This document shows, piece after piece, positions 1-64,000 of a DNA stretch of 64,000 bases. The position numbers were made by a program, and so were the translations under genes. How positions within the stretch are numbered: the first letter of the stretch is position 1; each line of letters opens with the position of its first letter. The notes below the pieces were generated by a model, which worked only from the letters and a program-made list of their open reading frames with translations, was not told the DNA's origin and did no database searches. Origin of the DNA: Deltaproteobacteria bacterium (GTDB taxonomy: Bacteria > Desulfobacterota > DSM-4660 > Desulfatiglandales > Desulfatiglandaceae); the NCBI GenBank assembly GCA_022340265.1, contig JAJDOH010000033.1, forward strand, positions 1 to 64,000, in the 5' to 3' direction.

Positions 1-2
1 TG

Positions 3-3353
<3,351 letters not shown>

Positions 3354-3420
3354 ATTTTATTCCCCGGCGATATATGGTAACGGAGGGATTTTCTTTTCCG
3401 TCTTTTAATCTATCAGCTTT

Positions 3421-3452
3421 AAAAAGGGCCTCATTTTTGAGGCCTTTTTTTA
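3421..3452 (+). terminator. Rho-independent terminator after PFOR
   Basis: GGCCTC and GAGGCC arms enclose an AT-rich loop, flanked by an A-run on the left and a T-run on the right. It lies 70 bases after the PFOR stop and immediately before the next gene's ribosome binding site. Confidence 0.8.
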
Positions 3453-3463
3453 AGGGTGACAAA

Positions 3464-3907
3464 ATGGAAATTGCTAAAATAGAAACAATTGAAAGCATTA
3501 TTTCAAAGGCCAAAGTGTGCCGGCTGGGACTTGCCGACGAAAGGCAGCCCTATGTGGTTCCCCTGTGCTTCGGATACCGGGAAAACGCGCTCTATTTTCA
3601 CACTGGAAAAGAGGGTCGAAAGATAGACATCCTCAAGAAGAACCCAAAGGTATGTTTTGAGATGGAACTGGATGTTGAAATTTTTCCCGCGGAGAATCCT
3701 TGCAAGTGGAACATGCACTACAAAAGCGTGGTCGGTTTCGGCCGTGCCTTTTTCCTGGAAGATCCGGCGGAAAAGAGACAGGCCCTGGATATCATCGTAA
3801 AACACTACGGCGGAGCACCCACCGCATACGATGAAAAGCTGGTCAGCGGCCTGGCTGTCATCAAAGTGGAAATCAACAGCATGAAAGGGAAAGAATCCAA
3901 AGTTTGA
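3464..3907 (+). CDS. Pyridoxamine 5'-phosphate oxidase-like flavin-binding protein
   Basis: Small (147 aa) split-barrel protein of the PNP-oxidase-like superfamily. The N-terminal half reads VCRLGLADERQPYVVPLCFG, then a YFHTGKEGRKIDILKKNPKV stretch. This is the usual 'low-grade FMN- or heme-binding' pattern: a strand-turn-strand at the start, then a HTG..GRK phosphate-contact region. I chose the ATG at 3464 because it follows the PFOR terminator and an AAGGGTGA-type ribosome binding site. The longer frame from 3374 would run through the terminator hairpin. Members of this family near redox genes are often annotated as nitroimidazole-resistance-like proteins, but no substrate can be assigned from sequence. 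The cofactor (FMN, F420 or heme) is not known. Confidence 0.8.
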   Translation: MEIAKIETIESIISKAKVCRLGLADERQPYVVPLCFGYRENALYFHTGKEGRKIDILKKNPKVCFEMELDVEIFPAENPCKWNMHYKSVVGFGRAFFLEDPAEKRQALDIIVKHYGGAPTAYDEKLVSGLAVIKVEINSMKGKESKV

Positions 3908-4055
3908 CGCTGAGATTGCGGAAAAGGGCTATTTTGGATGGAAACCAAACGGACTTTTGTCAAGTACAGCTTACCCCATAGTGCCATCTGGTACCCCCAG
4001 GCGTCCCCCGGGAGCCCCTTTCAAAAATAATGGCAACCTATTTCCCTGAAGCAAC

Positions 4056-4320
4056 CTACAACACAATTTGATCAACAGGCCAAAGGCTCTCCATTAACGT
4101 ATCGGGCTGCCTAACAGCCCAAATAAATCCAACGAATTCTCTTGCCATGGCCGTGATGGCAACAGGCCGTATTTTCCTTTCATTGTCAACGCTCAAAATC
4201 GCTCATGAAGACGATCCATACATTTGATTGCCGTGTTCGCCGTAAATGGATCCACCTGGCTCAAGTCGGATTTCATCGTCATTCGGGTTCGTGACTTCCG
4301 GTCCTCATGCGCCAAATGAA
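4056..4320 (-). pseudogene. Decayed IS110-like transposase C-terminal remnant
   Basis: The 480-base stretch between two intact genes holds no intact gene. On the minus strand one frame reads VAITAMAREFVGFIWAV and ends with a stop at 4056-4058, which resembles the C-terminal end of IS110-family transposases. A second frame just upstream reads VDPFTANTAIKCMDRLHERF and then hits TGA where a Trp would fit. The two pieces join through a frameshift near 4180. No terminal repeats or N-terminal catalytic part are visible, so this is a dead fragment. The family call rests on memory of the motif, not on an alignment. Confidence 0.5.
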
Positions 4321-4418
4321 AAATATGCTTGCTTTTTCCCACGTGCTTGCTACTTTATAAAGTTTGAAGATTTTTTTCTTGGTGCTTGCTTTTCCCGGAA
4401 TCACAAGTGTTGGAAAAA

Positions 4419-5396
4419 ATGAACAATCGTTTTATTTTTAAAAGGAAATCAAACGGTTTTTATACGTTCCTTCTTCTTATTCTGGGGCTCGGCGGTCTGT
4501 TCTTCGTTGATGGCTGCGACCGTATTGGAACGGACCCCGGACCGGTGGTTCTGGTCGTCGGAGATCAACAGCTTACAGCGGATGTTCTCAAGCAGAACCT
4601 GGTCTTTGCCTCAGAGGATTTGCCGATTTCCGCAAAAGAGACGGAAAATATCAAGACGGTTTTGCTTGATAACATCATTGATCGTTATCTAATATTGGAA
4701 TATGCAAAAAAACACGGTATTGATGTCTCCGAAAAGGAGTTTCAAGCGCGTTTAAACGACATCAAGAAAGGATATTCGGAAAGCCTTTTCGAAGAGACGC
4801 TCCTTCGAAAATGGGGAGACCCGGAAGTCTGGATAAAACGGTTTAAAGAGCAGATTGTCATTGAAAAGGTTATCAATTCGGTCACCATCGATATGGAACC
4901 ACCTGATTACAAAGAGATGAAGGCACGTTTTGAATCGAATCCAAACCATTATAAGAGGCCTGAACAGGTTAAATTCAGGCAGATTTTCTGCCGAACCCGA
5001 AATAAAGCCGATGAGCTCTACGGGAAAATTCGGTCAGGCGAAAATCTGGCAGCCCTGGCCCGAAAGTATTCGGAAGGCCCGGAGGCGGAAAATGGTGGTG
5101 AGGTGGGCTGGGTTGCCAAAGGGACCCTGGAAGAACCCCTTGACAAAATGCTGTTTCAGATGGCGCAAGGCCATATCAGTCCCGTAACGAAAGGCGCTTC
5201 GGGATATCACATTTTTGAAATCATAGATCGGCGTCCCGGCGGATTCCAGGCGTTTTCCGAGATCATCGGCGATATAGAAAAAGATCTTTATCGAACAAGG
5301 CGGATGTCCTTTTTTAAAAAATGGCTTCAAAGCCTTCGGTCCGATATCACGGTCAAAATCAATCAAAAAGCAATCGATAATTTGGAGTTTTCCTGA
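4419..5396 (+). CDS. PpiC-type peptidyl-prolyl isomerase, SurA/PrsA-like, probable lipoprotein
   Basis: Periplasmic parvulin-type foldase of 325 aa. The N-terminus is KR-rich, then a hydrophobic segment and a cysteine (FFVDGC), an imperfect lipobox suggesting lipidation. A SurA_N-like helical region covers roughly residues 45-170. A single rotamase domain follows around 185-290, with KFRQIFCRT, LARKYSEGPEAENGGEVGW and the terminal GYHIFEI motif typical of parvulins. The ATG at 4419 is preferred over an upstream TTG (4386) because it places the signal sequence at the N-terminus. The stop is directly followed by the start of a second SurA-like gene, so the pair is co-transcribed. It is likely an outer-membrane protein chaperone; client proteins are unknown. 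Confidence 0.88.
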   Translation: MNNRFIFKRKSNGFYTFLLLILGLGGLFFVDGCDRIGTDPGPVVLVVGDQQLTADVLKQNLVFASEDLPISAKETENIKTVLLDNIIDRYLILEYAKKHGIDVSEKEFQARLNDIKKGYSESLFEETLLRKWGDPEVWIKRFKEQIVIEKVINSVTIDMEPPDYKEMKARFESNPNHYKRPEQVKFRQIFCRTRNKADELYGKIRSGENLAALARKYSEGPEAENGGEVGWVAKGTLEEPLDKMLFQMAQGHISPVTKGASGYHIFEIIDRRPGGFQAFSEIIGDIEKDLYRTRRMSFFKKWLQSLRSDITVKINQKAIDNLEFS

Positions 5397-6371
5397 ATGA
5401 GAAAGTCGACCATCTTTATTTTAATGTGCCTTTTTGTGGGGGCGAATGCTTTCCTTCAGGGGAAGGCGAACGGCGAGATTTATAATCGTGTGGTGGCCAT
5501 TGTCAATGCGGATGTGGTGACACTGTATGAACTCAATACCCGCTTGACACGAATCACGGGCATGCCCCCTGACGCACTCAGACGAAAATCGGAGTCCCAG
5601 TACCTGGAGATGCGGAGAAAAGTCCTCGAGATGTTGATCGAAGAAAAAATTGCCGTTGAGAAAATAAAGGAAATGAAGATCGTGGTGCCACAATCTGAAG
5701 TGGATGCGGCCATTGAAAGGGTCAAAAAGGAAAACCATATGACCCAGGAGGACCTGGTGGCCGCGCTCAAGGAGCAGGGTCAGAGTTTGGATGAATATCG
5801 AAAGAAACTCAAGACGGAGCTCGAAAGAAGGCGGCTGATCAACTATGAGGTCAGTAGCAAAATTATCATCACTGACGAAGAGGTGCGGGCGTATTATGAT
5901 AAGCATAAAGAGAAATTCAGTACCAAGGGAAAAGTTCGTCTCGCCATGATTTTTCTAAAACAGGAAGACCCGGGCAACCAGGAAGAAGCCAGGGCTCTTA
6001 AAGAGAGGGCCGGCCAGATCATTGGGAAAATCAAAGCCGGTGAGGATTTCGGAACATTGGCCGCTCAGTTTTCCAACGGTCCGGGTGCAAAGGACGGGGG
6101 CGATCTCGGTGTTTTTAACATATCGGAACTTAACGCTGAAATGGCCGCATCCATTAAAGACCTTTCTTCAGGAGAGATCGGTACGCCGATTGTCAGGCCC
6201 AACGGGATTCAAATTATTAAGGTTGTGGAAAAAGATCAGGGCGGAGAAAAATCATTTGACCAAGTCAAGGATGCTATCCGTTCAACCCTTTACAGAGAAG
6301 AAATGAATCAGGAGTATGACGCCTGGATCAAGGATTTAAGGGAAAAATCGTACACCAAGATCATCTTTTAA
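5397..6371 (+). CDS. surA: SurA-like periplasmic chaperone / peptidyl-prolyl isomerase
   Basis: A 324 aa secreted protein with a cleavable signal peptide at residues 1-26. The SurA N-terminal domain opens with YNRVVAIVNADVVTLYEL, the signature found at the mature start of SurA. One parvulin domain covers about residues 180-280 (VRLAMIFLKQED, LAAQFSNGPGAKDGGDLG, NGIQIIKVVEKD). E. coli SurA has two parvulin domains; this shorter form with one is common outside gammaproteobacteria. The ATG begins in the base after the preceding gene's TGA stop, so translation is coupled. With its neighbour it forms a paired foldase unit for outer-membrane biogenesis. Confidence 0.88.
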   Translation: MRKSTIFILMCLFVGANAFLQGKANGEIYNRVVAIVNADVVTLYELNTRLTRITGMPPDALRRKSESQYLEMRRKVLEMLIEEKIAVEKIKEMKIVVPQSEVDAAIERVKKENHMTQEDLVAALKEQGQSLDEYRKKLKTELERRRLINYEVSSKIIITDEEVRAYYDKHKEKFSTKGKVRLAMIFLKQEDPGNQEEARALKERAGQIIGKIKAGEDFGTLAAQFSNGPGAKDGGDLGVFNISELNAEMAASIKDLSSGEIGTPIVRPNGIQIIKVVEKDQGGEKSFDQVKDAIRSTLYREEMNQEYDAWIKDLREKSYTKIIF

Positions 6372-6393
6372 ACATTTTGCGTCTCCTCATGAT

Positions 6394-7371
6394 ATGGGTC
6401 AAGATCATCAAAAGCCATTGAATGCTGAAACCGATGATTGGGTTTTTTCTTCCGGTATTTCCCTGGGGGCACTGCTCAGACAGGAAAGAGAGAAGAAAGG
6501 ACTCACCTACGCCCAGATTTCGCAGCAGACCCGGATGAGACCCCACTTCATCGAGGCCATTGAAAATGGAGATTGGGATCTGCTTCCAGCGCCCACCCTT
6601 GTAAAAGGGTTTATAAAATCGTATGCGCGTGTTCTGGCCCTTGACGAGGAACGTCTCCTGGATCTTTACAGAGAGGAATCGGGAGCCGATGATTTTTCGC
6701 AAAAATTTGTGCTGCCGTCCGTCGCTCAAAAGAAAATATGGCCATATGTGGTCGTCGGCCTGCTGCTTCTTCTGGCGGCAGCATCCGCCTATTATGCATG
6801 GCTGTTTTTACCGGATATGAAGGGCGCCGCCAACACCGACAGCGTTAAGGTACAGCGTTTACCGGACGGCGAAAAGCCCCTTGCGCCAGAGAGACAGGAG
6901 AAGACGGAACCCGTAACGGTTATAGAAGAAAATGCGCCTCAAACAGCGGATTCGGAATCGGATCTGGTTGCGACGGCGGAGCACCCGGAAGTGCCGGAAA
7001 AACCAAGAGACCTGGAAGGTGAATTGCCAAAACCGGCTGTATCCCGGAACCTCCAGGAAGAAAAGCCCGAGTTGGAAGTCCCGGCTGCCGCTGTAGAAAC
7101 TGAAAGTTTGAAGTTGCATCTGAAAGGCTTTGTAACCGAAAGGACCTGGCTCAGGATATCAATTGACGGTATGAAACCGAAAGAGTATGTATTTGGTCCT
7201 TCGGATATGCCCGAATGGCAGGCAGAGAAGGGGTTTGAACTGTTGATCGGCAATGCCGGAGGTATTGCCCTTGAGTTCAATGGTAAAAAGATGGATAATC
7301 TTGGAAAACAGGGGCAGGTGATTCGAATCAAGCTTCCGGAAAATGAAGAGAGGAGTTCAGAAGAAAACTGA
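6394..7371 (+). CDS. rodZ: RodZ-like helix-turn-helix membrane protein
   Basis: A 325 aa bitopic protein. An N-terminal HTH_25 domain (about 25-95) contains LGALLRQEREKKGLTYAQIS and LVKGFIKSYARVLALDEERL, the typical RodZ/RodZ-like cytoplasmic pattern. One membrane segment lies near 117-137. A long Pro/Glu-rich periplasmic linker follows, then a C-terminal DUF4115-type beta domain (about 233-315) with KGFVTERTWLRISIDG. RodZ links MreB to the cell-wall elongation machinery. This family role is an inference here because no mre genes are in view. The gene sits two bases before tyrS, inside the plus-strand envelope operon. Confidence 0.85.
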   Translation: MGQDHQKPLNAETDDWVFSSGISLGALLRQEREKKGLTYAQISQQTRMRPHFIEAIENGDWDLLPAPTLVKGFIKSYARVLALDEERLLDLYREESGADDFSQKFVLPSVAQKKIWPYVVVGLLLLLAAASAYYAWLFLPDMKGAANTDSVKVQRLPDGEKPLAPERQEKTEPVTVIEENAPQTADSESDLVATAEHPEVPEKPRDLEGELPKPAVSRNLQEEKPELEVPAAAVETESLKLHLKGFVTERTWLRISIDGMKPKEYVFGPSDMPEWQAEKGFELLIGNAGGIALEFNGKKMDNLGKQGQVIRIKLPENEERSSEEN

Positions 7372-7373
7372 AA

Positions 7374-8606
7374 ATGAAAAATATTCTAGAAGTCTTTGAA
7401 GCCAGAGGATTTTTTGAACAGTCCACGGACAAAGCGTCGCTTTCGCGGATGCTCACGCAAGCCACGACCTGCTATATTGGTTTTGACCCGACCGCAAAGA
7501 GCCTTCATGTGGGAAGCCTGCTTCCCATCATGAGTCTGGTGCACATGCAGAATGCCGGTCATCGACCGGTTGTACTGGTGGGGGGCGGTACGGCCCTGGT
7601 GGGAGATCCCAGCGGAAAGACCGAAATGCGCCGGATCATGAGCCGCGAAGAGATCGATGAAAACGCAATGGGTCTAAAAAATCAGCTTTCCAACTTTATT
7701 GATTTCAGCGGCGATCGTGCCGTCATGGCGAACAACGCCGATTGGCTGACGGAGCTCAAATATGTCGATTTTCTGAGGGATATCGGTCGACATTTCAGTG
7801 TAAACCGGATGCTTGCCGCCGAAAGCTATAAACTGAGAATGGAGACCGGTCTCAGCTTTATTGAATTCAACTACATGCTGCTGCAGGCGTACGATTTCTG
7901 GCATCTTTTTAAATATTATGATTGTCGCCTTCAGATGGGCGGCAATGATCAGTGGGGTAACATCCTGGCCGGTGCGGATTTGATCAGACGTCTGGAGGGT
8001 GAGGTTGTCCATGGGCTCACTTTTCCACTTTTGACGACCGCTTCGGGCATTAAAATGGGCAAAACCCACCAGGGGGCTGTCTGGCTTGATGGCGAAATGA
8101 CATCTCCATATGATTATTACCAGTATTGGGTTAACCAGGATGATGGCGATATCGGAAGGTTCCTGGCCATTTTTACCCTTCTGGACATGGATGAAATAAA
8201 TCGGCTTAAGGAACTGAAAGGTTCCGAGATTCGAGACGCGAAGAAAATACTGGCATATGAAGCGACCCGTTTGTGCCATGGCAAGGAAAATGCGGAGCAG
8301 GCCCGGGCGGCGGCCGAAGGGCTTTTCGGCGGGAGCAGGGAGGGGGGAGATAGATCCGCTCCCAGTTATGAAATCGGGCGGGAAATCCTTGAAGATGGTA
8401 TTCCAGCCTATATTCTGTTTGAAAATGCCGGTTTATGCAAAACAAGGGGCGAAGCCCGCAGATTGATCTCGCAGGGGGGCGGCTATTTGAACGATCAGAA
8501 AATTTCGGTGTTTGACCAGACGGTCGGTATCGATGATTTAGTGGCGGACGGATTGCTTCTTCGGGCAGGGAAAAAACGCTACATGAAAATAGTCCCTGGA
8601 TCTTAA
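7374..8606 (+). CDS. tyrS: Tyrosyl-tRNA synthetase
   Basis: Class I aminoacyl-tRNA synthetase of 410 aa, charging tRNA-Tyr with tyrosine in the cytoplasm. The HIGH-type motif is HVGS (PTAKSLHVGSLLPI, about residue 43) and the KMSKS-type motif is KMGKT (about residue 225). The tyrosine-binding region GGNDQWGNILAG is present. A C-terminal S4 RNA-binding domain spans about 340-405 (LCKTRGEARRLISQGGGYLN). Length and motifs match the bacterial TyrRS with the shorter TyrZ-like signature. It follows rodZ by two bases. Confidence 0.97.
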   Translation: MKNILEVFEARGFFEQSTDKASLSRMLTQATTCYIGFDPTAKSLHVGSLLPIMSLVHMQNAGHRPVVLVGGGTALVGDPSGKTEMRRIMSREEIDENAMGLKNQLSNFIDFSGDRAVMANNADWLTELKYVDFLRDIGRHFSVNRMLAAESYKLRMETGLSFIEFNYMLLQAYDFWHLFKYYDCRLQMGGNDQWGNILAGADLIRRLEGEVVHGLTFPLLTTASGIKMGKTHQGAVWLDGEMTSPYDYYQYWVNQDDGDIGRFLAIFTLLDMDEINRLKELKGSEIRDAKKILAYEATRLCHGKENAEQARAAAEGLFGGSREGGDRSAPSYEIGREILEDGIPAYILFENAGLCKTRGEARRLISQGGGYLNDQKISVFDQTVGIDDLVADGLLLRAGKKRYMKIVPGS

Positions 8607-8654
8607 CCGGAATAAGCATATTCATACCGCTTAAACCATTTGGAAGGTCTTTAT

Positions 8655-9635
8655 ATGAAAAAGGGGAAAAAGGAAACCGGTTCCATGAAAAAAAAGGGCA
8701 AGGCACCTGAAAAAAAGCCGGTCCCGAAGCACACGGATCTTGCACCTGTGGTACAGCGTTCCGACACGGCGTTGGTCCCCTACGATCCGCTTCAAATATA
8801 CCTCCTCGAAATTAAACATTATAATCTCCTGACCCGTGATGAAGAAATAGAACTGGCCACCAGGATCCAGGAACACAATGACGATGATGCGGCGTTCAGG
8901 TTGGTGACGTCCAATTTGAGGCTGGTTGTCAAAATTGCCATGGATTTTCATCGGTACTGGACGAAGAACCTGCTGGACCTCATTCAGGAAGGGAATCTGG
9001 GCTTGCTGCAGGCTGTGCGAAAATTCGACCCCTATCGCGGCATTAAATTCTCCTATTATGCTTCTTTTTGGATTAAGGCGTATATCCTCAAGTTCATAAT
9101 GGATAATTGGAAAATGGTTAAAATTGGAACCACCCAGAGTCAGAGAAAGCTGTTTTTCAATCTTGCCAAAGAAAGGGATAAGCTGATTGCTCAAGGGTTT
9201 ACCCCCGAACCGCGTCTTTTGGCCGAAAAGCTGGATGTCAAAGAATCAGAAGTTGTTGAAATGACTCAGCGATTGGGGGGGTGGGAGGTTTCTCTCAGCA
9301 CGCCGGTGGGCGAAGATTCAAGAGAATCCTATGGTTCTTTTCTGCCGGACCCCGCAATGGCGGTTGATGACCTGCTTTCCAATGATGAAAGTAAAAACGT
9401 GCTGACGAAAAGCCTTAAAGAATTTCGCAAAACCCTCGCTGGAAAAGAAGCCGATATTTTTGACAATCGTATTCTGGCCGAGAAACCCCTGACCCTTCAG
9501 GATCTGGGCGATAAATACAAAATTTCCCGGGAAAGAATCAGGCAGATCCAGGAAAAGATCATCAAGAACATTCGGAAATGGTTAAAAGAAAAGATTCCGA
9601 ATTTTGAGGAGGAATATTCTGATTTTCTGAAATAG
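8655..9635 (+). CDS. rpoH: RNA polymerase sigma-32 (heat-shock) family factor
   Basis: Sigma-70-family factor of 326 aa with an RpoH-like layout. Region 1.2/2 includes NLRLVVKIAMDFHRYW, DLIQEGNLGLLQAVRKFDPY and the RpoH-box-like SQRKLFFNLAKERDKL. Region 4 ends with DKYKISRERIRQIQEKIIKN. The ATG at 8655 has a GGAAGG ribosome binding site seven bases upstream, so a TTG at 8640 was rejected. The N-terminal 30 residues are unusually Lys/Pro-rich (four KKxK clusters) and not part of the standard fold. Its place beside the periplasmic foldases suggests a link to protein-folding stress, but the regulon cannot be read from this window. Confidence 0.92.
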   Translation: MKKGKKETGSMKKKGKAPEKKPVPKHTDLAPVVQRSDTALVPYDPLQIYLLEIKHYNLLTRDEEIELATRIQEHNDDDAAFRLVTSNLRLVVKIAMDFHRYWTKNLLDLIQEGNLGLLQAVRKFDPYRGIKFSYYASFWIKAYILKFIMDNWKMVKIGTTQSQRKLFFNLAKERDKLIAQGFTPEPRLLAEKLDVKESEVVEMTQRLGGWEVSLSTPVGEDSRESYGSFLPDPAMAVDDLLSNDESKNVLTKSLKEFRKTLAGKEADIFDNRILAEKPLTLQDLGDKYKISRERIRQIQEKIIKNIRKWLKEKIPNFEEEYSDFLK

Positions 9636-9700
9636 AGCATTGATGGATGGAAAATGGACTCGGTTTCACTTACCGGAAAATCGGATATCAATAACAGCCT

Positions 9701-11521
9701 ATGAAATCAAAGTTTGCAGCATTTGAAGCTCTTTTATTCAGGTGCGGGATCAGGTTTAAACCAAGAAGTTTTAACCGTATGTCGTTGCTCCTGTGGGTCC
9801 TGGTTATCGTTGGCCCCACCGGCTGTGTAGCGGTGGACGGCCAACGATCCCAAAAGGTGACCAAACCGGCCGTTGAAACCGTCGGACCCAAAATCGCCCG
9901 CCCCGATCAACCGGACGCGACCCAGAAGGCTTATGAGAATTTTTTGCTCGCCTCCGTGGCATTGAATCAGGGCCGCTACCAGGACGCAAGGGCGCATCTT
10001 GAACAGGCCATTCGAAACGACCCGGATTCAGTCTATCTGAATACCAAAATGGCCATTTTGTTGAAAGGACTCAAGAAATACCCTGAAGCCCTGGCCTATG
10101 CCCAGAAAAGCGTCAACATGGATCCTCAGGACACCCGTACGCTCGCTTTGTTGGGAGATTTGTATGCCTTAACGGGAAAAGATGATCTCGCTCTCGCGGA
10201 ATACCAGAACATTCTCAAACAGGATCCGGATAATAAACGCGTGAGGCTTCTTTTGATCACCATTCTGGTCAGGAAAAAGCAATTTGAAAAGGCCCTGGCA
10301 CAGCTGGATATACTCATCGAGCAGGATCCCGAACTGATCATCGCCTACTATTACAAGGGTAGAATCAACCTGGAGACAGGGAACTACAAAGCGGCTGAAA
10401 ACGCTTTGAATGAGGCCCTGAAGCGAAACAGGACCCTGGAGCCGGCGCTCTTTGACAAAGCAACGCTCTATCAAATCACCGAACGGGATAAAGAAGCGGC
10501 CAGCGCCTACGAGCTTCTCCTTTCCCTCTATCCGGACAATATTCCCGCCAGAGAACGGCTGGTGGAGGTCTACCTGAAATTGGGTCAAAAAAAGGATGCG
10601 GCGCATCAGGTGGAACTGATCAAGAAGCACTCCAAACCGGGCGAACCGGAACGGCAGTTTTTGGGTCTGATTTATCTGCAGCAGGGCAGGATAGACGAAT
10701 CCATTGCAGAGCTTGAACTTATTGTCAGAGCATGGCCGAAAGACTATAAATCGCGATATTATCTGGCCACAGCCTACGAAGAAAAGGGTGATACCGAAAA
10801 GGCCATGGAGCAGTTGCAATTGATTGATCGGGATTCAAAATATTACCGGAGTGCTCAACTGCACATGGTGCAGTTGTTGATCCTTGAGAAAAAGTTCGAC
10901 GATGCACTGGGGGTCCTTGAAAAGTTGATGGCGCAGGATCAAAACAACACGGATTTGTATTTCATGCTTGCCGCTATCTATGAGGCCCAGGAAGAATATG
11001 ATAAAGCGGTTGACGCTGTCGAAGAGGGCCTGAAGCTGAATGAAAAAAATGTCGATCTTCGATTTCGATTGGGTGTGTTGCTGGACAAAGCGGGAAAAAA
11101 ACAGGCAGGCATTGGAGAAATGCGAAAGGTGTTGAAAATAGACCCGAAAAATGCAGATGCACTCAACTATATCGGTTATACCTATGCCGAACAGGGCGTC
11201 CGCCTGGATGAGGCGCTTTCTCTCATTCAAAAAGCTCTGAAATTAAAGCCTGACAGCGGGTATATTATTGACAGCCTGGGATGGGTTTATTATCAGAAGG
11301 GCCAATACCAGAAAGCGTTAAGCACCCTTTTAAAGGCCGCAACCCTGACGGGCGAAGACCCCACGATTCATGAACATCTTGGCGATGCTTACTTCAAGTT
11401 AAAGGAATACAAAAAGGCCCTTCAAAATTACGAGGCGGCCCTCTCTTTGAAGCACCCGGAGGAATTACGGATAAAAAAGAAAATTGCCGAGGTGCGTAAA
11501 CATTTGAAAACAGGAAATTGA
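9701..11521 (+). CDS. Large TPR-repeat lipoprotein
   Basis: A 606 aa protein made almost entirely of tetratricopeptide repeats, at least 13 by eye. Examples are ALAYAQKSVNMDPQDTRTLA, AIYEAQEEYDKAVDAVEEGL and DAYFKLKEYKKALQNYEAAL. A hydrophobic N-terminal stretch ends in VGPTGC, so the mature protein is probably a lipoprotein. A second ATG at 9779 would place the signal right at the N-terminus and may be the true start; neither start has a clear ribosome binding site. The stop overlaps the next gene's start (TTGA), consistent with a scaffold acting with the following lipoprotein. The partner is unknown. Confidence 0.85.
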   Translation: MKSKFAAFEALLFRCGIRFKPRSFNRMSLLLWVLVIVGPTGCVAVDGQRSQKVTKPAVETVGPKIARPDQPDATQKAYENFLLASVALNQGRYQDARAHLEQAIRNDPDSVYLNTKMAILLKGLKKYPEALAYAQKSVNMDPQDTRTLALLGDLYALTGKDDLALAEYQNILKQDPDNKRVRLLLITILVRKKQFEKALAQLDILIEQDPELIIAYYYKGRINLETGNYKAAENALNEALKRNRTLEPALFDKATLYQITERDKEAASAYELLLSLYPDNIPARERLVEVYLKLGQKKDAAHQVELIKKHSKPGEPERQFLGLIYLQQGRIDESIAELELIVRAWPKDYKSRYYLATAYEEKGDTEKAMEQLQLIDRDSKYYRSAQLHMVQLLILEKKFDDALGVLEKLMAQDQNNTDLYFMLAAIYEAQEEYDKAVDAVEEGLKLNEKNVDLRFRLGVLLDKAGKKQAGIGEMRKVLKIDPKNADALNYIGYTYAEQGVRLDEALSLIQKALKLKPDSGYIIDSLGWVYYQKGQYQKALSTLLKAATLTGEDPTIHEHLGDAYFKLKEYKKALQNYEAALSLKHPEELRIKKKIAEVRKHLKTGN

Positions 11522-12351
11522 ATCTTACCAAAACCCAATTGGGAATCAAAACGCTTCTGACGGCCCTGGCGTTTCTTGGACTTCAGTGCTGTTCCCCTTT
11601 AACGGTCAAGCCCCCCGCTCCCGCATTGGACGAAGAAAGCGTTGCGTCCATTGTTTCTGCCTTTGCCGGGCAGGAAAAAGCGACAAGAACGCTTTTCTTT
11701 ACAGGCACGCTGACCCTGAACAATCGGGGTTCCGAAAATTCGGCGCAAATCCTGATGATTGCGGATAGAACGTCCCGGGCAGGCACGGGGGCCCACTCCT
11801 ACGGGCGCATGAAAATCGAAATTACGCATGCCTGGGGAAAATCCCTCCTTCACTTATTCCTGGAAGGCCAACGGCTGGAGATCCTGGATTTTAATGAAAA
11901 GCGATTCTACAGAGGCACTTTGAGGAGCAGATACCTGTCTGCGCGCATACCGATTCCGCTCAATGGGGCGATTCTGTGGTCCCTGGCCAGGGCTTTTCCA
12001 GCGGTGCTTAAGCACCATAAAGCCGCATCCTTTGCTGGTGATCAGATCACCCTTATGGACGCTGAAGATGTCAAGGTTCAGGTTTTTGACCTCTATTCAA
12101 GTGAGCCGCTCCCGCACCGGGTATCCTTCTTAAAAGAAAATGCTGAAATGATTTTTTCTGATTTCGAAGATGAAGATGGCATCCTCTACGCCCGGCGAGT
12201 GAGTTTCCACAGCCCCGGCCACGAAATCTCTTTGACCATTCGGATCGATCAGATGAAGTTCAACACGCTCATTCCGGAAGCAGTGTTTGAAATGGTCCCG
12301 CCACGTGACTTCAAGACCGTCAATCTGCGGGAAGACCATTTGGAGCGTTAG
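11518..12351 (+). CDS. LolB/DUF4292-like outer-membrane lipoprotein
   Basis: A 277 aa lipoprotein: signal stretch LLTALAFLGLQCC ends in a lipobox-like FLGLQC. The mature part is a single beta-rich domain (about 60-270) with LFFTGTLTLNNRG, GRMKIEITHAWGKSLLHLFL and a C-terminal MVPPRDFKTVNL. This is the pattern of LolA/LolB-type half-barrels and DUF4292 proteins. It begins at a TTG overlapping the TPR gene's TGA stop, with AGGAAA just upstream. LolB inserts lipoproteins into the outer membrane; that function is inferred from fold and context only. A general DUF4292 lipoprotein is the alternative. Confidence 0.68.
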   Translation: MNLTKTQLGIKTLLTALAFLGLQCCSPLTVKPPAPALDEESVASIVSAFAGQEKATRTLFFTGTLTLNNRGSENSAQILMIADRTSRAGTGAHSYGRMKIEITHAWGKSLLHLFLEGQRLEILDFNEKRFYRGTLRSRYLSARIPIPLNGAILWSLARAFPAVLKHHKAASFAGDQITLMDAEDVKVQVFDLYSSEPLPHRVSFLKENAEMIFSDFEDEDGILYARRVSFHSPGHEISLTIRIDQMKFNTLIPEAVFEMVPPRDFKTVNLREDHLER

Positions 12352-12353
12352 AT

Positions 12354-13265
12354 TTGGATATCTCATTTGTTATCGTCAACTGGAACACTCGGGACTTGCT
12401 GCTTCGATGCCTGAAATCCATTTTTGACACCACCGAGGAATTGCGCTTCGAGGTCTGGCTGGTGGACAATGCTTCCACCGATGGAAGCGTCACCGCCGCG
12501 GAGAAAGCCTATCCAACCATACGTATCCTAAAGAACCGCCGTAATCTGGGATTTGCCGCCGCCAACAACCTGGCTTTTGCCGGAATGCGGGGTCGCTATG
12601 CGGTATTGATCAACACCGATGCCCGGTTGAAAAAAGGTGCCATCGAAGCACTTTTCACTTTCATGGAAGAGACGCCGAAGGCTGCAATGGCCTGCGGTCA
12701 ATTGCTGAATGAAGACGGTTCAAAGCAGAATTCAATTGCGGCTTTTCCCACGCCGCTTTCCCTGATTTCCAATGAGACCCTGCTGAGGGCTTTGTTTCCC
12801 CGGAAATACCCCGGCAAAAGAAAACACTATGCCGTGCCCATCGCGGTGGATTCCTGTATCGGGGCTTGTATCATGGTTCGAAAGAGCGTCATGGATACGG
12901 TGGGTTTTCTGGATGAGCGGTATTTTTTCTTTATGGAAGAGACGGACTGGGCCTATCGCATGAAACTGGCGGGATGGAAAATTTATTTTGTTCCCTCGGC
13001 CGAAATCTTCCACGCCCAGGGAAAAACAGTTGGCAGCGGTGTGTCTGCGAGAATTCTCTTTTATCGTTCACGATATCAGTTTTTTGAAAAATGGCACAAA
13101 GATTTTAATGTTCCGGTTCGGGTGTTTACCTTTTCCCGGTTGCTTGTAAATACCCTGCTGAACCTTCTGGCTGTGGGATGCACCTTCGGGTCCAACAGGC
13201 GATTCAAGGATAAACTGATGGTATATACCGAGCTGATATTATGGCACCTTCGAGGATGCCCCTAG
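12354..13265 (+). CDS. Family 2 glycosyltransferase (rhamnosyltransferase-like)
   Basis: A 303 aa GT2 enzyme. The GT-A fold opens with ISFVIVNWNTRDLLLRCLKS, followed by VDNASTDGS, the acidic NTDARL (DXD-like) motif, and DSCIGACIMVRKSVMD. The catalytic region FLDERYFFFMEETDWAYR is the conserved ED.D.. motif of the rhamnosyltransferase-type subgroup. It probably acts at the cytoplasmic membrane face on lipopolysaccharide or O-antigen. The start appears to be TTG two bases after the previous stop. The 3' end overlaps the next glycosyltransferase by 25 bases. The sugar donor is not determinable. Confidence 0.88.
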   Translation: MDISFVIVNWNTRDLLLRCLKSIFDTTEELRFEVWLVDNASTDGSVTAAEKAYPTIRILKNRRNLGFAAANNLAFAGMRGRYAVLINTDARLKKGAIEALFTFMEETPKAAMACGQLLNEDGSKQNSIAAFPTPLSLISNETLLRALFPRKYPGKRKHYAVPIAVDSCIGACIMVRKSVMDTVGFLDERYFFFMEETDWAYRMKLAGWKIYFVPSAEIFHAQGKTVGSGVSARILFYRSRYQFFEKWHKDFNVPVRVFTFSRLLVNTLLNLLAVGCTFGSNRRFKDKLMVYTELILWHLRGCP

Positions 13266-14383
13266 ACGAAATGGAAACGGCACGGCTTATTAAGGGAACG
13301 CGGGATCTTCCCGTGGAAAACGGTCCCATTTTAATCATACAGCTTGGGGATATCGGAGATGCGGTGCTGACCCTGCCTTTCGTTGGGGCACTGAGCAGGG
13401 CTTTTCCGAAGCGCTCCCTGGTTCTTTGTGTCAGGGAACATGCCAGGGAGTTATTGGAAGATTGCCCACGGGTTCATCGCGTGTTGTCCGTTAACAAGCA
13501 GAAACGAAAGCTCAAAACGGAACTGGCCCATCAGCTCCGGTTCTTAAGGGACCTTCGAAGAAACAAGTGCACCATGGCCATCGAGCTGCGGACGGGGACC
13601 CGCGGTGCCATGATTGCACTGCTTTCAGGGGCACACACCCGGGTGGCACGCTATGCCAATGACGGGACCTTGTGGCGAAACCGCCTTTTTACGCATCTTG
13701 TAAAACCTACCCGGGAATACTGCCAATACGCGGCCCAGCATAATTTGAATATCATGGCGCCGTTTGGATTGTTTGAAGAAGATCCGAGGCCGCACATATG
13801 GGTTACAAAACACCGTCGCCGTAAAGCGAAAGCCATTTTTCAAAAAGCACGAATTCCTGAGGATAAACCCCTGGTGGCGGTTCATCCATTTTCGCTTTGG
13901 AAATACAAGGAATGGCCGGTTTCCGAAATGGCGTCTCTCCTGGATCGTATTCAGGCTGAATACCGCTGCAATATTATTGTTACCGGCGCTCCCGATGAAA
14001 GAAAACCGGCCGGCGACCTCATTGATAGATGTCGGTATAGACCCTACAATCTGGCTGGCGAAACATCCATTGGCGAACTGCCTGCCGTCCTGGCGGCATG
14101 CACCCTTTTTGTAGGCGTGGACACGGCGGCTCTGCACATTGCCGCTGCCGTGGGGACTCCCACCGTGGGCATATTCGGTCCCTCATCATGGACGAACTGG
14201 GCGCCGCGGGGGCGAAATCATCTTGTCGTTAAGAAAGGGCTTCCCTGTCAGCCATGCAGCCAAAAAGGTTGCGAAGGGTCTGAGCGGAGCCGTTGTTTGA
14301 AGGAGTTGACGGCGAAAGAGGTTTATGAAGTGATGGAAAAGATTTTGAATCTGACCCTTGCCAGAGAAAAGGATGCACGTTAG
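13241..14383 (+). CDS. Family 9 glycosyltransferase (heptosyltransferase-like)
   Basis: A 380 aa GT-B enzyme of the ADP-heptose:LPS heptosyltransferase family. The N-terminal Rossmann half starts at ILIIQLGDIGDAVLTLPF (about residue 29). The C-terminal half has VAVHPFSLWKYKEWPVSEM, a donor-site GVDTAALHIAAAVGTPTVG and GIFGPSSWTNWAPRG. A cysteine-rich C-terminal segment (CQPCSQKGCEGSERSRCL) is typical of RfaF/RfaQ-like members. Several in-frame ATGs lie in the first 11 codons, so the exact start is unsure. It most likely transfers heptose to the LPS inner core; the sequence does not say which position. Confidence 0.9.
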   Translation: MAPSRMPLDEMETARLIKGTRDLPVENGPILIIQLGDIGDAVLTLPFVGALSRAFPKRSLVLCVREHARELLEDCPRVHRVLSVNKQKRKLKTELAHQLRFLRDLRRNKCTMAIELRTGTRGAMIALLSGAHTRVARYANDGTLWRNRLFTHLVKPTREYCQYAAQHNLNIMAPFGLFEEDPRPHIWVTKHRRRKAKAIFQKARIPEDKPLVAVHPFSLWKYKEWPVSEMASLLDRIQAEYRCNIIVTGAPDERKPAGDLIDRCRYRPYNLAGETSIGELPAVLAACTLFVGVDTAALHIAAAVGTPTVGIFGPSSWTNWAPRGRNHLVVKKGLPCQPCSQKGCEGSERSRCLKELTAKEVYEVMEKILNLTLAREKDAR

Positions 14384-16193
14384 GCGGGAGAAAACGGACC
14401 AAATGGTGAAAGGGGCGGTTAACAATTCGGATGAAAAAACGCTTTATGGCAAACGAGGCACGCGCATCCTGACCACCATCGGCGTGCTGGCGACGGCCTG
14501 TATCCTCTATTTTACAGGTCTTGGCGGCTACCCTCTCCTGGATCCCGATGAAGGACGTTACGCTGAAATTCCCCGGGAAATGCTCGAAAGTGGCGATTTC
14601 ATTACACCTCGGTTGAACTATGTCAAATATCTTGAGAAACCGCCCCTGTTTTACTGGATTACCGCGGGGAGCATGGCTCTTTTCGGCCAGAAGGAGTGGG
14701 CTGTTCGCCTGGTGCCGGCGGTGGCGGGGTTCTTGACCCTCCTGTTGATTATGGGGTTGGGTAAAAGAATTTTTGATGGAAAGACCGGCGTCATGGCAGG
14801 CTGGATCTATCTTACCAGCGTGATCCCAACGGTTCTGGCGCGACTCCCCATTATTGACGGGGTTTTCAGCCTGATTTTGACAGCCACTTGGGCAACCTGG
14901 TACCTGGGGTACAAAGCGGCAGGGAAACCGAAAATGAGGCTCTGGTATTGTATTTCCTGGGCCTGCCTCGGTCTGGCCGTCATGACCAAGGGAATCGCGG
15001 CCATTGCATTGACCGGATTGATTGCGGGCGGTTTTATTCTCTGTCGCAGAGACTGGCGGGCTTTGTTATCCATGGCCTGGGTGCCGGGTCTGTTGATTTT
15101 TGCGATCATTGTGGTTCCCTGGCATTGGGCTGTGAGTTCCGAGAATCCGGGATTCTTTCATTTTTATATCGTTGTGCAGCATTTTGACCGTCTCACGAGC
15201 CAGGAACACGCCAAACCTTTCTGGTTTTTTATTGTCATCTTTCCTTTCGGCATGCTGTTGTGGACGGCGTTTTTCTTTCCCGCCGTGGCACAATCCCTCC
15301 AAAAAGCGTTCAACGCACTGAGATCATTCCGGGAGAACGGGGGGCAGGGGGAGGCCGTTCTTTTCCTGGTCGTCTGGGTCGTTGCGGTAATCGGCCTGTT
15401 CAGCCTGAGCGCGTGCAAACTGGTTCCCTATATTTTGCCCGCGTATCCGGCCATGGCACTTCTCGTGGCACATTTTATAAGGAGCGAAGGACAGGAGAAG
15501 CGGTCGGTTCGCTGGGGTGCCGCTGTTCTGGCCATTCTGCTGATGGTGTGCGCCGTGGTCCTGATGCCGGTGGCCATGCGACAGGATGCGCTAACCATGT
15601 CCGAGCTGGTGCCGGCCATTCGTGTGGGACAGGCGGGACTCATTTTAAGCGGCATCCTTCTGACCGTATCCTTTTTTAAACGACGTCTAATCCCTTTTTC
15701 CACCGGTTTTGCCATGGTGCTGCTTCTTCCAGCCATGCTCATGGTCGTGCCGTCCGTTGCCAAATACCGGAAAGTCGGCGGATTTATCAAAGCCATGCCG
15801 AACCCATTGCCACCAGAGATCAGGGTTGCCGAATGGCGCAACTACGATCAGGGCTTAAGTTTTTACACCGGCAGGCGGACCATCCTGGTGGATGAAATAG
15901 ATGAACTGGCGTACGGCAGGTCACAGGGGAACCACGAGGACTATTTTTTAACGGGTGAAGAAAGCCTCAGGCGTCTTGCGAAGGAGGTCCCCCTGCTTGT
16001 CAACATCCGCCCCAATCACTGGCCGAAAGTTCAAAAATGGAAAACCATGCAGCCCGTTGCCGCCAACAGCACCAATATCATGGTTGGCAACAAGGCGTTT
16101 TTTCGCTTGACCGGTCTCAAGCCCTGGCCCGATTCGGCCATCAAACCGCCACCCCTGCTGTTGATGCCGCGGTTGCGGGAGCAGAAGCCATAA
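14373..16193 (+). CDS. ArnT/PMT-like family 39 glycosyltransferase
   Basis: Integral membrane glycosyltransferase, 606 aa, with about 11-12 predicted membrane segments and a C-terminal soluble part (about 480-606). The first periplasmic loop carries LLDPDEGRYAEIPREMLESG, the DE motif that acts as catalytic acid in ArnT/PMT enzymes, followed by LEKPPLFYWITAG. Members use polyprenyl-phosphate sugars to modify lipid A, proteins or glycans in the periplasm. The ATG at 14373 overlaps the heptosyltransferase stop; an ATG at 14403 with GGGAG upstream is an alternative start. It sits with GT2, GT9 and LptG, so LPS modification is the likely role. Confidence 0.88.
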   Translation: MHVRREKTDQMVKGAVNNSDEKTLYGKRGTRILTTIGVLATACILYFTGLGGYPLLDPDEGRYAEIPREMLESGDFITPRLNYVKYLEKPPLFYWITAGSMALFGQKEWAVRLVPAVAGFLTLLLIMGLGKRIFDGKTGVMAGWIYLTSVIPTVLARLPIIDGVFSLILTATWATWYLGYKAAGKPKMRLWYCISWACLGLAVMTKGIAAIALTGLIAGGFILCRRDWRALLSMAWVPGLLIFAIIVVPWHWAVSSENPGFFHFYIVVQHFDRLTSQEHAKPFWFFIVIFPFGMLLWTAFFFPAVAQSLQKAFNALRSFRENGGQGEAVLFLVVWVVAVIGLFSLSACKLVPYILPAYPAMALLVAHFIRSEGQEKRSVRWGAAVLAILLMVCAVVLMPVAMRQDALTMSELVPAIRVGQAGLILSGILLTVSFFKRRLIPFSTGFAMVLLLPAMLMVVPSVAKYRKVGGFIKAMPNPLPPEIRVAEWRNYDQGLSFYTGRRTILVDEIDELAYGRSQGNHEDYFLTGEESLRRLAKEVPLLVNIRPNHWPKVQKWKTMQPVAANSTNIMVGNKAFFRLTGLKPWPDSAIKPPPLLLMPRLREQKP

Positions 16194-16211
16194 CAGGCTG
16201 GTTTTAAGGAA

Positions 16212-17288
16212 ATGAATGTTCTAACCCGATATCTCCTCAAAGAATTTTTCAAGCTGCTGATCGTTTGCCAGCTGGTTTTTATTGCGTTGTACCTGATGAT
16301 TGATTTTGCCAGCGGAATCGACGATTTCATCAAAGCGGATGCGCCGAGAAGTGTTATGATAGCGTATTTTGCTTTTAAGATTCCGGCCATTGCAAGTCAA
16401 ATGCTGCCCCCTGCCATTTTGACCACGGTCATTATCCTGTTCAGTCTCATGAAAAGGAACAATGAAATGGTTGCGTTGAAAGCCAGCGGTGTCAACACCT
16501 GGCAGGTTGCGCAGCCCCTTGTCCTGCTTGCGGCATTTCTTTCGGTTGTCCTGTTTTTTTTCTCGGAAACCATCGTTCCTTATGCCAGTTCCAGATGCAA
16601 TGAGATATGGCGGATTGAAGTGAAAAAGGAACATCCTGGTCGGTTCCACGGACAGAACCATGTCTGGTACAAAGGCAAGAATTGCATTTACTTCATCAAG
16701 CAGTTTGATAGCCGTAAAATGATGATGGTAGACCCCACTTTCTATTTTTTCGATGACAAATTCAAAATTACCCGAAGAATTGATGGGCGCAGAGCGGTCT
16801 GGAAAGAGAACATCTGGCAGGTTCAAAACGGCATTGTTCAAAACCGTGAAAAGGATGGCACTTACGATCTTCAGAAATTTGAACACCTGGAGGTCAAGTT
16901 GGACGAGAACCCTAAGGACTTTATACGGCAAAATGTAGAGCCGGAAGAGATGGGATATGTGCAACTCAAACGATTTGCCCGAAGGCTTAAACTGGAAGGT
17001 TATGACGCTACCCGTTATTTTGTGGAACTGAACATCAAGATCGCCTTCCCTTTTATTGTCCTTATCATGACCCTTATGGGTATTCCCGTCGCTCTCTGGA
17101 AAAAAGGGATGGGGACACCGGTGGCTGTTTGCATCGGTATTTCTCTCTGTTTTGTATACCTCCTCGTCCTGGGACTCGCGCGAACGTTGGGTTTTGCGGG
17201 AATTCTGCCGCCGTTGTTCTCAGCCTGGCTGGCCAACAGTATATTTCTCTTTTTTGGCGTCTATATGATGATTCATGCCAATCGCTAG
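16212..17288 (+). CDS. lptG: LPS export permease of the YjgP/YjgQ family
   Basis: A 358 aa permease with three membrane segments at each end and a central periplasmic beta-jellyroll (about 130-260). It starts MNVLTRYLLKEFFKLL, the conserved amphipathic coupling helix, and has LMKRNNEMVALKASGVNTWQ, diagnostic of LptF/LptG. The C-terminal IAFPFIVLIMTLMGIPVAL is also typical. LptF and LptG with LptB pull LPS from the inner membrane into the LptA bridge. A single copy is seen here; the fit to LptG over LptF is by length and start motif. It closes the plus-strand run. Confidence 0.88.
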   Translation: MNVLTRYLLKEFFKLLIVCQLVFIALYLMIDFASGIDDFIKADAPRSVMIAYFAFKIPAIASQMLPPAILTTVIILFSLMKRNNEMVALKASGVNTWQVAQPLVLLAAFLSVVLFFFSETIVPYASSRCNEIWRIEVKKEHPGRFHGQNHVWYKGKNCIYFIKQFDSRKMMMVDPTFYFFDDKFKITRRIDGRRAVWKENIWQVQNGIVQNREKDGTYDLQKFEHLEVKLDENPKDFIRQNVEPEEMGYVQLKRFARRLKLEGYDATRYFVELNIKIAFPFIVLIMTLMGIPVALWKKGMGTPVAVCIGISLCFVYLLVLGLARTLGFAGILPPLFSAWLANSIFLFFGVYMMIHANR

Positions 17289-17329
17289 GCTGGATCATAT
17301 GAAACCCCTGTATTGGTAGGAGGCAATTC

Positions 17330-17962
17330 ATGCGTCCAATTATTTGTTTTATCGACGATTCCGGTTTTGAGCATGAGCTCGTTAAAGGTGAAATAGCGGC
17401 CTGTGGCCCGCATTTTGAATTCGTGCAGGCATACACCTTCCATGAAGCCCGGTCATTGCTGCAAAATGTTACACCGGCATTATTTTTGCTCGATCTCTGG
17501 GGACAGGATGAGACCGTGACCAGCCCTCAGATCACCCCCCGGGAGGATGTGCTTGAAAAAATTTCCGGTTTTCCCGCGCTGACGGACGTTTATACAGGTT
17601 TGAGTGATTTTAAGGGGGATGTCGGCAATGAATACCTCAAACGCTTTTTTGCCATTGTCGATAGTTGGCGAAACCTTTTTGAAAGTGTATGCGCCGGCAT
17701 GGGACAGAATCGAAAGTATGGCCTTAAAAACCTTGCGCATGTCAGAACGTTTTACCCGGGAGTTCCGGCGGTTTTCTATACAAGAAAATCCCTTATCAGT
17801 GATGCCGTCGCTCTGTTTGAAGCGGGAGTGGACGGCCTTTTCATCAAACCCACGGGAAAAACGGATGATGAAACCCGGCGTCTCACCCGGGAAAATGCCC
17901 CGTTTCTGCTTAAAAAAATAGAAAGAATAATCGACGCTTATCCCAAATCCCGTAAAGCATAA
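17330..17962 (+). CDS. Receiver-like protein with a large insertion, function unknown
   Basis: A 210 aa protein after an AGGAGG ribosome binding site. The edges look like a response-regulator receiver: ICFIDDSGFE (Asp9, Asp10), ALFLLDLWG (Asp55 at the phospho-acceptor place), VPAVFYTR (Thr151) and GLFIKPTG (Lys173). In a normal receiver the acceptor Asp and the conserved Thr/Ser are about 30 residues apart; here they are 96 apart, so about 65 residues are inserted between strand 3 and strand 4. There is no output domain. It stands alone between LptG and the grpE-dnaK unit. It could be a phospho-sensor adaptor or a degenerate receiver; no function is assigned. Confidence 0.7.
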   Translation: MRPIICFIDDSGFEHELVKGEIAACGPHFEFVQAYTFHEARSLLQNVTPALFLLDLWGQDETVTSPQITPREDVLEKISGFPALTDVYTGLSDFKGDVGNEYLKRFFAIVDSWRNLFESVCAGMGQNRKYGLKNLAHVRTFYPGVPAVFYTRKSLISDAVALFEAGVDGLFIKPTGKTDDETRRLTRENAPFLLKKIERIIDAYPKSRKA

Positions 17963-18025
17963 GATGCGGGAGTGAAACGCCCATGGGATTTCACCAACAA
18001 AAATGCCTGGAATCTTGCATCTTAC

Positions 18026-18062
18026 AAAAAGGGCTATTTATGTGTAAAACAGTCCCTTTTTT
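18026..18062 (+). terminator. Rho-independent terminator upstream of grpE
   Basis: AAAAAGGGCT and AG-TCCCTTTTTT arms (one bulged T) flank a 16-base AT-rich loop and end in a T-run. It separates the receiver-like gene from the grpE-dnaK unit. Confidence 0.7.
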
Positions 18063-18089
18063 GCCCCGGAAAAGTTAAATGAGGCCTGC

Positions 18090-18118
18090 TTGACAAAAGT
18101 TTTTCCGATGCTTAACGT
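18090..18118 (+). promoter_or_regulatory. Candidate promoter of grpE-dnaK
   Basis: TTGACA, 17-base spacer, TAACGT, located 60 bases upstream of the grpE start and just after the terminator. The -35 is perfect, the -10 weak. I looked for a CIRCE element (TTAGCACTC-N9-GAGTGCTAA) and do not see one. A sigma-32 promoter is not convincing either. Confidence 0.45.
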
Positions 18119-18177
18119 ATCGCCATCGTTCGAAATGGGAGACAATTCAAGTTTAATGGTGATTTTAGGAGTGAAAT

Positions 18178-18780
18178 GTGGCCAGGATTGATGTCATGGA
18201 TGAAAAAGAATCAACTGAAGAGTTACCGGAAGAACTAAACGGTGAAGAGGAAGCAATAGAGGGCCGGAACGATGATTCCGAAGATACAGAAGAAATTCCC
18301 TTGTCGGAGATGACAGAGGAACAGTTGATTGAAAAGATTTCGGAAGTGCAGGCATTGGCGAACACCAACATGGATAACTATCTCCGTTCGCAGGCGGAGA
18401 TGGAAAATATGAAAAAGCGCTTCCAGAAAGAAAAGCAGGAACTGGTCAAATATGGAAACGAGGTCTTGACCAAGCAGTTGCTGCCCGTTGCAGACAATCT
18501 GGAAAAAGCCCTGGATCACTCAAAAGATGAAAATTCCCTTGAAGCCTTGCGTGAAGGGGTTGATTTAACGCTGAAAGGGCTCATAAGCGTCCTGGAAAAA
18601 GCTGGCGTGGAAGTGGTACAAGCAATTGGAGCGCCATTTGACCCCAATTTCCACGAAGCTGTTTCTGAGCAGGAGGATCGGAATGCGCCTCCCGGAACGG
18701 TGTTAAAAGAGCTTCAAAAAGGATATTTGTTGAACGAGAGGCTTGTCAGGCCGGCAATGGTGATTGTTAACAAGAAATAA
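18178..18780 (+). CDS. grpE: GrpE nucleotide-exchange factor for DnaK
   Basis: A 200 aa GrpE. The first 55 residues are acidic and probably disordered. A long coiled-coil follows (about 55-130; NYLRSQAEMENMKKRFQKEK), then the C-terminal beta-wing (about 140-198) with FDPNFHEAVSEQED and GYLLNERLVRPAMVIV. GrpE dimers release ADP from DnaK. The start is GTG at 18178, with GGAG six bases upstream; an ATG at 18196 is a less likely alternative. dnaK follows by 22 bases. No dnaJ is present in this window, although it often lies next to dnaK in other bacteria. Confidence 0.96.
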   Translation: MARIDVMDEKESTEELPEELNGEEEAIEGRNDDSEDTEEIPLSEMTEEQLIEKISEVQALANTNMDNYLRSQAEMENMKKRFQKEKQELVKYGNEVLTKQLLPVADNLEKALDHSKDENSLEALREGVDLTLKGLISVLEKAGVEVVQAIGAPFDPNFHEAVSEQEDRNAPPGTVLKELQKGYLLNERLVRPAMVIVNKK

Positions 18781-18802
18781 AAATGACTTAGGAGGCAGAT
18801 AA

Positions 18803-20716
18803 ATGGGAAAAACGATAGGGATAGATCTGGGGACAACCAACTCGTGCGTAGCCGTGATGGAGGGCGGTGATCCCGTCGTGATCGCCAACGCCGAGGGAAG
18901 CCGTACAACGCCTTCTATTGTGGGTTTTACCGAAGGTGGAGAGAGACTGGTGGGGCAGATCGCCAAACGGCAGGCCGTCACCAATCCTGAAAATACGGTT
19001 TTTGCGGTGAAGCGGCTGATCGGCAGGAAATTTGATTCCGCGGAGGTGCAAAGAGACATTAAGGTGCTTCCCTACACCATCAGCAAGGCACAGAACGGCG
19101 ATGCACACGTGGGCATCAGAGGAAAAGATTACAGCCCCGCTGAAATATCCGCTATTATCCTAAAGAAGATGAAAGAAACCGCGGAGAGCTATCTGGGAGA
19201 AACAGTGACCGATGCGGTCATTACCGTTCCCGCCTATTTTAACGACAGCCAGCGGCAGGCCACAAAAGATGCGGGACGGATTGCGGGTCTTAATGTTGAG
19301 CGCATTATCAATGAGCCCACGGCGGCCTCTCTGGCCTTTGGAATGGACAAAAAGGGAGATCGCAAGATCGCTGTTTTCGATCTGGGAGGCGGCACCTTTG
19401 ATATTAGCATCCTGGAAATCGGAGAAGGGGTGTTCGAGGTAAAATCAACCAATGGCGACACCCATCTGGGTGGCGAGGATTTCGATCTCAGAATTATTGA
19501 TTACCTGGCGGACGAGTTCAAAAAGGACCAGGGGATTGATCTGCGGAACGACAAAATGGCCTTGCAGCGATTGAAAGAAGGTGCTGAAAAGGCCAAGACG
19601 GAGCTTTCCGGTTCCATGGAAACGGATGTAAATCTTCCCTTCATTACTGCCGATGCCAGCGGTCCCAAGCACCTGAATATCAAGTTGAATCGGGCCAAAC
19701 TGGAAGGATTGGTGGAAGACCTTATTGAAAAAGTGGTGGCACCTTGCCAGTTGGCCATGAAAGATGCGGGTCTTTCCGCAAAGGATATTGATGATGTGAT
19801 CCTGGTGGGCGGCATGACACGAATGCCAAAGGTTCAAGCAAAAGTTTCCGCAATATTCGGAAAAGAGCCCAATAAGGGAGTAAACCCCGATGAAGTAGTG
19901 GCCGTTGGCGCGGCCATTCAGGGTGGTGTCTTGAAGGGCGATGTCAAAGACGTTCTGCTCCTTGATGTGACACCCCTTTCACTGGGGATCGAAACGCTGG
20001 GCGGTGTATTTACAAAGCTTATCGAAAAGAATACCACCATTCCCACAAAGAAAAGTCAAACTTTCAGTACGGCCGCGGACAGCCAGCCCGCGGTTGAAAT
20101 TCATGTCCTTCAGGGGGAGCGGGAAATGGCCGCACACAACAAAACCCTGGGACGGTTTCAACTGGTTGGCATCCCACCTGCCCCAAGGGGCGTTCCCCAG
20201 ATTGAAGTAACTTTTGATATCGATGCGAACGGTATCGTAAGTGTTTCCGCAAAGGATCTCGGAACAGGCAAGGAGCAGTCCATTAAGATCACTGCTTCGA
20301 GCGGATTGAGCGAAGAGGAGATCGAAAAACTGGTGAAAGATGCGGAACTGCACGCGGAAGAAGATAAGAAGAAGCGTGAATTGATAGACGCCCGCAATAT
20401 GGCGGATTCCTTGATTTACACAACTGAAAAATCGATCAAGGAAATCGGGGACAAACTGGATGACGCGACAAAATCAAACGTCGAGCAGGCCATTGAAAAA
20501 CTGAAAAAATCCATGGAAAGTGAAGATGCCGAGGAGATCAAGAGGCTCACGGAAGAACTGACCCAGGCATCCCACAAGCTGGCGGAAACCATCTATGCCA
20601 ACGCAAACCAGGAACAACAGGCCCAGGGGCAGCCTGGTGCCGAGGGAGACGCCGACGCCGGCGCCCCGAAAGATGATGATGTGGTGGATGCCGATTTTGA
20701 GGAAGTGAAGAAGTGA
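18803..20716 (+). CDS. dnaK: Chaperone DnaK (Hsp70)
   Basis: Full-length Hsp70, 637 aa. ATPase domain motifs: [18 protein letters not shown] at the N-terminus, [13 protein letters not shown] and [15 protein letters not shown]. The substrate-binding domain has [15 protein letters not shown] and [20 protein letters not shown], and the C-terminus ends [14 protein letters not shown], typical of proteobacterial DnaK. It assists folding of cytoplasmic proteins with GrpE and DnaJ. A strong AGGAGG ribosome binding site precedes the ATG. The stop codon overlaps the next gene's GTG start (GTGA), so an LpoA-like lipoprotein is translationally coupled to dnaK. Confidence 0.98.
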
Positions 20717-22665
20717 TTTCAGGCAACATTCTTTTAAAAAGGGCTGTTTCTGTTTTGTTGGCGGGGATGGCCCTTTTTTTGTTCGCCTGCCAGCCGAAAA
20801 GCACCCGCTCTCCCGCAAAAGCCACGCAAATCCGTTCAGAGGCTTTTGCCGTCGCAGAAAAATACCGGCAAAAAGGTGATTTGGCGCAAGCGCTGACCCA
20901 TTACCAGTCATTTTTAACCCAAGCGGTGAAAGACGATCGAATCCCGCTGGCCCTTCAACGCATCGCCGAGATTGAGCTAAAACTTAATAACCCCGAAAAT
21001 GCACTCGCCTCTCTTGAAAAACTTTCAAAGCGATATCCCGATTATACTTGGATCCCGGAAGTGCGATATCAGATTTCGGTAATCCTCTACCAGTTGGGAA
21101 GATACGAGGCCTCCGCCAACAAAGCCATCGGATGGCTGGATCAGTTTCAAAGGCATTACCTCAAAAAGGACGTTCTGGTCCTTCTGGGGGATGATTTCTG
21201 TGCCATGGGGGAAACGGAATCGGCCTTTTTTTGCTGGATCGAAGCCAAAGATGTCGGAAAAGATGACGAGAAGAAAGAGACAGCGCTGGATGAAAAACTG
21301 GAAACGCTGATCGATACGAGCAGTCCGCTTTTTCTTTCGCGGCTTCTCGAAAATGAACGGGAAGGGTTTTACCCACCCGAAATCTATTATCACATCAGCT
21401 CGGTTTTTCTTTCACAAAAGGAACCGGGACAGGCGGAAATAGCCGTGCGAATCCTTATGGAATCCACCCGTAACCTTCAGTGGATTAAAAAAGGGGAAGA
21501 TATTCTGGCTCGGATCAAAGAAGAAATGGCCATTTGCGAAGACTGCATCGGTTGTCTTCTTCCCTTGAGCGGTTCTTTTGCCGCCTATGGTCAAGAAGTC
21601 CTTAATGGTTTGACCTTGGGAATGCTGAATGACCCCATGAAAGAAACAAAAATGAAGCTCATTGTCAAGGACACGGCGGGAAGCCCTGAAAAAACCCTGA
21701 ATGAACTTGAAACACTGGTGAATAAACAAAAAGTCATCGGTATCATCGGCCCCCTTTCCAGCAAGACAGCCACGTTCATTTCTGAAAGAGCCCAGGATCT
21801 GGGTGTTCCGATGATTGCACTGACCCAGAAAAGAGACATCGTGAAAACCGGCGATATGGTGTTTAGAAATTTTCTCACGCCGGAACAGGAAATCGATTCG
21901 CTGCTTGAGGTGGCCATGGGTCAACTGGGGTTGAAACGTTTCGGCATTTTATACCCGGACAATACCTATGGACGTTTCTGCATGAACCGGTTCTGGGACA
22001 AACTGGACGAGCTGGGGGGCAGCGTTACCGCAGTGGAGTCATATCCAACGGATGTAACCGACTTTGAAGATCAAATCAAGAAGATGGTGGGGCTTTATTA
22101 CCCGAGGGCAGGTGACTGGAGACGCATGTATTCCCAGAAGACAACAGCGGGTAATGACGAAAGTGAAAAACAGCTGGAGGACGGCGATCCCGTCATCGAT
22201 TTTGATGCTGTTTTTATTCCCGATACCTACCAGCGGGTGGCCATGATTGCGCCCCAGCTGGCGTTTTATGATGTGCTGGGTGTTCGGTTAATGGGTACAA
22301 GGCTCTGGGATTCACCCAAATTAATTGAAATGGCGGGAAATTATCTTCAGGGCGCTCTTTTCTCTTCAGGTTTTGTGGCAGAATCCGAAAACCCTGAGGT
22401 AGCGCGTTTTGTGGCGGACTACCGAAATAATTTTAATCAACCCCCGGGCATCCTGGCGGCCAACGGCTATGATACCATTTGTCTGTTGCAAACAATCCTC
22501 AGGGAATACAACCCCAAAACACGTGAGAATCTGCGGCAAGCCTTGCTGGATGCACCGGTTTTTGAAGGTGTGACAGGACCTTTTCGCTTTGATGAAGAAG
22601 GTGAAGCCTTGAAAGTCCCCTTGCTGTTGACTGTTTCGGGAAACAAAACAGTTCCAATTTACTAG
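20713..22665 (+). CDS. LpoA-like lipoprotein: TPR domain plus periplasmic-binding fold
   Basis: A 650 aa lipoprotein. The signal peptide ends with the lipobox LFAC (about residue 22). Residues about 35-260 form TPR-like helices ([20 protein letters not shown]). The rest (about 275-650) is a type I periplasmic binding fold of the branched-chain-amino-acid-receptor class, with [20 protein letters not shown] and [20 protein letters not shown]. This TPR-PBP architecture is that of LpoA, which activates a bifunctional penicillin-binding protein from the outer membrane. That role is inferred. It starts at GTG overlapping the dnaK stop, and shares the CTAG at 22662-22665 with tatC as both stop codons. 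Confidence 0.82.
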
Positions 22666-23435
22666 CCCGTCGTTTCAGAGGTCTCCTCTTCGTCCTCTTC
22701 CGCTTCCTTTTTTTCTTTCGATTTTTGGGCAATCCGGGCCACCAGGATGCCGATTTCATAGAGAATGATAAGAGGCCCTGCCATCATGCACTGGGTTATC
22801 ACGTCCGGGGGGGTAAGAATTGCGGCGACAACGAACGTCAGGAGGATTGCGTATTTACGCTTCTTCTTGAGCAACTCGGCCGTCACGACGCCCATCTTGG
22901 CCAAGAAAAAAATAATGACCGGAAGCTCAAAAACCACCCCGAAGGCGAAAAGCAGTTTGATGGCAAAGGAAAAATACTGTTTGACCGACGGAAGTGCTTT
23001 TACATACTCGTTTGAGAACCCGACGAAAAACTTGAAACCGAAGGGAAAGACCACGAAATAACCAAAAAGGGACCCTCCTACAAATAGAATAGTGGAAGCC
23101 ACCACGAAAGGGATCACATATTTTTTTTCCTTCTGGTATAGGCCGGGGGCGATAAACATCCATAGCTGGTAGAAAATGTAGGGTGCTACCAGCAATATTC
23201 CCGCCAGAAAAGAAACCTTCAGGTAGGTGAAAAACATCTCGGGGAGATTGGTGAAAATAAGATGATCGCCTTCAGGCATCACCGCTTTAAGTGGTGCGAC
23301 CAGGAGAGCGAACAACCTTTCCGCAAAGGCGTATGAGGCTGCGAAACCAACCCCGACCGCGATGGCGGAGAAGATAAGCCGTTTCCGTAGTTCCTCCAGG
23401 TGACTCAAAAACGGCTGTTTGTCTTCGCTATCCAT
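22662..23435 (-). CDS. tatC: Sec-independent translocase TatC
   Basis: TatC, 257 aa, six membrane segments, the twin-arginine signal receptor in the inner membrane. The N-terminus QPFLSHLEELRKRLIFSAIA matches the highly conserved opening. The first periplasmic loop has PEMFFTYLKVSFLAGILLVAP, then QLWMFIAPGLYQKEKKYVIP and AILTPPDVITQCMMAGPLI. The C-terminal tail is strongly acidic (EEDEEETSE). The ATG at 23435 was chosen because a longer upstream frame is only basic low-complexity sequence overlapping tatB. It overlaps tatB by eight bases and ends convergently with the LpoA-like gene. Confidence 0.96.
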   Translation of the reverse strand: MDSEDKQPFLSHLEELRKRLIFSAIAVGVGFAASYAFAERLFALLVAPLKAVMPEGDHLIFTNLPEMFFTYLKVSFLAGILLVAPYIFYQLWMFIAPGLYQKEKKYVIPFVVASTILFVGGSLFGYFVVFPFGFKFFVGFSNEYVKALPSVKQYFSFAIKLLFAFGVVFELPVIIFFLAKMGVVTAELLKKKRKYAILLTFVVAAILTPPDVITQCMMAGPLIILYEIGILVARIAQKSKEKKEAEEDEEETSETTG

Positions 23436-23853
23436 TATGGTCTTTCTCCACAGTAGCCGGGGCCGCGGTTTCTTTTTCAACATCGTGGGAAGCAGTGGTG
23501 ATGACGGTGTCTTTGGAAGGTTTCTCCTTTTCCTGATGGTACGCATCCAGCATTTGGTCGTAATCCTCAAATTTCGGCGGTTCTTCCTTTTCTTCCACAT
23601 CCTCAACCGCCGCTTCCTTTTTCTTTGAATCCGGCGGCTTATCCAAACCGCTGACGGCATCCACCACGTCTTCACGGGCTTCTTTGAAATCCTCGTCCAG
23701 ATTTAAACCGTCCTTGATCTCAGTAGTTGCCCTTTTGAATTCAGAAAGGCCTTTTCCCAGGGCTTTTGCAAGATCGGGAAGTTTCTTGGGTCCGATGACG
23801 ATCAGAGCGATCACCAAAATGATAATTAATTCGGGCATGCCGATACCAAACAT
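23428..23853 (-). CDS. tatB: Twin-arginine translocase TatA/TatB subunit, TatB-like
   Basis: A 141 aa single-membrane-span protein. MFGIGMPELIIILVIALIVI, GPKKLPD and an amphipathic helix LAKALGKGLSEFKRATTEI give the classic TatA/B layout. Length and the Pro and Glu-rich tail (about 60-141) point to TatB rather than the shorter TatA. GGAGG six bases before the ATG fixes the start. TatB holds signal peptides with TatC. No second TatA is in this window, so one protein may serve both roles or tatA lies elsewhere. Confidence 0.9.
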   Translation of the reverse strand: MFGIGMPELIIILVIALIVIGPKKLPDLAKALGKGLSEFKRATTEIKDGLNLDEDFKEAREDVVDAVSGLDKPPDSKKKEAAVEDVEEKEEPPKFEDYDQMLDAYHQEKEKPSKDTVITTASHDVEKETAAPATVEKDHNG

Positions 23854-23929
23854 TTTTTCCTCCACACATCAGTCGCAAAAAGGTCGGCAGTTTGTGCCGG
23901 GTCGTTCACGCCTGTTTCACAAGGCGTTA

Positions 23930-24412
23930 TTATAATTGAAGCATCAAGGCTGTTTCATCGCAATCCGGAAATTTTGGGCATTTCAAACAGTCCGCCCATA
24001 TTTTGTGGGGAAGCTGGGATTTATCAACTTCATAAAATCCTCTTTTAATGAAAAAATCAGGAACATAGGTTAATGTAAACACCTTGTCGAGTCCGAGGGC
24101 GGCCGCTTCCCGCAGGCATGCATCCATAAGCTTTCTGCCAAATCCCTTCCCCTGGAATGCTTCAGCAACGGCCAGCGATTCGATTTCCGCAAGATCCTTC
24201 CAGCATATGCCCAAACCGCAGACCCCCTGGATGCGATCTCCCGAAGCCGGTTCCAGTACAAAATAGGCGCGCAGATGCTCATAAAGCTCGCTTAAAGACC
24301 TGGCCAGGAGCCGTCCTTTTGCGGCATAGGCGTTCAAGAGTTCGTGAATCGCCTGCACATCATCGATAACCGCCTTTCTCACAAGCGGATATTCATCTTT
24401 TTCATATACCAC
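23930..24412 (-). CDS. GNAT acetyltransferase, short ArgA-like
   Basis: A 160 aa GNAT-fold enzyme. It has an acceptor region VRKAVIDDVQAIHELLNAYA, the acetyl-CoA loop VAEAFQGKGFGRKLM (Q/RxxGxG/A), and a C-terminal CLKCPKFPDCDETALML with three cysteines. That cysteine pattern occurs in short ArgA-type N-acetylglutamate synthases of deltaproteobacteria as I recall them. If correct it makes N-acetylglutamate, the first step of arginine synthesis. Neighbouring argS is only circumstantial support. The GTG at 24412 has AAGGA upstream; a frame from 24484 would overlap the upstream gene. Another N-acetyltransferase substrate remains possible. Confidence 0.75.
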   Translation of the reverse strand: MVYEKDEYPLVRKAVIDDVQAIHELLNAYAAKGRLLARSLSELYEHLRAYFVLEPASGDRIQGVCGLGICWKDLAEIESLAVAEAFQGKGFGRKLMDACLREAAALGLDKVFTLTYVPDFFIKRGFYEVDKSQLPHKIWADCLKCPKFPDCDETALMLQL

Positions 24413-24455
24413 AGTCTGTTCCTTTTTGTCAGCATTTGGTCTGTCGCCAAAAAAA

Positions 24456-25112
24456 TCATTTTTGACGGCCGACCTTTTGGACAAACCCTTTCAGTTTTTC
24501 CTCTTTAGCCAGATTTTGTTGCGTTCTAACGGCTTCCGTTTTGGTCCCATATGTACCGCACCGTACCCGGAAATAACTTCGGCCATTGATGATAACTTTG
24601 TAATGGTACGCCGGGTATCCTTTTTTTACCAAGCGGTTAACCATATTGGAAGCCTGCTTTTCCGCGTCCAGTGATGCCACCTGAACCACATAGAATTCTT
24701 CGGCAGGTGCAGGCGCAGCGGGCTTTTTTACATCGTTGGCGTCGGGGTTTTCTTGTTTGAGGTTCTTCTTGACGGGTGGTTCTTTCCGTGAAGGCACCTC
24801 TGGGATTTTTTGCTTGGAGAGTTCATCATAAAATGCAAAATTCGGACTTTCCGGGAGGGCCTTGATCTCATCCAATTCGGCAGTGTCCCGATGCCCCAAC
24901 ATTTCCTGAAGCTTTACAATCTGGTTCTTGAGCTCGGCCAGGGTTTTCGCACCGCTCGGTAAAAGCCCTCTGCCGGCGAGAACACCCAGTGTAAAAATCC
25001 AACCCAGAAAGATTAAAAAGCCCAGGCTCCAAAAAAAAAGTGCCGTACGGGAAAGCTCCAGGCGAAGACCCTTTTTCTCTTTTTCAGGTTTTTCTTTCTC
25101 TTCCTCTGTCAT
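24456..25112 (-). CDS. SPOR-domain membrane protein
   Basis: A 218 aa bitopic protein: short Lys/Glu-rich cytoplasmic N-terminus, one membrane helix (about 23-50, ALFFWSLGFLIFLGWIFTLG), a Pro/Lys-rich periplasmic linker, and a C-terminal SPOR domain (about 137-215: FYVVQVASLDAEKQASNMVN, YFRVRCGTYGTKTEA). SPOR domains bind denuded peptidoglycan at the division site. Start at ATG 25112, shortly after the argS stop. It belongs to the argS-led minus-strand unit. Confidence 0.88.
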   Translation of the reverse strand: MTEEEKEKPEKEKKGLRLELSRTALFFWSLGFLIFLGWIFTLGVLAGRGLLPSGAKTLAELKNQIVKLQEMLGHRDTAELDEIKALPESPNFAFYDELSKQKIPEVPSRKEPPVKKNLKQENPDANDVKKPAAPAPAEEFYVVQVASLDAEKQASNMVNRLVKKGYPAYHYKVIINGRSYFRVRCGTYGTKTEAVRTQQNLAKEEKLKGFVQKVGRQK

Positions 25113-25122
25113 ACCTTGGTCG

Positions 25123-26799
25123 TCACATTTTTTCAGGCGCACTCACACCCAGCAGACGCAGTCCGTTGGCGATGACGATTTTGACGCCCGAAACCAGGAT
25201 CAGTCTGGCTTGCGTCAAGGTTTGGTCTTCGGTGACGACCCTGAGTTCACTGTTCTTAAGGCCCATGTTGAAGTACCGGTGAAAGGATGCCGCCAGATGG
25301 GTCAGATAATAGGTTAACCGATGGGCTTCCAGCGTCTTGCAGATATCTTCCAGAAGTGCCGGAAATTCCGACATGGTTCGGATGATGGCCATTTCTTCCT
25401 TCAGTGCAAGTTTTTCCCATATGCCGTCAGCCCGGTCCAAAACGGCAATTCCTTCAGACTCAGCCTTACGGATGATGCTGCAGATTCGGGCGTGGGCGTA
25501 TTGAACATAATAGACCGGGTTGTCACTGTCCTGTTTCTTGACAAGATCCATGTCCACATCGAGCGGTGAGTCATGGCTCTTGGTGAGAAACACAAAACGA
25601 GCTGCGTCAACACCCACCTCATCCAGCAGTTCCTGAAGGGTGACAAAACTTCCGGCCCGCTTGCTCATTCGGAGTTCCTGTCCATTCTCCCACAATTTTA
25701 CCAGCTGTATCAGCAGAACCGAAAGCCAATTTTCGGGAATGCCGTGACTCATCAGAGCGGCTTTTACACGCGGTACATATCCATGATGATCGGCGCCCCA
25801 GATGTTGATGGCTTTGGTAAAACCCCTGCGGTGTTTCTCCAAGTGATAGGAGATATCCGATGCAAAATAGGTATACTGACCATCGCTTTTTCGAATCACG
25901 CGGTCTTTGTCATCCCCGAATTGAGAGGTTTTGATCCAGACGGCCCCTTCCTGCTCATACAGATGCCCTCTGGCCTGTATGGAATCCAATGTTTGGTCGA
26001 GCAATCCGGACGCGTGAAGGTCGTCTTCGGAAGACCAGACATCAAAATTTACCCTGAAACGATCCAGGGCTCGCTGAATTTCCTTGAGCATCATTTCTTT
26101 GCCGTTTTGCGCACAAAGAGCGACGGCTTTATCCGGTTCTTCCGAACTCAAATCAATTTTTTCAGAGATAGTATCCGCCAAATCCAGAATGTATTCTCCG
26201 TGATAACCGTTTTCGGGAAACTTGAAGTCCGGGTCCTCCTTCTGTTTCAAGCGGGCCCAAATGGATTCCCCCAGCATCCTGATCTGCAGTCCGGCGTCAT
26301 TTACATAAAATTCTCGAACCACCTGGTGACCGCAAAAGGAGAAAATCCGGCAGAGTGTATCACCAAGAGCGGCACCCCTGCCGTGACCGAGATGAAGGGG
26401 ACCCGTGGGATTGGCGCTGACAAACTCCAGCAAAACTTTCTCATCACGCCCCATTTCGCTACGGCCATAATCATTTTGAAACCGAAGGATCTGATCCAGA
26501 ATTTGACACCACTCTTCTGCGTGAATGGTAAAATTGATAAATCCGGGACCGGCTATCCGGGTATTTTCAAAGAAATCCTTCTCATCCTTCAGATGTTCTA
26601 CAATGACGGATGCAATTTCCCGGGGATTTCGTTTTTGGCCGGCTGCCAGGGTCATGGGCAGATTGGTGGCAAAATGGCCATGTTCGGGATTCTTCGGCAC
26701 TTCGATAACGTATTCGGGTACGGTCGTTTTTTTGAGTTAGCCAAGCTAGAAACAGCGGGAAAGGGCATTTTTCAGTATGCCATCGATTCTCTTTTTCAT
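25123..26799 (-). CDS. argS: Arginyl-tRNA synthetase, with two in-frame stop codons near the start
   Basis: Class I synthetase charging tRNA-Arg. From ATG 26799, with GAAGGA nine bases upstream, the frame is 558 codons before its stop, the usual ArgS length. Motifs: NPTGPLHLGHGRGAALGDT (HIGH-type HLGH), ELRMSKRAGSFVTLQELL (KMSKS-type) and the C-terminal anticodon-binding helical domain. The frame from 26799 is broken at codon 18 (TAG, 26746-26748) and codon 21 (TAA, 26737-26739). Sequence on both sides is still ArgS-like (MKKRIDGILKNALSRCF ... VPEYVIEVPKNPEHGHF) and in the same frame. Each stop is one transition from a Gln codon. The only later in-frame candidate start is a GTG at 26700 without a ribosome binding site. 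It leads the operon argS-SPOR-GNAT-tatB-tatC. Confidence 0.85.
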
Positions 26800-26942
26800 A
26801 TGCGTGATTCCTTCCGGCAACTCCAAATGTTCGGCCGGTTTTTTCTAATGGATGATCCTCGTGAAAAGGGTTTGTCGCTGCAACATAACTAACTGATCCC
26901 TTTTTTTATATCAAGCAATATGTGAACCCTCTTTCACGGAAG

Positions 26943-26971
26943 TTGACATGCGCACAAGGGAGCGCTAAAAT
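26943..26971 (+). promoter_or_regulatory. Strong candidate sigma-70 promoter for the DUF2065 gene
   Basis: TTGACA, 17-base spacer, TAAAAT, 34 bases before the ATG at 27005. It is the best promoter match in the window and reads away from argS. Confidence 0.7.
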
Positions 26972-27004
26972 GCGCGTATTTTTCCAGAGGATTAACCTGT
27001 TTAG

Positions 27005-27190
27005 ATGAAAACACTGTTTTGTTTGCTGGGTCTGGTTCTAATTGTTGAAGGGTTGCCGTATTTTGCATTTCCGGAAAAGATGAAACATTGGGTGGAAAAG
27101 ATTCTTGAAATGCCCAGTGCACACCTTCGCACAATGGGACTTCTGGCCATGGGGATTGGCCTTCTCATCACTTATTTTTCCCGTCCTTAA
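27005..27190 (+). CDS. DUF2065 small membrane protein
   Basis: A 61 aa protein with two hydrophobic helices (LFCLLGLVLIVEGLPYFAF and GLLAMGIGLLITYF). The spacing and the conserved GLPYFAFPEKM centre match DUF2065 proteins, which lie close to membrane and tRNA-modification genes in many proteobacteria. No biochemical role is known. The ATG is 34 bases downstream of a good promoter. Confidence 0.85.
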   Translation: MKTLFCLLGLVLIVEGLPYFAFPEKMKHWVEKILEMPSAHLRTMGLLAMGIGLLITYFSRP

Positions 27191-27288
27191 ATGCATTCAA
27201 AAAAAATTGACAGCTTCCCCTAAAAGATGAATCTCACAGCGCCCTTGCCGGTTCACATTTCCGCCGCTTCGGACAAGGATAAAACCGT

Positions 27289-27317
27289 TTGACTTAAAAA
27301 TCGAATTTGGATATTTT
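27289..27317 (+). promoter_or_regulatory. Candidate promoter of queA-tgt-yajC-secD-secF
   Basis: TTGACT, 17-base spacer, TATTTT, ending 20 bases before the queA ATG. The spacing is ideal and the start codon close, so the transcript would have a very short leader. Confidence 0.5.
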
Positions 27318-27337
27318 ACGCGTTTTATGTTTTTAAC

Positions 27338-29544
<2,207 letters not shown>

Positions 29545-29558
29545 GAGGAGGTTCAAGG

Positions 29559-29879
29559 ATGATTTCTTTAGCTTATGCAATGGGACAACAGGGAGGTGCT
29601 GACGGAGCAAGTGGCGGTTTCGGTGCTTTTCTGCCCCTCATTTTGATGTTTGCTATTTTCTATTTTCTGCTTATCAGGCCGCAACAGAAAAAGGCAAAAC
29701 AACACAAGCAACTGCTTTCCGCCATCAAAAAAGGGGACCGTGTTGTGACCAGTGGCGGTCTTCACGGACTGGTTACCGGGATTACGGAAGATGTGGTTAC
29801 CATAGAAATTGCACCGAAGGTGAGGGTTAAAATCGCGAGGGGCTCCATTTCCGGTGTGACAACCAGAGCACAGCAATAA
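29559..29879 (+). CDS. yajC: Preprotein translocase subunit YajC
   Basis: A 106 aa membrane protein with one N-terminal helix (LPLILMFAIFYFLLI) followed by the conserved RPQQKKAKQHKQLLSA and a small beta-domain (GDRVVTSGGLHGLVTG). YajC associates with SecD and SecF in the SecDF-YajC complex that helps late stages of Sec export. GAGGAGG lies eight bases before the ATG at 29559; an in-frame TTG at 29541 was rejected. It precedes secD by 48 bases. Confidence 0.94.
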   Translation: MISLAYAMGQQGGADGASGGFGAFLPLILMFAIFYFLLIRPQQKKAKQHKQLLSAIKKGDRVVTSGGLHGLVTGITEDVVTIEIAPKVRVKIARGSISGVTTRAQQ

Positions 29880-29927
29880 AATCAGACAATCCAATCGGTT
29901 CTTGAGAATCAAATCTGGGAGTAACAA

Positions 29928-31529
29928 GTGTCTAAAAGCTTAACTTGGCGCAGCGTCGTTGCGCTGCTGGCAATCCTGGTGGCACTGATTTATCTGGTGC
30001 CGTCCATAACCGGAGAGGTTCCTGCATGGTGGTCCAGTTTTCTGCCGAAAGACAAGATTCATCTGGGTCTTGATTTGCAGGGAGGGATGCATCTCGTTTT
30101 GGAGGTAGAGGCTTCAAAGGCCATTGAAAACCACCTGGAGCGTGTGGTTGACGAGATGAAAGGTGATCTGAGAGAGGACAAAATAAGATATGTTTCATTG
30201 AAACGCAACGGCCTGGAGGGGGTTGAGATTATCCTCATGCGTTCGAAAGATGAAACAGTGTTCCGGGATATGGCGGCTGCCGGTTATCCCGATTTCTCCA
30301 TAGAATCCATGCCCGAGCAAAATGGGAAACCCGTATTTAAAATGGTGCTGAACGAGAAAGCCAAAATTCATATCATGAAAATGGCGGTTGAGCAGGCCTT
30401 GGAAACCATTCGAAACAGGGTTGACCAGTTCGGTGTCAGTGAACCGGATATTCGTCCTCAGGAAAACAACAGGCTTCTGATTCAGCTGCCCGGTATAAAA
30501 GACCCCAAACGGGCCATTGCACTCATTGGCAAGACCGCTCTGCTGGAGTTCAAACTGGTGGACGAAGAACACAGTGTCCAGGAAGCCTTAAAGGGGAATG
30601 TCCCTCCGGGAGATGAGATTCTGTACCAGGTTTCCGTTGATCCCGATACCGGCCATGAACGAAAAACCCCCTTTCTTTTGAAAAAGCGTACAGCGCTCAC
30701 CGGTGAATATCTCACCGACGCCCGCGTTCAGATCGACAGCCGGTATAACGAACCGTATGTTTCCATTTCCTTTGACGCGAGGGGTGCAAGGCTGTTTGAA
30801 CAGGTGACCGGCCAGAATGTCAAGAAACGTCTGGCCATCGTCCTCGACGGAAAGGTCAATTCAGCGCCGGTGATTCAGGACAAGATTTCCGGAGGAAAAG
30901 CCCAGATTACAGGGCGCTACACCACCGATGAAGCCCGGGATCTGGCCATCGTACTGCGGGCCGGTGCACTGCCGGCGCCGGTGAAGATCATTGAAGAAAG
31001 GACTGTGGGGCCCTCCCTGGGAAAAGACTCCATCCAAAAGGGTTTCAAGTCCATGGTTATCGGCGGCATTATCGTTATTCTTTTTATGGCCATTTATTAC
31101 GGCCTTTCCGGCGCTATTGCGGACCTGGCGCTGTTGTTGAACATTCTCTTTATTATGGCGGGACTTGCTTTTTTCAGCGCTACCCTCACCCTTCCCGGAA
31201 TAGCGGGTATTATTCTGACCATCGGTATGTCGGTCGATGCCAATGTTTTGATATTTGAGAGAATTCGTGAAGAGGTCCGGCTTGGAAAAACCGCCAGGAC
31301 CGCCATCGAGGGCGGATATTCCAAGGCCCTGGTGACGATTCTGGATGCTCAGCTCACAACGTTGATCGTTGCCCTGGTGCTCTTTCAGTTTGGTACAGGG
31401 CCGGTTCGCGGTTTTGCCGTGACGCTCAGCATCGGCATTGTAGCCAGTATTTTCACGGCCATTTTTCTGACCCGGATTATTTTTGATTATTTGTATGTGA
31501 AACGCAACGTGAAGAAATTGAGTATATAA
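29928..31529 (+). CDS. secD: Protein-export membrane protein SecD
   Basis: A 533 aa RND-type export helper. One N-terminal helix, a large periplasmic part (P1 head, about 40-345), then five helices. Conserved motifs: KIHLGLDLQGGMHLVLEVE (D1), RNRVDQFGVSEPDI (D2/D3), and the membrane sequence IILTIGMSVDANVLIFERIR (D5) with the proton-relay Asp. It uses the proton or sodium gradient to pull proteins out of SecYEG. The start is GTG at 29928. The length is shorter than E. coli SecD (615 aa), typical of deltaproteobacteria. Confidence 0.97.
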   Translation: MSKSLTWRSVVALLAILVALIYLVPSITGEVPAWWSSFLPKDKIHLGLDLQGGMHLVLEVEASKAIENHLERVVDEMKGDLREDKIRYVSLKRNGLEGVEIILMRSKDETVFRDMAAAGYPDFSIESMPEQNGKPVFKMVLNEKAKIHIMKMAVEQALETIRNRVDQFGVSEPDIRPQENNRLLIQLPGIKDPKRAIALIGKTALLEFKLVDEEHSVQEALKGNVPPGDEILYQVSVDPDTGHERKTPFLLKKRTALTGEYLTDARVQIDSRYNEPYVSISFDARGARLFEQVTGQNVKKRLAIVLDGKVNSAPVIQDKISGGKAQITGRYTTDEARDLAIVLRAGALPAPVKIIEERTVGPSLGKDSIQKGFKSMVIGGIIVILFMAIYYGLSGAIADLALLLNILFIMAGLAFFSATLTLPGIAGIILTIGMSVDANVLIFERIREEVRLGKTARTAIEGGYSKALVTILDAQLTTLIVALVLFQFGTGPVRGFAVTLSIGIVASIFTAIFLTRIIFDYLYVKRNVKKLSI

Positions 31530-31544
31530 GGGGTGAAAAATGAG

Positions 31545-31571
31545 CAATGGGACATCTTTTTTTGCCCATTG
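31545..31571. repeat. 7-bp inverted repeat between secD and secF
   Basis: CAATGGG (31545-31551) and CCCATTG (31565-31571) around a T-rich 13-base loop. There is no clean T-run after it, so it is not a standard terminator. It could attenuate or stabilise the secD-secF message. Confidence 0.4.
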
Positions 31572-31616
31572 TCCGCTGCCCATATTTTTATTGCCTCTTT
31601 AATTTGGAGCTAGTCA

Positions 31617-32672
31617 ATGCAATTTATAAAACCCGGAATTAACATCAATTTCACTGGAAAGCGAAAAATCGCTTTCACCATTTCCAGCTTTATGATCCTT
31701 GCCACCATTTTTTTGCTGGTGTGGCGGGGGGGGCCGAATTACGGTGTGGATTTTTCGGGGGGCGTGCTTGTACAGATCAAAATGGCGCAGAAAGTTTCTC
31801 CTTCGGAAATCAAAAAGGCCCTGGCGCTCGTAGATCTTCAGGACAGTATTGTCCAGGAATTCGGTGAAGCCGGACAGTTGGAATATCTCATTCGAATTCG
31901 AAAGACGGAGGTTGAGCTCTCCAGCCTGGGCGACCAGGTTGAAAAGGCGTTGAAGACCGGGTTCGGGGATAAAGTCGAAATCAGACGGGTTGAAATGGTG
32001 GGGCCAAAAGTGGGTAAGGACCTCCGTCAAAAGGCCCTTTTTGCTATTTTTTATTCAATCCTCTTTATTGCCATCTACATTTCGGGGCGTTTTGAGCTGA
32101 AATGGCTCATGAGCATCATCATGGCATTGTGTCTGGCTTTTGTGGTGTATATTACCTCCAGGTTTGGAATCAGTGTCACCTGGCTTATTTTGATTGCGCT
32201 CATCGTGACGCTGACGCTCTGTTTATTCCTGAATCTCAAATATGCCTTGGGCGCTATCATCGCCCTTATACACGATGTGATCATTACCCTGGGCTTTTTT
32301 GCCCTGACCGAAAGGGAGGTCTCCCTTTCCATTATTGCGGCATTTCTGACCATCGTCGGATATTCCCTCAATGACACCATTATCGTATTTGACCGTATCC
32401 GGGAAAACTTGAGACGTTTCAGGCGAAAGCCTTTTGAAGAAACCATGAATCAGAGCATTAATGAAACCCTCAGCCGAACCATTCTGACATCGGGCACCAC
32501 ACTGATCGTCATCATCGCCCTCTTTGTTCTAGGCGGCGGTGTCATTCACGACTTTGCCTTTGCGTTGCTGGTGGGGGTCGTCGTGGGGACTTATTCCTCA
32601 ATTTTTGTTGCCAGCCCCATACTGATGATCTGGGAGGGGCGGTTCGGCAAGAAGGCGCAAAAAAAAAAGTAA
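31617..32672 (+). CDS. secF: Protein-export membrane protein SecF
   Basis: SecF, 351 aa, six membrane helices with a periplasmic head between helices 1 and 2. Motifs: GPNYGVDFSGGVLVQIKMA, ALIHDVIITLGFFALT and GYSLNDTIIVFDRIRENLRR, plus ILTSGTTLIVIIALFVLGGG. Works with SecD and YajC. GGAG lies nine bases before the ATG. Last gene of the queA-led unit; 87 bases separate it from secD, more than is usual for this pair. Confidence 0.97.
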   Translation: MQFIKPGININFTGKRKIAFTISSFMILATIFLLVWRGGPNYGVDFSGGVLVQIKMAQKVSPSEIKKALALVDLQDSIVQEFGEAGQLEYLIRIRKTEVELSSLGDQVEKALKTGFGDKVEIRRVEMVGPKVGKDLRQKALFAIFYSILFIAIYISGRFELKWLMSIIMALCLAFVVYITSRFGISVTWLILIALIVTLTLCLFLNLKYALGAIIALIHDVIITLGFFALTEREVSLSIIAAFLTIVGYSLNDTIIVFDRIRENLRRFRRKPFEETMNQSINETLSRTILTSGTTLIVIIALFVLGGGVIHDFAFALLVGVVVGTYSSIFVASPILMIWEGRFGKKAQKKK

Positions 32673-32678
32673 GCAAAT

Positions 32679-32738
32679 AGCGGCCAATGAACCATTAACA
32701 GCCTCCACTTAATGCCAAAATCGCAATTTATGGCCGCT
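32679..32738. repeat. 8-bp inverted repeat after secF
   Basis: AGCGGCCA (32679-32686) and TGGCCGCT (32731-32738), perfect, separated by 44 bases. No T-run follows. Possible end-of-transcript structure or a binding site; it falls between secF and the next gene. Confidence 0.35.
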
Positions 32739-32782
32739 TATAAAGGCCTTTGACCTGATAAATCGGTGTTTGAGGTTGTCCA

Positions 32783-34801
32783 TTGCTGGTGAATCGCAGG
32801 AAAAAGAGAGCACGTCGCAGATTGCTCTTCTGGCTGTTTGCGCTGATGTTGCTGGGCATTTCAGCCGCTGGTTGGTGGCTCTGGCAGCCAAAAAAAACCC
32901 ATACGCCGCGTCTGAATTATATTTTGATTGATGTCAATGGGCAGCCCCTTAAACTCCTATCCGGGGAAACCTTTTCACTTCGGCCCGAAGACAAAATCAA
33001 AATCACCGACGTTTCAACCACCATCCCTTTTAATATGGATACCCGTCTGGTCTGTAAAGGACTCGACGTTAATGCCTTGCAGTACGACACCATAAAGCTT
33101 ACCGAGTTGCTCCCCCAAAAAGATGCATTTCAGCGCTACCAATTTCGCATAGAAGTTAAATATCTAAATAATGAAATCGGGCACATAACGTGGATTATCC
33201 AGCCCTATGCAGAGGACTGGCTGGAAAAGGCCAACCGGATCATTGATGATCGAATGAGACTTGAAATTCTTCAACGAGGACACAACCTGCTTCCCGATGA
33301 CGATCGAATTCGTGATCGGCTTCTGGCTGAGTACATGGCACAGAAAAAATGGGAAAAGGCCCTGCCACTGCTGAAGAAAAAAGCGGCGAAGAAAGGGGAT
33401 ATCGAAACGTTGAATGATCTTCTCGCCTGCTATAGCGGATTGAAAAACCAAAACGGCGTGTTGGCGGTTTTAAACCAATTGCTGGAAAAACGTCCCAACG
33501 ATTTGGAAACCCGTGGGCGGCTTGCTGAAATCCTGGTGGAACGGGAAGAATGGGACAAGGCTGCAGAACAGTATGAAATAATGATTGAAAATGCCCCTGC
33601 ATCCGAACACCTTCTGCTGTATAAGACTCTGGGGTTTCTGTATACGAAAGCCGGAAAACTGGAAAAGGCTGTTTCAGCTTATCTGTCAGCTGCGAATATC
33701 GATCAGAAAGATCCCAACCTTCACTATAATTTATCGGCCCTTTATGAAAGACTGGGGCGGCAGAAAGAGGCCGATTTTTATCTGGACAATGCGGTCACCT
33801 TGAATTCCGAGGACGTTGAAGGGCGATTGAAACTGGCGCAGAGACTGGCGGACAAAGGAAACCTTGAGGGTGCTCGCAAATCTCTGTCCGGAATCCTTAA
33901 AAAGAAACCGGATTCAAAACGAGGCCTTGCTCTGATGGCCAATATTCTGGAGCGACAGGGCGATAACACGGAACTTAGGAAGGTATATGAGAAAATGCTT
34001 TCGCTGGATCCCGCAAATGAAGCCGTAAGTTACAACCTGGGCGTTCTGGAATACGAAGATGGGAACCTCAAGCGTGCGCTTCCCTACTTCGAGAACTACG
34101 CCAAGAATCACCCTGAAGATGTCACGGTTCAGGAAATCCTTTTTGATATTTATAGAAAAGAGAATGATGCTTCCGCCGCCTACGAAAAAGCGCTGCTTTT
34201 ACTGGACCTTAAGCCGGATATTGTAGAACCCTACGATTTTGTGTTTGAATATTTGAAAAACAAGGGTGAATACGATCAACTGATTTCTATTTTGGAGACC
34301 GGATTGAAGCATAATCCTGATCAGATTCATCTCAACGAATATCTGGCAACGGCATATTTGAAGGCCGGGAAAGTGGATTTGGGGATCAGGTGCATCGAAA
34401 AGCTCTTGAAGGACCAAAAAAGTCAGGCGGCGCCATTGCTTGATGCCTTATTTGAAATCCTGGTGGCCGAGAAGAACTATGACGCCATTATAGATATTAT
34501 GAAAAAGGGGTCAAAGTTTGATCCCGAAAATACGGTTTTGAGGGAGTACCTGATTTTCGCCTACCTTAAGACCGGAAAAGAATTGCTTGCGATCACCGAG
34601 ATGGAAAAAATCTTGGAACAGAAACCTGACGACATGGAACTGTGGCTGCAACTGGCAAGACTCAGCGAAAAGAAAAACCAGATCCCAAGAGCGATCAAAG
34701 CCTACCGGCGGGTGCTCGATCTTTCTCCTGAGCATCCTGAAGCATCTGAAGCCTATTTGAGGTTGCGGCTCCAAGGGGTTGGTGGAGAGAGTGAGAAATG
34801 A
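32783..34801 (+). CDS. Membrane-anchored TPR-repeat protein
   Basis: A 672 aa protein. The first 12 residues are very basic (NRRKKRARRR), then one membrane helix (LLFWLFALMLLGISAAGWWL), a 100-residue non-repeat beta-rich domain (about 45-140), and then at least 12 TPR-like repeats to the C-terminus (for instance AYLSAANIDQKDPNLHYNLS and YEKMLSLDPANEAVSYNLGV). The topology suggests a periplasmic TPR scaffold anchored in the inner membrane. The start is a TTG without a clear ribosome binding site; a GTG two codons later is equally possible. It overlaps the following Nudix gene. No specific function is known. Confidence 0.8.
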   Translation: MLVNRRKKRARRRLLFWLFALMLLGISAAGWWLWQPKKTHTPRLNYILIDVNGQPLKLLSGETFSLRPEDKIKITDVSTTIPFNMDTRLVCKGLDVNALQYDTIKLTELLPQKDAFQRYQFRIEVKYLNNEIGHITWIIQPYAEDWLEKANRIIDDRMRLEILQRGHNLLPDDDRIRDRLLAEYMAQKKWEKALPLLKKKAAKKGDIETLNDLLACYSGLKNQNGVLAVLNQLLEKRPNDLETRGRLAEILVEREEWDKAAEQYEIMIENAPASEHLLLYKTLGFLYTKAGKLEKAVSAYLSAANIDQKDPNLHYNLSALYERLGRQKEADFYLDNAVTLNSEDVEGRLKLAQRLADKGNLEGARKSLSGILKKKPDSKRGLALMANILERQGDNTELRKVYEKMLSLDPANEAVSYNLGVLEYEDGNLKRALPYFENYAKNHPEDVTVQEILFDIYRKENDASAAYEKALLLLDLKPDIVEPYDFVFEYLKNKGEYDQLISILETGLKHNPDQIHLNEYLATAYLKAGKVDLGIRCIEKLLKDQKSQAAPLLDALFEILVAEKNYDAIIDIMKKGSKFDPENTVLREYLIFAYLKTGKELLAITEMEKILEQKPDDMELWLQLARLSEKKNQIPRAIKAYRRVLDLSPEHPEASEAYLRLRLQGVGGESEK

Positions 34802-35546
34802 TGGCGGAAGGCAGCGCTTCCGTGTAACGGCAGGGTTGGTCCGCAAAAACGGAAAGCTTCTCGTTTCAAAAAGGCGGAAAGGATCCCATCTGGAAGGCTT
34901 CTGGGAGTTTCCCGGTGGCAAACAGGAGAGGGGGGAGAGCCTTTCAGAGTGTCTTGAACGGGAACTCCGGGAAGAGTTGGGGATCTCGGTAATGGTCGGG
35001 CCGGGGGTTACTCCTGTTTTGCACGATTACGCCTTGGTGCGGGTAGTCCTTTACGGTTTTTGCTGCACCTGGCTAAAGGGAGAACCCGAGGCTTTGGAAT
35101 GCCAGGAATTCCGATGGGTGGCACTTTCTGAACTGATGGATTTGAAGCTTCCGCCTCCGGATATAAAAATCATTAAAAAGCTCTTCAACAGCAAAATTTT
35201 TCAAGAATGGATGAAAGGAAAGGATATGTTCTACAAAAAGAATTCCGAAGGCTATTCCAGCCCTGTAAAAGGCGTACGGTTAAAGAGTCTCACTAATGGT
35301 GAAAAAACCCATATGTGCGAATTTATGATTGATGGTGGAAGCGAAATTCCTGAACACAGCCACCCTCACGAGCAGACGGGATACCTGGTTTCAGGAAAAT
35401 TGACGCTTATAACGGAAGACCAGCGCTTTGATGCGGAACCGGGAGACAGTTGGAGCATACCGGAAAATGTACCGCATAGCGCAACCGCCATTAACGATTC
35501 GGTGATTGTAGAGGTTTTTTCGCCCGTAAGAAAAGAGTATTTATAG
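34791..35546 (+). CDS. Nudix (MutT-like) hydrolase fused to a C-terminal cupin domain
   Basis: A 251 aa two-domain protein. The N-terminal part (about 1-128) is a MutT-like Nudix fold with a complete Nudix box at residues 43-65 (G43, E49, R57-E58, E61-E62, G64) and the MutT-type FWEFPGGKQERGESL. The C-terminal part (about 145-251) is a cupin with IPEHSHPHEQTGYLVSG and SIPENVPHSATA, giving the histidines and glutamate of a metal site. Nudix enzymes of this type clean 8-oxo-dGTP; the cupin may bind metal or a small ligand. GTG 34791 lies inside the TPR gene's last codons; a TTG at 34779 is the alternative. An ATG at 34798 is out of frame. Confidence 0.85.
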   Translation: MRNDGGRQRFRVTAGLVRKNGKLLVSKRRKGSHLEGFWEFPGGKQERGESLSECLERELREELGISVMVGPGVTPVLHDYALVRVVLYGFCCTWLKGEPEALECQEFRWVALSELMDLKLPPPDIKIIKKLFNSKIFQEWMKGKDMFYKKNSEGYSSPVKGVRLKSLTNGEKTHMCEFMIDGGSEIPEHSHPHEQTGYLVSGKLTLITEDQRFDAEPGDSWSIPENVPHSATAINDSVIVEVFSPVRKEYL

Positions 35547-35623
35547 GGGTTCAGTTTGTCTGTATAGTGTCTAAGAATGTTAACCCCAAACGGTTGTGAG
35601 GGTATGAGGAAAGGGGTGGGGTG

Positions 35624-37060
35624 ATGCCAAAGGGAAATTGTGAATTTAAGGCAACCGGCGGTCAGTACTTCAGCACCGTTATTTTTCACCTGGGGTTGTT
35701 CAGCCTCTTTTCATTGGGAATTTATCTTCCCTGGGCCCTGGTACGGCTATTCAAACTGAAGGCCGCCCACACCTCGATTCAAGGTAAAGACACCAAATTT
35801 TCAGGCCGTGGGGGAGCGCTTTTTGGACTCCTGCTGGTCAGCAGCTTGTTGACCATTGTCACGCTGGGCTTGTACGGTCCCTGGGCCTTTTGTCGAATCT
35901 TTCGATGGAAGGCTGACCATACGCTGGTGGGCGGTGTTCCCAGTCGTTTTTCAGGCACGGGCGGCGGGCTTTTTGTTCTTTACCTCTTCCAACTGATCTT
36001 GCTGCCGATGCTGACTTTCGGGTTTTACTATCCGGTGGGGATGTACCGTTTTCACGCCTGGAAGGAAGAACATACCTTATACGGCGGCAAGCCTGCCTCT
36101 TTCGGGGCCGGTCTGGGTGCATATATTAAAATCTGTTTGGTCACCTGGATATTGAATAGCCTTACCCTTGGGCTGTTTACACCCTGGGCCCTCTGTATGC
36201 TCTATCGATGGCAAATGGGCGGCCTGGCAGTGGGCGACCGAGAACTGACAGATCATTTTCCTCCCGTTCAAACCAGCTGGCGAGCTGTATTGATTACTTT
36301 TTTGATGGGTCTTCTTCTTGTCGCTTCCATGGGATTTTTCATTTTGGAAGAGATCAAATTTCACATGCAGGCGTTATCCAAGGGATCGTTTCAAGAAACA
36401 GCGGTTTTGAAATCAAAAATTGTGATGAGCAAACCGGAGACGCCGTCTGCCAAAGCTGTTGAAAAGACGGAAAAGCCCATAGCTGCCGAGAAGGAACCGG
36501 CCCTGAAACCATCCAAACCGAAAAAGACACAAACCGAAAAACCGAAAGCCGTCAATCAGGATTTTGAAGACCGACTCAGGAAAATCGATCTTCTCATTAA
36601 GGACAATCCGAAAAACGGAATCGCTTACTACAACAGAGCCTGTTTATATGCGTCGAAAGAGGACTTTGATCAGGCGCTCAAGGATTTTACCCAAGCCATA
36701 AACATCGATCCGGAGAATGCAGAGGCTTACTACAACCGGGGCATTGTTCGAGCCCGAAAGAACCAATACGACATGGCGATTCAGGATTTTCAGAAGGTCA
36801 TCAGGTTAAACCCTGCTTTTGAAGATGCCTATTGCAACCGGGGAAATGTCTACTACGCTTTGAAAAAATATAATCTTGCTGTTCAGGATTACGATAAAGC
36901 CCTTGAAATTGATCCCAAAGACAGGGACGTGTATTTCAATCGCGGGCTGTCGTATCTGGCGCTCCATCAAAAAATCAGGGCCTTTGCCGATTTCGAAAAG
37001 GCGCTGACGCTGGGTCAGAAAAAGGCCGAAGCGTATTTGAAGCGCCCAAAAGATTCATAA
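35624..37060 (+). CDS. DUF898-like membrane repeats fused to TPR repeats
   Basis: A 478 aa protein. The first about 210 residues hold four tandem copies of a roughly 50-residue motif, each like GGxLF...LTLGLYGPWAFCRIFRWKADHT, which resembles the DUF898 (YjgN-type) membrane repeats. A further membrane helix follows near 222-245. A Lys/Pro/Glu-rich linker (about 265-310) leads to four to five TPR repeats (about 315-470), including ALKDFTQAINIDPENAEAYY. ATG 35624 follows a G-rich AGGGGTGGGG ribosome binding site. Function unknown; the TPR part may dock a partner at the membrane. Confidence 0.75.
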   Translation: MPKGNCEFKATGGQYFSTVIFHLGLFSLFSLGIYLPWALVRLFKLKAAHTSIQGKDTKFSGRGGALFGLLLVSSLLTIVTLGLYGPWAFCRIFRWKADHTLVGGVPSRFSGTGGGLFVLYLFQLILLPMLTFGFYYPVGMYRFHAWKEEHTLYGGKPASFGAGLGAYIKICLVTWILNSLTLGLFTPWALCMLYRWQMGGLAVGDRELTDHFPPVQTSWRAVLITFLMGLLLVASMGFFILEEIKFHMQALSKGSFQETAVLKSKIVMSKPETPSAKAVEKTEKPIAAEKEPALKPSKPKKTQTEKPKAVNQDFEDRLRKIDLLIKDNPKNGIAYYNRACLYASKEDFDQALKDFTQAINIDPENAEAYYNRGIVRARKNQYDMAIQDFQKVIRLNPAFEDAYCNRGNVYYALKKYNLAVQDYDKALEIDPKDRDVYFNRGLSYLALHQKIRAFADFEKALTLGQKKAEAYLKRPKDS

Positions 37061-37107
37061 AAACGGTGTTCTGAATCGCAGGGCCTGCGCCGGTGTCAGA
37101 AATATTC

Positions 37108-37136
37108 TTGACTCTCAATGGGCTGCGCGGTAGTTA
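37108..37136 (+). promoter_or_regulatory. Candidate promoter of the transporter-HEAT-cNMP gene
   Basis: TTGACT, 17-base spacer, TAGTTA, ending 36 bases upstream of the ATG at 37173. The -10 is weak. Confidence 0.35.
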
Positions 37137-37172
37137 TAGACTTCCTTAACATTCTGTCGCCGAGGCGAATTG

Positions 37173-40100
37173 ATGCTCAAAATCCTGGGGAAATGGCTTA
37201 AGGTCTATGAAGACGAAATTTCGCTGTTTTTTTGGGTGGTTCTCCTTCTCTTCCTGATCCGTACGTCCAGTATTCTGTTTAACAACTTTGCGGAAACCGC
37301 ATTTCTCAAACGCTACGGCGTTGAATACCTGCCCATCGTCAACGTGGTCAATTCCATTTCCACTTTTTTTATCATGGGATTTTTGACCGGGCTCATGGCG
37401 AAGATTCCGGGCAGCCGCATGCTGGGCAATACCCTTTTGTTCTGCGGGGTGTCCGTCGCAGCCCTTCGCTTTGTGGTTCCCTTAGGGTTTGATCTCATTT
37501 ACCCGGTTCTCTATATTCTGAAAGCGCAATACGAAGTTCTTCTGGCGCTTATTTTCTGGAATCTGGCCAACGACCTTTTCAACACAAGACAGTCCAAGCG
37601 CCTTTTTCCGCTGATTACCGCAGGCGGAGTGGTCGGGGGCATCATCGGCAGTTTTGCCACACCGCCGCTGGCCAAAGCCATCACCATGGACAACCTGATG
37701 TTTGCCTATTTGATTACGACCTCTCTTGGCGCCTTCATGGTGCGACGAATGGGCAAACAGTTTCCCACGTTGCTGGTGTCCGACAAAAAGGGAAAAAAAG
37801 GCGGGAAGAAAACCAATATCGTGCAGGATTTCAAGAACGTTCTGCCGCTCATGAAGAAATCCACCCTTGTTAAAGTTCTGATTCTGTTGACACTCCTGCC
37901 GAACATTGTGATTCCCATCATGAATTACCAGTTTGCCTATTCCGTCAACCAGACATTTGCCACCCAGAACGGCATGCTGAGTTTCTTTGGCTATTTCCGG
38001 GGTTGCATGAATATCGTGAGCCTCATCATTCTGCTTTTTGTGGGCCGGTTGTATGGTCGTTTGGGGCTGCCCGTGGTTTTGATGTTTCACCCCATCAACT
38101 ATATGATCGCGTTTTTGGCGTTTTTGTTGCGATTTGACATTTTTTCCGCCATGTATGCCAGGATTTCCACCAATATTTTACGAACCACCATGAACAATCC
38201 GGCCCGTGCTATTCTCATGGGCCTTTTTCCCGTATCTTACCGGGCCGTGATCCGGCCTTTTTTACGGGGAACCGTGGTCCGTGTGGGCATATTAATCGGG
38301 TCGGGCATTATTATGGTCTCGGAGGGCCTCTATCCTCCCCGGTACCTTTCCATTGCCGCCATGATTTTTGTGGGCGCGTGGATCATGACCACCTTTGTTC
38401 TTAAAAAGAGTTACCCCCGCATTTTACTGGACCTGATCAGCAACAACATGTTGGATCTCAAATCCCTTGAGGAAAAGGATGCCGACAGCGTTTTTGCGGA
38501 CAAGAGCATCCGGAACAGGCTTCTGGAGACCTTTCTGGCCTCGAAAGGGGAAGACTGCCTGTGGCATGCTCGGATACTCAAAGCCCAGAATATCGAAAAC
38601 CTGGATGCTCACATCCTGAGGGTCCTTGATAATAACGATGACAAAACGAAAATAGAATTGCTGGCCATGCTTTCTCCCGAAGCGGGGGACGCCGCCATCG
38701 CTCGCTTAAGGGAATTGGTTGATCCTGAAAAAATGGATCTCACCATTGCCGTGGTCCAAGCCGCCAATCGCCTTTCGGGTGAAAGCGCCCGTGAATTTTG
38801 CGGGGAAGTTTTTGAGACCATCGAAAGCCCCGATGTGAGAGCCTATGCGGTCGTTGGTTTGTACAACGCATCCCCGGGAGATTACGAAGGGGTAATTGAT
38901 GCGTGGTTGAATTCCCGGGAACTGGCAGAAAGGCGCGCCGGCATCATTGCGTCCGGCAAGACCGGACACGAAAGTTATATTCCAAAGTTGAAGGAGATGC
39001 TGTCGGCTTCTGAAAATGAAGATATCATTCAACATCTGTTGGACGCACTTCACAGCCTGAAAATGGATGCACCCAACAGTCTGGTTATGAAATACCTGAC
39101 CCACCCCGCGGAACAGGTTCGTCTGGCTGCGCTCAAAGCCTTTGAACTCAATGACGACGATGCCCTTCGAATGGCCGTCATCCTCATGGATGATGTTTCA
39201 GAGGAAATCCACGATCTGGCAAAAGAAAAGATTCTGAATGCAACACACCAGAATCCCATGGTGCTTGTAGAATCCCTGAACATCCCCAGGCGGCGTGTTC
39301 GCGAAGGCATATTTAGTTTGTTGGAATCATTGAACATCAAAGACCTTGAACTTTATCGTTTTGCACGCTCCCAGCTGGAGGCGTGCTATAATCATCTTTT
39401 GGAGATAGAAGGGGTTAACGACTTTCCTGAAAGCCAGGGAAAGGAACTCTTGTTAAGTCACCTGAACGATAAAATCCAGGTGGAACTCGAAACCATACTT
39501 CGCGTTCTGGCCACGGAGGACCGTACAGGACAGATGCGGATCATCTGGCGCGGTATTTTTTCGTCGGATAAACGGGCAAGATCCAACAGCCTGGAAGCCC
39601 TGGATGATTCCATGGACAAATCCCTTTCCAGTATCATGCTGCCGCTTCTGGAGAGCGAGAATAATAAAACGGCATTGGCGGTGGGGCGGAAAAAATTCAA
39701 GTTACCCCGGTTCGAAGGTGATCAGCGTGCGTTTTGTTCCCATCTTCTGCAAAAGGATGATTGGGTCATCCTGGTTTTGACTTTGTTTTTGCTGCTGGAT
39801 CGTAAAAACGACATTCTGGATGAGGGAATTTTGAAGCATCTGGCCGAATCGGAAAATTCATATGTTCGTCAAATGGCCTTAAAGGTGATGAATGTCCGGA
39901 ATGATGATTCAGACAATATGGAGGAGGGTATGGAAACGGAAATCACAATTCCCGACAAAATCCTGCGGTTGAAGGGGATCAACATATTTGAAGGGCTTTC
40001 CGTGAGCGAACTGGCGGCCATCGCATCGGTAACGGAAGAGCTCGAATGCGCAAAGGATGAATTTGTCATAAAAGAGGGCGAAGCCGGAGAAACCATGTTC

Positions 40101-40394
40101 CTCATTATTAACGGAGCCGTTTCCGTGCTCAAAGGTGTCGGAGTTGAAAATTCTCGTGAGATAGAACTGGCCCGTATTGGCGTCGGCGATTATTTCGGAG
40201 AAATGGCGCTTTTTGAAGATGCCGTGCGTTCGGCTTCCATCAAAGCTTCGGAAGACTCTCGATTCCTGGTACTGCACAAACAGGAGTTCACCGAAATTGT
40301 GCGAGAATATCCACAGATCGCCCTCCACATCTGCAAGGCGCTCAGCGGTCGAATGCGCGACCTCCATGAAAAGCTGCAAAACTATGAAAAATAG
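37173..40394 (+). CDS. Nucleotide-transporter-like membrane domain fused to HEAT repeats and a cyclic-nucleotide-binding domain
   Basis: A 1073 aa protein. The first about 415 residues have about 11-12 membrane helices and resemble the Npt1/Npt2 (ATP/ADP-translocase-like, MFS-fold) family: RTSSILFNNFAETAFLKRYG, ANDLFNTRQSKRLFPLITAG, GGVVGGIIGSFATPP. Residues about 440-910 are alpha-helical repeats of HEAT type (ALHSLKMDAPNSLVMKYLTH). The C-terminal part (about 935-1065) is a cNMP-binding domain with IKEGEAGETMFLIINGAVSV and a phosphate cassette FGEMALFEDAVRSASIKA that keeps the Glu and Arg. I infer a ligand-gated membrane transporter or sensor. Neither nucleotide transport nor cAMP/cGMP binding is shown here. 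Related fusions may occur in other deltaproteobacteria. Confidence 0.8.
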   Translation: MLKILGKWLKVYEDEISLFFWVVLLLFLIRTSSILFNNFAETAFLKRYGVEYLPIVNVVNSISTFFIMGFLTGLMAKIPGSRMLGNTLLFCGVSVAALRFVVPLGFDLIYPVLYILKAQYEVLLALIFWNLANDLFNTRQSKRLFPLITAGGVVGGIIGSFATPPLAKAITMDNLMFAYLITTSLGAFMVRRMGKQFPTLLVSDKKGKKGGKKTNIVQDFKNVLPLMKKSTLVKVLILLTLLPNIVIPIMNYQFAYSVNQTFATQNGMLSFFGYFRGCMNIVSLIILLFVGRLYGRLGLPVVLMFHPINYMIAFLAFLLRFDIFSAMYARISTNILRTTMNNPARAILMGLFPVSYRAVIRPFLRGTVVRVGILIGSGIIMVSEGLYPPRYLSIAAMIFVGAWIMTTFVLKKSYPRILLDLISNNMLDLKSLEEKDADSVFADKSIRNRLLETFLASKGEDCLWHARILKAQNIENLDAHILRVLDNNDDKTKIELLAMLSPEAGDAAIARLRELVDPEKMDLTIAVVQAANRLSGESAREFCGEVFETIESPDVRAYAVVGLYNASPGDYEGVIDAWLNSRELAERRAGIIASGKTGHESYIPKLKEMLSASENEDIIQHLLDALHSLKMDAPNSLVMKYLTHPAEQVRLAALKAFELNDDDALRMAVILMDDVSEEIHDLAKEKILNATHQNPMVLVESLNIPRRRVREGIFSLLESLNIKDLELYRFARSQLEACYNHLLEIEGVNDFPESQGKELLLSHLNDKIQVELETILRVLATEDRTGQMRIIWRGIFSSDKRARSNSLEALDDSMDKSLSSIMLPLLESENNKTALAVGRKKFKLPRFEGDQRAFCSHLLQKDDWVILVLTLFLLLDRKNDILDEGILKHLAESENSYVRQMALKVMNVRNDDSDNMEEGMETEITIPDKILRLKGINIFEGLSVSELAAIASVTEELECAKDEFVIKEGEAGETMFLIINGAVSVLKGVGVENSREIELARIGVGDYFGEMALFEDAVRSASIKASEDSRFLVLHKQEFTEIVREYPQIALHICKALSGRMRDLHEKLQNYEK

Positions 40395-40522
40395 GCACAT
40401 TTCCCGTTCAGCCCCTCCAATGTCGGAACTTTTGATTTTAGATTCAGTTCTGCCGGACAATAACAACAACTGAGTGCTATTTGGTTTTGCACCATTCTGA
40501 AACGTCCTAAAAAGGGGAACAC

Positions 40523-41674
40523 ATGCGTCATCTGGATCTTTGTTTGCGCCCGGTCGAAAGCGGTGATGAAAACGGGCGGATGCGAATTAATGTTGATTTC
40601 AGGCGGTCTTACGATGAGGATCTGACATTGTGGTATTCGATTCCTAACGACCAATACCCATATGTTTCCTGTGATCTGATGGATCCGTTTGTTACGGCTG
40701 CCTTATTGAAAGCCATGGAGGACAGGGCGACGCTGCGGGTCCATGGGCCGGTTTCCGCTTCTCTGCTGGACAATCTGGAAGAGTTTCAGCTTATTTTCAG
40801 TACATGGTTTCCAGATAAATACCACCACCCCATTGATATTGTGGCCGATGTGGAAACTGAAGGAACAAGGCGCAACCACAAGGTCATCTTAAGCTTTTCG
40901 GGCGGTGTGGATGGCGCTTTCAGTGCCCTGAATCATGTGGTGAGAAAAGGCCCCATCAAAAGGAAGCTTTTTGACGTGGATGCCATACTGTATATTGAAG
41001 GTTTTGATGTGAACATCCAATACGATAGAGAATGCGGAAATGTCGTTCAAAGAAATCGAAAACTTTTTGCTTCCTATCCCCATTTGACATTTTTAAATGT
41101 CCGAACCAATTTAAAGTATCTCCTTTCCATCAAACGATTCTGGATGAGCCATGCCTGTGTTGTGGCATCCGTCGCGTCCCTCTTCCGCACCATGTGGGGC
41201 GGTTGTCTTTTGGGTAGCAGTCATTCCTACCTTCATCTGCGGCCATGGGGAAGCCATCCCTTGACGGACAGACTTCTTTCCAGTCGCAGCTTTGAAATGT
41301 ATCATGATACGGTCTTTAAACGGATGGAAAAACTGGAAGCGTTGTTTGCATGGCCTGAAGCCCTTGAAAATCTCAAGGTTTGCTGGGAAGGACAATACCG
41401 GTACGATACGCTTCCCGATACCAACTGCTGCCGGTGCGATAAATGTGTACGCACCATGCTGGCGTTCAAAGCCCTGGGTCATGAGATTCCCGGCAGTTTC
41501 GCCGAAGAACTGACCGTCGAAAAAGTGCAGGGACTTAAAAACAAACCTTTTGACTGGTCCAGGCTTATGTTTTTAAATGAAATCTTGGATACAGCAAAGG
41601 AAAGAGGGCTGGAAAAAATGCCTGTTTTTGCAGCCCTTGCGGGCATCGTCGAAGAAAACAGCAAAATGGTATAA
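40523..41674 (+). CDS. PP-loop ATP-pyrophosphatase-like protein with a Cys cluster, function unknown
   Basis: A 383 aa protein. The PP-loop is at residues 124-132 (SFSGGVDGA). A C-terminal cysteine cluster (C302, C303, C305, C308; NCCRCDKCVRTM) resembles zinc or iron-sulfur clusters of QueC-like enzymes, but the spacing differs. The N-terminal 110 residues form a separate domain. Good ribosome binding site AGGGGA seven bases before the ATG. It directly precedes the radical SAM gene. I do not recognise a named family. A tRNA or small-molecule adenylation role would be a guess. Confidence 0.8.
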   Translation: MRHLDLCLRPVESGDENGRMRINVDFRRSYDEDLTLWYSIPNDQYPYVSCDLMDPFVTAALLKAMEDRATLRVHGPVSASLLDNLEEFQLIFSTWFPDKYHHPIDIVADVETEGTRRNHKVILSFSGGVDGAFSALNHVVRKGPIKRKLFDVDAILYIEGFDVNIQYDRECGNVVQRNRKLFASYPHLTFLNVRTNLKYLLSIKRFWMSHACVVASVASLFRTMWGGCLLGSSHSYLHLRPWGSHPLTDRLLSSRSFEMYHDTVFKRMEKLEALFAWPEALENLKVCWEGQYRYDTLPDTNCCRCDKCVRTMLAFKALGHEIPGSFAEELTVEKVQGLKNKPFDWSRLMFLNEILDTAKERGLEKMPVFAALAGIVEENSKMV

Positions 41675-41808
41675 CGGCTCATCGATGATTGTATCAAATA
41701 AATCGTTAAAATGAAGCAGTCAATAAGCCCGTTATAAAGTTTTGGAAGCATGCTCACAATGAAATTGTCGGCATCAAAAATCAGTTAATCCATGGGGATG
41801 ACCAAAAA

Positions 41809-43356
41809 ATGAAAGTCGCCTACATATACCCGCCATTGTTCAAGCCTTTTTATCCCATGGCCACCCGAATTATGACGGAAAATCTTCTTCGCAATAAGAA
41901 TCTTGAAGTCCAGTTCAGCCGTATCCCTGTGAGGACCTATTCCTCGGACAAGGACAAGGTGTTGTACGAGGGTATGATGGAAAAGGCGGTTTCCCGTTTT
42001 TCTCCCAATGTCATTTCCTTCCTGGAACAGAAATACATGGTCTACAATGTTTTTTATGTCTTCATGGCCCATGGATATTATGATGCGTTCATCAAGGAGG
42101 ATTTTGAGGCGGAGCACATCATTTTAACGTGTATCAATTTCTGTGATTTGCTGATTGTAAAGAATCTGCTGGAAACGGACAAGAAGGTTGTACTGGGTGG
42201 TCCGCTGATTAATATCGGACTGTCGCCCGATTTTCTCCGGCAATTCTTGTTTCATATGGGGGTTCAAAAATCGAAACTTCAGGATAATCTCATTATCGTA
42301 TCCGGCAATGTTGATCTTACAACCGATCTTTACCAGATCATCAGGGACTGGAAAGACGGCCGGATTACCCGGAACGACTACGGTACGGTTTACGAATGCC
42401 GCCATGATTTTTTAAAACCGTATTATGGGGGAAAAGCCGACATCCCCGTGCATTTGGGCTTCAACAATTGGTGCTGGTATGGAAAGTGTAAATTCTGCAC
42501 CTACAAGGAATTGCCACGGATGGATTTCTTGAAAGGAATGGAGATTGATGACGCTGTTCTGGCGATCCATGATATCATGCGAGGATTTGATTCCGAACAC
42601 ATCCGGTTTATCGACTCCTATTATCGCCCCCATTCGCCCGTTGTTCAGAAAATCCTTCAACGGATCAGCCAGTACCACATCACGATTTTTACCGGCATAA
42701 CACTTTTAAAGGACAAGCAGTACATCGAATCTATCAACAAATATGTCGACTGTCTGCTCATCGGGCTGGAATCCACTTCCGATTTTACCCTGAAACATGT
42801 ATCCAAAGGGTATCTTTATCAGGACATTGAACAGGCCGTGGAAAACATCATTCAATATCTGGATAGAAGCATATTCCTGGAGATATCGGTTATTCTGGAT
42901 CTTCCCCATCGGGACGCAGAGGACGTTCGTGAAAATTATCGGCGTATCGCGGCCCTGAAAGATCGGTTGGACGAAGCAGGATTTCGCGTGGCGGTGCACA
43001 TGAATATTTTAAGTGTGTTTCCCAATCTGGAGCTTCTTTACACGGAAGATGCCTTGCTCAAAAGATCCTTTGAACCAAACGATATGCCCGTTTCCACCGG
43101 CAAAAACTATCTGATTCATCTGTTGAAACAAGCCGGCATGGACCGGCCCTCTCAGCTGCCGTCCTCAATGGTCCTCCCGGATGAAAACAACGCATATGGC
43201 CTGCATTACGGTTATATCAGTTCAAACGTTCCGGTGGTTCGGCATGATGTTAATGGCAAAATATTGCTTTCGGATCTCGAAATAATGGAAGAGGATGTTA
43301 TGAAAAAAATCCTTACGCGAAAAAGCCGCTTTGGGAGCACAATAAAAAAATCGTAA
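41809..43356 (+). CDS. Radical SAM protein with B12-binding-like N-terminal domain, function unknown
   Basis: A 515 aa protein. The N-terminal 195 residues (MKVAYIYPPLFKPFYP ... VVLGGPLI) look like a cobalamin-binding-type Rossmann domain, although the usual DxHxxG B12-ligand motif is not seen. The radical SAM core has NNWCWYGKCKFCTYKE with cysteines 222, 227 and 230, spacing C-x4-C-x2-C instead of the more common C-x3-C-x2-C. Further core motifs: IRFIDSYYRP and LLIGLESTSDFTLKHVSKG. Gene order suggests a functional link with the preceding PP-loop protein; the reaction is unknown. Confidence 0.83.
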   Translation: MKVAYIYPPLFKPFYPMATRIMTENLLRNKNLEVQFSRIPVRTYSSDKDKVLYEGMMEKAVSRFSPNVISFLEQKYMVYNVFYVFMAHGYYDAFIKEDFEAEHIILTCINFCDLLIVKNLLETDKKVVLGGPLINIGLSPDFLRQFLFHMGVQKSKLQDNLIIVSGNVDLTTDLYQIIRDWKDGRITRNDYGTVYECRHDFLKPYYGGKADIPVHLGFNNWCWYGKCKFCTYKELPRMDFLKGMEIDDAVLAIHDIMRGFDSEHIRFIDSYYRPHSPVVQKILQRISQYHITIFTGITLLKDKQYIESINKYVDCLLIGLESTSDFTLKHVSKGYLYQDIEQAVENIIQYLDRSIFLEISVILDLPHRDAEDVRENYRRIAALKDRLDEAGFRVAVHMNILSVFPNLELLYTEDALLKRSFEPNDMPVSTGKNYLIHLLKQAGMDRPSQLPSSMVLPDENNAYGLHYGYISSNVPVVRHDVNGKILLSDLEIMEEDVMKKILTRKSRFGSTIKKS

Positions 43357-43398
43357 TGCCTGAGACTTTTCCTGCTCGGAACCGGTAACCCGTAGGGG

Positions 43399-43433
43399 AA
43401 AAAGCACCGGCTTAAATGGGCCGATGCTTTTTT
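43399..43433. terminator. Bidirectional terminator between convergent genes
   Basis: AAAAAGCACCGGC and GCCGATGCTTTTTT arms with one mismatch and an 8-base loop. A-run and T-run on either side allow use from both strands. It separates the radical SAM gene (+) from iorB (-). Confidence 0.75.
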
Positions 43434-43462
43434 CTCAATACCCAGGTCGTTCTGATCAGTGG

Positions 43463-44050
43463 CTATGATGCCGCGGCCATCCCCATTTCAAAGGCCTTCA
43501 AATTAGACTCCAGAAAAGCCTTTTTGGTGGATGTGGAAAGTACTTTCTTCATCACTTCGGCGCCGATGGGGATGGTTCCCGAACCGATGAGGGCACCCAG
43601 CATGACCATGTTCAAAGAGAGCGGGTTGCCCACCTCCTCCGCGATGGCGTTTCCATCAAGCGTAATGACTTTCTTGGCCCTTTCCCGAATGAACTGAAGG
43701 GTTTCTTCCACCGGTGGATAGGTGCCCTGACCCACTGCCACCGTAAAGGGGGGCAATGGATGGGTGTTGGTGATAACCACCGTATTTTTGTTGCACTTGC
43801 CAAGGGCACGCAGCGTCTCCAAGGGTTCAAATCCGATCAACACATCCGCTTCGGAGCTGGAGACGATGGGGCTTGATACGTCTCCCAGCAATACCGCTGA
43901 TTCCACAATGCCACCCCGCTGGGCCATGCCGTGGATTTCGCTTACCACTACCGGGACGTCCATGGAAAGTGCCGCTTCACCCAGCAACCGTGAGGCGAGA
44001 AGATTTCCCTGACCGCCCACGCCGATAAATACCAATCTTTTTGTTTCCAT
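43463..44050 (-). CDS. iorB: Indolepyruvate:ferredoxin oxidoreductase, beta subunit
   Basis: A 195 aa subunit matching the gamma-type domain of ferredoxin-dependent 2-oxoacid oxidoreductases: RLVFIGVGGQGNLLASRLLG at the start, EIHGMAQRGGIVESAVLLGD in the middle, NMVMLGALIGSGTIP. Together with IorA it oxidises aryl-pyruvates (from Trp, Phe, Tyr) with CoA to aryl-acetyl-CoA and reduces ferredoxin. It starts 20 bases after iorA ends. It is the last gene of the ligase-iorA-iorB unit. Confidence 0.94.
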   Translation of the reverse strand: METKRLVFIGVGGQGNLLASRLLGEAALSMDVPVVVSEIHGMAQRGGIVESAVLLGDVSSPIVSSSEADVLIGFEPLETLRALGKCNKNTVVITNTHPLPPFTVAVGQGTYPPVEETLQFIRERAKKVITLDGNAIAEEVGNPLSLNMVMLGALIGSGTIPIGAEVMKKVLSTSTKKAFLESNLKAFEMGMAAAS

Positions 44051-44069
44051 TATTTTGTAGCCTCCCTTT

Positions 44070-45920
44070 TCACGCTTTTACGGGCACAATGGCGTTCTCG
44101 GGACATACCTGAGCGCAAACGGTGCAGCCGATACAAGCGTTCTTGTCAATTTCCACCTGATCCCCTTCCAGATACATGGCCGGACACGCCAGAAGATTGA
44201 GGCAGTCGCGATGGTTCTTGCACTTGTCGTGGTTGACCCGGAAAGGCTTGGCCTTATTGAATTGTTTGGTGGCCTTGGCAAAGAGAGGGCACATTTCCTC
44301 TGAAATGATGACCGACAGGCCGTCGTATTCCATGGCCTTTTGAATGGATTCCATGGCCTTTTTCAGCTTAAACGGTTTTATGACATGAACATCCTGGACC
44401 CCTAAGCCTCTTACTACGGCTTCAATGGAGATACGCGTCCGTTTAATACCCATGGGTTCCGTATTGACACCGGGATGAATCTGGTGGCCCGTCATGGCCG
44501 TGGTGCCGTTATCCAGAATGACCAGGGTGAATTTGTGGTTGTTATGAACGGCATTCGCAAGACCCGTCATGCCGGAATGGAAAAAAGTGGAATCACCGAT
44601 AAAGGAGACCACTTTCTGGTTCGTGGCTTGTGCAAACCCACAGCTGGAACTGGCGGAAGATCCCATGCAGATGACGAAGTCCGCCATGGAAATGGGCGGC
44701 AGAAGCCCCAGGGTATAACAACCGATATCCGTGGGGAAAATGGCGTCAGAGCCGAAAACCTGCTTGACCGCATAATAGGTCGCCCGGTGGGGACATCCCG
44801 CGCAAAGGTTGGGTGGCCTTGCCGGCAGATCCGGAGTTCCCGAAAGATCCATTTTTTCAGGTGCCTTGTAGGGTATTGCAAAATAATCGGCGATGGTCTG
44901 ACGTACCATGCCCGGATCATATTCATAGAGGCGTGAGAAGGCGCCAACCCCCTTCCCCTGGATCGGGATGTCAATATGGTTCTCCTGGGCCAGGGCCTTC
45001 AATTCCGTTTCGTTGATGGGTTCCAGCTCTTCCACCACCAGAACCTTCTCCATTTTTTTCATAAAATCGATACAAAGGGTTTCCGGCTGGGGCCATGACA
45101 TCAGCAATTTCAGAATGGAAACGCTCTCCCCAATTCCCAAATCCAAAACCGCATCTTTCACATAGTTGAAGCAGGCGCCATTGGCGACAATGCCCCATTT
45201 CCCGGTTCCGATTATTTCATTGTAGGTGTCATTATTGGAAATTTCGGATGCCTTATCGAATTTCTCTAGCAACTCCTTATGAAGCTGTCTGGAAACCGCA
45301 GGAACAGTCACAAAATGGAAAGGATTTTTCTCAAAAGTGGCTTTTTTAACGACGGGTTTCAGGGTTCCCAGTTCCACTGAGCCTCTCACATGGGCCAGCC
45401 GGGTGGTGGTCCTGATAATAACCGGAAGTTCCAGCGATTCGGACAGCTCAAAGGCCTTAAGCGTCATGTCTTTCATTTCCTGGCTGGATGTGGGTTCCAG
45501 CATGGGGAGTCCGGAGAGTCTTGAATAGTAGCGGTTGTCCTGTTCGTTCTGGCTTGAAAAAAGTGAAGGATCGTCGGCATTGATGATCACCATACCACCC
45601 TTGACGCCCACATAAGCCAGTGTCATCAGTGGGTCGGCCGCCACATTAAGCCCCACGTGTTTCATGGTGACGATGGTTCTGAGCCCGGAAACGGCAGCGG
45701 CGGCGGCGACCTCCATGGCGACTTTTTCATTGGTGGAATATTCGAAATAGAGGTCCGATTCCTGGCTGATGTCAAAAAAGTTCATGGGTATCTCAGAAGA
45801 AGGCGTACCCGGATAACATGTGGCAAACGATACCCCTGCCTCCAAGGCCCCGCGGGCAATGGCCTCATTGCCCAGCAACAGCATTTTTTCGCCTGGAGCG
45901 TCTGTCAGCAATTTGTGCAT
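44070..45920 (-). CDS. iorA: Indolepyruvate:ferredoxin oxidoreductase, alpha subunit
   Basis: A 616 aa catalytic subunit. N-terminal pyrimidine-binding half (GNEAIARGALEAGVSFATCY, MKHVGLNVAADPLMTLAYVG), C-terminal thiamine-diphosphate half (CAGCPHRATYYAVKQVFG, DIGCYTLGLLPPISMADF, GDSTFFHSGMTGLANAVH). The last about 55 residues hold two cysteine groups: an atypical CKNHRDCLNLLACP and a standard CIGCTVCAQVCPENAI ferredoxin motif. This fits IorA closely. It works with IorB in amino-acid fermentation or aryl-acid synthesis. Confidence 0.95.
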   Translation of the reverse strand: MHKLLTDAPGEKMLLLGNEAIARGALEAGVSFATCYPGTPSSEIPMNFFDISQESDLYFEYSTNEKVAMEVAAAAAVSGLRTIVTMKHVGLNVAADPLMTLAYVGVKGGMVIINADDPSLFSSQNEQDNRYYSRLSGLPMLEPTSSQEMKDMTLKAFELSESLELPVIIRTTTRLAHVRGSVELGTLKPVVKKATFEKNPFHFVTVPAVSRQLHKELLEKFDKASEISNNDTYNEIIGTGKWGIVANGACFNYVKDAVLDLGIGESVSILKLLMSWPQPETLCIDFMKKMEKVLVVEELEPINETELKALAQENHIDIPIQGKGVGAFSRLYEYDPGMVRQTIADYFAIPYKAPEKMDLSGTPDLPARPPNLCAGCPHRATYYAVKQVFGSDAIFPTDIGCYTLGLLPPISMADFVICMGSSASSSCGFAQATNQKVVSFIGDSTFFHSGMTGLANAVHNNHKFTLVILDNGTTAMTGHQIHPGVNTEPMGIKRTRISIEAVVRGLGVQDVHVIKPFKLKKAMESIQKAMEYDGLSVIISEEMCPLFAKATKQFNKAKPFRVNHDKCKNHRDCLNLLACPAMYLEGDQVEIDKNACIGCTVCAQVCPENAIVPVKA

Positions 45921-45966
45921 TTTTTTCCTCCGATCGTTTCTGGTTTACACGGTTCACAAAAAGGGA

Positions 45967-47538
45967 CTATAGCTTAAAGCTTTCAACCATGCCCGCATAC
46001 TTTTTCCTGAGTTTGGGCTTCTCGATTTTTCCCGTGGGATTTCTGGGCACTTCATCAAAAATGATTTTGCGGGGTCTCTTGTAACGGGGCAGACCTTCAC
46101 AAAATTGCAGGGCTTCTTCCTCGCTCATGGAAACGCCCGGTTTAACTTTGAGTACGGCTGCCGCAATTTCCCCCAGGCGCTCGTCGGGGATGCCGATGAC
46201 CGCCGCGTCCTGCAGTTTGGGATTATCCATGAGGTACGCTTCAATCTCCACCGGAAAAATGTTTTCGCCGCCGGTGATGATCACATCCTTTTTGCGGTCC
46301 ACCAGCCATATAAAACCATCCTCATCAAAACGGGCCATATCACCGGTGAGCAACCATCCGTCAAAGAGGGTACTTTGCGTCGCTTCAGGGTTCTTGTAAT
46401 ACTCCTTCATGACGCAGGGCCCCTTTACCATGAGTTCGCCCGGCTCCCCTTTGGGAACATCCTTCCGGTCTACATCAACGATTCGGCATTCCCAGTCAAA
46501 GCCGGGAACGCCGATGGCACCGACCTTATGAAGGTTCTCCATGCCCAGATGGACGCACCCCGGCCCCGTGGTCTCACTCAACCCGTAATTGGTGTCATAG
46601 TCGTGGGACGGAAAAACCTTTTTCCAGTTCCTGATCAGACTGGGCGGAACCGGCTGTGCCCCGATGTGCATCAATCGCCATTGATCCAGTTTATAATCCT
46701 TCAAATCAACGTCACCGTTTTCAATGGCGATGAGGATGTCTTGTGCCCAGGGTACCAGCAGCCAGACAATGCTGGCTGCTTCCTCGCTCACGGCTTCCAG
46801 AATCCAGGAAGGCTTGATCCCTTTTAAAATGATGCCCCTCCCCCCCACGATGAAACTTCCGAACCAATGCATTTTGGCGCCGGTATGATAAAGGGGGGGG
46901 ATGCAGAGAAATGTGTCTTCATGGGTCTGATTGTGGTGCCGGTTTTCAACGATACAGGCTGCTTCGAGATTTCGATGGGTCAAAAGAATGGGTTTGGGGG
47001 TTCCCGTGGTGCCGGAGGTAAAATAAAGTGCCGCTTCATCCATCAGATTAATTTCCATGCCGGGATCAATGGCTGAACCGGTCTTAACAAAATCACCGAA
47101 GGATTCCGCGTGGGAAGGTCTCATTTCCTCAGGACCCACGAAAATGAAATCACGAACGGATTCCAGGTCTTCTTTGATGTCGTCCACGCGTTCGATAAAC
47201 TCCTCACCGAAAAACATGGTTCCGGCTTCAGCAATCTCGGTGCAGTACCTGATGTCTTCTGCGGTAAACCGGAAATTCAGCGGCACCGCCCAGGCGCCTG
47301 TTCGGAGGATGCCGAAGTAGGTTGGGAGCCATTCCATGCAATTCATCATCAAATGAATGACCTTGTCCCCTGGTTTAACCCCTTTGGCAATCAAACCGTT
47401 GGCGATTCGATTGGCCGTTTCATCGAATTCCTTCCATGTCAAGGCCGACCGACTCCCCTTTTCAGGCGCTCGCTCAACAAGGGCAATCTCATCGCCGTAC
47501 ATGCGGGCGTTTCTTGCCAAAATATCTGTAATAACCAT
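45967..47538 (-). CDS. AMP-forming acyl-CoA (possibly aryl-acid) ligase
   Basis: A 523 aa adenylate-forming enzyme. Motifs in order: YFTSGTTGTPKPILLTHRN (A3), YGLSETTG (A5), GWLLTGDMARFDEDGFI and WLVDRKKDVIITGGENIFPV (A7/A8), PRNPTGKIEKPKLRKKY with the C-terminal catalytic Lys (A10). It activates a carboxylic acid to its CoA thioester using ATP. Position directly upstream of iorA-iorB suggests aryl-acetate or related acids as substrate, but a fatty acid is equally possible by sequence. A G-rich ribosome binding site and a clear promoter precede it. Confidence 0.9.
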   Translation of the reverse strand: MVITDILARNARMYGDEIALVERAPEKGSRSALTWKEFDETANRIANGLIAKGVKPGDKVIHLMMNCMEWLPTYFGILRTGAWAVPLNFRFTAEDIRYCTEIAEAGTMFFGEEFIERVDDIKEDLESVRDFIFVGPEEMRPSHAESFGDFVKTGSAIDPGMEINLMDEAALYFTSGTTGTPKPILLTHRNLEAACIVENRHHNQTHEDTFLCIPPLYHTGAKMHWFGSFIVGGRGIILKGIKPSWILEAVSEEAASIVWLLVPWAQDILIAIENGDVDLKDYKLDQWRLMHIGAQPVPPSLIRNWKKVFPSHDYDTNYGLSETTGPGCVHLGMENLHKVGAIGVPGFDWECRIVDVDRKDVPKGEPGELMVKGPCVMKEYYKNPEATQSTLFDGWLLTGDMARFDEDGFIWLVDRKKDVIITGGENIFPVEIEAYLMDNPKLQDAAVIGIPDERLGEIAAAVLKVKPGVSMSEEEALQFCEGLPRYKRPRKIIFDEVPRNPTGKIEKPKLRKKYAGMVESFKL

Positions 47539-47555
47539 ATCTTGCCCCCCTTGAA

Positions 47556-47570
47556 AGCTATATTTTAGCT
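47556..47570. promoter_or_regulatory. Inverted repeat upstream of the ligase-iorAB unit, possible operator
   Basis: AGCTA (47556-47560) and TAGCT (47566-47570), around an AT-rich five-base centre. It sits between the -10 element and the ribosome binding site, where a repressor would block transcription. No regulator gene is next to it. Confidence 0.4.
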
Positions 47571-47578
47571 ACATCGTG

Positions 47579-47608
47579 ACTATAAAGAAAGAAACCGGAG
47601 AGTGTCAA
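47579..47608 (-). promoter_or_regulatory. Promoter of the ligase-iorAB unit
   Basis: On the minus strand: TTGACA, 18-base spacer, TATAGT, ending 41 bases before the ATG at 47538. A good sigma-70-type match. Confidence 0.65.
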
Positions 47609-47717
47609 GAAAAAAGACCCGTTGGCCTCAATTTCGGTTGCCCTGTTCCATTTGGGAAATAATGCAGTTTAAAACAGAAAATGAGAAAAGCGGGCCGAAA
47701 ACGATACCGGGGTGAAA

Positions 47718-48401
47718 TCAGATGCGGGCTTTGACCATGGGATAAAATGGAGAACTGGCGTAATCTTTGGCAAAAGTTTTTAGGATTTCGTTTGCTTTTT
47801 CGGGCTGGTTGTCAAGCCTGTAAATACGTTCCAGATTTAGCATGGCAGCCTCTCTGAAAGGGTTATCGGCGCTTTTTACGATGCCGTTTAGAATTTCGGC
47901 GGCTTTCTTCATTTCTCCTTTGGCTTCGTGGCAGGCAGCCAGGGCCAGAAGGTTCAGGGTTTCGTAAGCCTCGTTGTGGGCGACTTTCGGCGAAAACTCA
48001 TCATAATAATCAACGGCATCATCGTACATTCCGGTTACAAACTTTGCATGACCAACCTGGGGCAACGCCAGGCCCGCCGCTTTGCTCACGCTATAATCGC
48101 TGATAACCGCCTCGAAAAGCGCTTCAGATTTCTCGACGCCTTCCTGATAATTTTCACTAGCCTGCGCCGTTTCGATCAGAGTATTATAGGCGGCATTATA
48201 AGCTTCCTGCCCCATTCTATTGGCATGTTTCATGTACCCCCAGATAGCGATGTATGCCACTGCGATAGCCGCCACGCCGATTCCGATCAACTTGACCTGA
48301 CGCATGTGCTGGTTCAAAAAAAGTGCTGTTTTACCTGAAAGCGTCAGAAATTCGTCGGTGTTCTTCAACAACTCTTTCCGACTTAACTTTTTCTTTGCCA
48401 T
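47718..48401 (-). CDS. YfgM-like TPR membrane protein
   Basis: A 227 aa bitopic protein: cytoplasmic basic N-terminus (MAKKKLSRKELLKN), one membrane helix (LIGIGVAAIAVAYIAIWGYM, about 38-57) and a periplasmic TPR-type domain (about 90-225: AGLALPQVGHAKFVTGMYDD, AKGEMKKAAEILNGIVKSAD). This is the layout of YfgM/TPR_21 proteins, which bind SecYEG and hand over exported proteins. In many bacteria it precedes bamB-der genes; those are not here. GGAGG lies 12 bases before the ATG. Confidence 0.8.
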   Translation of the reverse strand: MAKKKLSRKELLKNTDEFLTLSGKTALFLNQHMRQVKLIGIGVAAIAVAYIAIWGYMKHANRMGQEAYNAAYNTLIETAQASENYQEGVEKSEALFEAVISDYSVSKAAGLALPQVGHAKFVTGMYDDAVDYYDEFSPKVAHNEAYETLNLLALAACHEAKGEMKKAAEILNGIVKSADNPFREAAMLNLERIYRLDNQPEKANEILKTFAKDYASSPFYPMVKARI

Positions 48402-48435
48402 AATTGAAATGATCCTCCAAAATAGTGTGGAAAAA

Positions 48436-48464
48436 GCAATATCAAATCAGATAGAAACCGTCAA
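48436..48464 (-). promoter_or_regulatory. Candidate promoter of the YfgM-like gene
   Basis: On the minus strand: TTGACG, 17-base spacer, TATTGC, ending 34 bases before the ATG at 48401. Confidence 0.5.
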
Positions 48465-48622
48465 CCAACATTATCGAAAAAGCAAAAAAACCGCGTAACG
48501 GATCGCTCAGATGTAACTTTTGGTTGAAAATGGCCAATTGACGGCCCGAGTTGCCAACGACGTTGACATTCCACACGCGGTGAACATAGAATCCTTCGAA
48601 ATCATCATCCCAGACATTTTAT

Positions 48623-49276
48623 GTGAGGACCCCGTTGCCATATCTGGACCGCTTATTAGGCCTTTTTGATACACTTCCGGACGCTTTGCTTTATTTTTTG
48701 CTGGGGTTGAGCGCGTTTGTGGAAAATATCTTTCCACCCATTCCCGGTGATACCATCACGGCCTTTGGCGCATTTCTGGTCGGCACCAAAAGGCTCGGCT
48801 TCATGGCTGTTTATCTTTCCACTACCCTGGGGAGTTTGGCAGGGTTCATGTCTCTCTTTTGGGTCGGCAGTCTTCTGGGAAGAAAATTCTTTATCCAGAA
48901 AGACTACCGGTTTTTCAGCGCCGATAACATCGTTAAGGCGGAAGAATGGTTCCGCAAATATGGCTATTTTTTGATCCTCTTAAACCGTTTTTTCCCGGGA
49001 ATCCGTTCCATTATTTCACTGGCAGGCGGCATTTCCAAACTGGGCACTTTCAGGGTTGCGCTTCTGGCGCTGATCAGCGCCGGCGCCTGGAACCTCCTCT
49101 GGATTGCCATCGGCTATTCCCTTGGCAACAACTGGGAAACGGTAAAAGAGAAAATGGGGCGCATCCTTTTTGGCTACAATATTTCATTTTTGGCTCTGGC
49201 GGCGGTTGTGGTGTTAATCTTTTTGCTGCGTATGATCAGGAAGAAGCGCCAGGCGCAAAAAAAGGCGTCAAAGTGA
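48623..49276 (+). CDS. DedA-family membrane protein
   Basis: A 217 aa DedA/SNARE-associated-like protein. Conserved re-entrant motif ENIFPPIPGDTITAFGAFLV, then the RFFPGIRSIISLAGGISKL signature, and GAWNLLWIAIGYSLG. These proteins sit in the inner membrane and are implicated in lipid-carrier flipping; the substrate is not known here. GTG at 48623 is the assumed start; no strong ribosome binding site. Its 3' end overlaps cutA on the other strand by nine bases. Confidence 0.9.
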   Translation: MRTPLPYLDRLLGLFDTLPDALLYFLLGLSAFVENIFPPIPGDTITAFGAFLVGTKRLGFMAVYLSTTLGSLAGFMSLFWVGSLLGRKFFIQKDYRFFSADNIVKAEEWFRKYGYFLILLNRFFPGIRSIISLAGGISKLGTFRVALLALISAGAWNLLWIAIGYSLGNNWETVKEKMGRILFGYNISFLALAAVVVLIFLLRMIRKKRQAQKKASK

Positions 49277-49600
49277 AGCATTTCCCGGTTGCGTCACCGC
49301 TTCGATCCACTCTAAAAAGGGAAGATGACCTTTTTCGACGGCAATGGCGATCACACAGGGGCAAACATAGCTGTGCATGGCGGTAACGCGATCCTTCAGG
49401 CTCTCAAACAGAGCTGATGTTGTTTTGGCCAAAATGACCACTTCCCGTTCATCCTGTATCTCCCCTTCCCACCAGTACAGTGAGCGAATGGAAGGGATCA
49501 TATTGACCGATGCGGCCAGCTTCTCCGAGACCAGAGCCCTTCCAATGTCCAGTGCCTCTTTTTCGCTTGAAGCCGTGATATAGACCAGAATTGCGTTCAT
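49268..49600 (-). CDS. cutA: CutA1 divalent-cation tolerance protein
   Basis: A 110 aa trimer-forming signal-protein-like (PII-like) fold. Characteristic: LVYITASSEKEALDIGRALV, KLAASVNMIPSIRSLYWWEG and REVVILAKTTSALFESLKDR. CutA is linked to copper tolerance in E. coli, mechanism not settled. ATG 49600 with GGAGA upstream; a start 15 bases earlier was rejected. The gene ends convergently inside the DedA gene's last codons. Confidence 0.94.
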   Translation of the reverse strand: MNAILVYITASSEKEALDIGRALVSEKLAASVNMIPSIRSLYWWEGEIQDEREVVILAKTTSALFESLKDRVTAMHSYVCPCVIAIAVEKGHLPFLEWIEAVTQPGNASL

Positions 49601-49619
49601 GATTTCTTCTCCCATTTTC

Positions 49620-49675
49620 CCTTGACAAATAATTATACGACATGTAAGGACCTTGACAAGTAATCATTATACAAC
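49620..49675. promoter_or_regulatory. Tandem repeat with TTGACA between cutA and fchA
   Basis: Two imperfect copies, about 31 bases apart: CCTTGACAAATAATTATAC and CCTTGACAAGTAATCATTA, each containing TTGACA, followed 80 bases later by fchA. They may be two promoter -35 boxes or binding sites for a regulator of the fchA-folD unit. No matching -10 with good spacing was found. Confidence 0.4.
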
Positions 49676-49753
49676 TGCTTATCTTTACTCAGCTATGTAT
49701 TGTCATGACCCTAATCCGTAACAATCCAAATTATCTAAAGGGAGGAGTAGAAT

Positions 49754-50386
49754 ATGTCTATGTTGGATAAAACTTGTAAGGATTTTATCGAGGTGTTGGC
49801 ATCAAAGGCCCCTGTTCCCGGCGGCGGCGGTGCAGCAGCCATGGGTGGCGCAATCGGCATGGCGCTTTCCAATATGGTGGGGAATCTCACCGTTGGAAAA
49901 AAGAAATATGCCGATGTGGAAGGAGAGGTAAAGGAACTGATTGCCGAGGGTGACAAAATAATCGCCGAGTTGGAAGCGCTTGTGGACAAAGATGCCGAGG
50001 TGTTCGAGCCCTTGTCCAAGGCGTATGGGTTGCCCAAGAACACACCTGAGGAAGCAAAATACAAAGCAGAAACCATGGAAAACTGCTGCAAAGTCGCCTG
50101 TTCCGTCCCAATGGAGATTATGCGCAAAGCCTACGAAGGGATCAAAGTCCATAACCGGATGGGACAGATTGGAACCATGATTGCCATATCCGATGTGGGC
50201 TGCGGCGTTGTTTTCTTGAAATCCGCTCTCATTGCGGGAAAACTGAATGTGATCATCAACCTGAACGCCATAAAAGACAGCAACTTCATAGCGCAAACCA
50301 AAGAGGAAATGGAAACATTGCTGAAAGAAGGCAGCAAACTTGCCGATGAAACACTTGATCTTGTGGTTTCCAAGTTAACCAAATAA
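49754..50386 (+). CDS. fchA: Methenyltetrahydrofolate cyclohydrolase (FchA type)
   Basis: A 210 aa protein of the formiminotransferase-cyclodeaminase C-terminal family, the monofunctional cyclohydrolase used in acetogens and sulfate reducers. Motifs: APVPGGGGAAAMGGAIGMAL and SNMVGNLTVGKKKYADVEGE. It interconverts methenyl- and 10-formyl-tetrahydrofolate. It lies 12 bases before folD, so C1 enzymes are translated together. The neighbour lacks residues for this reaction (see folD), which supports a division of labour. Cyclodeaminase activity is the alternative. Confidence 0.9.
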   Translation: MSMLDKTCKDFIEVLASKAPVPGGGGAAAMGGAIGMALSNMVGNLTVGKKKYADVEGEVKELIAEGDKIIAELEALVDKDAEVFEPLSKAYGLPKNTPEEAKYKAETMENCCKVACSVPMEIMRKAYEGIKVHNRMGQIGTMIAISDVGCGVVFLKSALIAGKLNVIINLNAIKDSNFIAQTKEEMETLLKEGSKLADETLDLVVSKLTK

Positions 50387-50398
50387 GGAGGTTTATTG

Positions 50399-51256
50399 AT
50401 GGCAGAGAGACTTACGGGTAAGCCCGTCGCGGATGCGATGAAAGAGGAACTTACCAAAAAGGTTGAGGCCCTGAAAAGCCGCGGCATTGTTCCAAAGCTC
50501 GGGATTGTACGGGTCGGTGCCCGTCCCGATGATCTGTTCTATGAGGGTGGCGCAAAAAAAACTTGCAGCGCCGTGGGCATGGAAAGTGAAGTGTTTGAAT
50601 ATCCCGAGGACATTGATCAGGCAGCATTTGAGAAAGCCATTACGGATATTGGTGCCAAAAAGGATGTCAACGGTATCCTTATGTTTTCTCCCCTGCCCAA
50701 ACATTTGGATGAACGAAAGATAAGGTCCCTGATACCCGTGGAAAAGGATGTTGACTGTTTGAGTCTGGGTGGCGCGGCAAAGGTATTCACAGACGATCCC
50801 ACAGGTTTTCCACCCTGTACCCCCACGGCATGCATGGATATGATCCATCATTATGATATCCCCGTCAAGGGAAAGAAATGTGTGGTCGTCGGGCGTTCCC
50901 TTGTGGTGGGTAAACCGCTTGCCATGCTGCTCTTGAGGGAACACGGCACCGTAACCATCTGTCATTCAAGGACGGAAAACCTGCCTGGGGTATGTCAGGA
51001 CGCCGAGATCCTTATTGCGGCCGTTGGCCGTGCAAAGATGATCAACGCCGACTATGTTAAGGCGGGGCAGATTGTGATTGACGTGGGGATCAACGCGGAT
51101 CCGGATAACCCCGGCAAATACTGTGGTGATGTGGACTATGCGCAAGTGGAGCCCATCGTGGCACGCATTTCTCCTGTTCCCGCGGGCGTTGGTTCGGTAA
51201 CGACATCGGTACTTTGCAAGCAGACGATTATGGCATGTGAAATGCAGAATGCATAA
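50399..51256 (+). CDS. folD: Methylenetetrahydrofolate dehydrogenase, FolD family, atypical cyclohydrolase site
   Basis: A 285 aa FolD-fold enzyme. The NAD(P)-binding half is intact: [37 protein letters not shown], and [14 protein letters not shown]. In the catalytic half Tyr48 is kept ([15 protein letters not shown]), but the usual Lys four residues later is Ala52. The usual VQLPLP glutamine is Phe96 ([11 protein letters not shown]), while the second Asp of KDVDC (Asp119) is retained. In FolD the Lys and Gln serve the cyclohydrolase reaction. With FchA 12 bases upstream, it is probably only a dehydrogenase. AAGGAGG precedes the ATG. A strong terminator follows. Confidence 0.92.
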
Positions 51257-51292
51257 ATTCCCCGAAAAGGGAATCATCCGGAAAAAATAAAA

Positions 51293-51335
51293 GGGGGGAG
51301 TCAGCCGTAAAAGCCGATTCCCCCCTCATTTTTTT
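51293..51335 (+). terminator. Strong Rho-independent terminator after folD
   Basis: GGGGGGAGTCAGCC and its near-complement (GCCGATTCCCCCC) form a GC-rich stem, followed by a T-run. It ends the fchA-folD unit. Confidence 0.85.
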
Positions 51336-51352
51336 GTCCTGAGGACAGCGTT

Positions 51353-51544
51353 CTAATGATGGTGGGCGCTTGGTTCCGATGAGGAAAATTTTCCGGCAAT
51401 CACCGAACCGCTGAAAAGGCCTACCATGACGATCACTGCAATTACCGACAACCACGAATGGGACATGTTCCAGGCAAGCCCGCCCAATACAAAAGCTGGA
51501 ATCATTGACACGATTCCGATACCGATTTTCCTCCAAAGGTTCAT
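51353..51544 (-). CDS. Small two-helix membrane protein, unknown
   Basis: A 63 aa protein with two hydrophobic helices (IGIGIVSMIPAFVLGGLAW and WLSVIAVIVMVGLFSGSVIA), ending in a short His-rich tail (EPSAHHH). GGAGG lies eight bases before the ATG at 51544. No family recognised. The His tail could bind metal, but this is only an impression. Confidence 0.6.
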   Translation of the reverse strand: MNLWRKIGIGIVSMIPAFVLGGLAWNMSHSWLSVIAVIVMVGLFSGSVIAGKFSSSEPSAHHH

Positions 51545-51743
51545 TTGAGGCCTCCCGTCATACACAATTTTTGAAATTCCAGGGTAGCAAACGCATGTTC
51601 TGCCCGATTTTACCCTTCAACCGATTGACCGCATATTATAAAAAAAGGTTTTATGCGGGTCAAGGGATTATAACAGAAATATTTTCTTGATTTTACGATT
51701 TTGAGTGACTAGATTCCTTATTTGTCCCACCCAATACACCTAA

Positions 51744-51820
<77 letters not shown>

Positions 51821-52071
51821 CAAAACCTATATAAATTCAAGCATTTAGTTTAAACTCAAAAAACGCTGATTTTCTCCAAAATCGAAAAAATATACCAAAC
51901 ATATACCTAAGTCCCATTTTTTCAGAAAAAACACGCCCAAAATCACCCCTTTTCATACCCCTTTCCTGGCAGATATAATCAGTTAAAACTCAGTTTAGCA
52001 AAGGATTTTTGTTCGTATTTGATTCACGGCGGATTCCAGTTGGAATCGTAACAGGTACCGGGGTAAATCAA

Positions 52072-52401
52072 GTGATTGTAACCAACATTTCTGACGCAAA
52101 GGCCCAATTATCCTCGCTCATTGAGAAAGCTGTGGCTGGACAGGAAGTGATAATCGGCAAAGCGGGACGGCCTGTCGTAAAGCTGGTCAAGTACGAAGCC
52201 GATGAGAAACCGCGCAGCCCCGGCGCCCTCAGAGGAAAGATAGCGATCGCCGATGATTTTGACGACCTGCCGGAAGATGTTTTTGTACTGTGTTTAACAA
52301 GGAAGCAGGCATGGCAAGAGAGACAATCAGACATACCCGCCTTACTATTACACAACAGCCAGCTTGCAGCCGAGGGCTTTCGTCACTTTGTAGACGGTTG
52401 A
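52072..52401 (+). pseudogene. Phd/YefM-type antitoxin remnant with altered C-terminus
   Basis: From GTG 52072 it reads IVTNISDAKAQLSSLIEKAV, AGQEVIIGKAGRPVVKL and IADDFDDLPEDVF, the Phd/YefM-family antitoxin pattern (DNA-binding N-terminal half). The frame then runs on into unrelated sequence (about 30 residues, LCLTRKQAWQERQ) instead of the usual toxin-binding C-terminus. No toxin gene follows. The C-terminus is probably a junction or frameshift left by deletion. It may be a nonfunctional scar. Confidence 0.65.
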
Positions 52402-52497
52402 GAATCTCGGGTTGCTGTTTTCAAACCTGGCAAGCCTGGCCACGATCTTCACTTTTAACGTCCGGTCTTTCACGCCTGCGACAGAGACAAAAGGAAC
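52348..52497 (-). pseudogene. XRE/HigA-type antitoxin C-terminal remnant
   Basis: On the minus strand, overlapping the end of the Phd remnant: LKVKIVARLARFENSNPRFS and STVYKVTKALGCKLAVV before tandem stops (TAA TAG). It looks like the last part of an HTH antitoxin or addiction-module regulator. No start and no full HTH are present. Confidence 0.45.
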
Positions 52498-52589
52498 GTT
52501 GCAAAAAAAAGAGAGCCGGATATCCCACCGACCACCCCTATCAACCGTTCACTCACAAAGGGAAGGCTGATTGAAGGTGTTTATCCATG

Positions 52590-53690
52590 TTATGGGGTGA
52601 TAAAGCTTTCAAGGATCGCATCCCAGGTAGCCGAAGCGCCCGAAGGGGGGCTAGCCTTGGTAAACGAAAAGCCAAATACCTGTCGCCCGGACTCTGGGTC
52701 GGCAATTCGTTGAATGCTCACCCATCCGTTGCTGGAGCCGGACACATTAATGACATTTACGACTTTATCAAGGCGGATCGTGCTGTCGACTAGCATCGAT
52801 CCGGATTCATTAAACTGCTGGTAGCCGTATAAGGAAGGACAGGCCCGTGTATCACAATAAATGGACGGCCCCCCCAGGTACTTGGGATCCCAGAGAAAAA
52901 GAATGATTCTCGTTTCGGCGTTAAGCGCTGGATTTAGGAAAACCCTGGAATCAACCTGCCAGATTTCCGTCAGCGGCCAACAGGTTGGGCCTATTGGGGC
53001 GGTTGCTGATAAAGGCGCAGCGGAATAATAGATCAACTCTTCAGTGCAGAGTCTCGCGGTGGAATCAATCCGTTCCCGGCCGTCTCCGGAACCGGACCCG
53101 TAAAAGTCATAGAGTGCACTGTCGACCCCGGGGGTTACAAGGTTTAATGGAATCATGTCCATGCTGTTGGAGGATCCCTGGGCCAGCCGCACGTAGTAAA
53201 TAAAACCTTCCAGAATGTCGCTCCCTCCGATCGAGGCAAACGGATAACCGCTCTCTGTCGGATTTTGAGTGGTATCAGCGGTCACCACATCAATGGTGAC
53301 AAATCCGCGGTAGAAATTGCCGTCTGTGAGTGCACTTTTTACGGCCGAAGAAGCACTTTCAATGAGCGCCCTCATGGAAACCGACCATGTCTCCGCACTT
53401 TCCAATACTTCGTTACCATACAGTTCCAGGGCGTTTCCGTAATTATCCCATACATGATAGTGGATTCGGTGCGAATCATCTGGCGGATCGTCCATCGGAG
53501 CAACGAGGTTCACAATGTTGTTTACCGTCAAAAGGGTGTCGATAGGATATTCCCCTGAATTGATCCCAACTTCAAAAAAAGGAACGATCAGACTTGCAGC
53601 AGGTACTTTATCCGTCGCCCCCGGAATCCCGGCAATTGCCGTACCCGCCACCGCGAAAATCAACAAAAAAGCCAAGAGAGTGTTTTTCAT
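52590..53690 (-). CDS. Secreted protein of unknown function
   Basis: A 366 aa protein with a signal peptide (KNTLLAFLLIFAVAGTAIAG). The mature part starts DKVPAASLIVPFFEVGINSG, then NNIVNLVAPMDDPP and HRIHYHVWDNYGNALELY, probably a beta-rich extracellular domain. Cysteines are few and clustered in the second half. A similar PAASLIVPFFEV start occurs in unnamed proteins from deltaproteobacteria as I recall, but no function is established. GGAGG precedes the ATG at 53690; a start 21 bases upstream was rejected. It faces the antitoxin scar. Confidence 0.7.
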   Translation of the reverse strand: MKNTLLAFLLIFAVAGTAIAGIPGATDKVPAASLIVPFFEVGINSGEYPIDTLLTVNNIVNLVAPMDDPPDDSHRIHYHVWDNYGNALELYGNEVLESAETWSVSMRALIESASSAVKSALTDGNFYRGFVTIDVVTADTTQNPTESGYPFASIGGSDILEGFIYYVRLAQGSSNSMDMIPLNLVTPGVDSALYDFYGSGSGDGRERIDSTARLCTEELIYYSAAPLSATAPIGPTCWPLTEIWQVDSRVFLNPALNAETRIILFLWDPKYLGGPSIYCDTRACPSLYGYQQFNESGSMLVDSTIRLDKVVNVINVSGSSNGWVSIQRIADPESGRQVFGFSFTKASPPSGASATWDAILESFITP

Positions 53691-53928
53691 AATATTCTTC
53701 CTCCTATTCATTTAAAAGTTGACCGACCGCTGATGCCAAATTCTACATGATTTTATACTAAAAGATGACTCTGGGAAAGGCAACTGGTTTCCAGGAAAGA
53801 GATCTGAGATGCCAATAAGATTTAGAAAAGACTTCTTTGGTACCTTTTTCAGACGACAGCATGTCTAAATAATTGAAAGAAAGAATATCAGCAACATCTT
53901 TCTTCATGCTGAACTGGAAATATGGGCG

Positions 53929-54095
53929 TCAAGCTACAGCTTTTTCAAGCTTCCGAGTTCCGGGCTCAACGATCAATAACGGTCGAAACACGACGTATCC
54001 CGGATCGTGACCTCAAGGACACGAGTTCCCGCGATAACCGTTACGAGGCCGAATGATGCCGCTGCGAACGCCAAGACCCTTTGAGTGATTCTCAC
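53929..54095 (-). pseudogene. Frameshifted small membrane protein gene after the octaheme cytochrome gene
   Basis: The 430-base gap between two genes contains a broken small gene on the minus strand. From GTG 54095 (GAGGGG upstream) one frame reads RITQRVLAFAAASFGLVTVI and AGTRVLEV, a membrane helix. After a frameshift near 54010, another frame reads GHDPGYVVFRPLLIVEPG, then ends at a TGA. Together they give a plausible 50-60 aa membrane protein. It starts 25 bases after the octaheme cytochrome's stop, so it is likely the third, damaged gene of that unit. The rest of the gap holds nothing recognisable. Confidence 0.5.
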
Positions 54096-54119
54096 ATAAG
54101 GGAGCCCCTCTCTTACGAA

Positions 54120-55526
54120 CTACTGAACTCTGGGCAAGACTTGAGGAGGCTTGTTTCTGTCGCCGGTGGCATTGGGATAATCGGGGGCTTTAAAGGCCTT
54201 TTTATTGTTTTTGATGAGATCCCGGGAAAGTTTCATGAATTGGTTGTATCGGCCCTTGCACTCGAAAAAGCCGTGCCACCAAGCGTAATCAGGCGCCATC
54301 ATGGCGGTTCCCATCCTTGCCCTTCGCCCTTCGTGATGCCACAGGTAGTAGTACTCCAGCTCCGGCGCTTCATCAAAGAAGGGGGTTTTGACGCAAAGCC
54401 CTTTTGCATAGAGCTCGTCCAACACCTTCTTCGCGGGCTTGAAATAGACGTCATTGTATTCCTGGACCGTTTTATCAAGCTGAGCATAGTGGTTGTCCAC
54501 CCACGTCTTGCTGTGGCATTGCATGCAGATGGCTTTCATCTTATCCCTTTCCGTTTCCCAATTGGTCTTGGCCGGAAAGGGCTTGAAATCCTGGGGTCTG
54601 ACGGTGAGTGGGGCCTGAAGTTCCCAGGAAAGCCGTTCCGTCACGTCATGGGTCGTCAGGACCGGTCCGGCCCCTGACATATGGCAGGAAGCACAGACAG
54701 GGGCGCGGTAATCCACTCCGGCGGTCCAGGTCCCGGGAGCGGCCGTCCAGTTGTAATCGTCTCCGTGGGCGGTATAGATATCCCCGTGTTTGGATTCCAT
54801 ATAGATTTCGATCTGGGGATGATCCGGCCCCAGATGACACTGTCCGCAGGCCTCCGGTTTCCTCGCTTCCATGACCGAAAACAGATGCCGGGTATGACAG
54901 CTGGAACAGGATCCCCGGCTTCCGTCCGGATTGATCCTTCCCACCCCCACGCTGGGCCAGGTTTCGGGCGTCAATACACCGTCTTTTAACTTGACGATGG
55001 TGCCGTGACAATGGTAGCAGCCGGTTGTCCTTTCATTGCCGCTGTTCATTCCGTCGTTGAGCCAGGGATCGATTTTCCAGATAATCTCCAGGGTATTGGC
55101 ATGTTTGCTTCCGCTGTACTGTTTGGCCTCATCCGGATGACAGCGGGAGCAGTCCTTGGGGGAAACCACGGCCGAAACAGGGACTTTGTATTCCTTGGTT
55201 CCATATCTTTGGTCGGAACGTTCGTACTGCTTGTAATGTTCCTTGCTTACATCCGGGTCGAATTCCTCCGCCTTGTGACAGTCATAACAGGTGATGTTTG
55301 CCGAGGCGTGGCGGCTGTGGGCCCAATCGGTGAAAATGCCGGGGTTTTCCCGTTTGTGGCATTCAATGCAGGCCACGGCCTCCTTGGGCATGCTCCTTTC
55401 GATACGGAATTCTTTGGATTTGGGTTCATTTTGGGCGGTCTGGGCATCGGCCGGGATGGTAGCGGCCATTGTGAGTCCTATTCCGCTACAAATCAGGGCA
55501 ACCAATATTTGCATTTTCTTGATCAT
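54120..55526 (-). CDS. Octaheme c-type cytochrome, hydroxylamine-oxidoreductase-like
   Basis: A 468 aa periplasmic protein with a signal peptide and eight CxxCH heme motifs: CIECH, CYDCH, CSRCH, CYHCH, CSSCH, CGQCH, CASCH and CMQCH. The C-terminal helical part has EYYYLWHHEGRRARMG and PDYAWWHGFFECKGRYNQF, which fits the HAO family. In other anaerobes HAO-like enzymes of this kind act as nitrite or hydroxylamine reductases rather than oxidases. Direction cannot be set from sequence. AAGGAGG is six bases before the ATG. It follows the NrfH-type gene, which would supply electrons from quinol. Confidence 0.88.
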   Translation of the reverse strand: MIKKMQILVALICSGIGLTMAATIPADAQTAQNEPKSKEFRIERSMPKEAVACIECHKRENPGIFTDWAHSRHASANITCYDCHKAEEFDPDVSKEHYKQYERSDQRYGTKEYKVPVSAVVSPKDCSRCHPDEAKQYSGSKHANTLEIIWKIDPWLNDGMNSGNERTTGCYHCHGTIVKLKDGVLTPETWPSVGVGRINPDGSRGSCSSCHTRHLFSVMEARKPEACGQCHLGPDHPQIEIYMESKHGDIYTAHGDDYNWTAAPGTWTAGVDYRAPVCASCHMSGAGPVLTTHDVTERLSWELQAPLTVRPQDFKPFPAKTNWETERDKMKAICMQCHSKTWVDNHYAQLDKTVQEYNDVYFKPAKKVLDELYAKGLCVKTPFFDEAPELEYYYLWHHEGRRARMGTAMMAPDYAWWHGFFECKGRYNQFMKLSRDLIKNNKKAFKAPDYPNATGDRNKPPQVLPRVQ

Positions 55527-55558
55527 GAAAAGCCTCCTTTTCCCTTAAGGTCTCCCCC

Positions 55559-56110
55559 TCAGAGTCCCTGGCCCGTGTAGGGTTCACGGAACTGCTTGTA
55601 CTGATACAATTCTCTCTTGTTGTGAACCAGATTCTTGTGACAATCCACGCATCTTTTTTCATACCCCGGCCTGGCGTAAATCACCGAACGGTGGGCCAGC
55701 ATGGCCCCCCTTTTGTCCGGCAGGTAGAGGATGTTGCGATGACATTTTTGGCATTGCTCGTTCCGGAAACCGGCGTAGGCCTGTTGCCGCGCTCTTTCGT
55801 GGTCGTATGCTCCTCCCGCGAAATGTATGACGATATCCTTGATGCCGTGCGCCGTCTTGGCGTAGAAGAAATCAAAGGTATCCTGGGGGGCGGGCAGGTG
55901 GCAGTCCATGCAGTCCGCCACGAAACCCTGGGGGTTGTTGACATGGGTGGATGTCTTCCAGCTATTATAAGCGAATTGGATTTCGTGGCAGGAAGAACAG
56001 AACTGCGGGGTGGAGGTCCGGACCATGGTGAAGTAGGTCATGCTGAACAGCGGGAAGGCAATAACGATGCCGATGGCGATGAAAATAGTCCACTTGAAGC
56101 GAGCTTTCAT
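55559..56110 (-). CDS. Tetraheme cytochrome of the NapC/NirT/NrfH family
   Basis: A 183 aa membrane-anchored cytochrome. One N-terminal helix (KWTIFIAIGIVIAFPLFSM), then four CxxCH motifs: CSSCH, CMDCH, CQKCH and CVDCH. The length fits NrfH/NapC-type quinol dehydrogenases that feed electrons to periplasmic reductases. The first gene of the pair with the octaheme protein; 32 bases between them. The ATG at 56110 is preferred over an in-frame GTG two codons earlier. Confidence 0.92.
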   Translation of the reverse strand: MKARFKWTIFIAIGIVIAFPLFSMTYFTMVRTSTPQFCSSCHEIQFAYNSWKTSTHVNNPQGFVADCMDCHLPAPQDTFDFFYAKTAHGIKDIVIHFAGGAYDHERARQQAYAGFRNEQCQKCHRNILYLPDKRGAMLAHRSVIYARPGYEKRCVDCHKNLVHNKRELYQYKQFREPYTGQGL

Positions 56111-56337
56111 GTTCACCCCCGGTAGCCGGTAGCGGCAGTAACGACGTGTTGCCGGCGTGATACGCCGCGAAATGCTGCATTACGAAAAGCTGTTGCAGTT
56201 GGGGCTGCTTCCGCGCTTCTGCGAGAGTCAGATAGCTAAAAAAACATCGATAATCTTAGTACAACTTAGCTTTTTGGATGCGAACGTGTCAAGAAGAAAG
56301 GCAAACTCGAAGACCCTATACAGCAGGCATTATTATC

Positions 56338-56890
56338 TCATCCATCCCACTTCGTCTTCGCGAAAGAAGTTTCTGTGTATACTCTCAGGCTTTTCTTATC
56401 TTCAGGTAGGTCAGTCCGGAGGCGATTACCATCGGCAGGACTCCCAGAACAATCAAGTTCGAGCGCTGACACCCAGTTGGTAGAAGGTGCCAGCAACAAC
56501 CCGCCTGTGACATAGGCGGTGGCGATCCAAAAGATGGCCAATTGGAGGTGCCAGCTGCGCAGAATATTGCTCGGCAGATATTGGGCCAGATCAATGCCGT
56601 AAAAATTGCCTGGTTCCGCGCGATAGTGCGCCAGTGCCCCTCCGATCAAGACCTGCGCCAGAAAAAGCAGCGCAACAACGAGACAATACTTGATGGTCGC
56701 CCTCTGTCCGGGGGTGGCGCCACCGGGCAGCATGTGGGGACGAAAGTCCCGGTGATCCCCTTTCCAGCCCAGGTAGTCGAATCTGCCGAATGTAAACAGC
56801 ACCAACGCCAGCCCGGCCAAAAGCATGACGACACTCAGGGCGCTCCAGAGAAGGGCGTCGGCCGTGGGTAAAAATAAAAGATATCGGTAG
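56338..56890 (-). pseudogene. Nitric-oxide-reductase (NorB/qNor-type) fragment with frameshift
   Basis: The minus strand reads PTADALLWSALSVVMLLAGL, then GATPGQRATIKYCLVVALLF, RAEPGNFYGIDLAQYLPSNI and LRSWHLQLAIFWIATAYVTG, a strong match to qNor/NorB, heme-copper-type NO reductases. After TGGLLLAP the matching frame degenerates; a different frame continues with NLIVLGVLPMVIASGLTYLK and a stop at 56385. So only an inner fragment of about 160 codons remains of a 700-residue-class protein. The histidine of RSWHLQ is present, but the catalytic site as a whole is missing. It is dead. The 56111-56337 spacer upstream of the cytochrome pair shows nothing coding. Confidence 0.7.
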
Positions 56891-56984
56891 GTTAAAAGGC
56901 ATGCGAAATACTTGATGCTGGGATATTGAGTAGAAGTGATGTATTGTTTTGTTATGCTGTGAGTCTGGTTATTGTTGCGTGAAT

Positions 56985-58088
56985 CTACTTCTTCCCTTTC
57001 GTTCGTAATGTTACAAGGAGGATCTCACCGGGCCGCCAGAATCGCATTCGCGGTCCCCATGTGCCCGTTCCTCTGCATACGATAACTGTCATCCCATCCA
57101 CTTGGTAACGGCCCTCCAATAGTGGATACCGGCTGCGGACCAGATAGTCGAATGGCCATATCTGTCCTCCGTGGGTGTGGCCGGATAGCATGAGGCCCGC
57201 GCCGGCTTTCGCCGCCCTCTCGGCCTGCCAGGGGGTGTGTGAAAGGAGGATGGCAGCGCCGGTTGGACGGCCCGCGAGCGCTTGCGCCATTGGATCGCCG
57301 CCTTGGCCGTTTCGACGTCTGGCGGTGAGATCATCCACGCCCGCCAGAATGAGACCGGGCCTCACTTCCGCCCAACCGTTACGGAGCAGCGTAAAGCTTA
57401 CCGCCTCAAACAACCCCATGCTACCTACCCCATGGAATTCGTGGTTGCCGGGGACCGCCCAGATACCCAAAGGGGCTGAGAGATGCGTAAAGGTGTCCAT
57501 CAGCGATTTATCGGGTGAACCATGCCCTTCGAAGATGTCTCCGAGTAAAACCACAAGATCGGGCTGCTGCTCATTTACCTGGGTGATGCGAGCCGCCAGC
57601 CAACGCTCTCCCAATTGTGAACCGAGGTGCATGTCGGACAGGGCTGCGAGCACTGTTCCGTCCATGGTATCGGGAAGGCCGGGAAGGACCACTTCGTATT
57701 TTTCGACCACCGGCGGCCGCAGGCCCTGGAAGAGCGCGATGGCGGAAAACACACCACCGGCTAACAAGGCCCATCCTCGCAATGAGGGCGATAACCGGGG
57801 CATGAGGAAACCGAAGAGGGTAACGAGGTCCATGGAAAAGAGGGGAATGAACGTCAAAAATAGAACGCCCATCCAGTTCATACCAAGGAATTCGAGTGTG
57901 CCTGACAGATCCCCCGTTCCGCCGTGCCCCATGACGCGGCCAAAGAAAAAAACCGCCCACAGTATCACCCCGGTCCCGATAAGAACCTTTCGCGGCACAT
58001 GCCGGTCCACAAACGGTATGGACGCGGCACGCCAGAAGACATAGACATGCATGACCGTGCAGGCTGATATAAGAATGGTTCCGAACAT
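56985..58088 (-). CDS. Membrane-anchored calcineurin-like metallophosphoesterase
   Basis: A 367 aa protein with four N-terminal membrane helices (about 1-125), then a metallophosphoesterase domain. Metal motifs are all visible: LAALSDMHLGSQ (D-x-H), LLGDIFEGHG (GD), VPGNHEFHG (GNHE), LLSHTP (H) and LSGHTHGGQIWPF (GHTH). The layout matches YkuE/YaeI-like enzymes, some of which act on lipid or UDP-sugar phosphates. The substrate is unknown. Codon use and gene spacing look normal, in contrast to the decayed sequence on both sides. Confidence 0.88.
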   Translation of the reverse strand: MFGTILISACTVMHVYVFWRAASIPFVDRHVPRKVLIGTGVILWAVFFFGRVMGHGGTGDLSGTLEFLGMNWMGVLFLTFIPLFSMDLVTLFGFLMPRLSPSLRGWALLAGGVFSAIALFQGLRPPVVEKYEVVLPGLPDTMDGTVLAALSDMHLGSQLGERWLAARITQVNEQQPDLVVLLGDIFEGHGSPDKSLMDTFTHLSAPLGIWAVPGNHEFHGVGSMGLFEAVSFTLLRNGWAEVRPGLILAGVDDLTARRRNGQGGDPMAQALAGRPTGAAILLSHTPWQAERAAKAGAGLMLSGHTHGGQIWPFDYLVRSRYPLLEGRYQVDGMTVIVCRGTGTWGPRMRFWRPGEILLVTLRTKGKK

Positions 58089-58194
58089 ATGCCCCGTCTA
58101 TTTTGTTCATCTCCGTCATCTGCGAAGACAAGGGATCCTACAGAAATGACATCGACGTCGAAGCTATTGACAAGCCGTTTATCCTTTTATTGGA

Positions 58195-58509
58195 TCACCA
58201 TGCCAGGTGAGGCTCTTGAAGAGGTATTACGGTCACCCTGAACCTATCCACCTTTTGGGCAACCACTCTATCCCCTGCCGACAAAAAAAATTCACTGACA
58301 GCCCGCCACAGTTCTCCATTGAAGAAAACCTGCCAGTATCGGACCTCACCTACCTTTTCCAACATACGCGTTTCTCCGCAGACGGATCTTCTCTTTCGGT
58401 CTTTAAAGAATTTCCTCAACCACTGGGGAGTTCCTTTGAATTTCACCATCAATCCCAGGTGTAGCATCTTCCTTCCGTGATCTCGCCCAGTCCGAAATGG
58501 GCTTCCCAC
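58195..58509 (-). pseudogene. NfeD-like C-terminal domain remnant
   Basis: The readable part, GELWRAVSEFFLSAGDRVVA and RFRVTVIPLQ, resembles the OB-fold C-terminal domain of NfeD proteins. Upstream sequence in the frame (HLGLMVKFKGTPQWLRKFF) is not typical, and no membrane helices precede it. It overlaps a separate small frame. Treated as debris of an nfeD gene. Confidence 0.45.
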
Positions 58510-58574
58510 CGCAATTCTTCAGTGCCGGATTCCATAATCTTGTAGTCACCGAGCCTGTAATCCTTTGTCTTCAT
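58449..58574 (-). CDS. Short (41 aa) reading frame with a good ribosome binding site, probably truncated
   Basis: From ATG 58574, preceded by GGAG at eight bases, it reads KTKDYRLGDYKIMESGTEEL and WEAHFGLGEITEGRCYTW before a TGA. The pattern looks like the first half of a small soluble protein whose second half is lost. It may or may not be translated. The remaining stretch 58575-58732 shows nothing else. Confidence 0.4.
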   Translation of the reverse strand: MKTKDYRLGDYKIMESGTEELRWEAHFGLGEITEGRCYTWD

Positions 58575-58732
58575 TGTAGCCACTCCGAAACGGTCTGTTC
58601 AGGTACACCGTTTGTGAGCTTCTCATTTAGGGCTTTCGTGTAACTGTCCACCACTCCAGATCCTCAGAACAACGCTTCCTTGCCATTAAGAAATTCCCCC
58701 TACGTCCAAAGGTGCTTGTAAAAAGGCTCTTT

Positions 58733-61471
58733 TCAGATTTGCCACGGCCGTTTGTCAAAAACCCACTTGCCAATGATCTCAAAGACCAATTCCCGCTTGA
58801 TCGGCTTCGAGACATAGTCATTCATGCCCGCTTGCATACACAATTCTCTGTCTCCTTTCATGGCGTGCGCCGTCATGGCCACGATGGGGATCCCCTCGAT
58901 GGACGACAAACCATTGCTCGTCATTTTCTTGGGCAATATCCGCTTGGCACGTTTCCTTTCCAACCGCCTGATCTCTCGGGTTGCCGCGAGGCCGTCCATC
59001 TCCGGCATCTGGACGTCCATGAAGATCAGGTCGAACGCATCCGGTGTTGCCGACATTTTTTCAACCGCCTCCGCGCCGTTGTTGACGACCTCGACCCGAT
59101 ACCCAGCTTTTGTTAACATGATTTTTGCCAGTTTCTGGTTGACGGGGTTGTCTTCCGCCAAAAGGATGCGAACGGAACGCTTCATCTCCTCCCGAACTGA
59201 ATACTGGGTCATGACCGCGTGTTGTTCCTTCTCATCCTTTTCCTTCTCGCCCACCTTTTCTCCAATAATTCTTTCCAACATTTGGTAGAGCCTTTCCCTC
59301 CGAATGGGCTTGCCCAAGAAACCGTCAAATCCTACTTCTCCACTTATTCTGGCATCCCGCTCCATCATGGAAGACAGGGCAACAAGCGGCAGAGCGCGGA
59401 TTGAAGATTGCAAATTGGAAATTGAGGATTTGAAACCCCGGATCTTCCTTGCGACCTCATATCCATCCATACCGGGCATCTGGATATCCGTAATACAGAC
59501 GTCAAAGGGGGCCTTTTCAACAAAGGCATTTTCCAATGCCGGTAACACGTATTCTCCCTTCTTCAGGGTCACGACGCGCATACCGACCGGTTCCAGATGA
59601 CGGGTCATTATCTCCAGGTTGGTCCGATTGTCATCAACGACCAGTGCTTTTTTGCCGACCAGCGACACAGGAGCATATTGCCTGACTTTTTTTGTCTCGG
59701 ATTCCCTCAGCCAGGCGGTAAAGTGAAAGGTGCTCCCCCTTCCTTCTTCACTTTCAGCCCACACGTGCCCTCCCATAAGACTGGATATCTGTCTGGAAAT
59801 GGATAGGCCTAGACCCGTACCGCCATACTTCCTGGTGGTTGACCCATCCGCCTGTCTGAAGGGCTCAAAAATAAGATCTAATTTATCCGTTGGAATGCCG
59901 ACGCCCGAATCCCTTACCCGGGCATGCAGCTTGATGCGACCCTCGCTTTCCTCTTCCACATCCAGGAAAAGCACAATCTCTCCGGACTCGGTGAACTTGG
60001 GGGCATTGCCCATCAAGTTCGTTAGAACCTGCTTGAAGCGCATCGGATCTCCTTTAACATTGTGGGGGACGTTATCACCGATGTGGCAAAGGATCTCGAT
60101 CGGTTTTGTTCCAACCCTTGGCCGGATCACATCGCAGACATCGTAGGCCAGAAGCTCCGGATCGAAATCGATCTCTTCAAAATCCAGATCTCCCGCCTCG
60201 ATCTTGGAAAAGTCAAGGATATCGTTGATCAGAGATATCAGGCTTTGTCCGGCACGTTTAATGGTTTCCGCATAATCAACCTGGTTTTCATCAAGACCGG
60301 TGTCCAGCAATATGTCGGTGAATCCGATGACCGCATTCATGGGCGTACGGATCTCATGACTCATGTTGGCCAGAAACTCGCTTTTAGCCCTGTTCGCCGC
60401 CTCGGATGCTTCTTTGGCCGCCTCCAGCTCTTTTTCAGTCCGCTTCTGATGTGAAATATCAAAAAAAGTTTCCATCAGGTGTTTTCGACCATCCAGCATG
60501 ATGGTGGATACGGTCTTGATGACGGGAACAGACTCATTTTTTGCGTTGATCAATATTCGTTCCGAATTGTCCACCTGCTGCCCCAGGTCGCTGATGGGAC
60601 ACTTCCCCTCATCGGCTGGACATAGGAACCTGTGGCATATGGAACCAACGATTTTCTCTTTGGGAAGGCCGATCAGGTTTGCTCCCGCGGGGTTGACATC
60701 CACAATGGTGTTCGATGCAGGGTCGATAAGAAGGATTCCTGCCTGCACCGAACGATACAGTGTTTTCAGCCGCTGTTCGCTTTCCTTAAGATTATTTTCT
60801 GTTTTTTCCCGTCTCAGAATCTCCTTTTTTGCCGTTATGATAGCTGCTCCGGTCCTGTTTCGCAGGGCCTCTGCTGTTTTGGCCGTGAGGGAAATATAGA
60901 GGTTGACGCAATAGAGCATGAGGATCTTAGAAAGCTCCATTGGCCATGCAAACGTCCTATGATCCACAAAATCCAGATAAAACAATAAAAGAAGGTAGCT
61001 TAGGACCGAAAGATGTGCAAATAGAAGGACTCTCCTGAAGTTGGTGTTTGTCTGGTCGGCAACACGCACGATCAGGAGGAAAAAAAGCCAGCTCCTGTTA
61101 CCACCCGTGAAATAGATGGCCACCGTCCAAACGAATATGTCAAGGGATAGGAACAGAATTCCCAGATCCATCCATTTAGCGCGGCTGAAAAAAAGGCGAA
61201 GAATGAGCCAGGAGAAAAGCGCATAGCCGATGAGGATTGCCGTAAGCAACGAGAAATGCGTCCAGGAAAAAGACTTCAAAATAAAGACGTTGTGAAAAAA
61301 GGCCAAAAGGAGGATCAAGCACATACCAAAAAACCGCAGGCGAGGCGTCTGGATAACATTGAGTCGATACCTTCTCGATTCCTTTTTTCTCTTTGCCTCA
61401 GAAGAATCCAGATCTATCTTGATTGCTGGATTTGCCTCTCTATTGTTCTTCTTCAATCTTTTTGAGCTCAA
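58733..61471 (-). CDS. Hybrid sensor histidine kinase with PAS and two receiver domains
   Basis: A 912 aa membrane-bound kinase. About six N-terminal membrane helices (about 40-200), a PAS domain (about 235-345), HisKA (about 365-430) with LANMSHEIRTPMNAVIGF (phospho-His), HATPase (about 475-590) with DSGVGIPTDKLDLIFEPF and GGTGLGLSISR. Then two receivers: ALVVDDNRTN with DVCITDIQMPGMDGYE (about 615-740) and ILLAEDNPVN with DLIFMDVQMPEMDGLA (about 785-905). No Hpt or output domain, so an external partner is needed. The start is TTG at 61471 with GGAG ten bases upstream. The signal it senses is unknown. Confidence 0.93.
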   Translation of the reverse strand: MSSKRLKKNNREANPAIKIDLDSSEAKRKKESRRYRLNVIQTPRLRFFGMCLILLLAFFHNVFILKSFSWTHFSLLTAILIGYALFSWLILRLFFSRAKWMDLGILFLSLDIFVWTVAIYFTGGNRSWLFFLLIVRVADQTNTNFRRVLLFAHLSVLSYLLLLFYLDFVDHRTFAWPMELSKILMLYCVNLYISLTAKTAEALRNRTGAAIITAKKEILRREKTENNLKESEQRLKTLYRSVQAGILLIDPASNTIVDVNPAGANLIGLPKEKIVGSICHRFLCPADEGKCPISDLGQQVDNSERILINAKNESVPVIKTVSTIMLDGRKHLMETFFDISHQKRTEKELEAAKEASEAANRAKSEFLANMSHEIRTPMNAVIGFTDILLDTGLDENQVDYAETIKRAGQSLISLINDILDFSKIEAGDLDFEEIDFDPELLAYDVCDVIRPRVGTKPIEILCHIGDNVPHNVKGDPMRFKQVLTNLMGNAPKFTESGEIVLFLDVEEESEGRIKLHARVRDSGVGIPTDKLDLIFEPFRQADGSTTRKYGGTGLGLSISRQISSLMGGHVWAESEEGRGSTFHFTAWLRESETKKVRQYAPVSLVGKKALVVDDNRTNLEIMTRHLEPVGMRVVTLKKGEYVLPALENAFVEKAPFDVCITDIQMPGMDGYEVARKIRGFKSSISNLQSSIRALPLVALSSMMERDARISGEVGFDGFLGKPIRRERLYQMLERIIGEKVGEKEKDEKEQHAVMTQYSVREEMKRSVRILLAEDNPVNQKLAKIMLTKAGYRVEVVNNGAEAVEKMSATPDAFDLIFMDVQMPEMDGLAATREIRRLERKRAKRILPKKMTSNGLSSIEGIPIVAMTAHAMKGDRELCMQAGMNDYVSKPIKRELVFEIIGKWVFDKRPWQI

Positions 61472-61506
61472 GTTCAGTTTTCTCCAAATGCCATTACGAA
61501 TTGGCC

Positions 61507-62979
61507 TCAGGGTTTTCGGTTCAACAAAACATCGATTTCATCGTCCAGTCGCTCTTTAATGTACGAGAAAAAGGGGTTATGGCGAAGGCGCATCAATTGA
61601 CCCACCGAGACCGTCAAAAGACCCGTCTCACCGCGGGGCTGCAACCTGCCGAGGGGTAATCCGCGGTATCTGGCTCTTGGGTCCGTTTTTCCGCCGTAGA
61701 CCGGGTCGTCGGGAGGAAACGGGATGGCCACGTGTGCCAGGGAGTACACCTCGGAGGGCCAGGACATGGACAAAGGCGTGGAATCCAGAGAACTTGAATG
61801 AGGCGCTTGGGTTTGCCGGAGCACAAGTTCGGAATCCGCACCCACGTTGGTGATCACCGTGAGCCGGTAGGGGAGATCGGATCTGGCCTGCAGATGTTTC
61901 AGGGCTATGTCATCGCCGGATGGAAGAAAGGGCGCCAGCCGGTCGAAACGGTTCACATCGAACACCACCAACTCGCTGTCCTCGTTTTCCAATTTGTCGT
62001 AGAAGCGATGGATGGTGGCACTCGTTTCCACGGTGGCATCGATCCACGACAAGAAAGTGATCACGGGTGGAAAAGCGGCAAACCGACCCGTCTCACGCGT
62101 ATCTTCCAATCGCTCCTTAAGCGCCGCAGTGATTTCGTATGCCTGCTGGCCTGCATTTTTCGGGAAAGAGTTGTATTTGTACGGGTCGTATTCAGGCTCG
62201 ATGCAAAGCCATTTGAATTTAGCAAAATAGGGCAAGAAACTGAGGATTCTATCGACGTTGGAAATGGATGCCAACGGTGTGATGCCGATTTCCGGTGAGA
62301 AGAGAAACAAACGGTCCGGAAGGGGCAGACCGGGGTCTGACATGGCATCAAGGGCATATTTGACCGTCAGAGCGCCGCCATTGGAGTACCCTGCAATCAC
62401 GAACGGTAAGTCCTTGCCGATCCGATTTCGAACATGGCGTGCGCCGATTCGGCTTGCAGCCACCCAGTCTTCCCACCGCACCTTTGTCAAGGCGCCAGGC
62501 ACTGTTCCGTGGGCGGGCAGGCGCAGACCGAGGACATAGAATCCTCTGGCTTGAAGGATTTCACCGATTCGGCGCAGACTGTATGGCGAGTCGGTGAGGC
62601 CGTGAAGGAGCAGTGCGCCGCCTTTGACCTTTTCCGGAAACAGCTCAAAAGTTCGATTCCAGTTGCGCCCAAGACTTTCCGGGTCCTGGGGTCCCCCGGC
62701 GTAATAGCGGCAGTAGGTCATATCCTTTGTGGGCGCCACCTGGTCGTAGACCTTTTCTTTCAGTTCCTGAAAGAGCCGTTCTTCTCGATCCAGGTAATCC
62801 TCTAATGTGCTCTTTGGCGTTGCATCAGAAGCTGTAAATTCTTCCGATAGAAAAACCGTATGCCAAACGCGAAGCGCCGGCATGGTTCGCGACTCAAAGC
62901 CCCAGGCAAGCAACAAGGTAAACGAGATAATAGCAGCCAGCAGGATGGCCTTCATAAGCCATCTGAGAATGCGTTTCAT
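61507..62979 (-). CDS. Large membrane-anchored alpha/beta hydrolase
   Basis: A 490 aa protein with an N-terminal membrane helix (MKAILLAAIISFTLLLAWGF), then an alpha/beta hydrolase core from about residue 120. ALLLHGLTDSPYSLRRIGEI gives the oxyanion HG motif, LPAHGTVPG follows, and FVIAGYSNGGALTVKY holds the nucleophile elbow GYSNG. Likely acid and histidine lie in the C-terminal half, where the family diverges. Probably a periplasmic esterase or lipase-like enzyme; substrate unknown. It ends 35 bases before the kinase gene begins, same strand. Confidence 0.82.
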   Translation of the reverse strand: MKRILRWLMKAILLAAIISFTLLLAWGFESRTMPALRVWHTVFLSEEFTASDATPKSTLEDYLDREERLFQELKEKVYDQVAPTKDMTYCRYYAGGPQDPESLGRNWNRTFELFPEKVKGGALLLHGLTDSPYSLRRIGEILQARGFYVLGLRLPAHGTVPGALTKVRWEDWVAASRIGARHVRNRIGKDLPFVIAGYSNGGALTVKYALDAMSDPGLPLPDRLFLFSPEIGITPLASISNVDRILSFLPYFAKFKWLCIEPEYDPYKYNSFPKNAGQQAYEITAALKERLEDTRETGRFAAFPPVITFLSWIDATVETSATIHRFYDKLENEDSELVVFDVNRFDRLAPFLPSGDDIALKHLQARSDLPYRLTVITNVGADSELVLRQTQAPHSSSLDSTPLSMSWPSEVYSLAHVAIPFPPDDPVYGGKTDPRARYRGLPLGRLQPRGETGLLTVSVGQLMRLRHNPFFSYIKERLDDEIDVLLNRKP

Positions 62980-63271
62980 ATTATTCTGACCCCTTTGTTA
63001 CGAAACCTTATTCATATTAATAACATCCACGTATAATGGCGTTTTTTTCGATAAGATTTCAGGAAATAGGGAGGCGCCAGCGTTGTGAAGGTGACGGTGG
63101 AAAAATATAGCACCAATGTTTATCAAAATCAAAATATTACATATTCCCCTTGGAATCGTGCAACCATAATGCTCCCTCTTTTTGAGACAGTAAGAGATTC
63201 CGGCAGGGAGGTCTACGGAAGCGGCCCGCATGATCCGAGATAGGCGCGTTGTTCGGACCCTCACTTTTGCG

Positions 63272-63300
63272 TTGACTCCCATTTGCAATTTCACTAGGAT
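63272..63300 (+). promoter_or_regulatory. Candidate promoter of the solute-binding protein gene
   Basis: TTGACT, 17-base spacer, TAGGAT, ending 62 bases upstream of the ATG at 63363. The rest of the 62980-63271 gap shows no convincing gene. Confidence 0.5.
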
Positions 63301-63362
63301 TTTTTCCAGGAATAGCAAAGTTTTATTACTTCATCTCACGCACTATCACGAAGGAGAAAATT

Positions 63363-64000
63363 ATGATGAGAGGCAAACTGGCAGTCATTTTATTGATGGT
63401 TCTTTTCGCAAGCCCGCTGGCGGCCAAAGAGCTCACGGGAACTCTCCGGCAGATCAAAGAAACCGGTCAGATCAGAATCGGCTATCGTGTGGCCGAACCA
63501 CCCATGTCATTCAAAGACAAAGACGGCAAACCGAAGGGCTATTCCATCGATCTGGGCAAATCAATTGTAACAGAAGTTGAAAAGAAAATCGGTGCGAAAG
63601 TAAAGGTGCAATATGTTCCCGTAACGGCTGAAAACAGGTTTAACGCCCTGGTCGGCAATAAGATTGACATATTATGTGGCGCAACGACCAAGACGCTTTC
63701 GCGCAGTGAACGTGTTGATTTTACGCAACTGACATTTGTCACCGGCGCTTCACTAATGACCCTACAAAATAACAAGGATCATGATTCTTCCGGTTTTAAT
63801 GGAAAGAAAATTGGCGTGGTGAAAGGCACGACGACTGCCGCTTTCTTGAAAAATCTCCTTCAAGAAACATCGACAAAGGCAGAAATCGTCTTCTTTGATT
63901 CAGCGGAAGAAGGGGTGAATGCATTACGAAAGAAGAAAATTAACGCCTATGCCGCCGATCAGATCGTTCTGATCGGTATTGCCTCAAAGGCTCAAAACCG
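63363..64000 (+). CDS. Family 3 periplasmic solute-binding protein, 3' end outside window
   Basis: The frame is open to the window edge (212 codons seen). Signal peptide VILLMVLFASPLAAKE, then IKETGQIRIGYRVAEPPMSF and GYSIDLGKSIVTEVE, LVGNKIDILCGATTKTLSRS and ERVDFTQ, the typical SBP_bac_3 (amino-acid ABC transporter) pattern. It binds a polar amino acid or related compound for import; the ABC permease genes would lie beyond the window. AAGGAG six bases before the ATG at 63363 sets the start. An adjacent ATG at 63366 is in the same frame. Confidence 0.88.
   Translation, partial: MMRGKLAVILLMVLFASPLAAKELTGTLRQIKETGQIRIGYRVAEPPMSFKDKDGKPKGYSIDLGKSIVTEVEKKIGAKVKVQYVPVTAENRFNALVGNKIDILCGATTKTLSRSERVDFTQLTFVTGASLMTLQNNKDHDSSGFNGKKIGVVKGTTTAAFLKNLLQETSTKAEIVFFDSAEEGVNALRKKKINAYAADQIVLIGIASKAQN

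Follow-up and report, generated by a model that had tools for sequence, protein, structure and literature searches.

Can an essential arginyl-tRNA synthetase gene (argS) that carries two stop codons close to its start still give rise to its enzyme, or are the stops a fault of the sequence or of a single allele? The question is raised by a 64,000-nucleotide stretch of DNA (the window) that belongs to a deltaproteobacterial draft genome of 4.95 Mb in 330 contigs (completeness 97.08, contamination 5.84). A sequence-only reading of the window had placed a TAG and a TAA within one argS frame, and both the coordinates and the frame proved right when the minus strand was read.

The argS frame and its two stops

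25123..26799, minus strand: argS, encoding arginyl-tRNA synthetase; 558 codons counted from the ancestral ATG, with two in-frame stops (Pfam and congeners)
26799-26797, minus strand: start ATG of argS (frame read on the minus strand)
26809..26815, minus strand: Shine-Dalgarno sequence of argS, GGAAGGA (sequence and anti-SD pairing)
26746..26748, minus strand: in-frame TAG, argS codon 18 (Glu codons in three congeners)
26737..26739, minus strand: in-frame TAA, argS codon 21 (the three congeners have a Glu, a Lys and a Val codon)

The start assigned earlier at ATG 26799 holds: GGAAGGA stands upstream, its anti-SD pairing has a duplex energy of about -5.7 kcal/mol, and the start position is common to all relatives read. 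The residues read ahead of this ATG, PEGIT, are common to the window and two congeners. Past the TAA the frame is open down to the stop at 25123 and, with X set at the stops, Pfam recognizes Arg_tRNA_synt_N, tRNA-synt_1d and DALR_1 in one chain, as in a functional bacterial ArgS; such a gene also has a frame that runs without interruption from a start preceded by a ribosome binding site, and this argS lacks it. The interrupted gene is, as had been claimed, an ordinary ArgS. It shares with bacterial class I ArgS (PF03485 / PF00750 / PF05746) the three domains, the full length and the relatives' start, with 81-82% identity to full-length ArgS of congeners, but differs from it in the two in-frame stops, which interrupt the N-terminal domain at helix 1 and the loop after it. 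Translation of the sequence as written from ATG 26799 would end at the TAG with a 17-residue peptide, or at the TAA with one of 20 residues should the TAG be decoded as pyrrolysine, and would yield no full-length ArgS.

Relatives, copy number and state of the gene

In a search of whole genomes, ArgS was present in 57 of 61, the window's own genome counted, and in three of the four other species of the genus (81-85% identity to the window ArgS). The stop site was compared in 28 relatives, i.e., these three congeners and 25 others. All 28 align with the same start position, without stop and without gap, so that the comparison with close relatives called for by the sequence-only reading gives sense codons at both stop sites throughout. 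Where the window has SRCF(stop)LG(stop)L, the congener sequences are SRCFEQGEL, SRCFEQGKL and SRCFEQGVL, and the conserved G20 (between the stops) and L22 (after them) are both in frame. Because the relatives align without gaps and in the same frame on both sides, a net frameshift or a wrong start is excluded at the DNA level, as had been argued. The Gln ancestry proposed for the stops, through C-to-T changes, is contradicted: according to the congeners, the residue replaced at codon 18 is Glu and that at codon 21 is Glu, Lys or Val. By the same alignment, the stops are confined to one genome among those compared. Paired indels or sequencing frameshifts were also considered, the +1 frame being open through the site, but were rejected, the relatives being in register base by base.

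Two further genomes gave unusual results in the search. One of the same genus (G003, listed as 95% complete, 810 contigs) has no argS match. In a same-order relative (G048:C220:1388-3026), argS falls into two matches that overlap, the first of which contains one TGA and two TAA; a frameshift is probable.

On the window's branch, argS has undergone 168 private changes, distributed 44/17/107 by codon position, as is usual for a gene under normal purifying selection. Codons 2-17 hold two branch changes only, one of them altering the residue, and no further lesion was found across the 558 codons apart from the two stops. Because this selection pattern is normal and the gene is otherwise free of lesions, argS appears to have been working until very recently. 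A lineage-private stop pair in an otherwise intact gene of one genome is likewise met in nonsense alleles, pseudogenes and consensus errors of drafts; what differs here is that argS is an essential gene present once, for which a fixed null would be unexpected.

The neighbourhood includes the following features:

24456..25142, minus strand: SPOR-domain protein, next gene downstream of argS (Pfam SPOR)
23930..24484, minus strand: GNAT acetyltransferase (Pfam Acetyltransf_1)
22662..23675, minus strand: open reading frame holding tatC (Pfam TatC at residues 91-301)

A block of about 40 kb is syntenic with one congener and partly with two more. When the table of this block was sorted by eye, argS was the only conserved gene recognized with internal stops, the remaining rows resembling overlapping open reading frames or differences in start or end. 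At the stop site, four transversions fall within 10 nt. Such a cluster was considered as a sign of artefact, and purine-to-T transversions do cluster in argS (scan p ~0.002, chosen post hoc), but this weight was dropped, similar or denser clusters being present in neighbouring sequence: the 19 kb compared contain 16 partly overlapping start positions with four or five transversions per 10 nt. Since the cluster is no denser than those of its 19 kb neighbours, the sequence bears no mark of artefact besides the stops. A copied or templated stretch was rejected as well, CTAGCTTGGCTAAC being found once in the genome with at most one mismatch allowed.

The search returned one argS in the genome, from an assembly that is 97.08% complete; the second argS elsewhere that had been offered as an explanation, and that would mark a pseudogene beside a functional copy, was not found there. 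It is improbable that a second, acquired argS is absent from the assembly while the window copy is starting to decay. The assembly is indeed incomplete and tRNA-Trp is absent among the tRNA matches listed, but the argS found is single, both stops lie within four codons and no further lesion is seen in the 558, unlike random decay, and selection on the branch looks normal.

Candidate decoders of the stops

At least 41 tRNA matches were obtained in the window's own genome, all reading sense codons except one tRNA-Sec with a TCA anticodon (G000:C243:16713-16805). Two pattern searches of the genome gave no tRNA with a CTA or TTA anticodon, and no ochre-reading tRNA stands among the tRNA matches listed. 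Also absent among these matches (150 of 193 candidates scored) are tRNA-Trp, tRNA-Ile and tRNA-Ala(TGC), which points to assembly gaps or to the limit of the search. A search for PylS led to an 8 kb contig of the genome that bears a complete pyrrolysine cassette, composed of PylB, tRNA-Pyl (CUA), PylSc, PylC, PylD and PylSn (G000:C19 1699-6274). The five proteins are all above NCBIfam cut-offs, and the contig matches the genome in GC and tetranucleotides. tRNA-Pyl surfaced through this search only, having been missed by the general tRNA and pattern searches, and no PylS above cut-off was found in any of the four congeneric species. Together, the cassette and the tRNA-Sec would make this a dual code-expansion genome. 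The suppressor-tRNA search suggested by the sequence-only reading thus bore out for one stop and not for the other: tRNA-Pyl (CUA) could in principle read the TAG of argS, but it is no help with the TAA, for which no tRNA was found.

With its whole cassette and tRNA-Sec, the genome resembles the pyrrolysine amber decoding (pylTScSnBCD) described in marine Deltaproteobacteria (PMC8318568). Unlike the genes concerned there, argS does not encode a methylamine methyltransferase, and its second stop is TAA. Of what marks a pyrrolysine-encoded gene, pylT, pylS and pylBCD are present in the genome, but a sole UAG, at a position where homologues keep UAG or Lys, is not what argS has, since a TAA accompanies the UAG and the congeners carry Glu, with neither Lys nor TAG, at codon 18. 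Even with a complete cassette on a contig whose composition fits the genome, it is highly improbable that the TAG is decoded as pyrrolysine and the TAA by other suppression or leaky reading: UAA is unreadable by tRNA-Pyl, no TTA-anticodon tRNA was found, TAG serves as an ordinary terminator (it ends 14 of the 45 window genes), codon 18 is Glu, and not Lys, in the congeners, the three MTTB homologues of the genome have no in-frame TAG, and an MtmB homologue was not found in it. General read-through or a change of code was rejected, because the 117 ABC-ATPase domains of the genome are free of in-frame stops and TAG is in use as terminator. Since no TAA-reading tRNA was found and TAG is an ordinary terminator, read-through fails to explain the stop pair.

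Truncation, frameshifting and the likeliest origin of the stops

Two further features past the stops bear on how an ArgS might still be made:

26698..26700, minus strand: GTG in frame at codon 34, the first common start codon after both stops (no Shine-Dalgarno)
26727..26733, minus strand: A7 run just past the TAA (+1 frame TCA AAA AAA, in the phase of a -1 slippery heptamer)

The GTG at 26700 had been put forward as a start that would give an N-truncated ArgS; a Shine-Dalgarno is absent (anti-SD duplex energy about 0 kcal/mol, vs -5.7 at the ATG) and none of the relatives examined starts there. Nevertheless, a 525-residue ArgS made from this GTG, perhaps by reinitiation after a 17-codon upstream frame, with stops that are real and fixed, constitutes the main biological rival, conceivable but unlikely. 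From the GTG to the gene end the frame is open, and with the stops only 37-46 nt upstream of it, reinitiation could be imagined. The product would have lost helix 1 of its N-terminal domain, while the tRNA D-loop pocket would stay. Indeed, the GHFATN motif (residues 41-46) lies downstream of the GTG and is retained; by its position, it may be equivalent to the D-loop-binding GDYQ motif of other ArgRS, described together with the A20 pocket (PMC8975779, the one directly useful paper found on ArgRS N-terminal deletion and draft-genome stop codons), and A20 is present in all four tRNA-Arg found. The cost to the protein would be considerable, since positions 1-28 of the 85-position Arg_tRNA_synt_N profile would be dropped, as would the helix 2-19 and the following loop predicted by AlphaFold2 when the frame was modelled straight through the stops, each replaced by Glu purely for this purpose (mean pLDDT 91.4). 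Besides, every relative read has the full N-terminus, of equal length, and with a single amino-acid change in codons 2-17 on the branch, this part was translated until recently.

A compensating recoding, with a +1 shift at TTC TAG followed by a -1 shift on the A7 run, would restore ArgS to full length, with a short linker changed. Between the stops the +1 frame is open, A_AAA_AAA is in the right phase and the product length would be exactly normal. Yet neither shift has a visible stimulator, the enzyme yield from two successive inefficient events would be very low, and an open stretch of such length is expected by chance, so that this reading has hardly any probability and the A7 run is unlikely to be of consequence. 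Judging from the relatives' register, the gene did not evolve via the +1 frame and a return on the A7 run. More broadly, it is very improbable that the sole argS of a pyrrolysine-encoding bacterium is truly expressed across its amber and ochre codons, or N-terminally cut via reinitiation; expression past both stops would here mean the amber read as pyrrolysine with the ochre bypassed, or paired frameshifts skipping both.

The stops are probably an error in a draft sequence of metagenome type or a very recent, unfixed defective allele present in the cells sampled, and not a working device. This is the likeliest origin because argS is a single essential copy, otherwise intact and constrained, in a fragmented draft assembly, because no relative read has a stop there and argS is the only conserved gene recognized as interrupted in the block of about 40 kb, and because no mechanism found reads both stops. 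A sequence or assembly error had been among the options offered by the sequence-only reading and is the most likely of them. Against an error, several wrong bases within 10 nt between correct flanks are rarely the outcome of assembly, and the cluster is no denser than those of intact neighbouring genes, so that only the stops suggest one. With an error or unfixed allele, living cells would carry sense codons at codons 18 and 21.

This case shows that a broken essential gene can appear in a draft genome, and that comparison with congeners separates the frame, the ancestral codons and the candidate decoders. Real and fixed stops would force an essential synthetase with a single gene to be made by stop bypass or from a start that lacks a ribosome binding site, and such stop bypass or reinitiation would tie the ArgS level to termination efficiency.

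Follow-up and report, generated by a model that had tools for sequence, protein, structure and literature searches.

Two adjacent genes and their protein families

Two adjacent open reading frames, here called P1 and P2, lie on the + strand of the window, that is, the whole stretch of 64,000 nucleotides analyzed. P1 (40,523..41,674) encodes a 383-aa PP-loop ATP pyrophosphatase from a family without a name, with a predicted QueC-like metal site. P2 (41,809..43,356) encodes a radical SAM enzyme of 515 aa with a predicted cobalamin-type, Rossmann-like N-terminal domain. The two genes, which an earlier sequence-only reading had already placed next to each other on one strand, are separated by 134 nt. 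Directly upstream of P1, on the same strand, is a gene (37,170..40,394, +) for a protein that combines, according to Pfam, a TLC/ATP-ADP-translocase-like membrane domain with HEAT repeats and a cNMP-binding domain. A terminator-like hairpin with a T run is located 52 nt 3′ of P2 (43,408..43,423, +), a weak signal given that the scan found 9 such patterns against a shuffle mean of 8.7; the same scan, not above shuffles, listed none in the two gaps separating the TLC gene, P1 and P2. Orthologues are 91-93% identical in genome G003 and 81-84% identical in G002. The dN/dS values were 0.13 for P1 and 0.17 for P2 against G003 (dS 0.26), and 0.06 and 0.07 against G002, where dS is near saturation. 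P1 and P2 are real genes under purifying selection.

The PP-loop of P1, SGGVD (residues 126-130; 40,898..40,912, +), is followed by G131 in place of the usual Ser, and S126, G128 and D130 are invariant in 21 relatives. Closer to the C-terminus is a four-cysteine site, C287-x14-C302-x2-C305-x2-C308 (41,381..41,446, +), all four residues of which are invariant in the same relatives; hhalign pairs this stretch with the zinc motif of QueC. The SFSGGVDGA and CCRCDKC strings on which the sequence-only reading had based its PP-loop assignment are both present. P1 resembles QueC in having an SGGxD loop that is followed, toward the C-terminus, by four cysteines ordered as C-xn-CxxCxxC. However, the SGGxDS loop of QueC reads SGGVDG in P1, an additional N-terminal region of about 110 residues is present in P1, and the QueC motifs YxQxHxxE, VPxRN and YPDC were all absent from P1. 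Spacing in the cysteine site also varies: it is C-x9-C-x2-C-x2-C in the QueC proteins examined from related genomes, PMC13329287 gives the QueC zinc motif as C(x)8CxxCxxC, and the related PP-loop proteins that we call cluster type (see below) have x9 where P1 has x14. The true QueC of the window's genome is encoded elsewhere (contig C76, 81969-82616).

Profile searches gave low scores for this relationship. Comparison of the QueC and P1-family profiles by hhalign gave a short motif match (30 columns, E 0.0011, probability 20%). QueC (PF06508) was weakly matched by 6/21 P1 relatives (best E 0.0021) and DUF6395 (PF19932) by 7/21 (best E 0.012), P1 itself matching neither; a literature search on the term DUF6395 found no paper. 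P1 had no match at E<=1 to any family in Pfam, NCBIfam or PDB sequences. A profile search with the P1 family against PDB sequences ranked GMP synthase best (E 0.11) and QueC at E 1.9, with BAK proteins between, which we take as no result. The structure model of P1, made with four sequences, was a failure, with a pLDDT of 50. There was no PADLOC match, and the QatC model of the QatC/Cap9 anti-phage group was reached by only 3/21 relatives (best E 0.026), P1 not among them; a defence role for the pair was set aside after the PADLOC search. By its motifs, P1 represents a PP-loop family without a name that is distantly QueC-like, and its metal is predicted to be zinc, as in QueC.

P2 exceeded the cut-off of a single model, the radical SAM domain PF04055 (34.3 bits, cut-off 29.5), which assigns it to the radical SAM superfamily. 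The proposal that neither protein belongs to a named family agrees with the Pfam, NCBIfam, PDB and PADLOC searches, the superfamily being the only assignment for P2. Its predicted cluster motif is CWYGKCKFC (C222-x4-C227-x2-C230; 42,472..42,498, +), with the three Cys invariant in a 10-row P2 alignment; neither CxxxCxxC nor DxHxxG occurs in the sequence. NCBIfam models of B12-dependent radical SAM families gave scores of 25-28 bits against cut-offs of 251-360 (for example, TIGR04013, 28/251; TIGR04072, 25.3/360). A structure model of moderate quality (pTM 0.64, mean pLDDT 62) matched, over most of the chain and nearly tied, MgmA (Z 13.9, rmsd 3.8, 300 aligned residues), OxsB (13.2), CysS (13.1) and AprD4 (12.7). 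As modelled, P2 has the cobalamin-type fold, a Rossmann-like N-terminal domain followed by a radical SAM barrel, which it would share with these four proteins and GenD1, although it scores far below the cut-offs of cobalamin-type families and cobalamin binding is only predicted. AprD4 keeps the cobalamin-type domain without the cofactor. MiaB and RimO were among the high-ranking structural matches too, but PF04055 is the only Pfam domain found in P2 at E<=0.01. Selenocysteine in P2 was rejected, an in-frame TGA in G024 being an ordinary stop near the C-terminus.

The sequence-only reading had regarded the Cx4Cx2C motif as unusual and the N-terminus as B12-like without the normal ligand motif. 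Both features were found. However, the motif is not unique: the window's genome encodes another radical SAM protein (L196) with CYWGKCVFC, and GenD1, described in PMC4340712 as a cobalamin-dependent C-methyltransferase, also has Cx4Cx2C. Likewise, the lack of DxHxxG is no argument against a cobalamin type, as Mmp10 binds B12 without DXHXXG (PMC8828468). Given the GenD1 and Mmp10 precedents, neither feature counts against a cobalamin-type assignment.

Conserved neighbours of the PP-loop family

A P1-family gene was present in 14/46 genomes of the window's GTDB family, and a class-wide search (85 genomes) returned the same 14. In a Desulfobacterota sample of 395 genomes, 12 carried such a gene, three from the window's family and nine from others. 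We examined neighbours of 22 P1-family loci, 12 with a P1 of the window type and 10 genomes with the cluster-type PP-loop protein. In 18 of these loci, the TLC and PP-loop genes shared a stretch. It adjoined window-type P1 in all ten loci with a readable upstream flank (the other two of 12 were cut), and was in the same stretch as the cluster-type gene in 8/10 genomes. Cluster-type genes were also accompanied by RimK-like and/or GshB-like ATP-grasp genes (9/10 genomes) and by GNAT or GNAT-fusion matches (8/10). In G067 (L088), these elements formed a contiguous run with the window type, GshB-RimK-PhpK-like radical SAM-GNAT-P1-TLC.

In the window's genome, other members are found on different contigs. 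C237 carries PhpK-like radical SAM, RimK, GshB, SBP5, Opp, ATP-grasp_3 and N-formylglutamate-amidohydrolase-like (FGase) genes, together with a cut ORF resembling an FGE-sulfatase-like protein, and the GNAT gene is on C306. A GshB orthologue was detected in 29/46 family genomes, including 14/14 with a P1-family gene and 10/10 with a strong P2 match (Fisher p 0.0005 and 0.0075, respectively, with genomes treated as independent of kinship); 15 of the 29 had no P1-family gene. The RimK relative of G016 matched N-acetylglutaminylglutamine synthetase (TIGR03103) weakly, at 36.2 bits where the cut-off is 569. ATP-grasp_3 did not hold up as a marker of the pathway across the phylum: it was present in 15/395 genomes, and of the 7 that belong to other families, none had a P1-family gene. 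Since these seven genomes and the nine P1-family genomes outside the window's family do not overlap, the accessory module is separable.

The cluster also exists in a variant form. In 9/46 family genomes (G025, G008, G068, G035, G031, G018, G069, G014 and G010), we found a fusion of radical SAM and GNAT parts, the radical SAM part being at least 52% identical; other genomes have a PhpK-like radical SAM protein and a separate GNAT instead. Eight of the 29 GshB-bearing genomes were counted as having the fusion; G069 lacks GshB, and G029, with the GNAT part only, was left out. Among GshB-bearing genomes, window-type P1 and P2 were each present in 0/8 with the fusion versus 12/21 and 10/21 without it (p 0.009 and 0.027, genomes again treated as independent of kinship). 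The fusions carry CYWGKCTFC. We dropped the idea that this Cx4Cx2C motif specially ties P2 to the cluster, as L195 and L196 contain it too. It is also not clear that P2 is closer to the fusions than to PhpK-like proteins: hhalign E values for the P2 family were 5.6e-7 and 1.9e-6, respectively, and hmmsearch ranks the PhpK-like proteins higher.

These observations support the view that P1 belongs to a conserved, apparently undescribed gene neighbourhood in Desulfobacterota. Our literature search found no description of this neighbourhood or its pathway, with thin coverage of subscription journals. The suggestion that an undescribed pathway is encoded here was thus borne out to the extent that P1 lies in a conserved gene set for which no description was found, but this set extends well past P1 and P2, which do not make up its conserved core.

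Distribution of P2 and its pairing with P1

P2 is restricted to a single GTDB family. Strong matches were found in 10/46 family genomes, at 11 places, four more genomes giving weak generic matches only. Outside the family, the 395-genome phylum sample yielded one partial match (4.7e-9). A scan of GTDB contigs identified nine loci with 55-91% identity, all named Desulfobacteraceae, Desulfobacterales or deltaproteobacteria, and a search for plasmid relatives of P2 found none.

The gene directly after window-type P1 could be read in 8/12 genomes. It was P2 in six of them, representing three genera (G000, G002, G003, G019, G024 and G062); in the other two, G033 and G067, a GNAT gene comes next. 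Elsewhere, P1 and P2 are 20-28 nt apart in G002, G003 and G062 and 285 nt apart in G024. Downstream of P2, indolepyruvate oxidoreductase genes are kept in G002 and G019 as well. Because these genes are likewise conserved, the adjacency of P1 and P2 is in part ordinary synteny. P2 was also found away from P1 at five places. Four of these were near methylmalonyl-CoA genes, and the one in G033 was cut: methylmalonyl-CoA epimerase is directly upstream in G015 and on contig C8 of G067, mutase subunit genes are directly upstream on C158 of G067, and in G021 an acyl-CoA dehydrogenase gene is directly upstream, with the epimerase about 3 kb off.

One explanation for this distribution is that the functions of P1 and P2 have no connection, with P2 serving as a cobalamin-type radical SAM enzyme of methylmalonyl-CoA or acyl-CoA metabolism and the adjacency being inherited synteny. 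The methylmalonyl-CoA genes near P2 in G015, G021 and both G067 locations are consistent with this idea, as is the common synteny that runs past P2 in G000, G002 and G019. However, window-type P1 and P2 occur together in 8 genomes (12 of the 46 have P1 and 10 have P2; Fisher p 7e-5 by genome and 0.003 by genus), and the short gaps in three relatives also argue for a connection. We regard functional independence as a serious but less than even possibility.

The sequence-only reading had treated the pair as the unit and had asked for conserved pairing. Pairing does recur, in six of the eight readable genomes and across three genera, but P2 is otherwise found by methylmalonyl-CoA epimerase or mutase genes. 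As the conserved partners of P1 are TLC, ATP-grasp and GNAT genes, which the sequence-only reading had not connected with it, and P2 occurs in one GTDB family and lies by methylmalonyl-CoA genes at four of its five places away from P1, the pair does not form a conserved core. The P1-P2 pair alone is the wrong unit to study.

Candidate pathway and comparison with known systems

In a phylogenetic tree, window-type P1 was separated from the cluster type (support 100/99) and grouped with PP-loop proteins of Gloeothece, Azospirillum, G174 and G255b. The window type is not a simple orthologue of the cluster type: identity is 25-31% between the two, but 33-36% between window-type P1 and the PP-loop proteins encoded in polysaccharide loci. 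Its closest relatives outside the family are from Gloeothece (36 and 34%) and Azospirillum (33%). This grouping suggests that window-type P1 probably comes from another branch than the cluster-type proteins, which hold the corresponding position near TLC genes elsewhere, and its substrate may therefore differ from theirs. The Gloeothece and Azospirillum relatives adjoin a polysaccharide pyruvyl transferase gene, with the Gloeothece one amid glycosyltransferases; the Gemmobacter relative also adjoins such a gene and has ATP-grasp and GNAT genes downstream, and in Priestia the gene is at most two genes away. In total, polysaccharide pyruvyl transferase was beside or no more than two genes from the P1 relative in 5/6 plasmid regions, and flanking genes in G255b read as glycan-like.

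These relatives raise the possibility that P1 is a glycan-modifying PP-loop enzyme that amidates or amidinates a sugar, as WbpG-type enzymes do, and was recruited beside a transporter-like gene. Both the pyruvyl transferase neighbours and the tree, in which window-type P1 falls with these proteins and G255b, would fit such a role. However, no glycan genes were noticed beside P1 itself in the window or in the relatives examined, and in G067 P1 is situated within the ATP-grasp/GNAT cluster. The motifs of WbpG-type N-sugar amidotransferases, given in PMC13329287 as SGGxDSxY and CxxC(x)6CxC, differ from the SGGVDG and single C-x14-CxxCxxC site of P1, which has no NCBIfam match. We consider a glycan role unlikely.

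A glutathione-like thiol pathway, in which GshB and RimK would make a gamma-glutamyl tripeptide for decoration by the remaining enzymes, is harder still to accept. The GshB-like protein does pass one curated glutathione synthase cut-off (287.9 versus 272 bits), but it fails another (266.8 versus 299.05); NF003573 is passed in the window's genome and G255 but failed in G342, and TIGR01380 is failed by 3/3 proteins tested. Finally, a thiolating enzyme of TtcA, LarE or ThiI type, which the PP-loop and cysteine-rich site of P1 might suggest, is highly improbable, as the cysteines follow the QueC zinc order and not the three-cysteine LarE set, and no Pfam or NCBIfam thiolation family was matched.

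Our preferred reading, to which we assign a probability of roughly 0.45, is that P1 acts in a Desulfobacterota pathway as a QueC-like PP-loop enzyme of the zinc type, with P2 as a lineage-specific addition. The core of this pathway would comprise the TLC/HEAT/cNMP transporter-like protein, the GNAT acetyltransferase and the RimK-like and GshB-like ATP-grasp ligases, and its accessory genes would encode radical SAM, oligopeptide-transport and N-formylglutamate-amidohydrolase-like proteins. The ATP-grasp ligases would join amino acids, and as these ligases would build the product, a ribosomal precursor would not be needed. GNAT would cap the amine. P1 would then adenylate a carboxylate (or amide) of the small peptide-like molecule, and ammonia would displace AMP to leave an amide or amidine. 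By analogy, P1 probably amidates a small N-acylated peptide-like product. We infer a part for P2 as well, possibly alkylation or another change at an unreactive carbon, either in the product or in an (acyl) building block, its membership in the pathway being less sure than that of P1.

A wider proposal, which we put forward a little more tentatively, is that P1 founds a zinc PP-loop family responsible for the amide or amidine step of an undescribed Desulfobacterota pathway for an ATP-grasp-built small molecule. Cobalamin-type radical SAM enzymes (P2, PhpK-like or the radical SAM-GNAT fusion) would modify carbon or phosphorus centres, and the TLC/HEAT/cNMP protein would move or sense the product. 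The enzymes come from known superfamilies, but as far as the literature search goes, neither the P1 family nor its neighbourhood has been described before. A PP-loop family without annotation is thereby tied to a conserved neighbourhood in several families of anaerobic Desulfobacterota, which, if the proposal is true, would imply that a modified peptide-like metabolite is made that is new, and that the QueC-type active site has a further, new use.

A close parallel is N-acetylglutaminylglutamine amide synthesis, which combines a GNAT, a RimK-like ATP-grasp ligase and an amide-forming PP-loop enzyme. By the same logic, P1 would be expected to use ATP for the activation of a carboxylate or amide, with ammonia as the second substrate. 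The two systems differ in that here GNAT is either separate or fused to a radical SAM protein, a GshB-like ligase is added, and the PP-loop enzyme is of the QueC type, whereas that of N-acetylglutaminylglutamine amide synthesis is of the asparagine-synthetase type.

Radical SAM proteins related to the fusions

The cysteine motif was wholly absent from two proteins that aligned to the radical SAM-GNAT fusions (L011:4168-6159 and L076:3670-5571), and for this reason their radical SAM part looks degenerate, whereas the GNAT part is retained. The window's own genome encodes a further large radical SAM protein (locus L196, G000:C142:35900-37411) that has the motif CYWGKCVFC and is 29% identical to the radical SAM part of the fusion protein; the Cx4Cx2C motif also occurs in L195.

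Other gene neighborhoods

In genome G067, split genes for methylmalonyl-CoA mutase are followed, after a gap of 11 nt, by a diverged second copy of P2, the cobalamin-type radical SAM enzyme (L038:6521-10174). Elsewhere in the window, adjacent ORFs at 54120-56116 contained eight and four CxxCH heme motifs, and read like a multiheme cytochrome and a membrane tetraheme partner.

PP-loop genes of the P1 family in other settings

Two adjacent PP-loop genes of the P1 family occurred in G240 without the TLC gene (L083:7893-10161). On a Gemmobacter plasmid, genes for a pyruvyl transferase, PP-loop, ATP-grasp and GNAT proteins were grouped (L152:5900-10414), an arrangement that resembles the Desulfobacterota set of TLC, GNAT, RimK-like and GshB-like ATP-grasp, and PP-loop genes.
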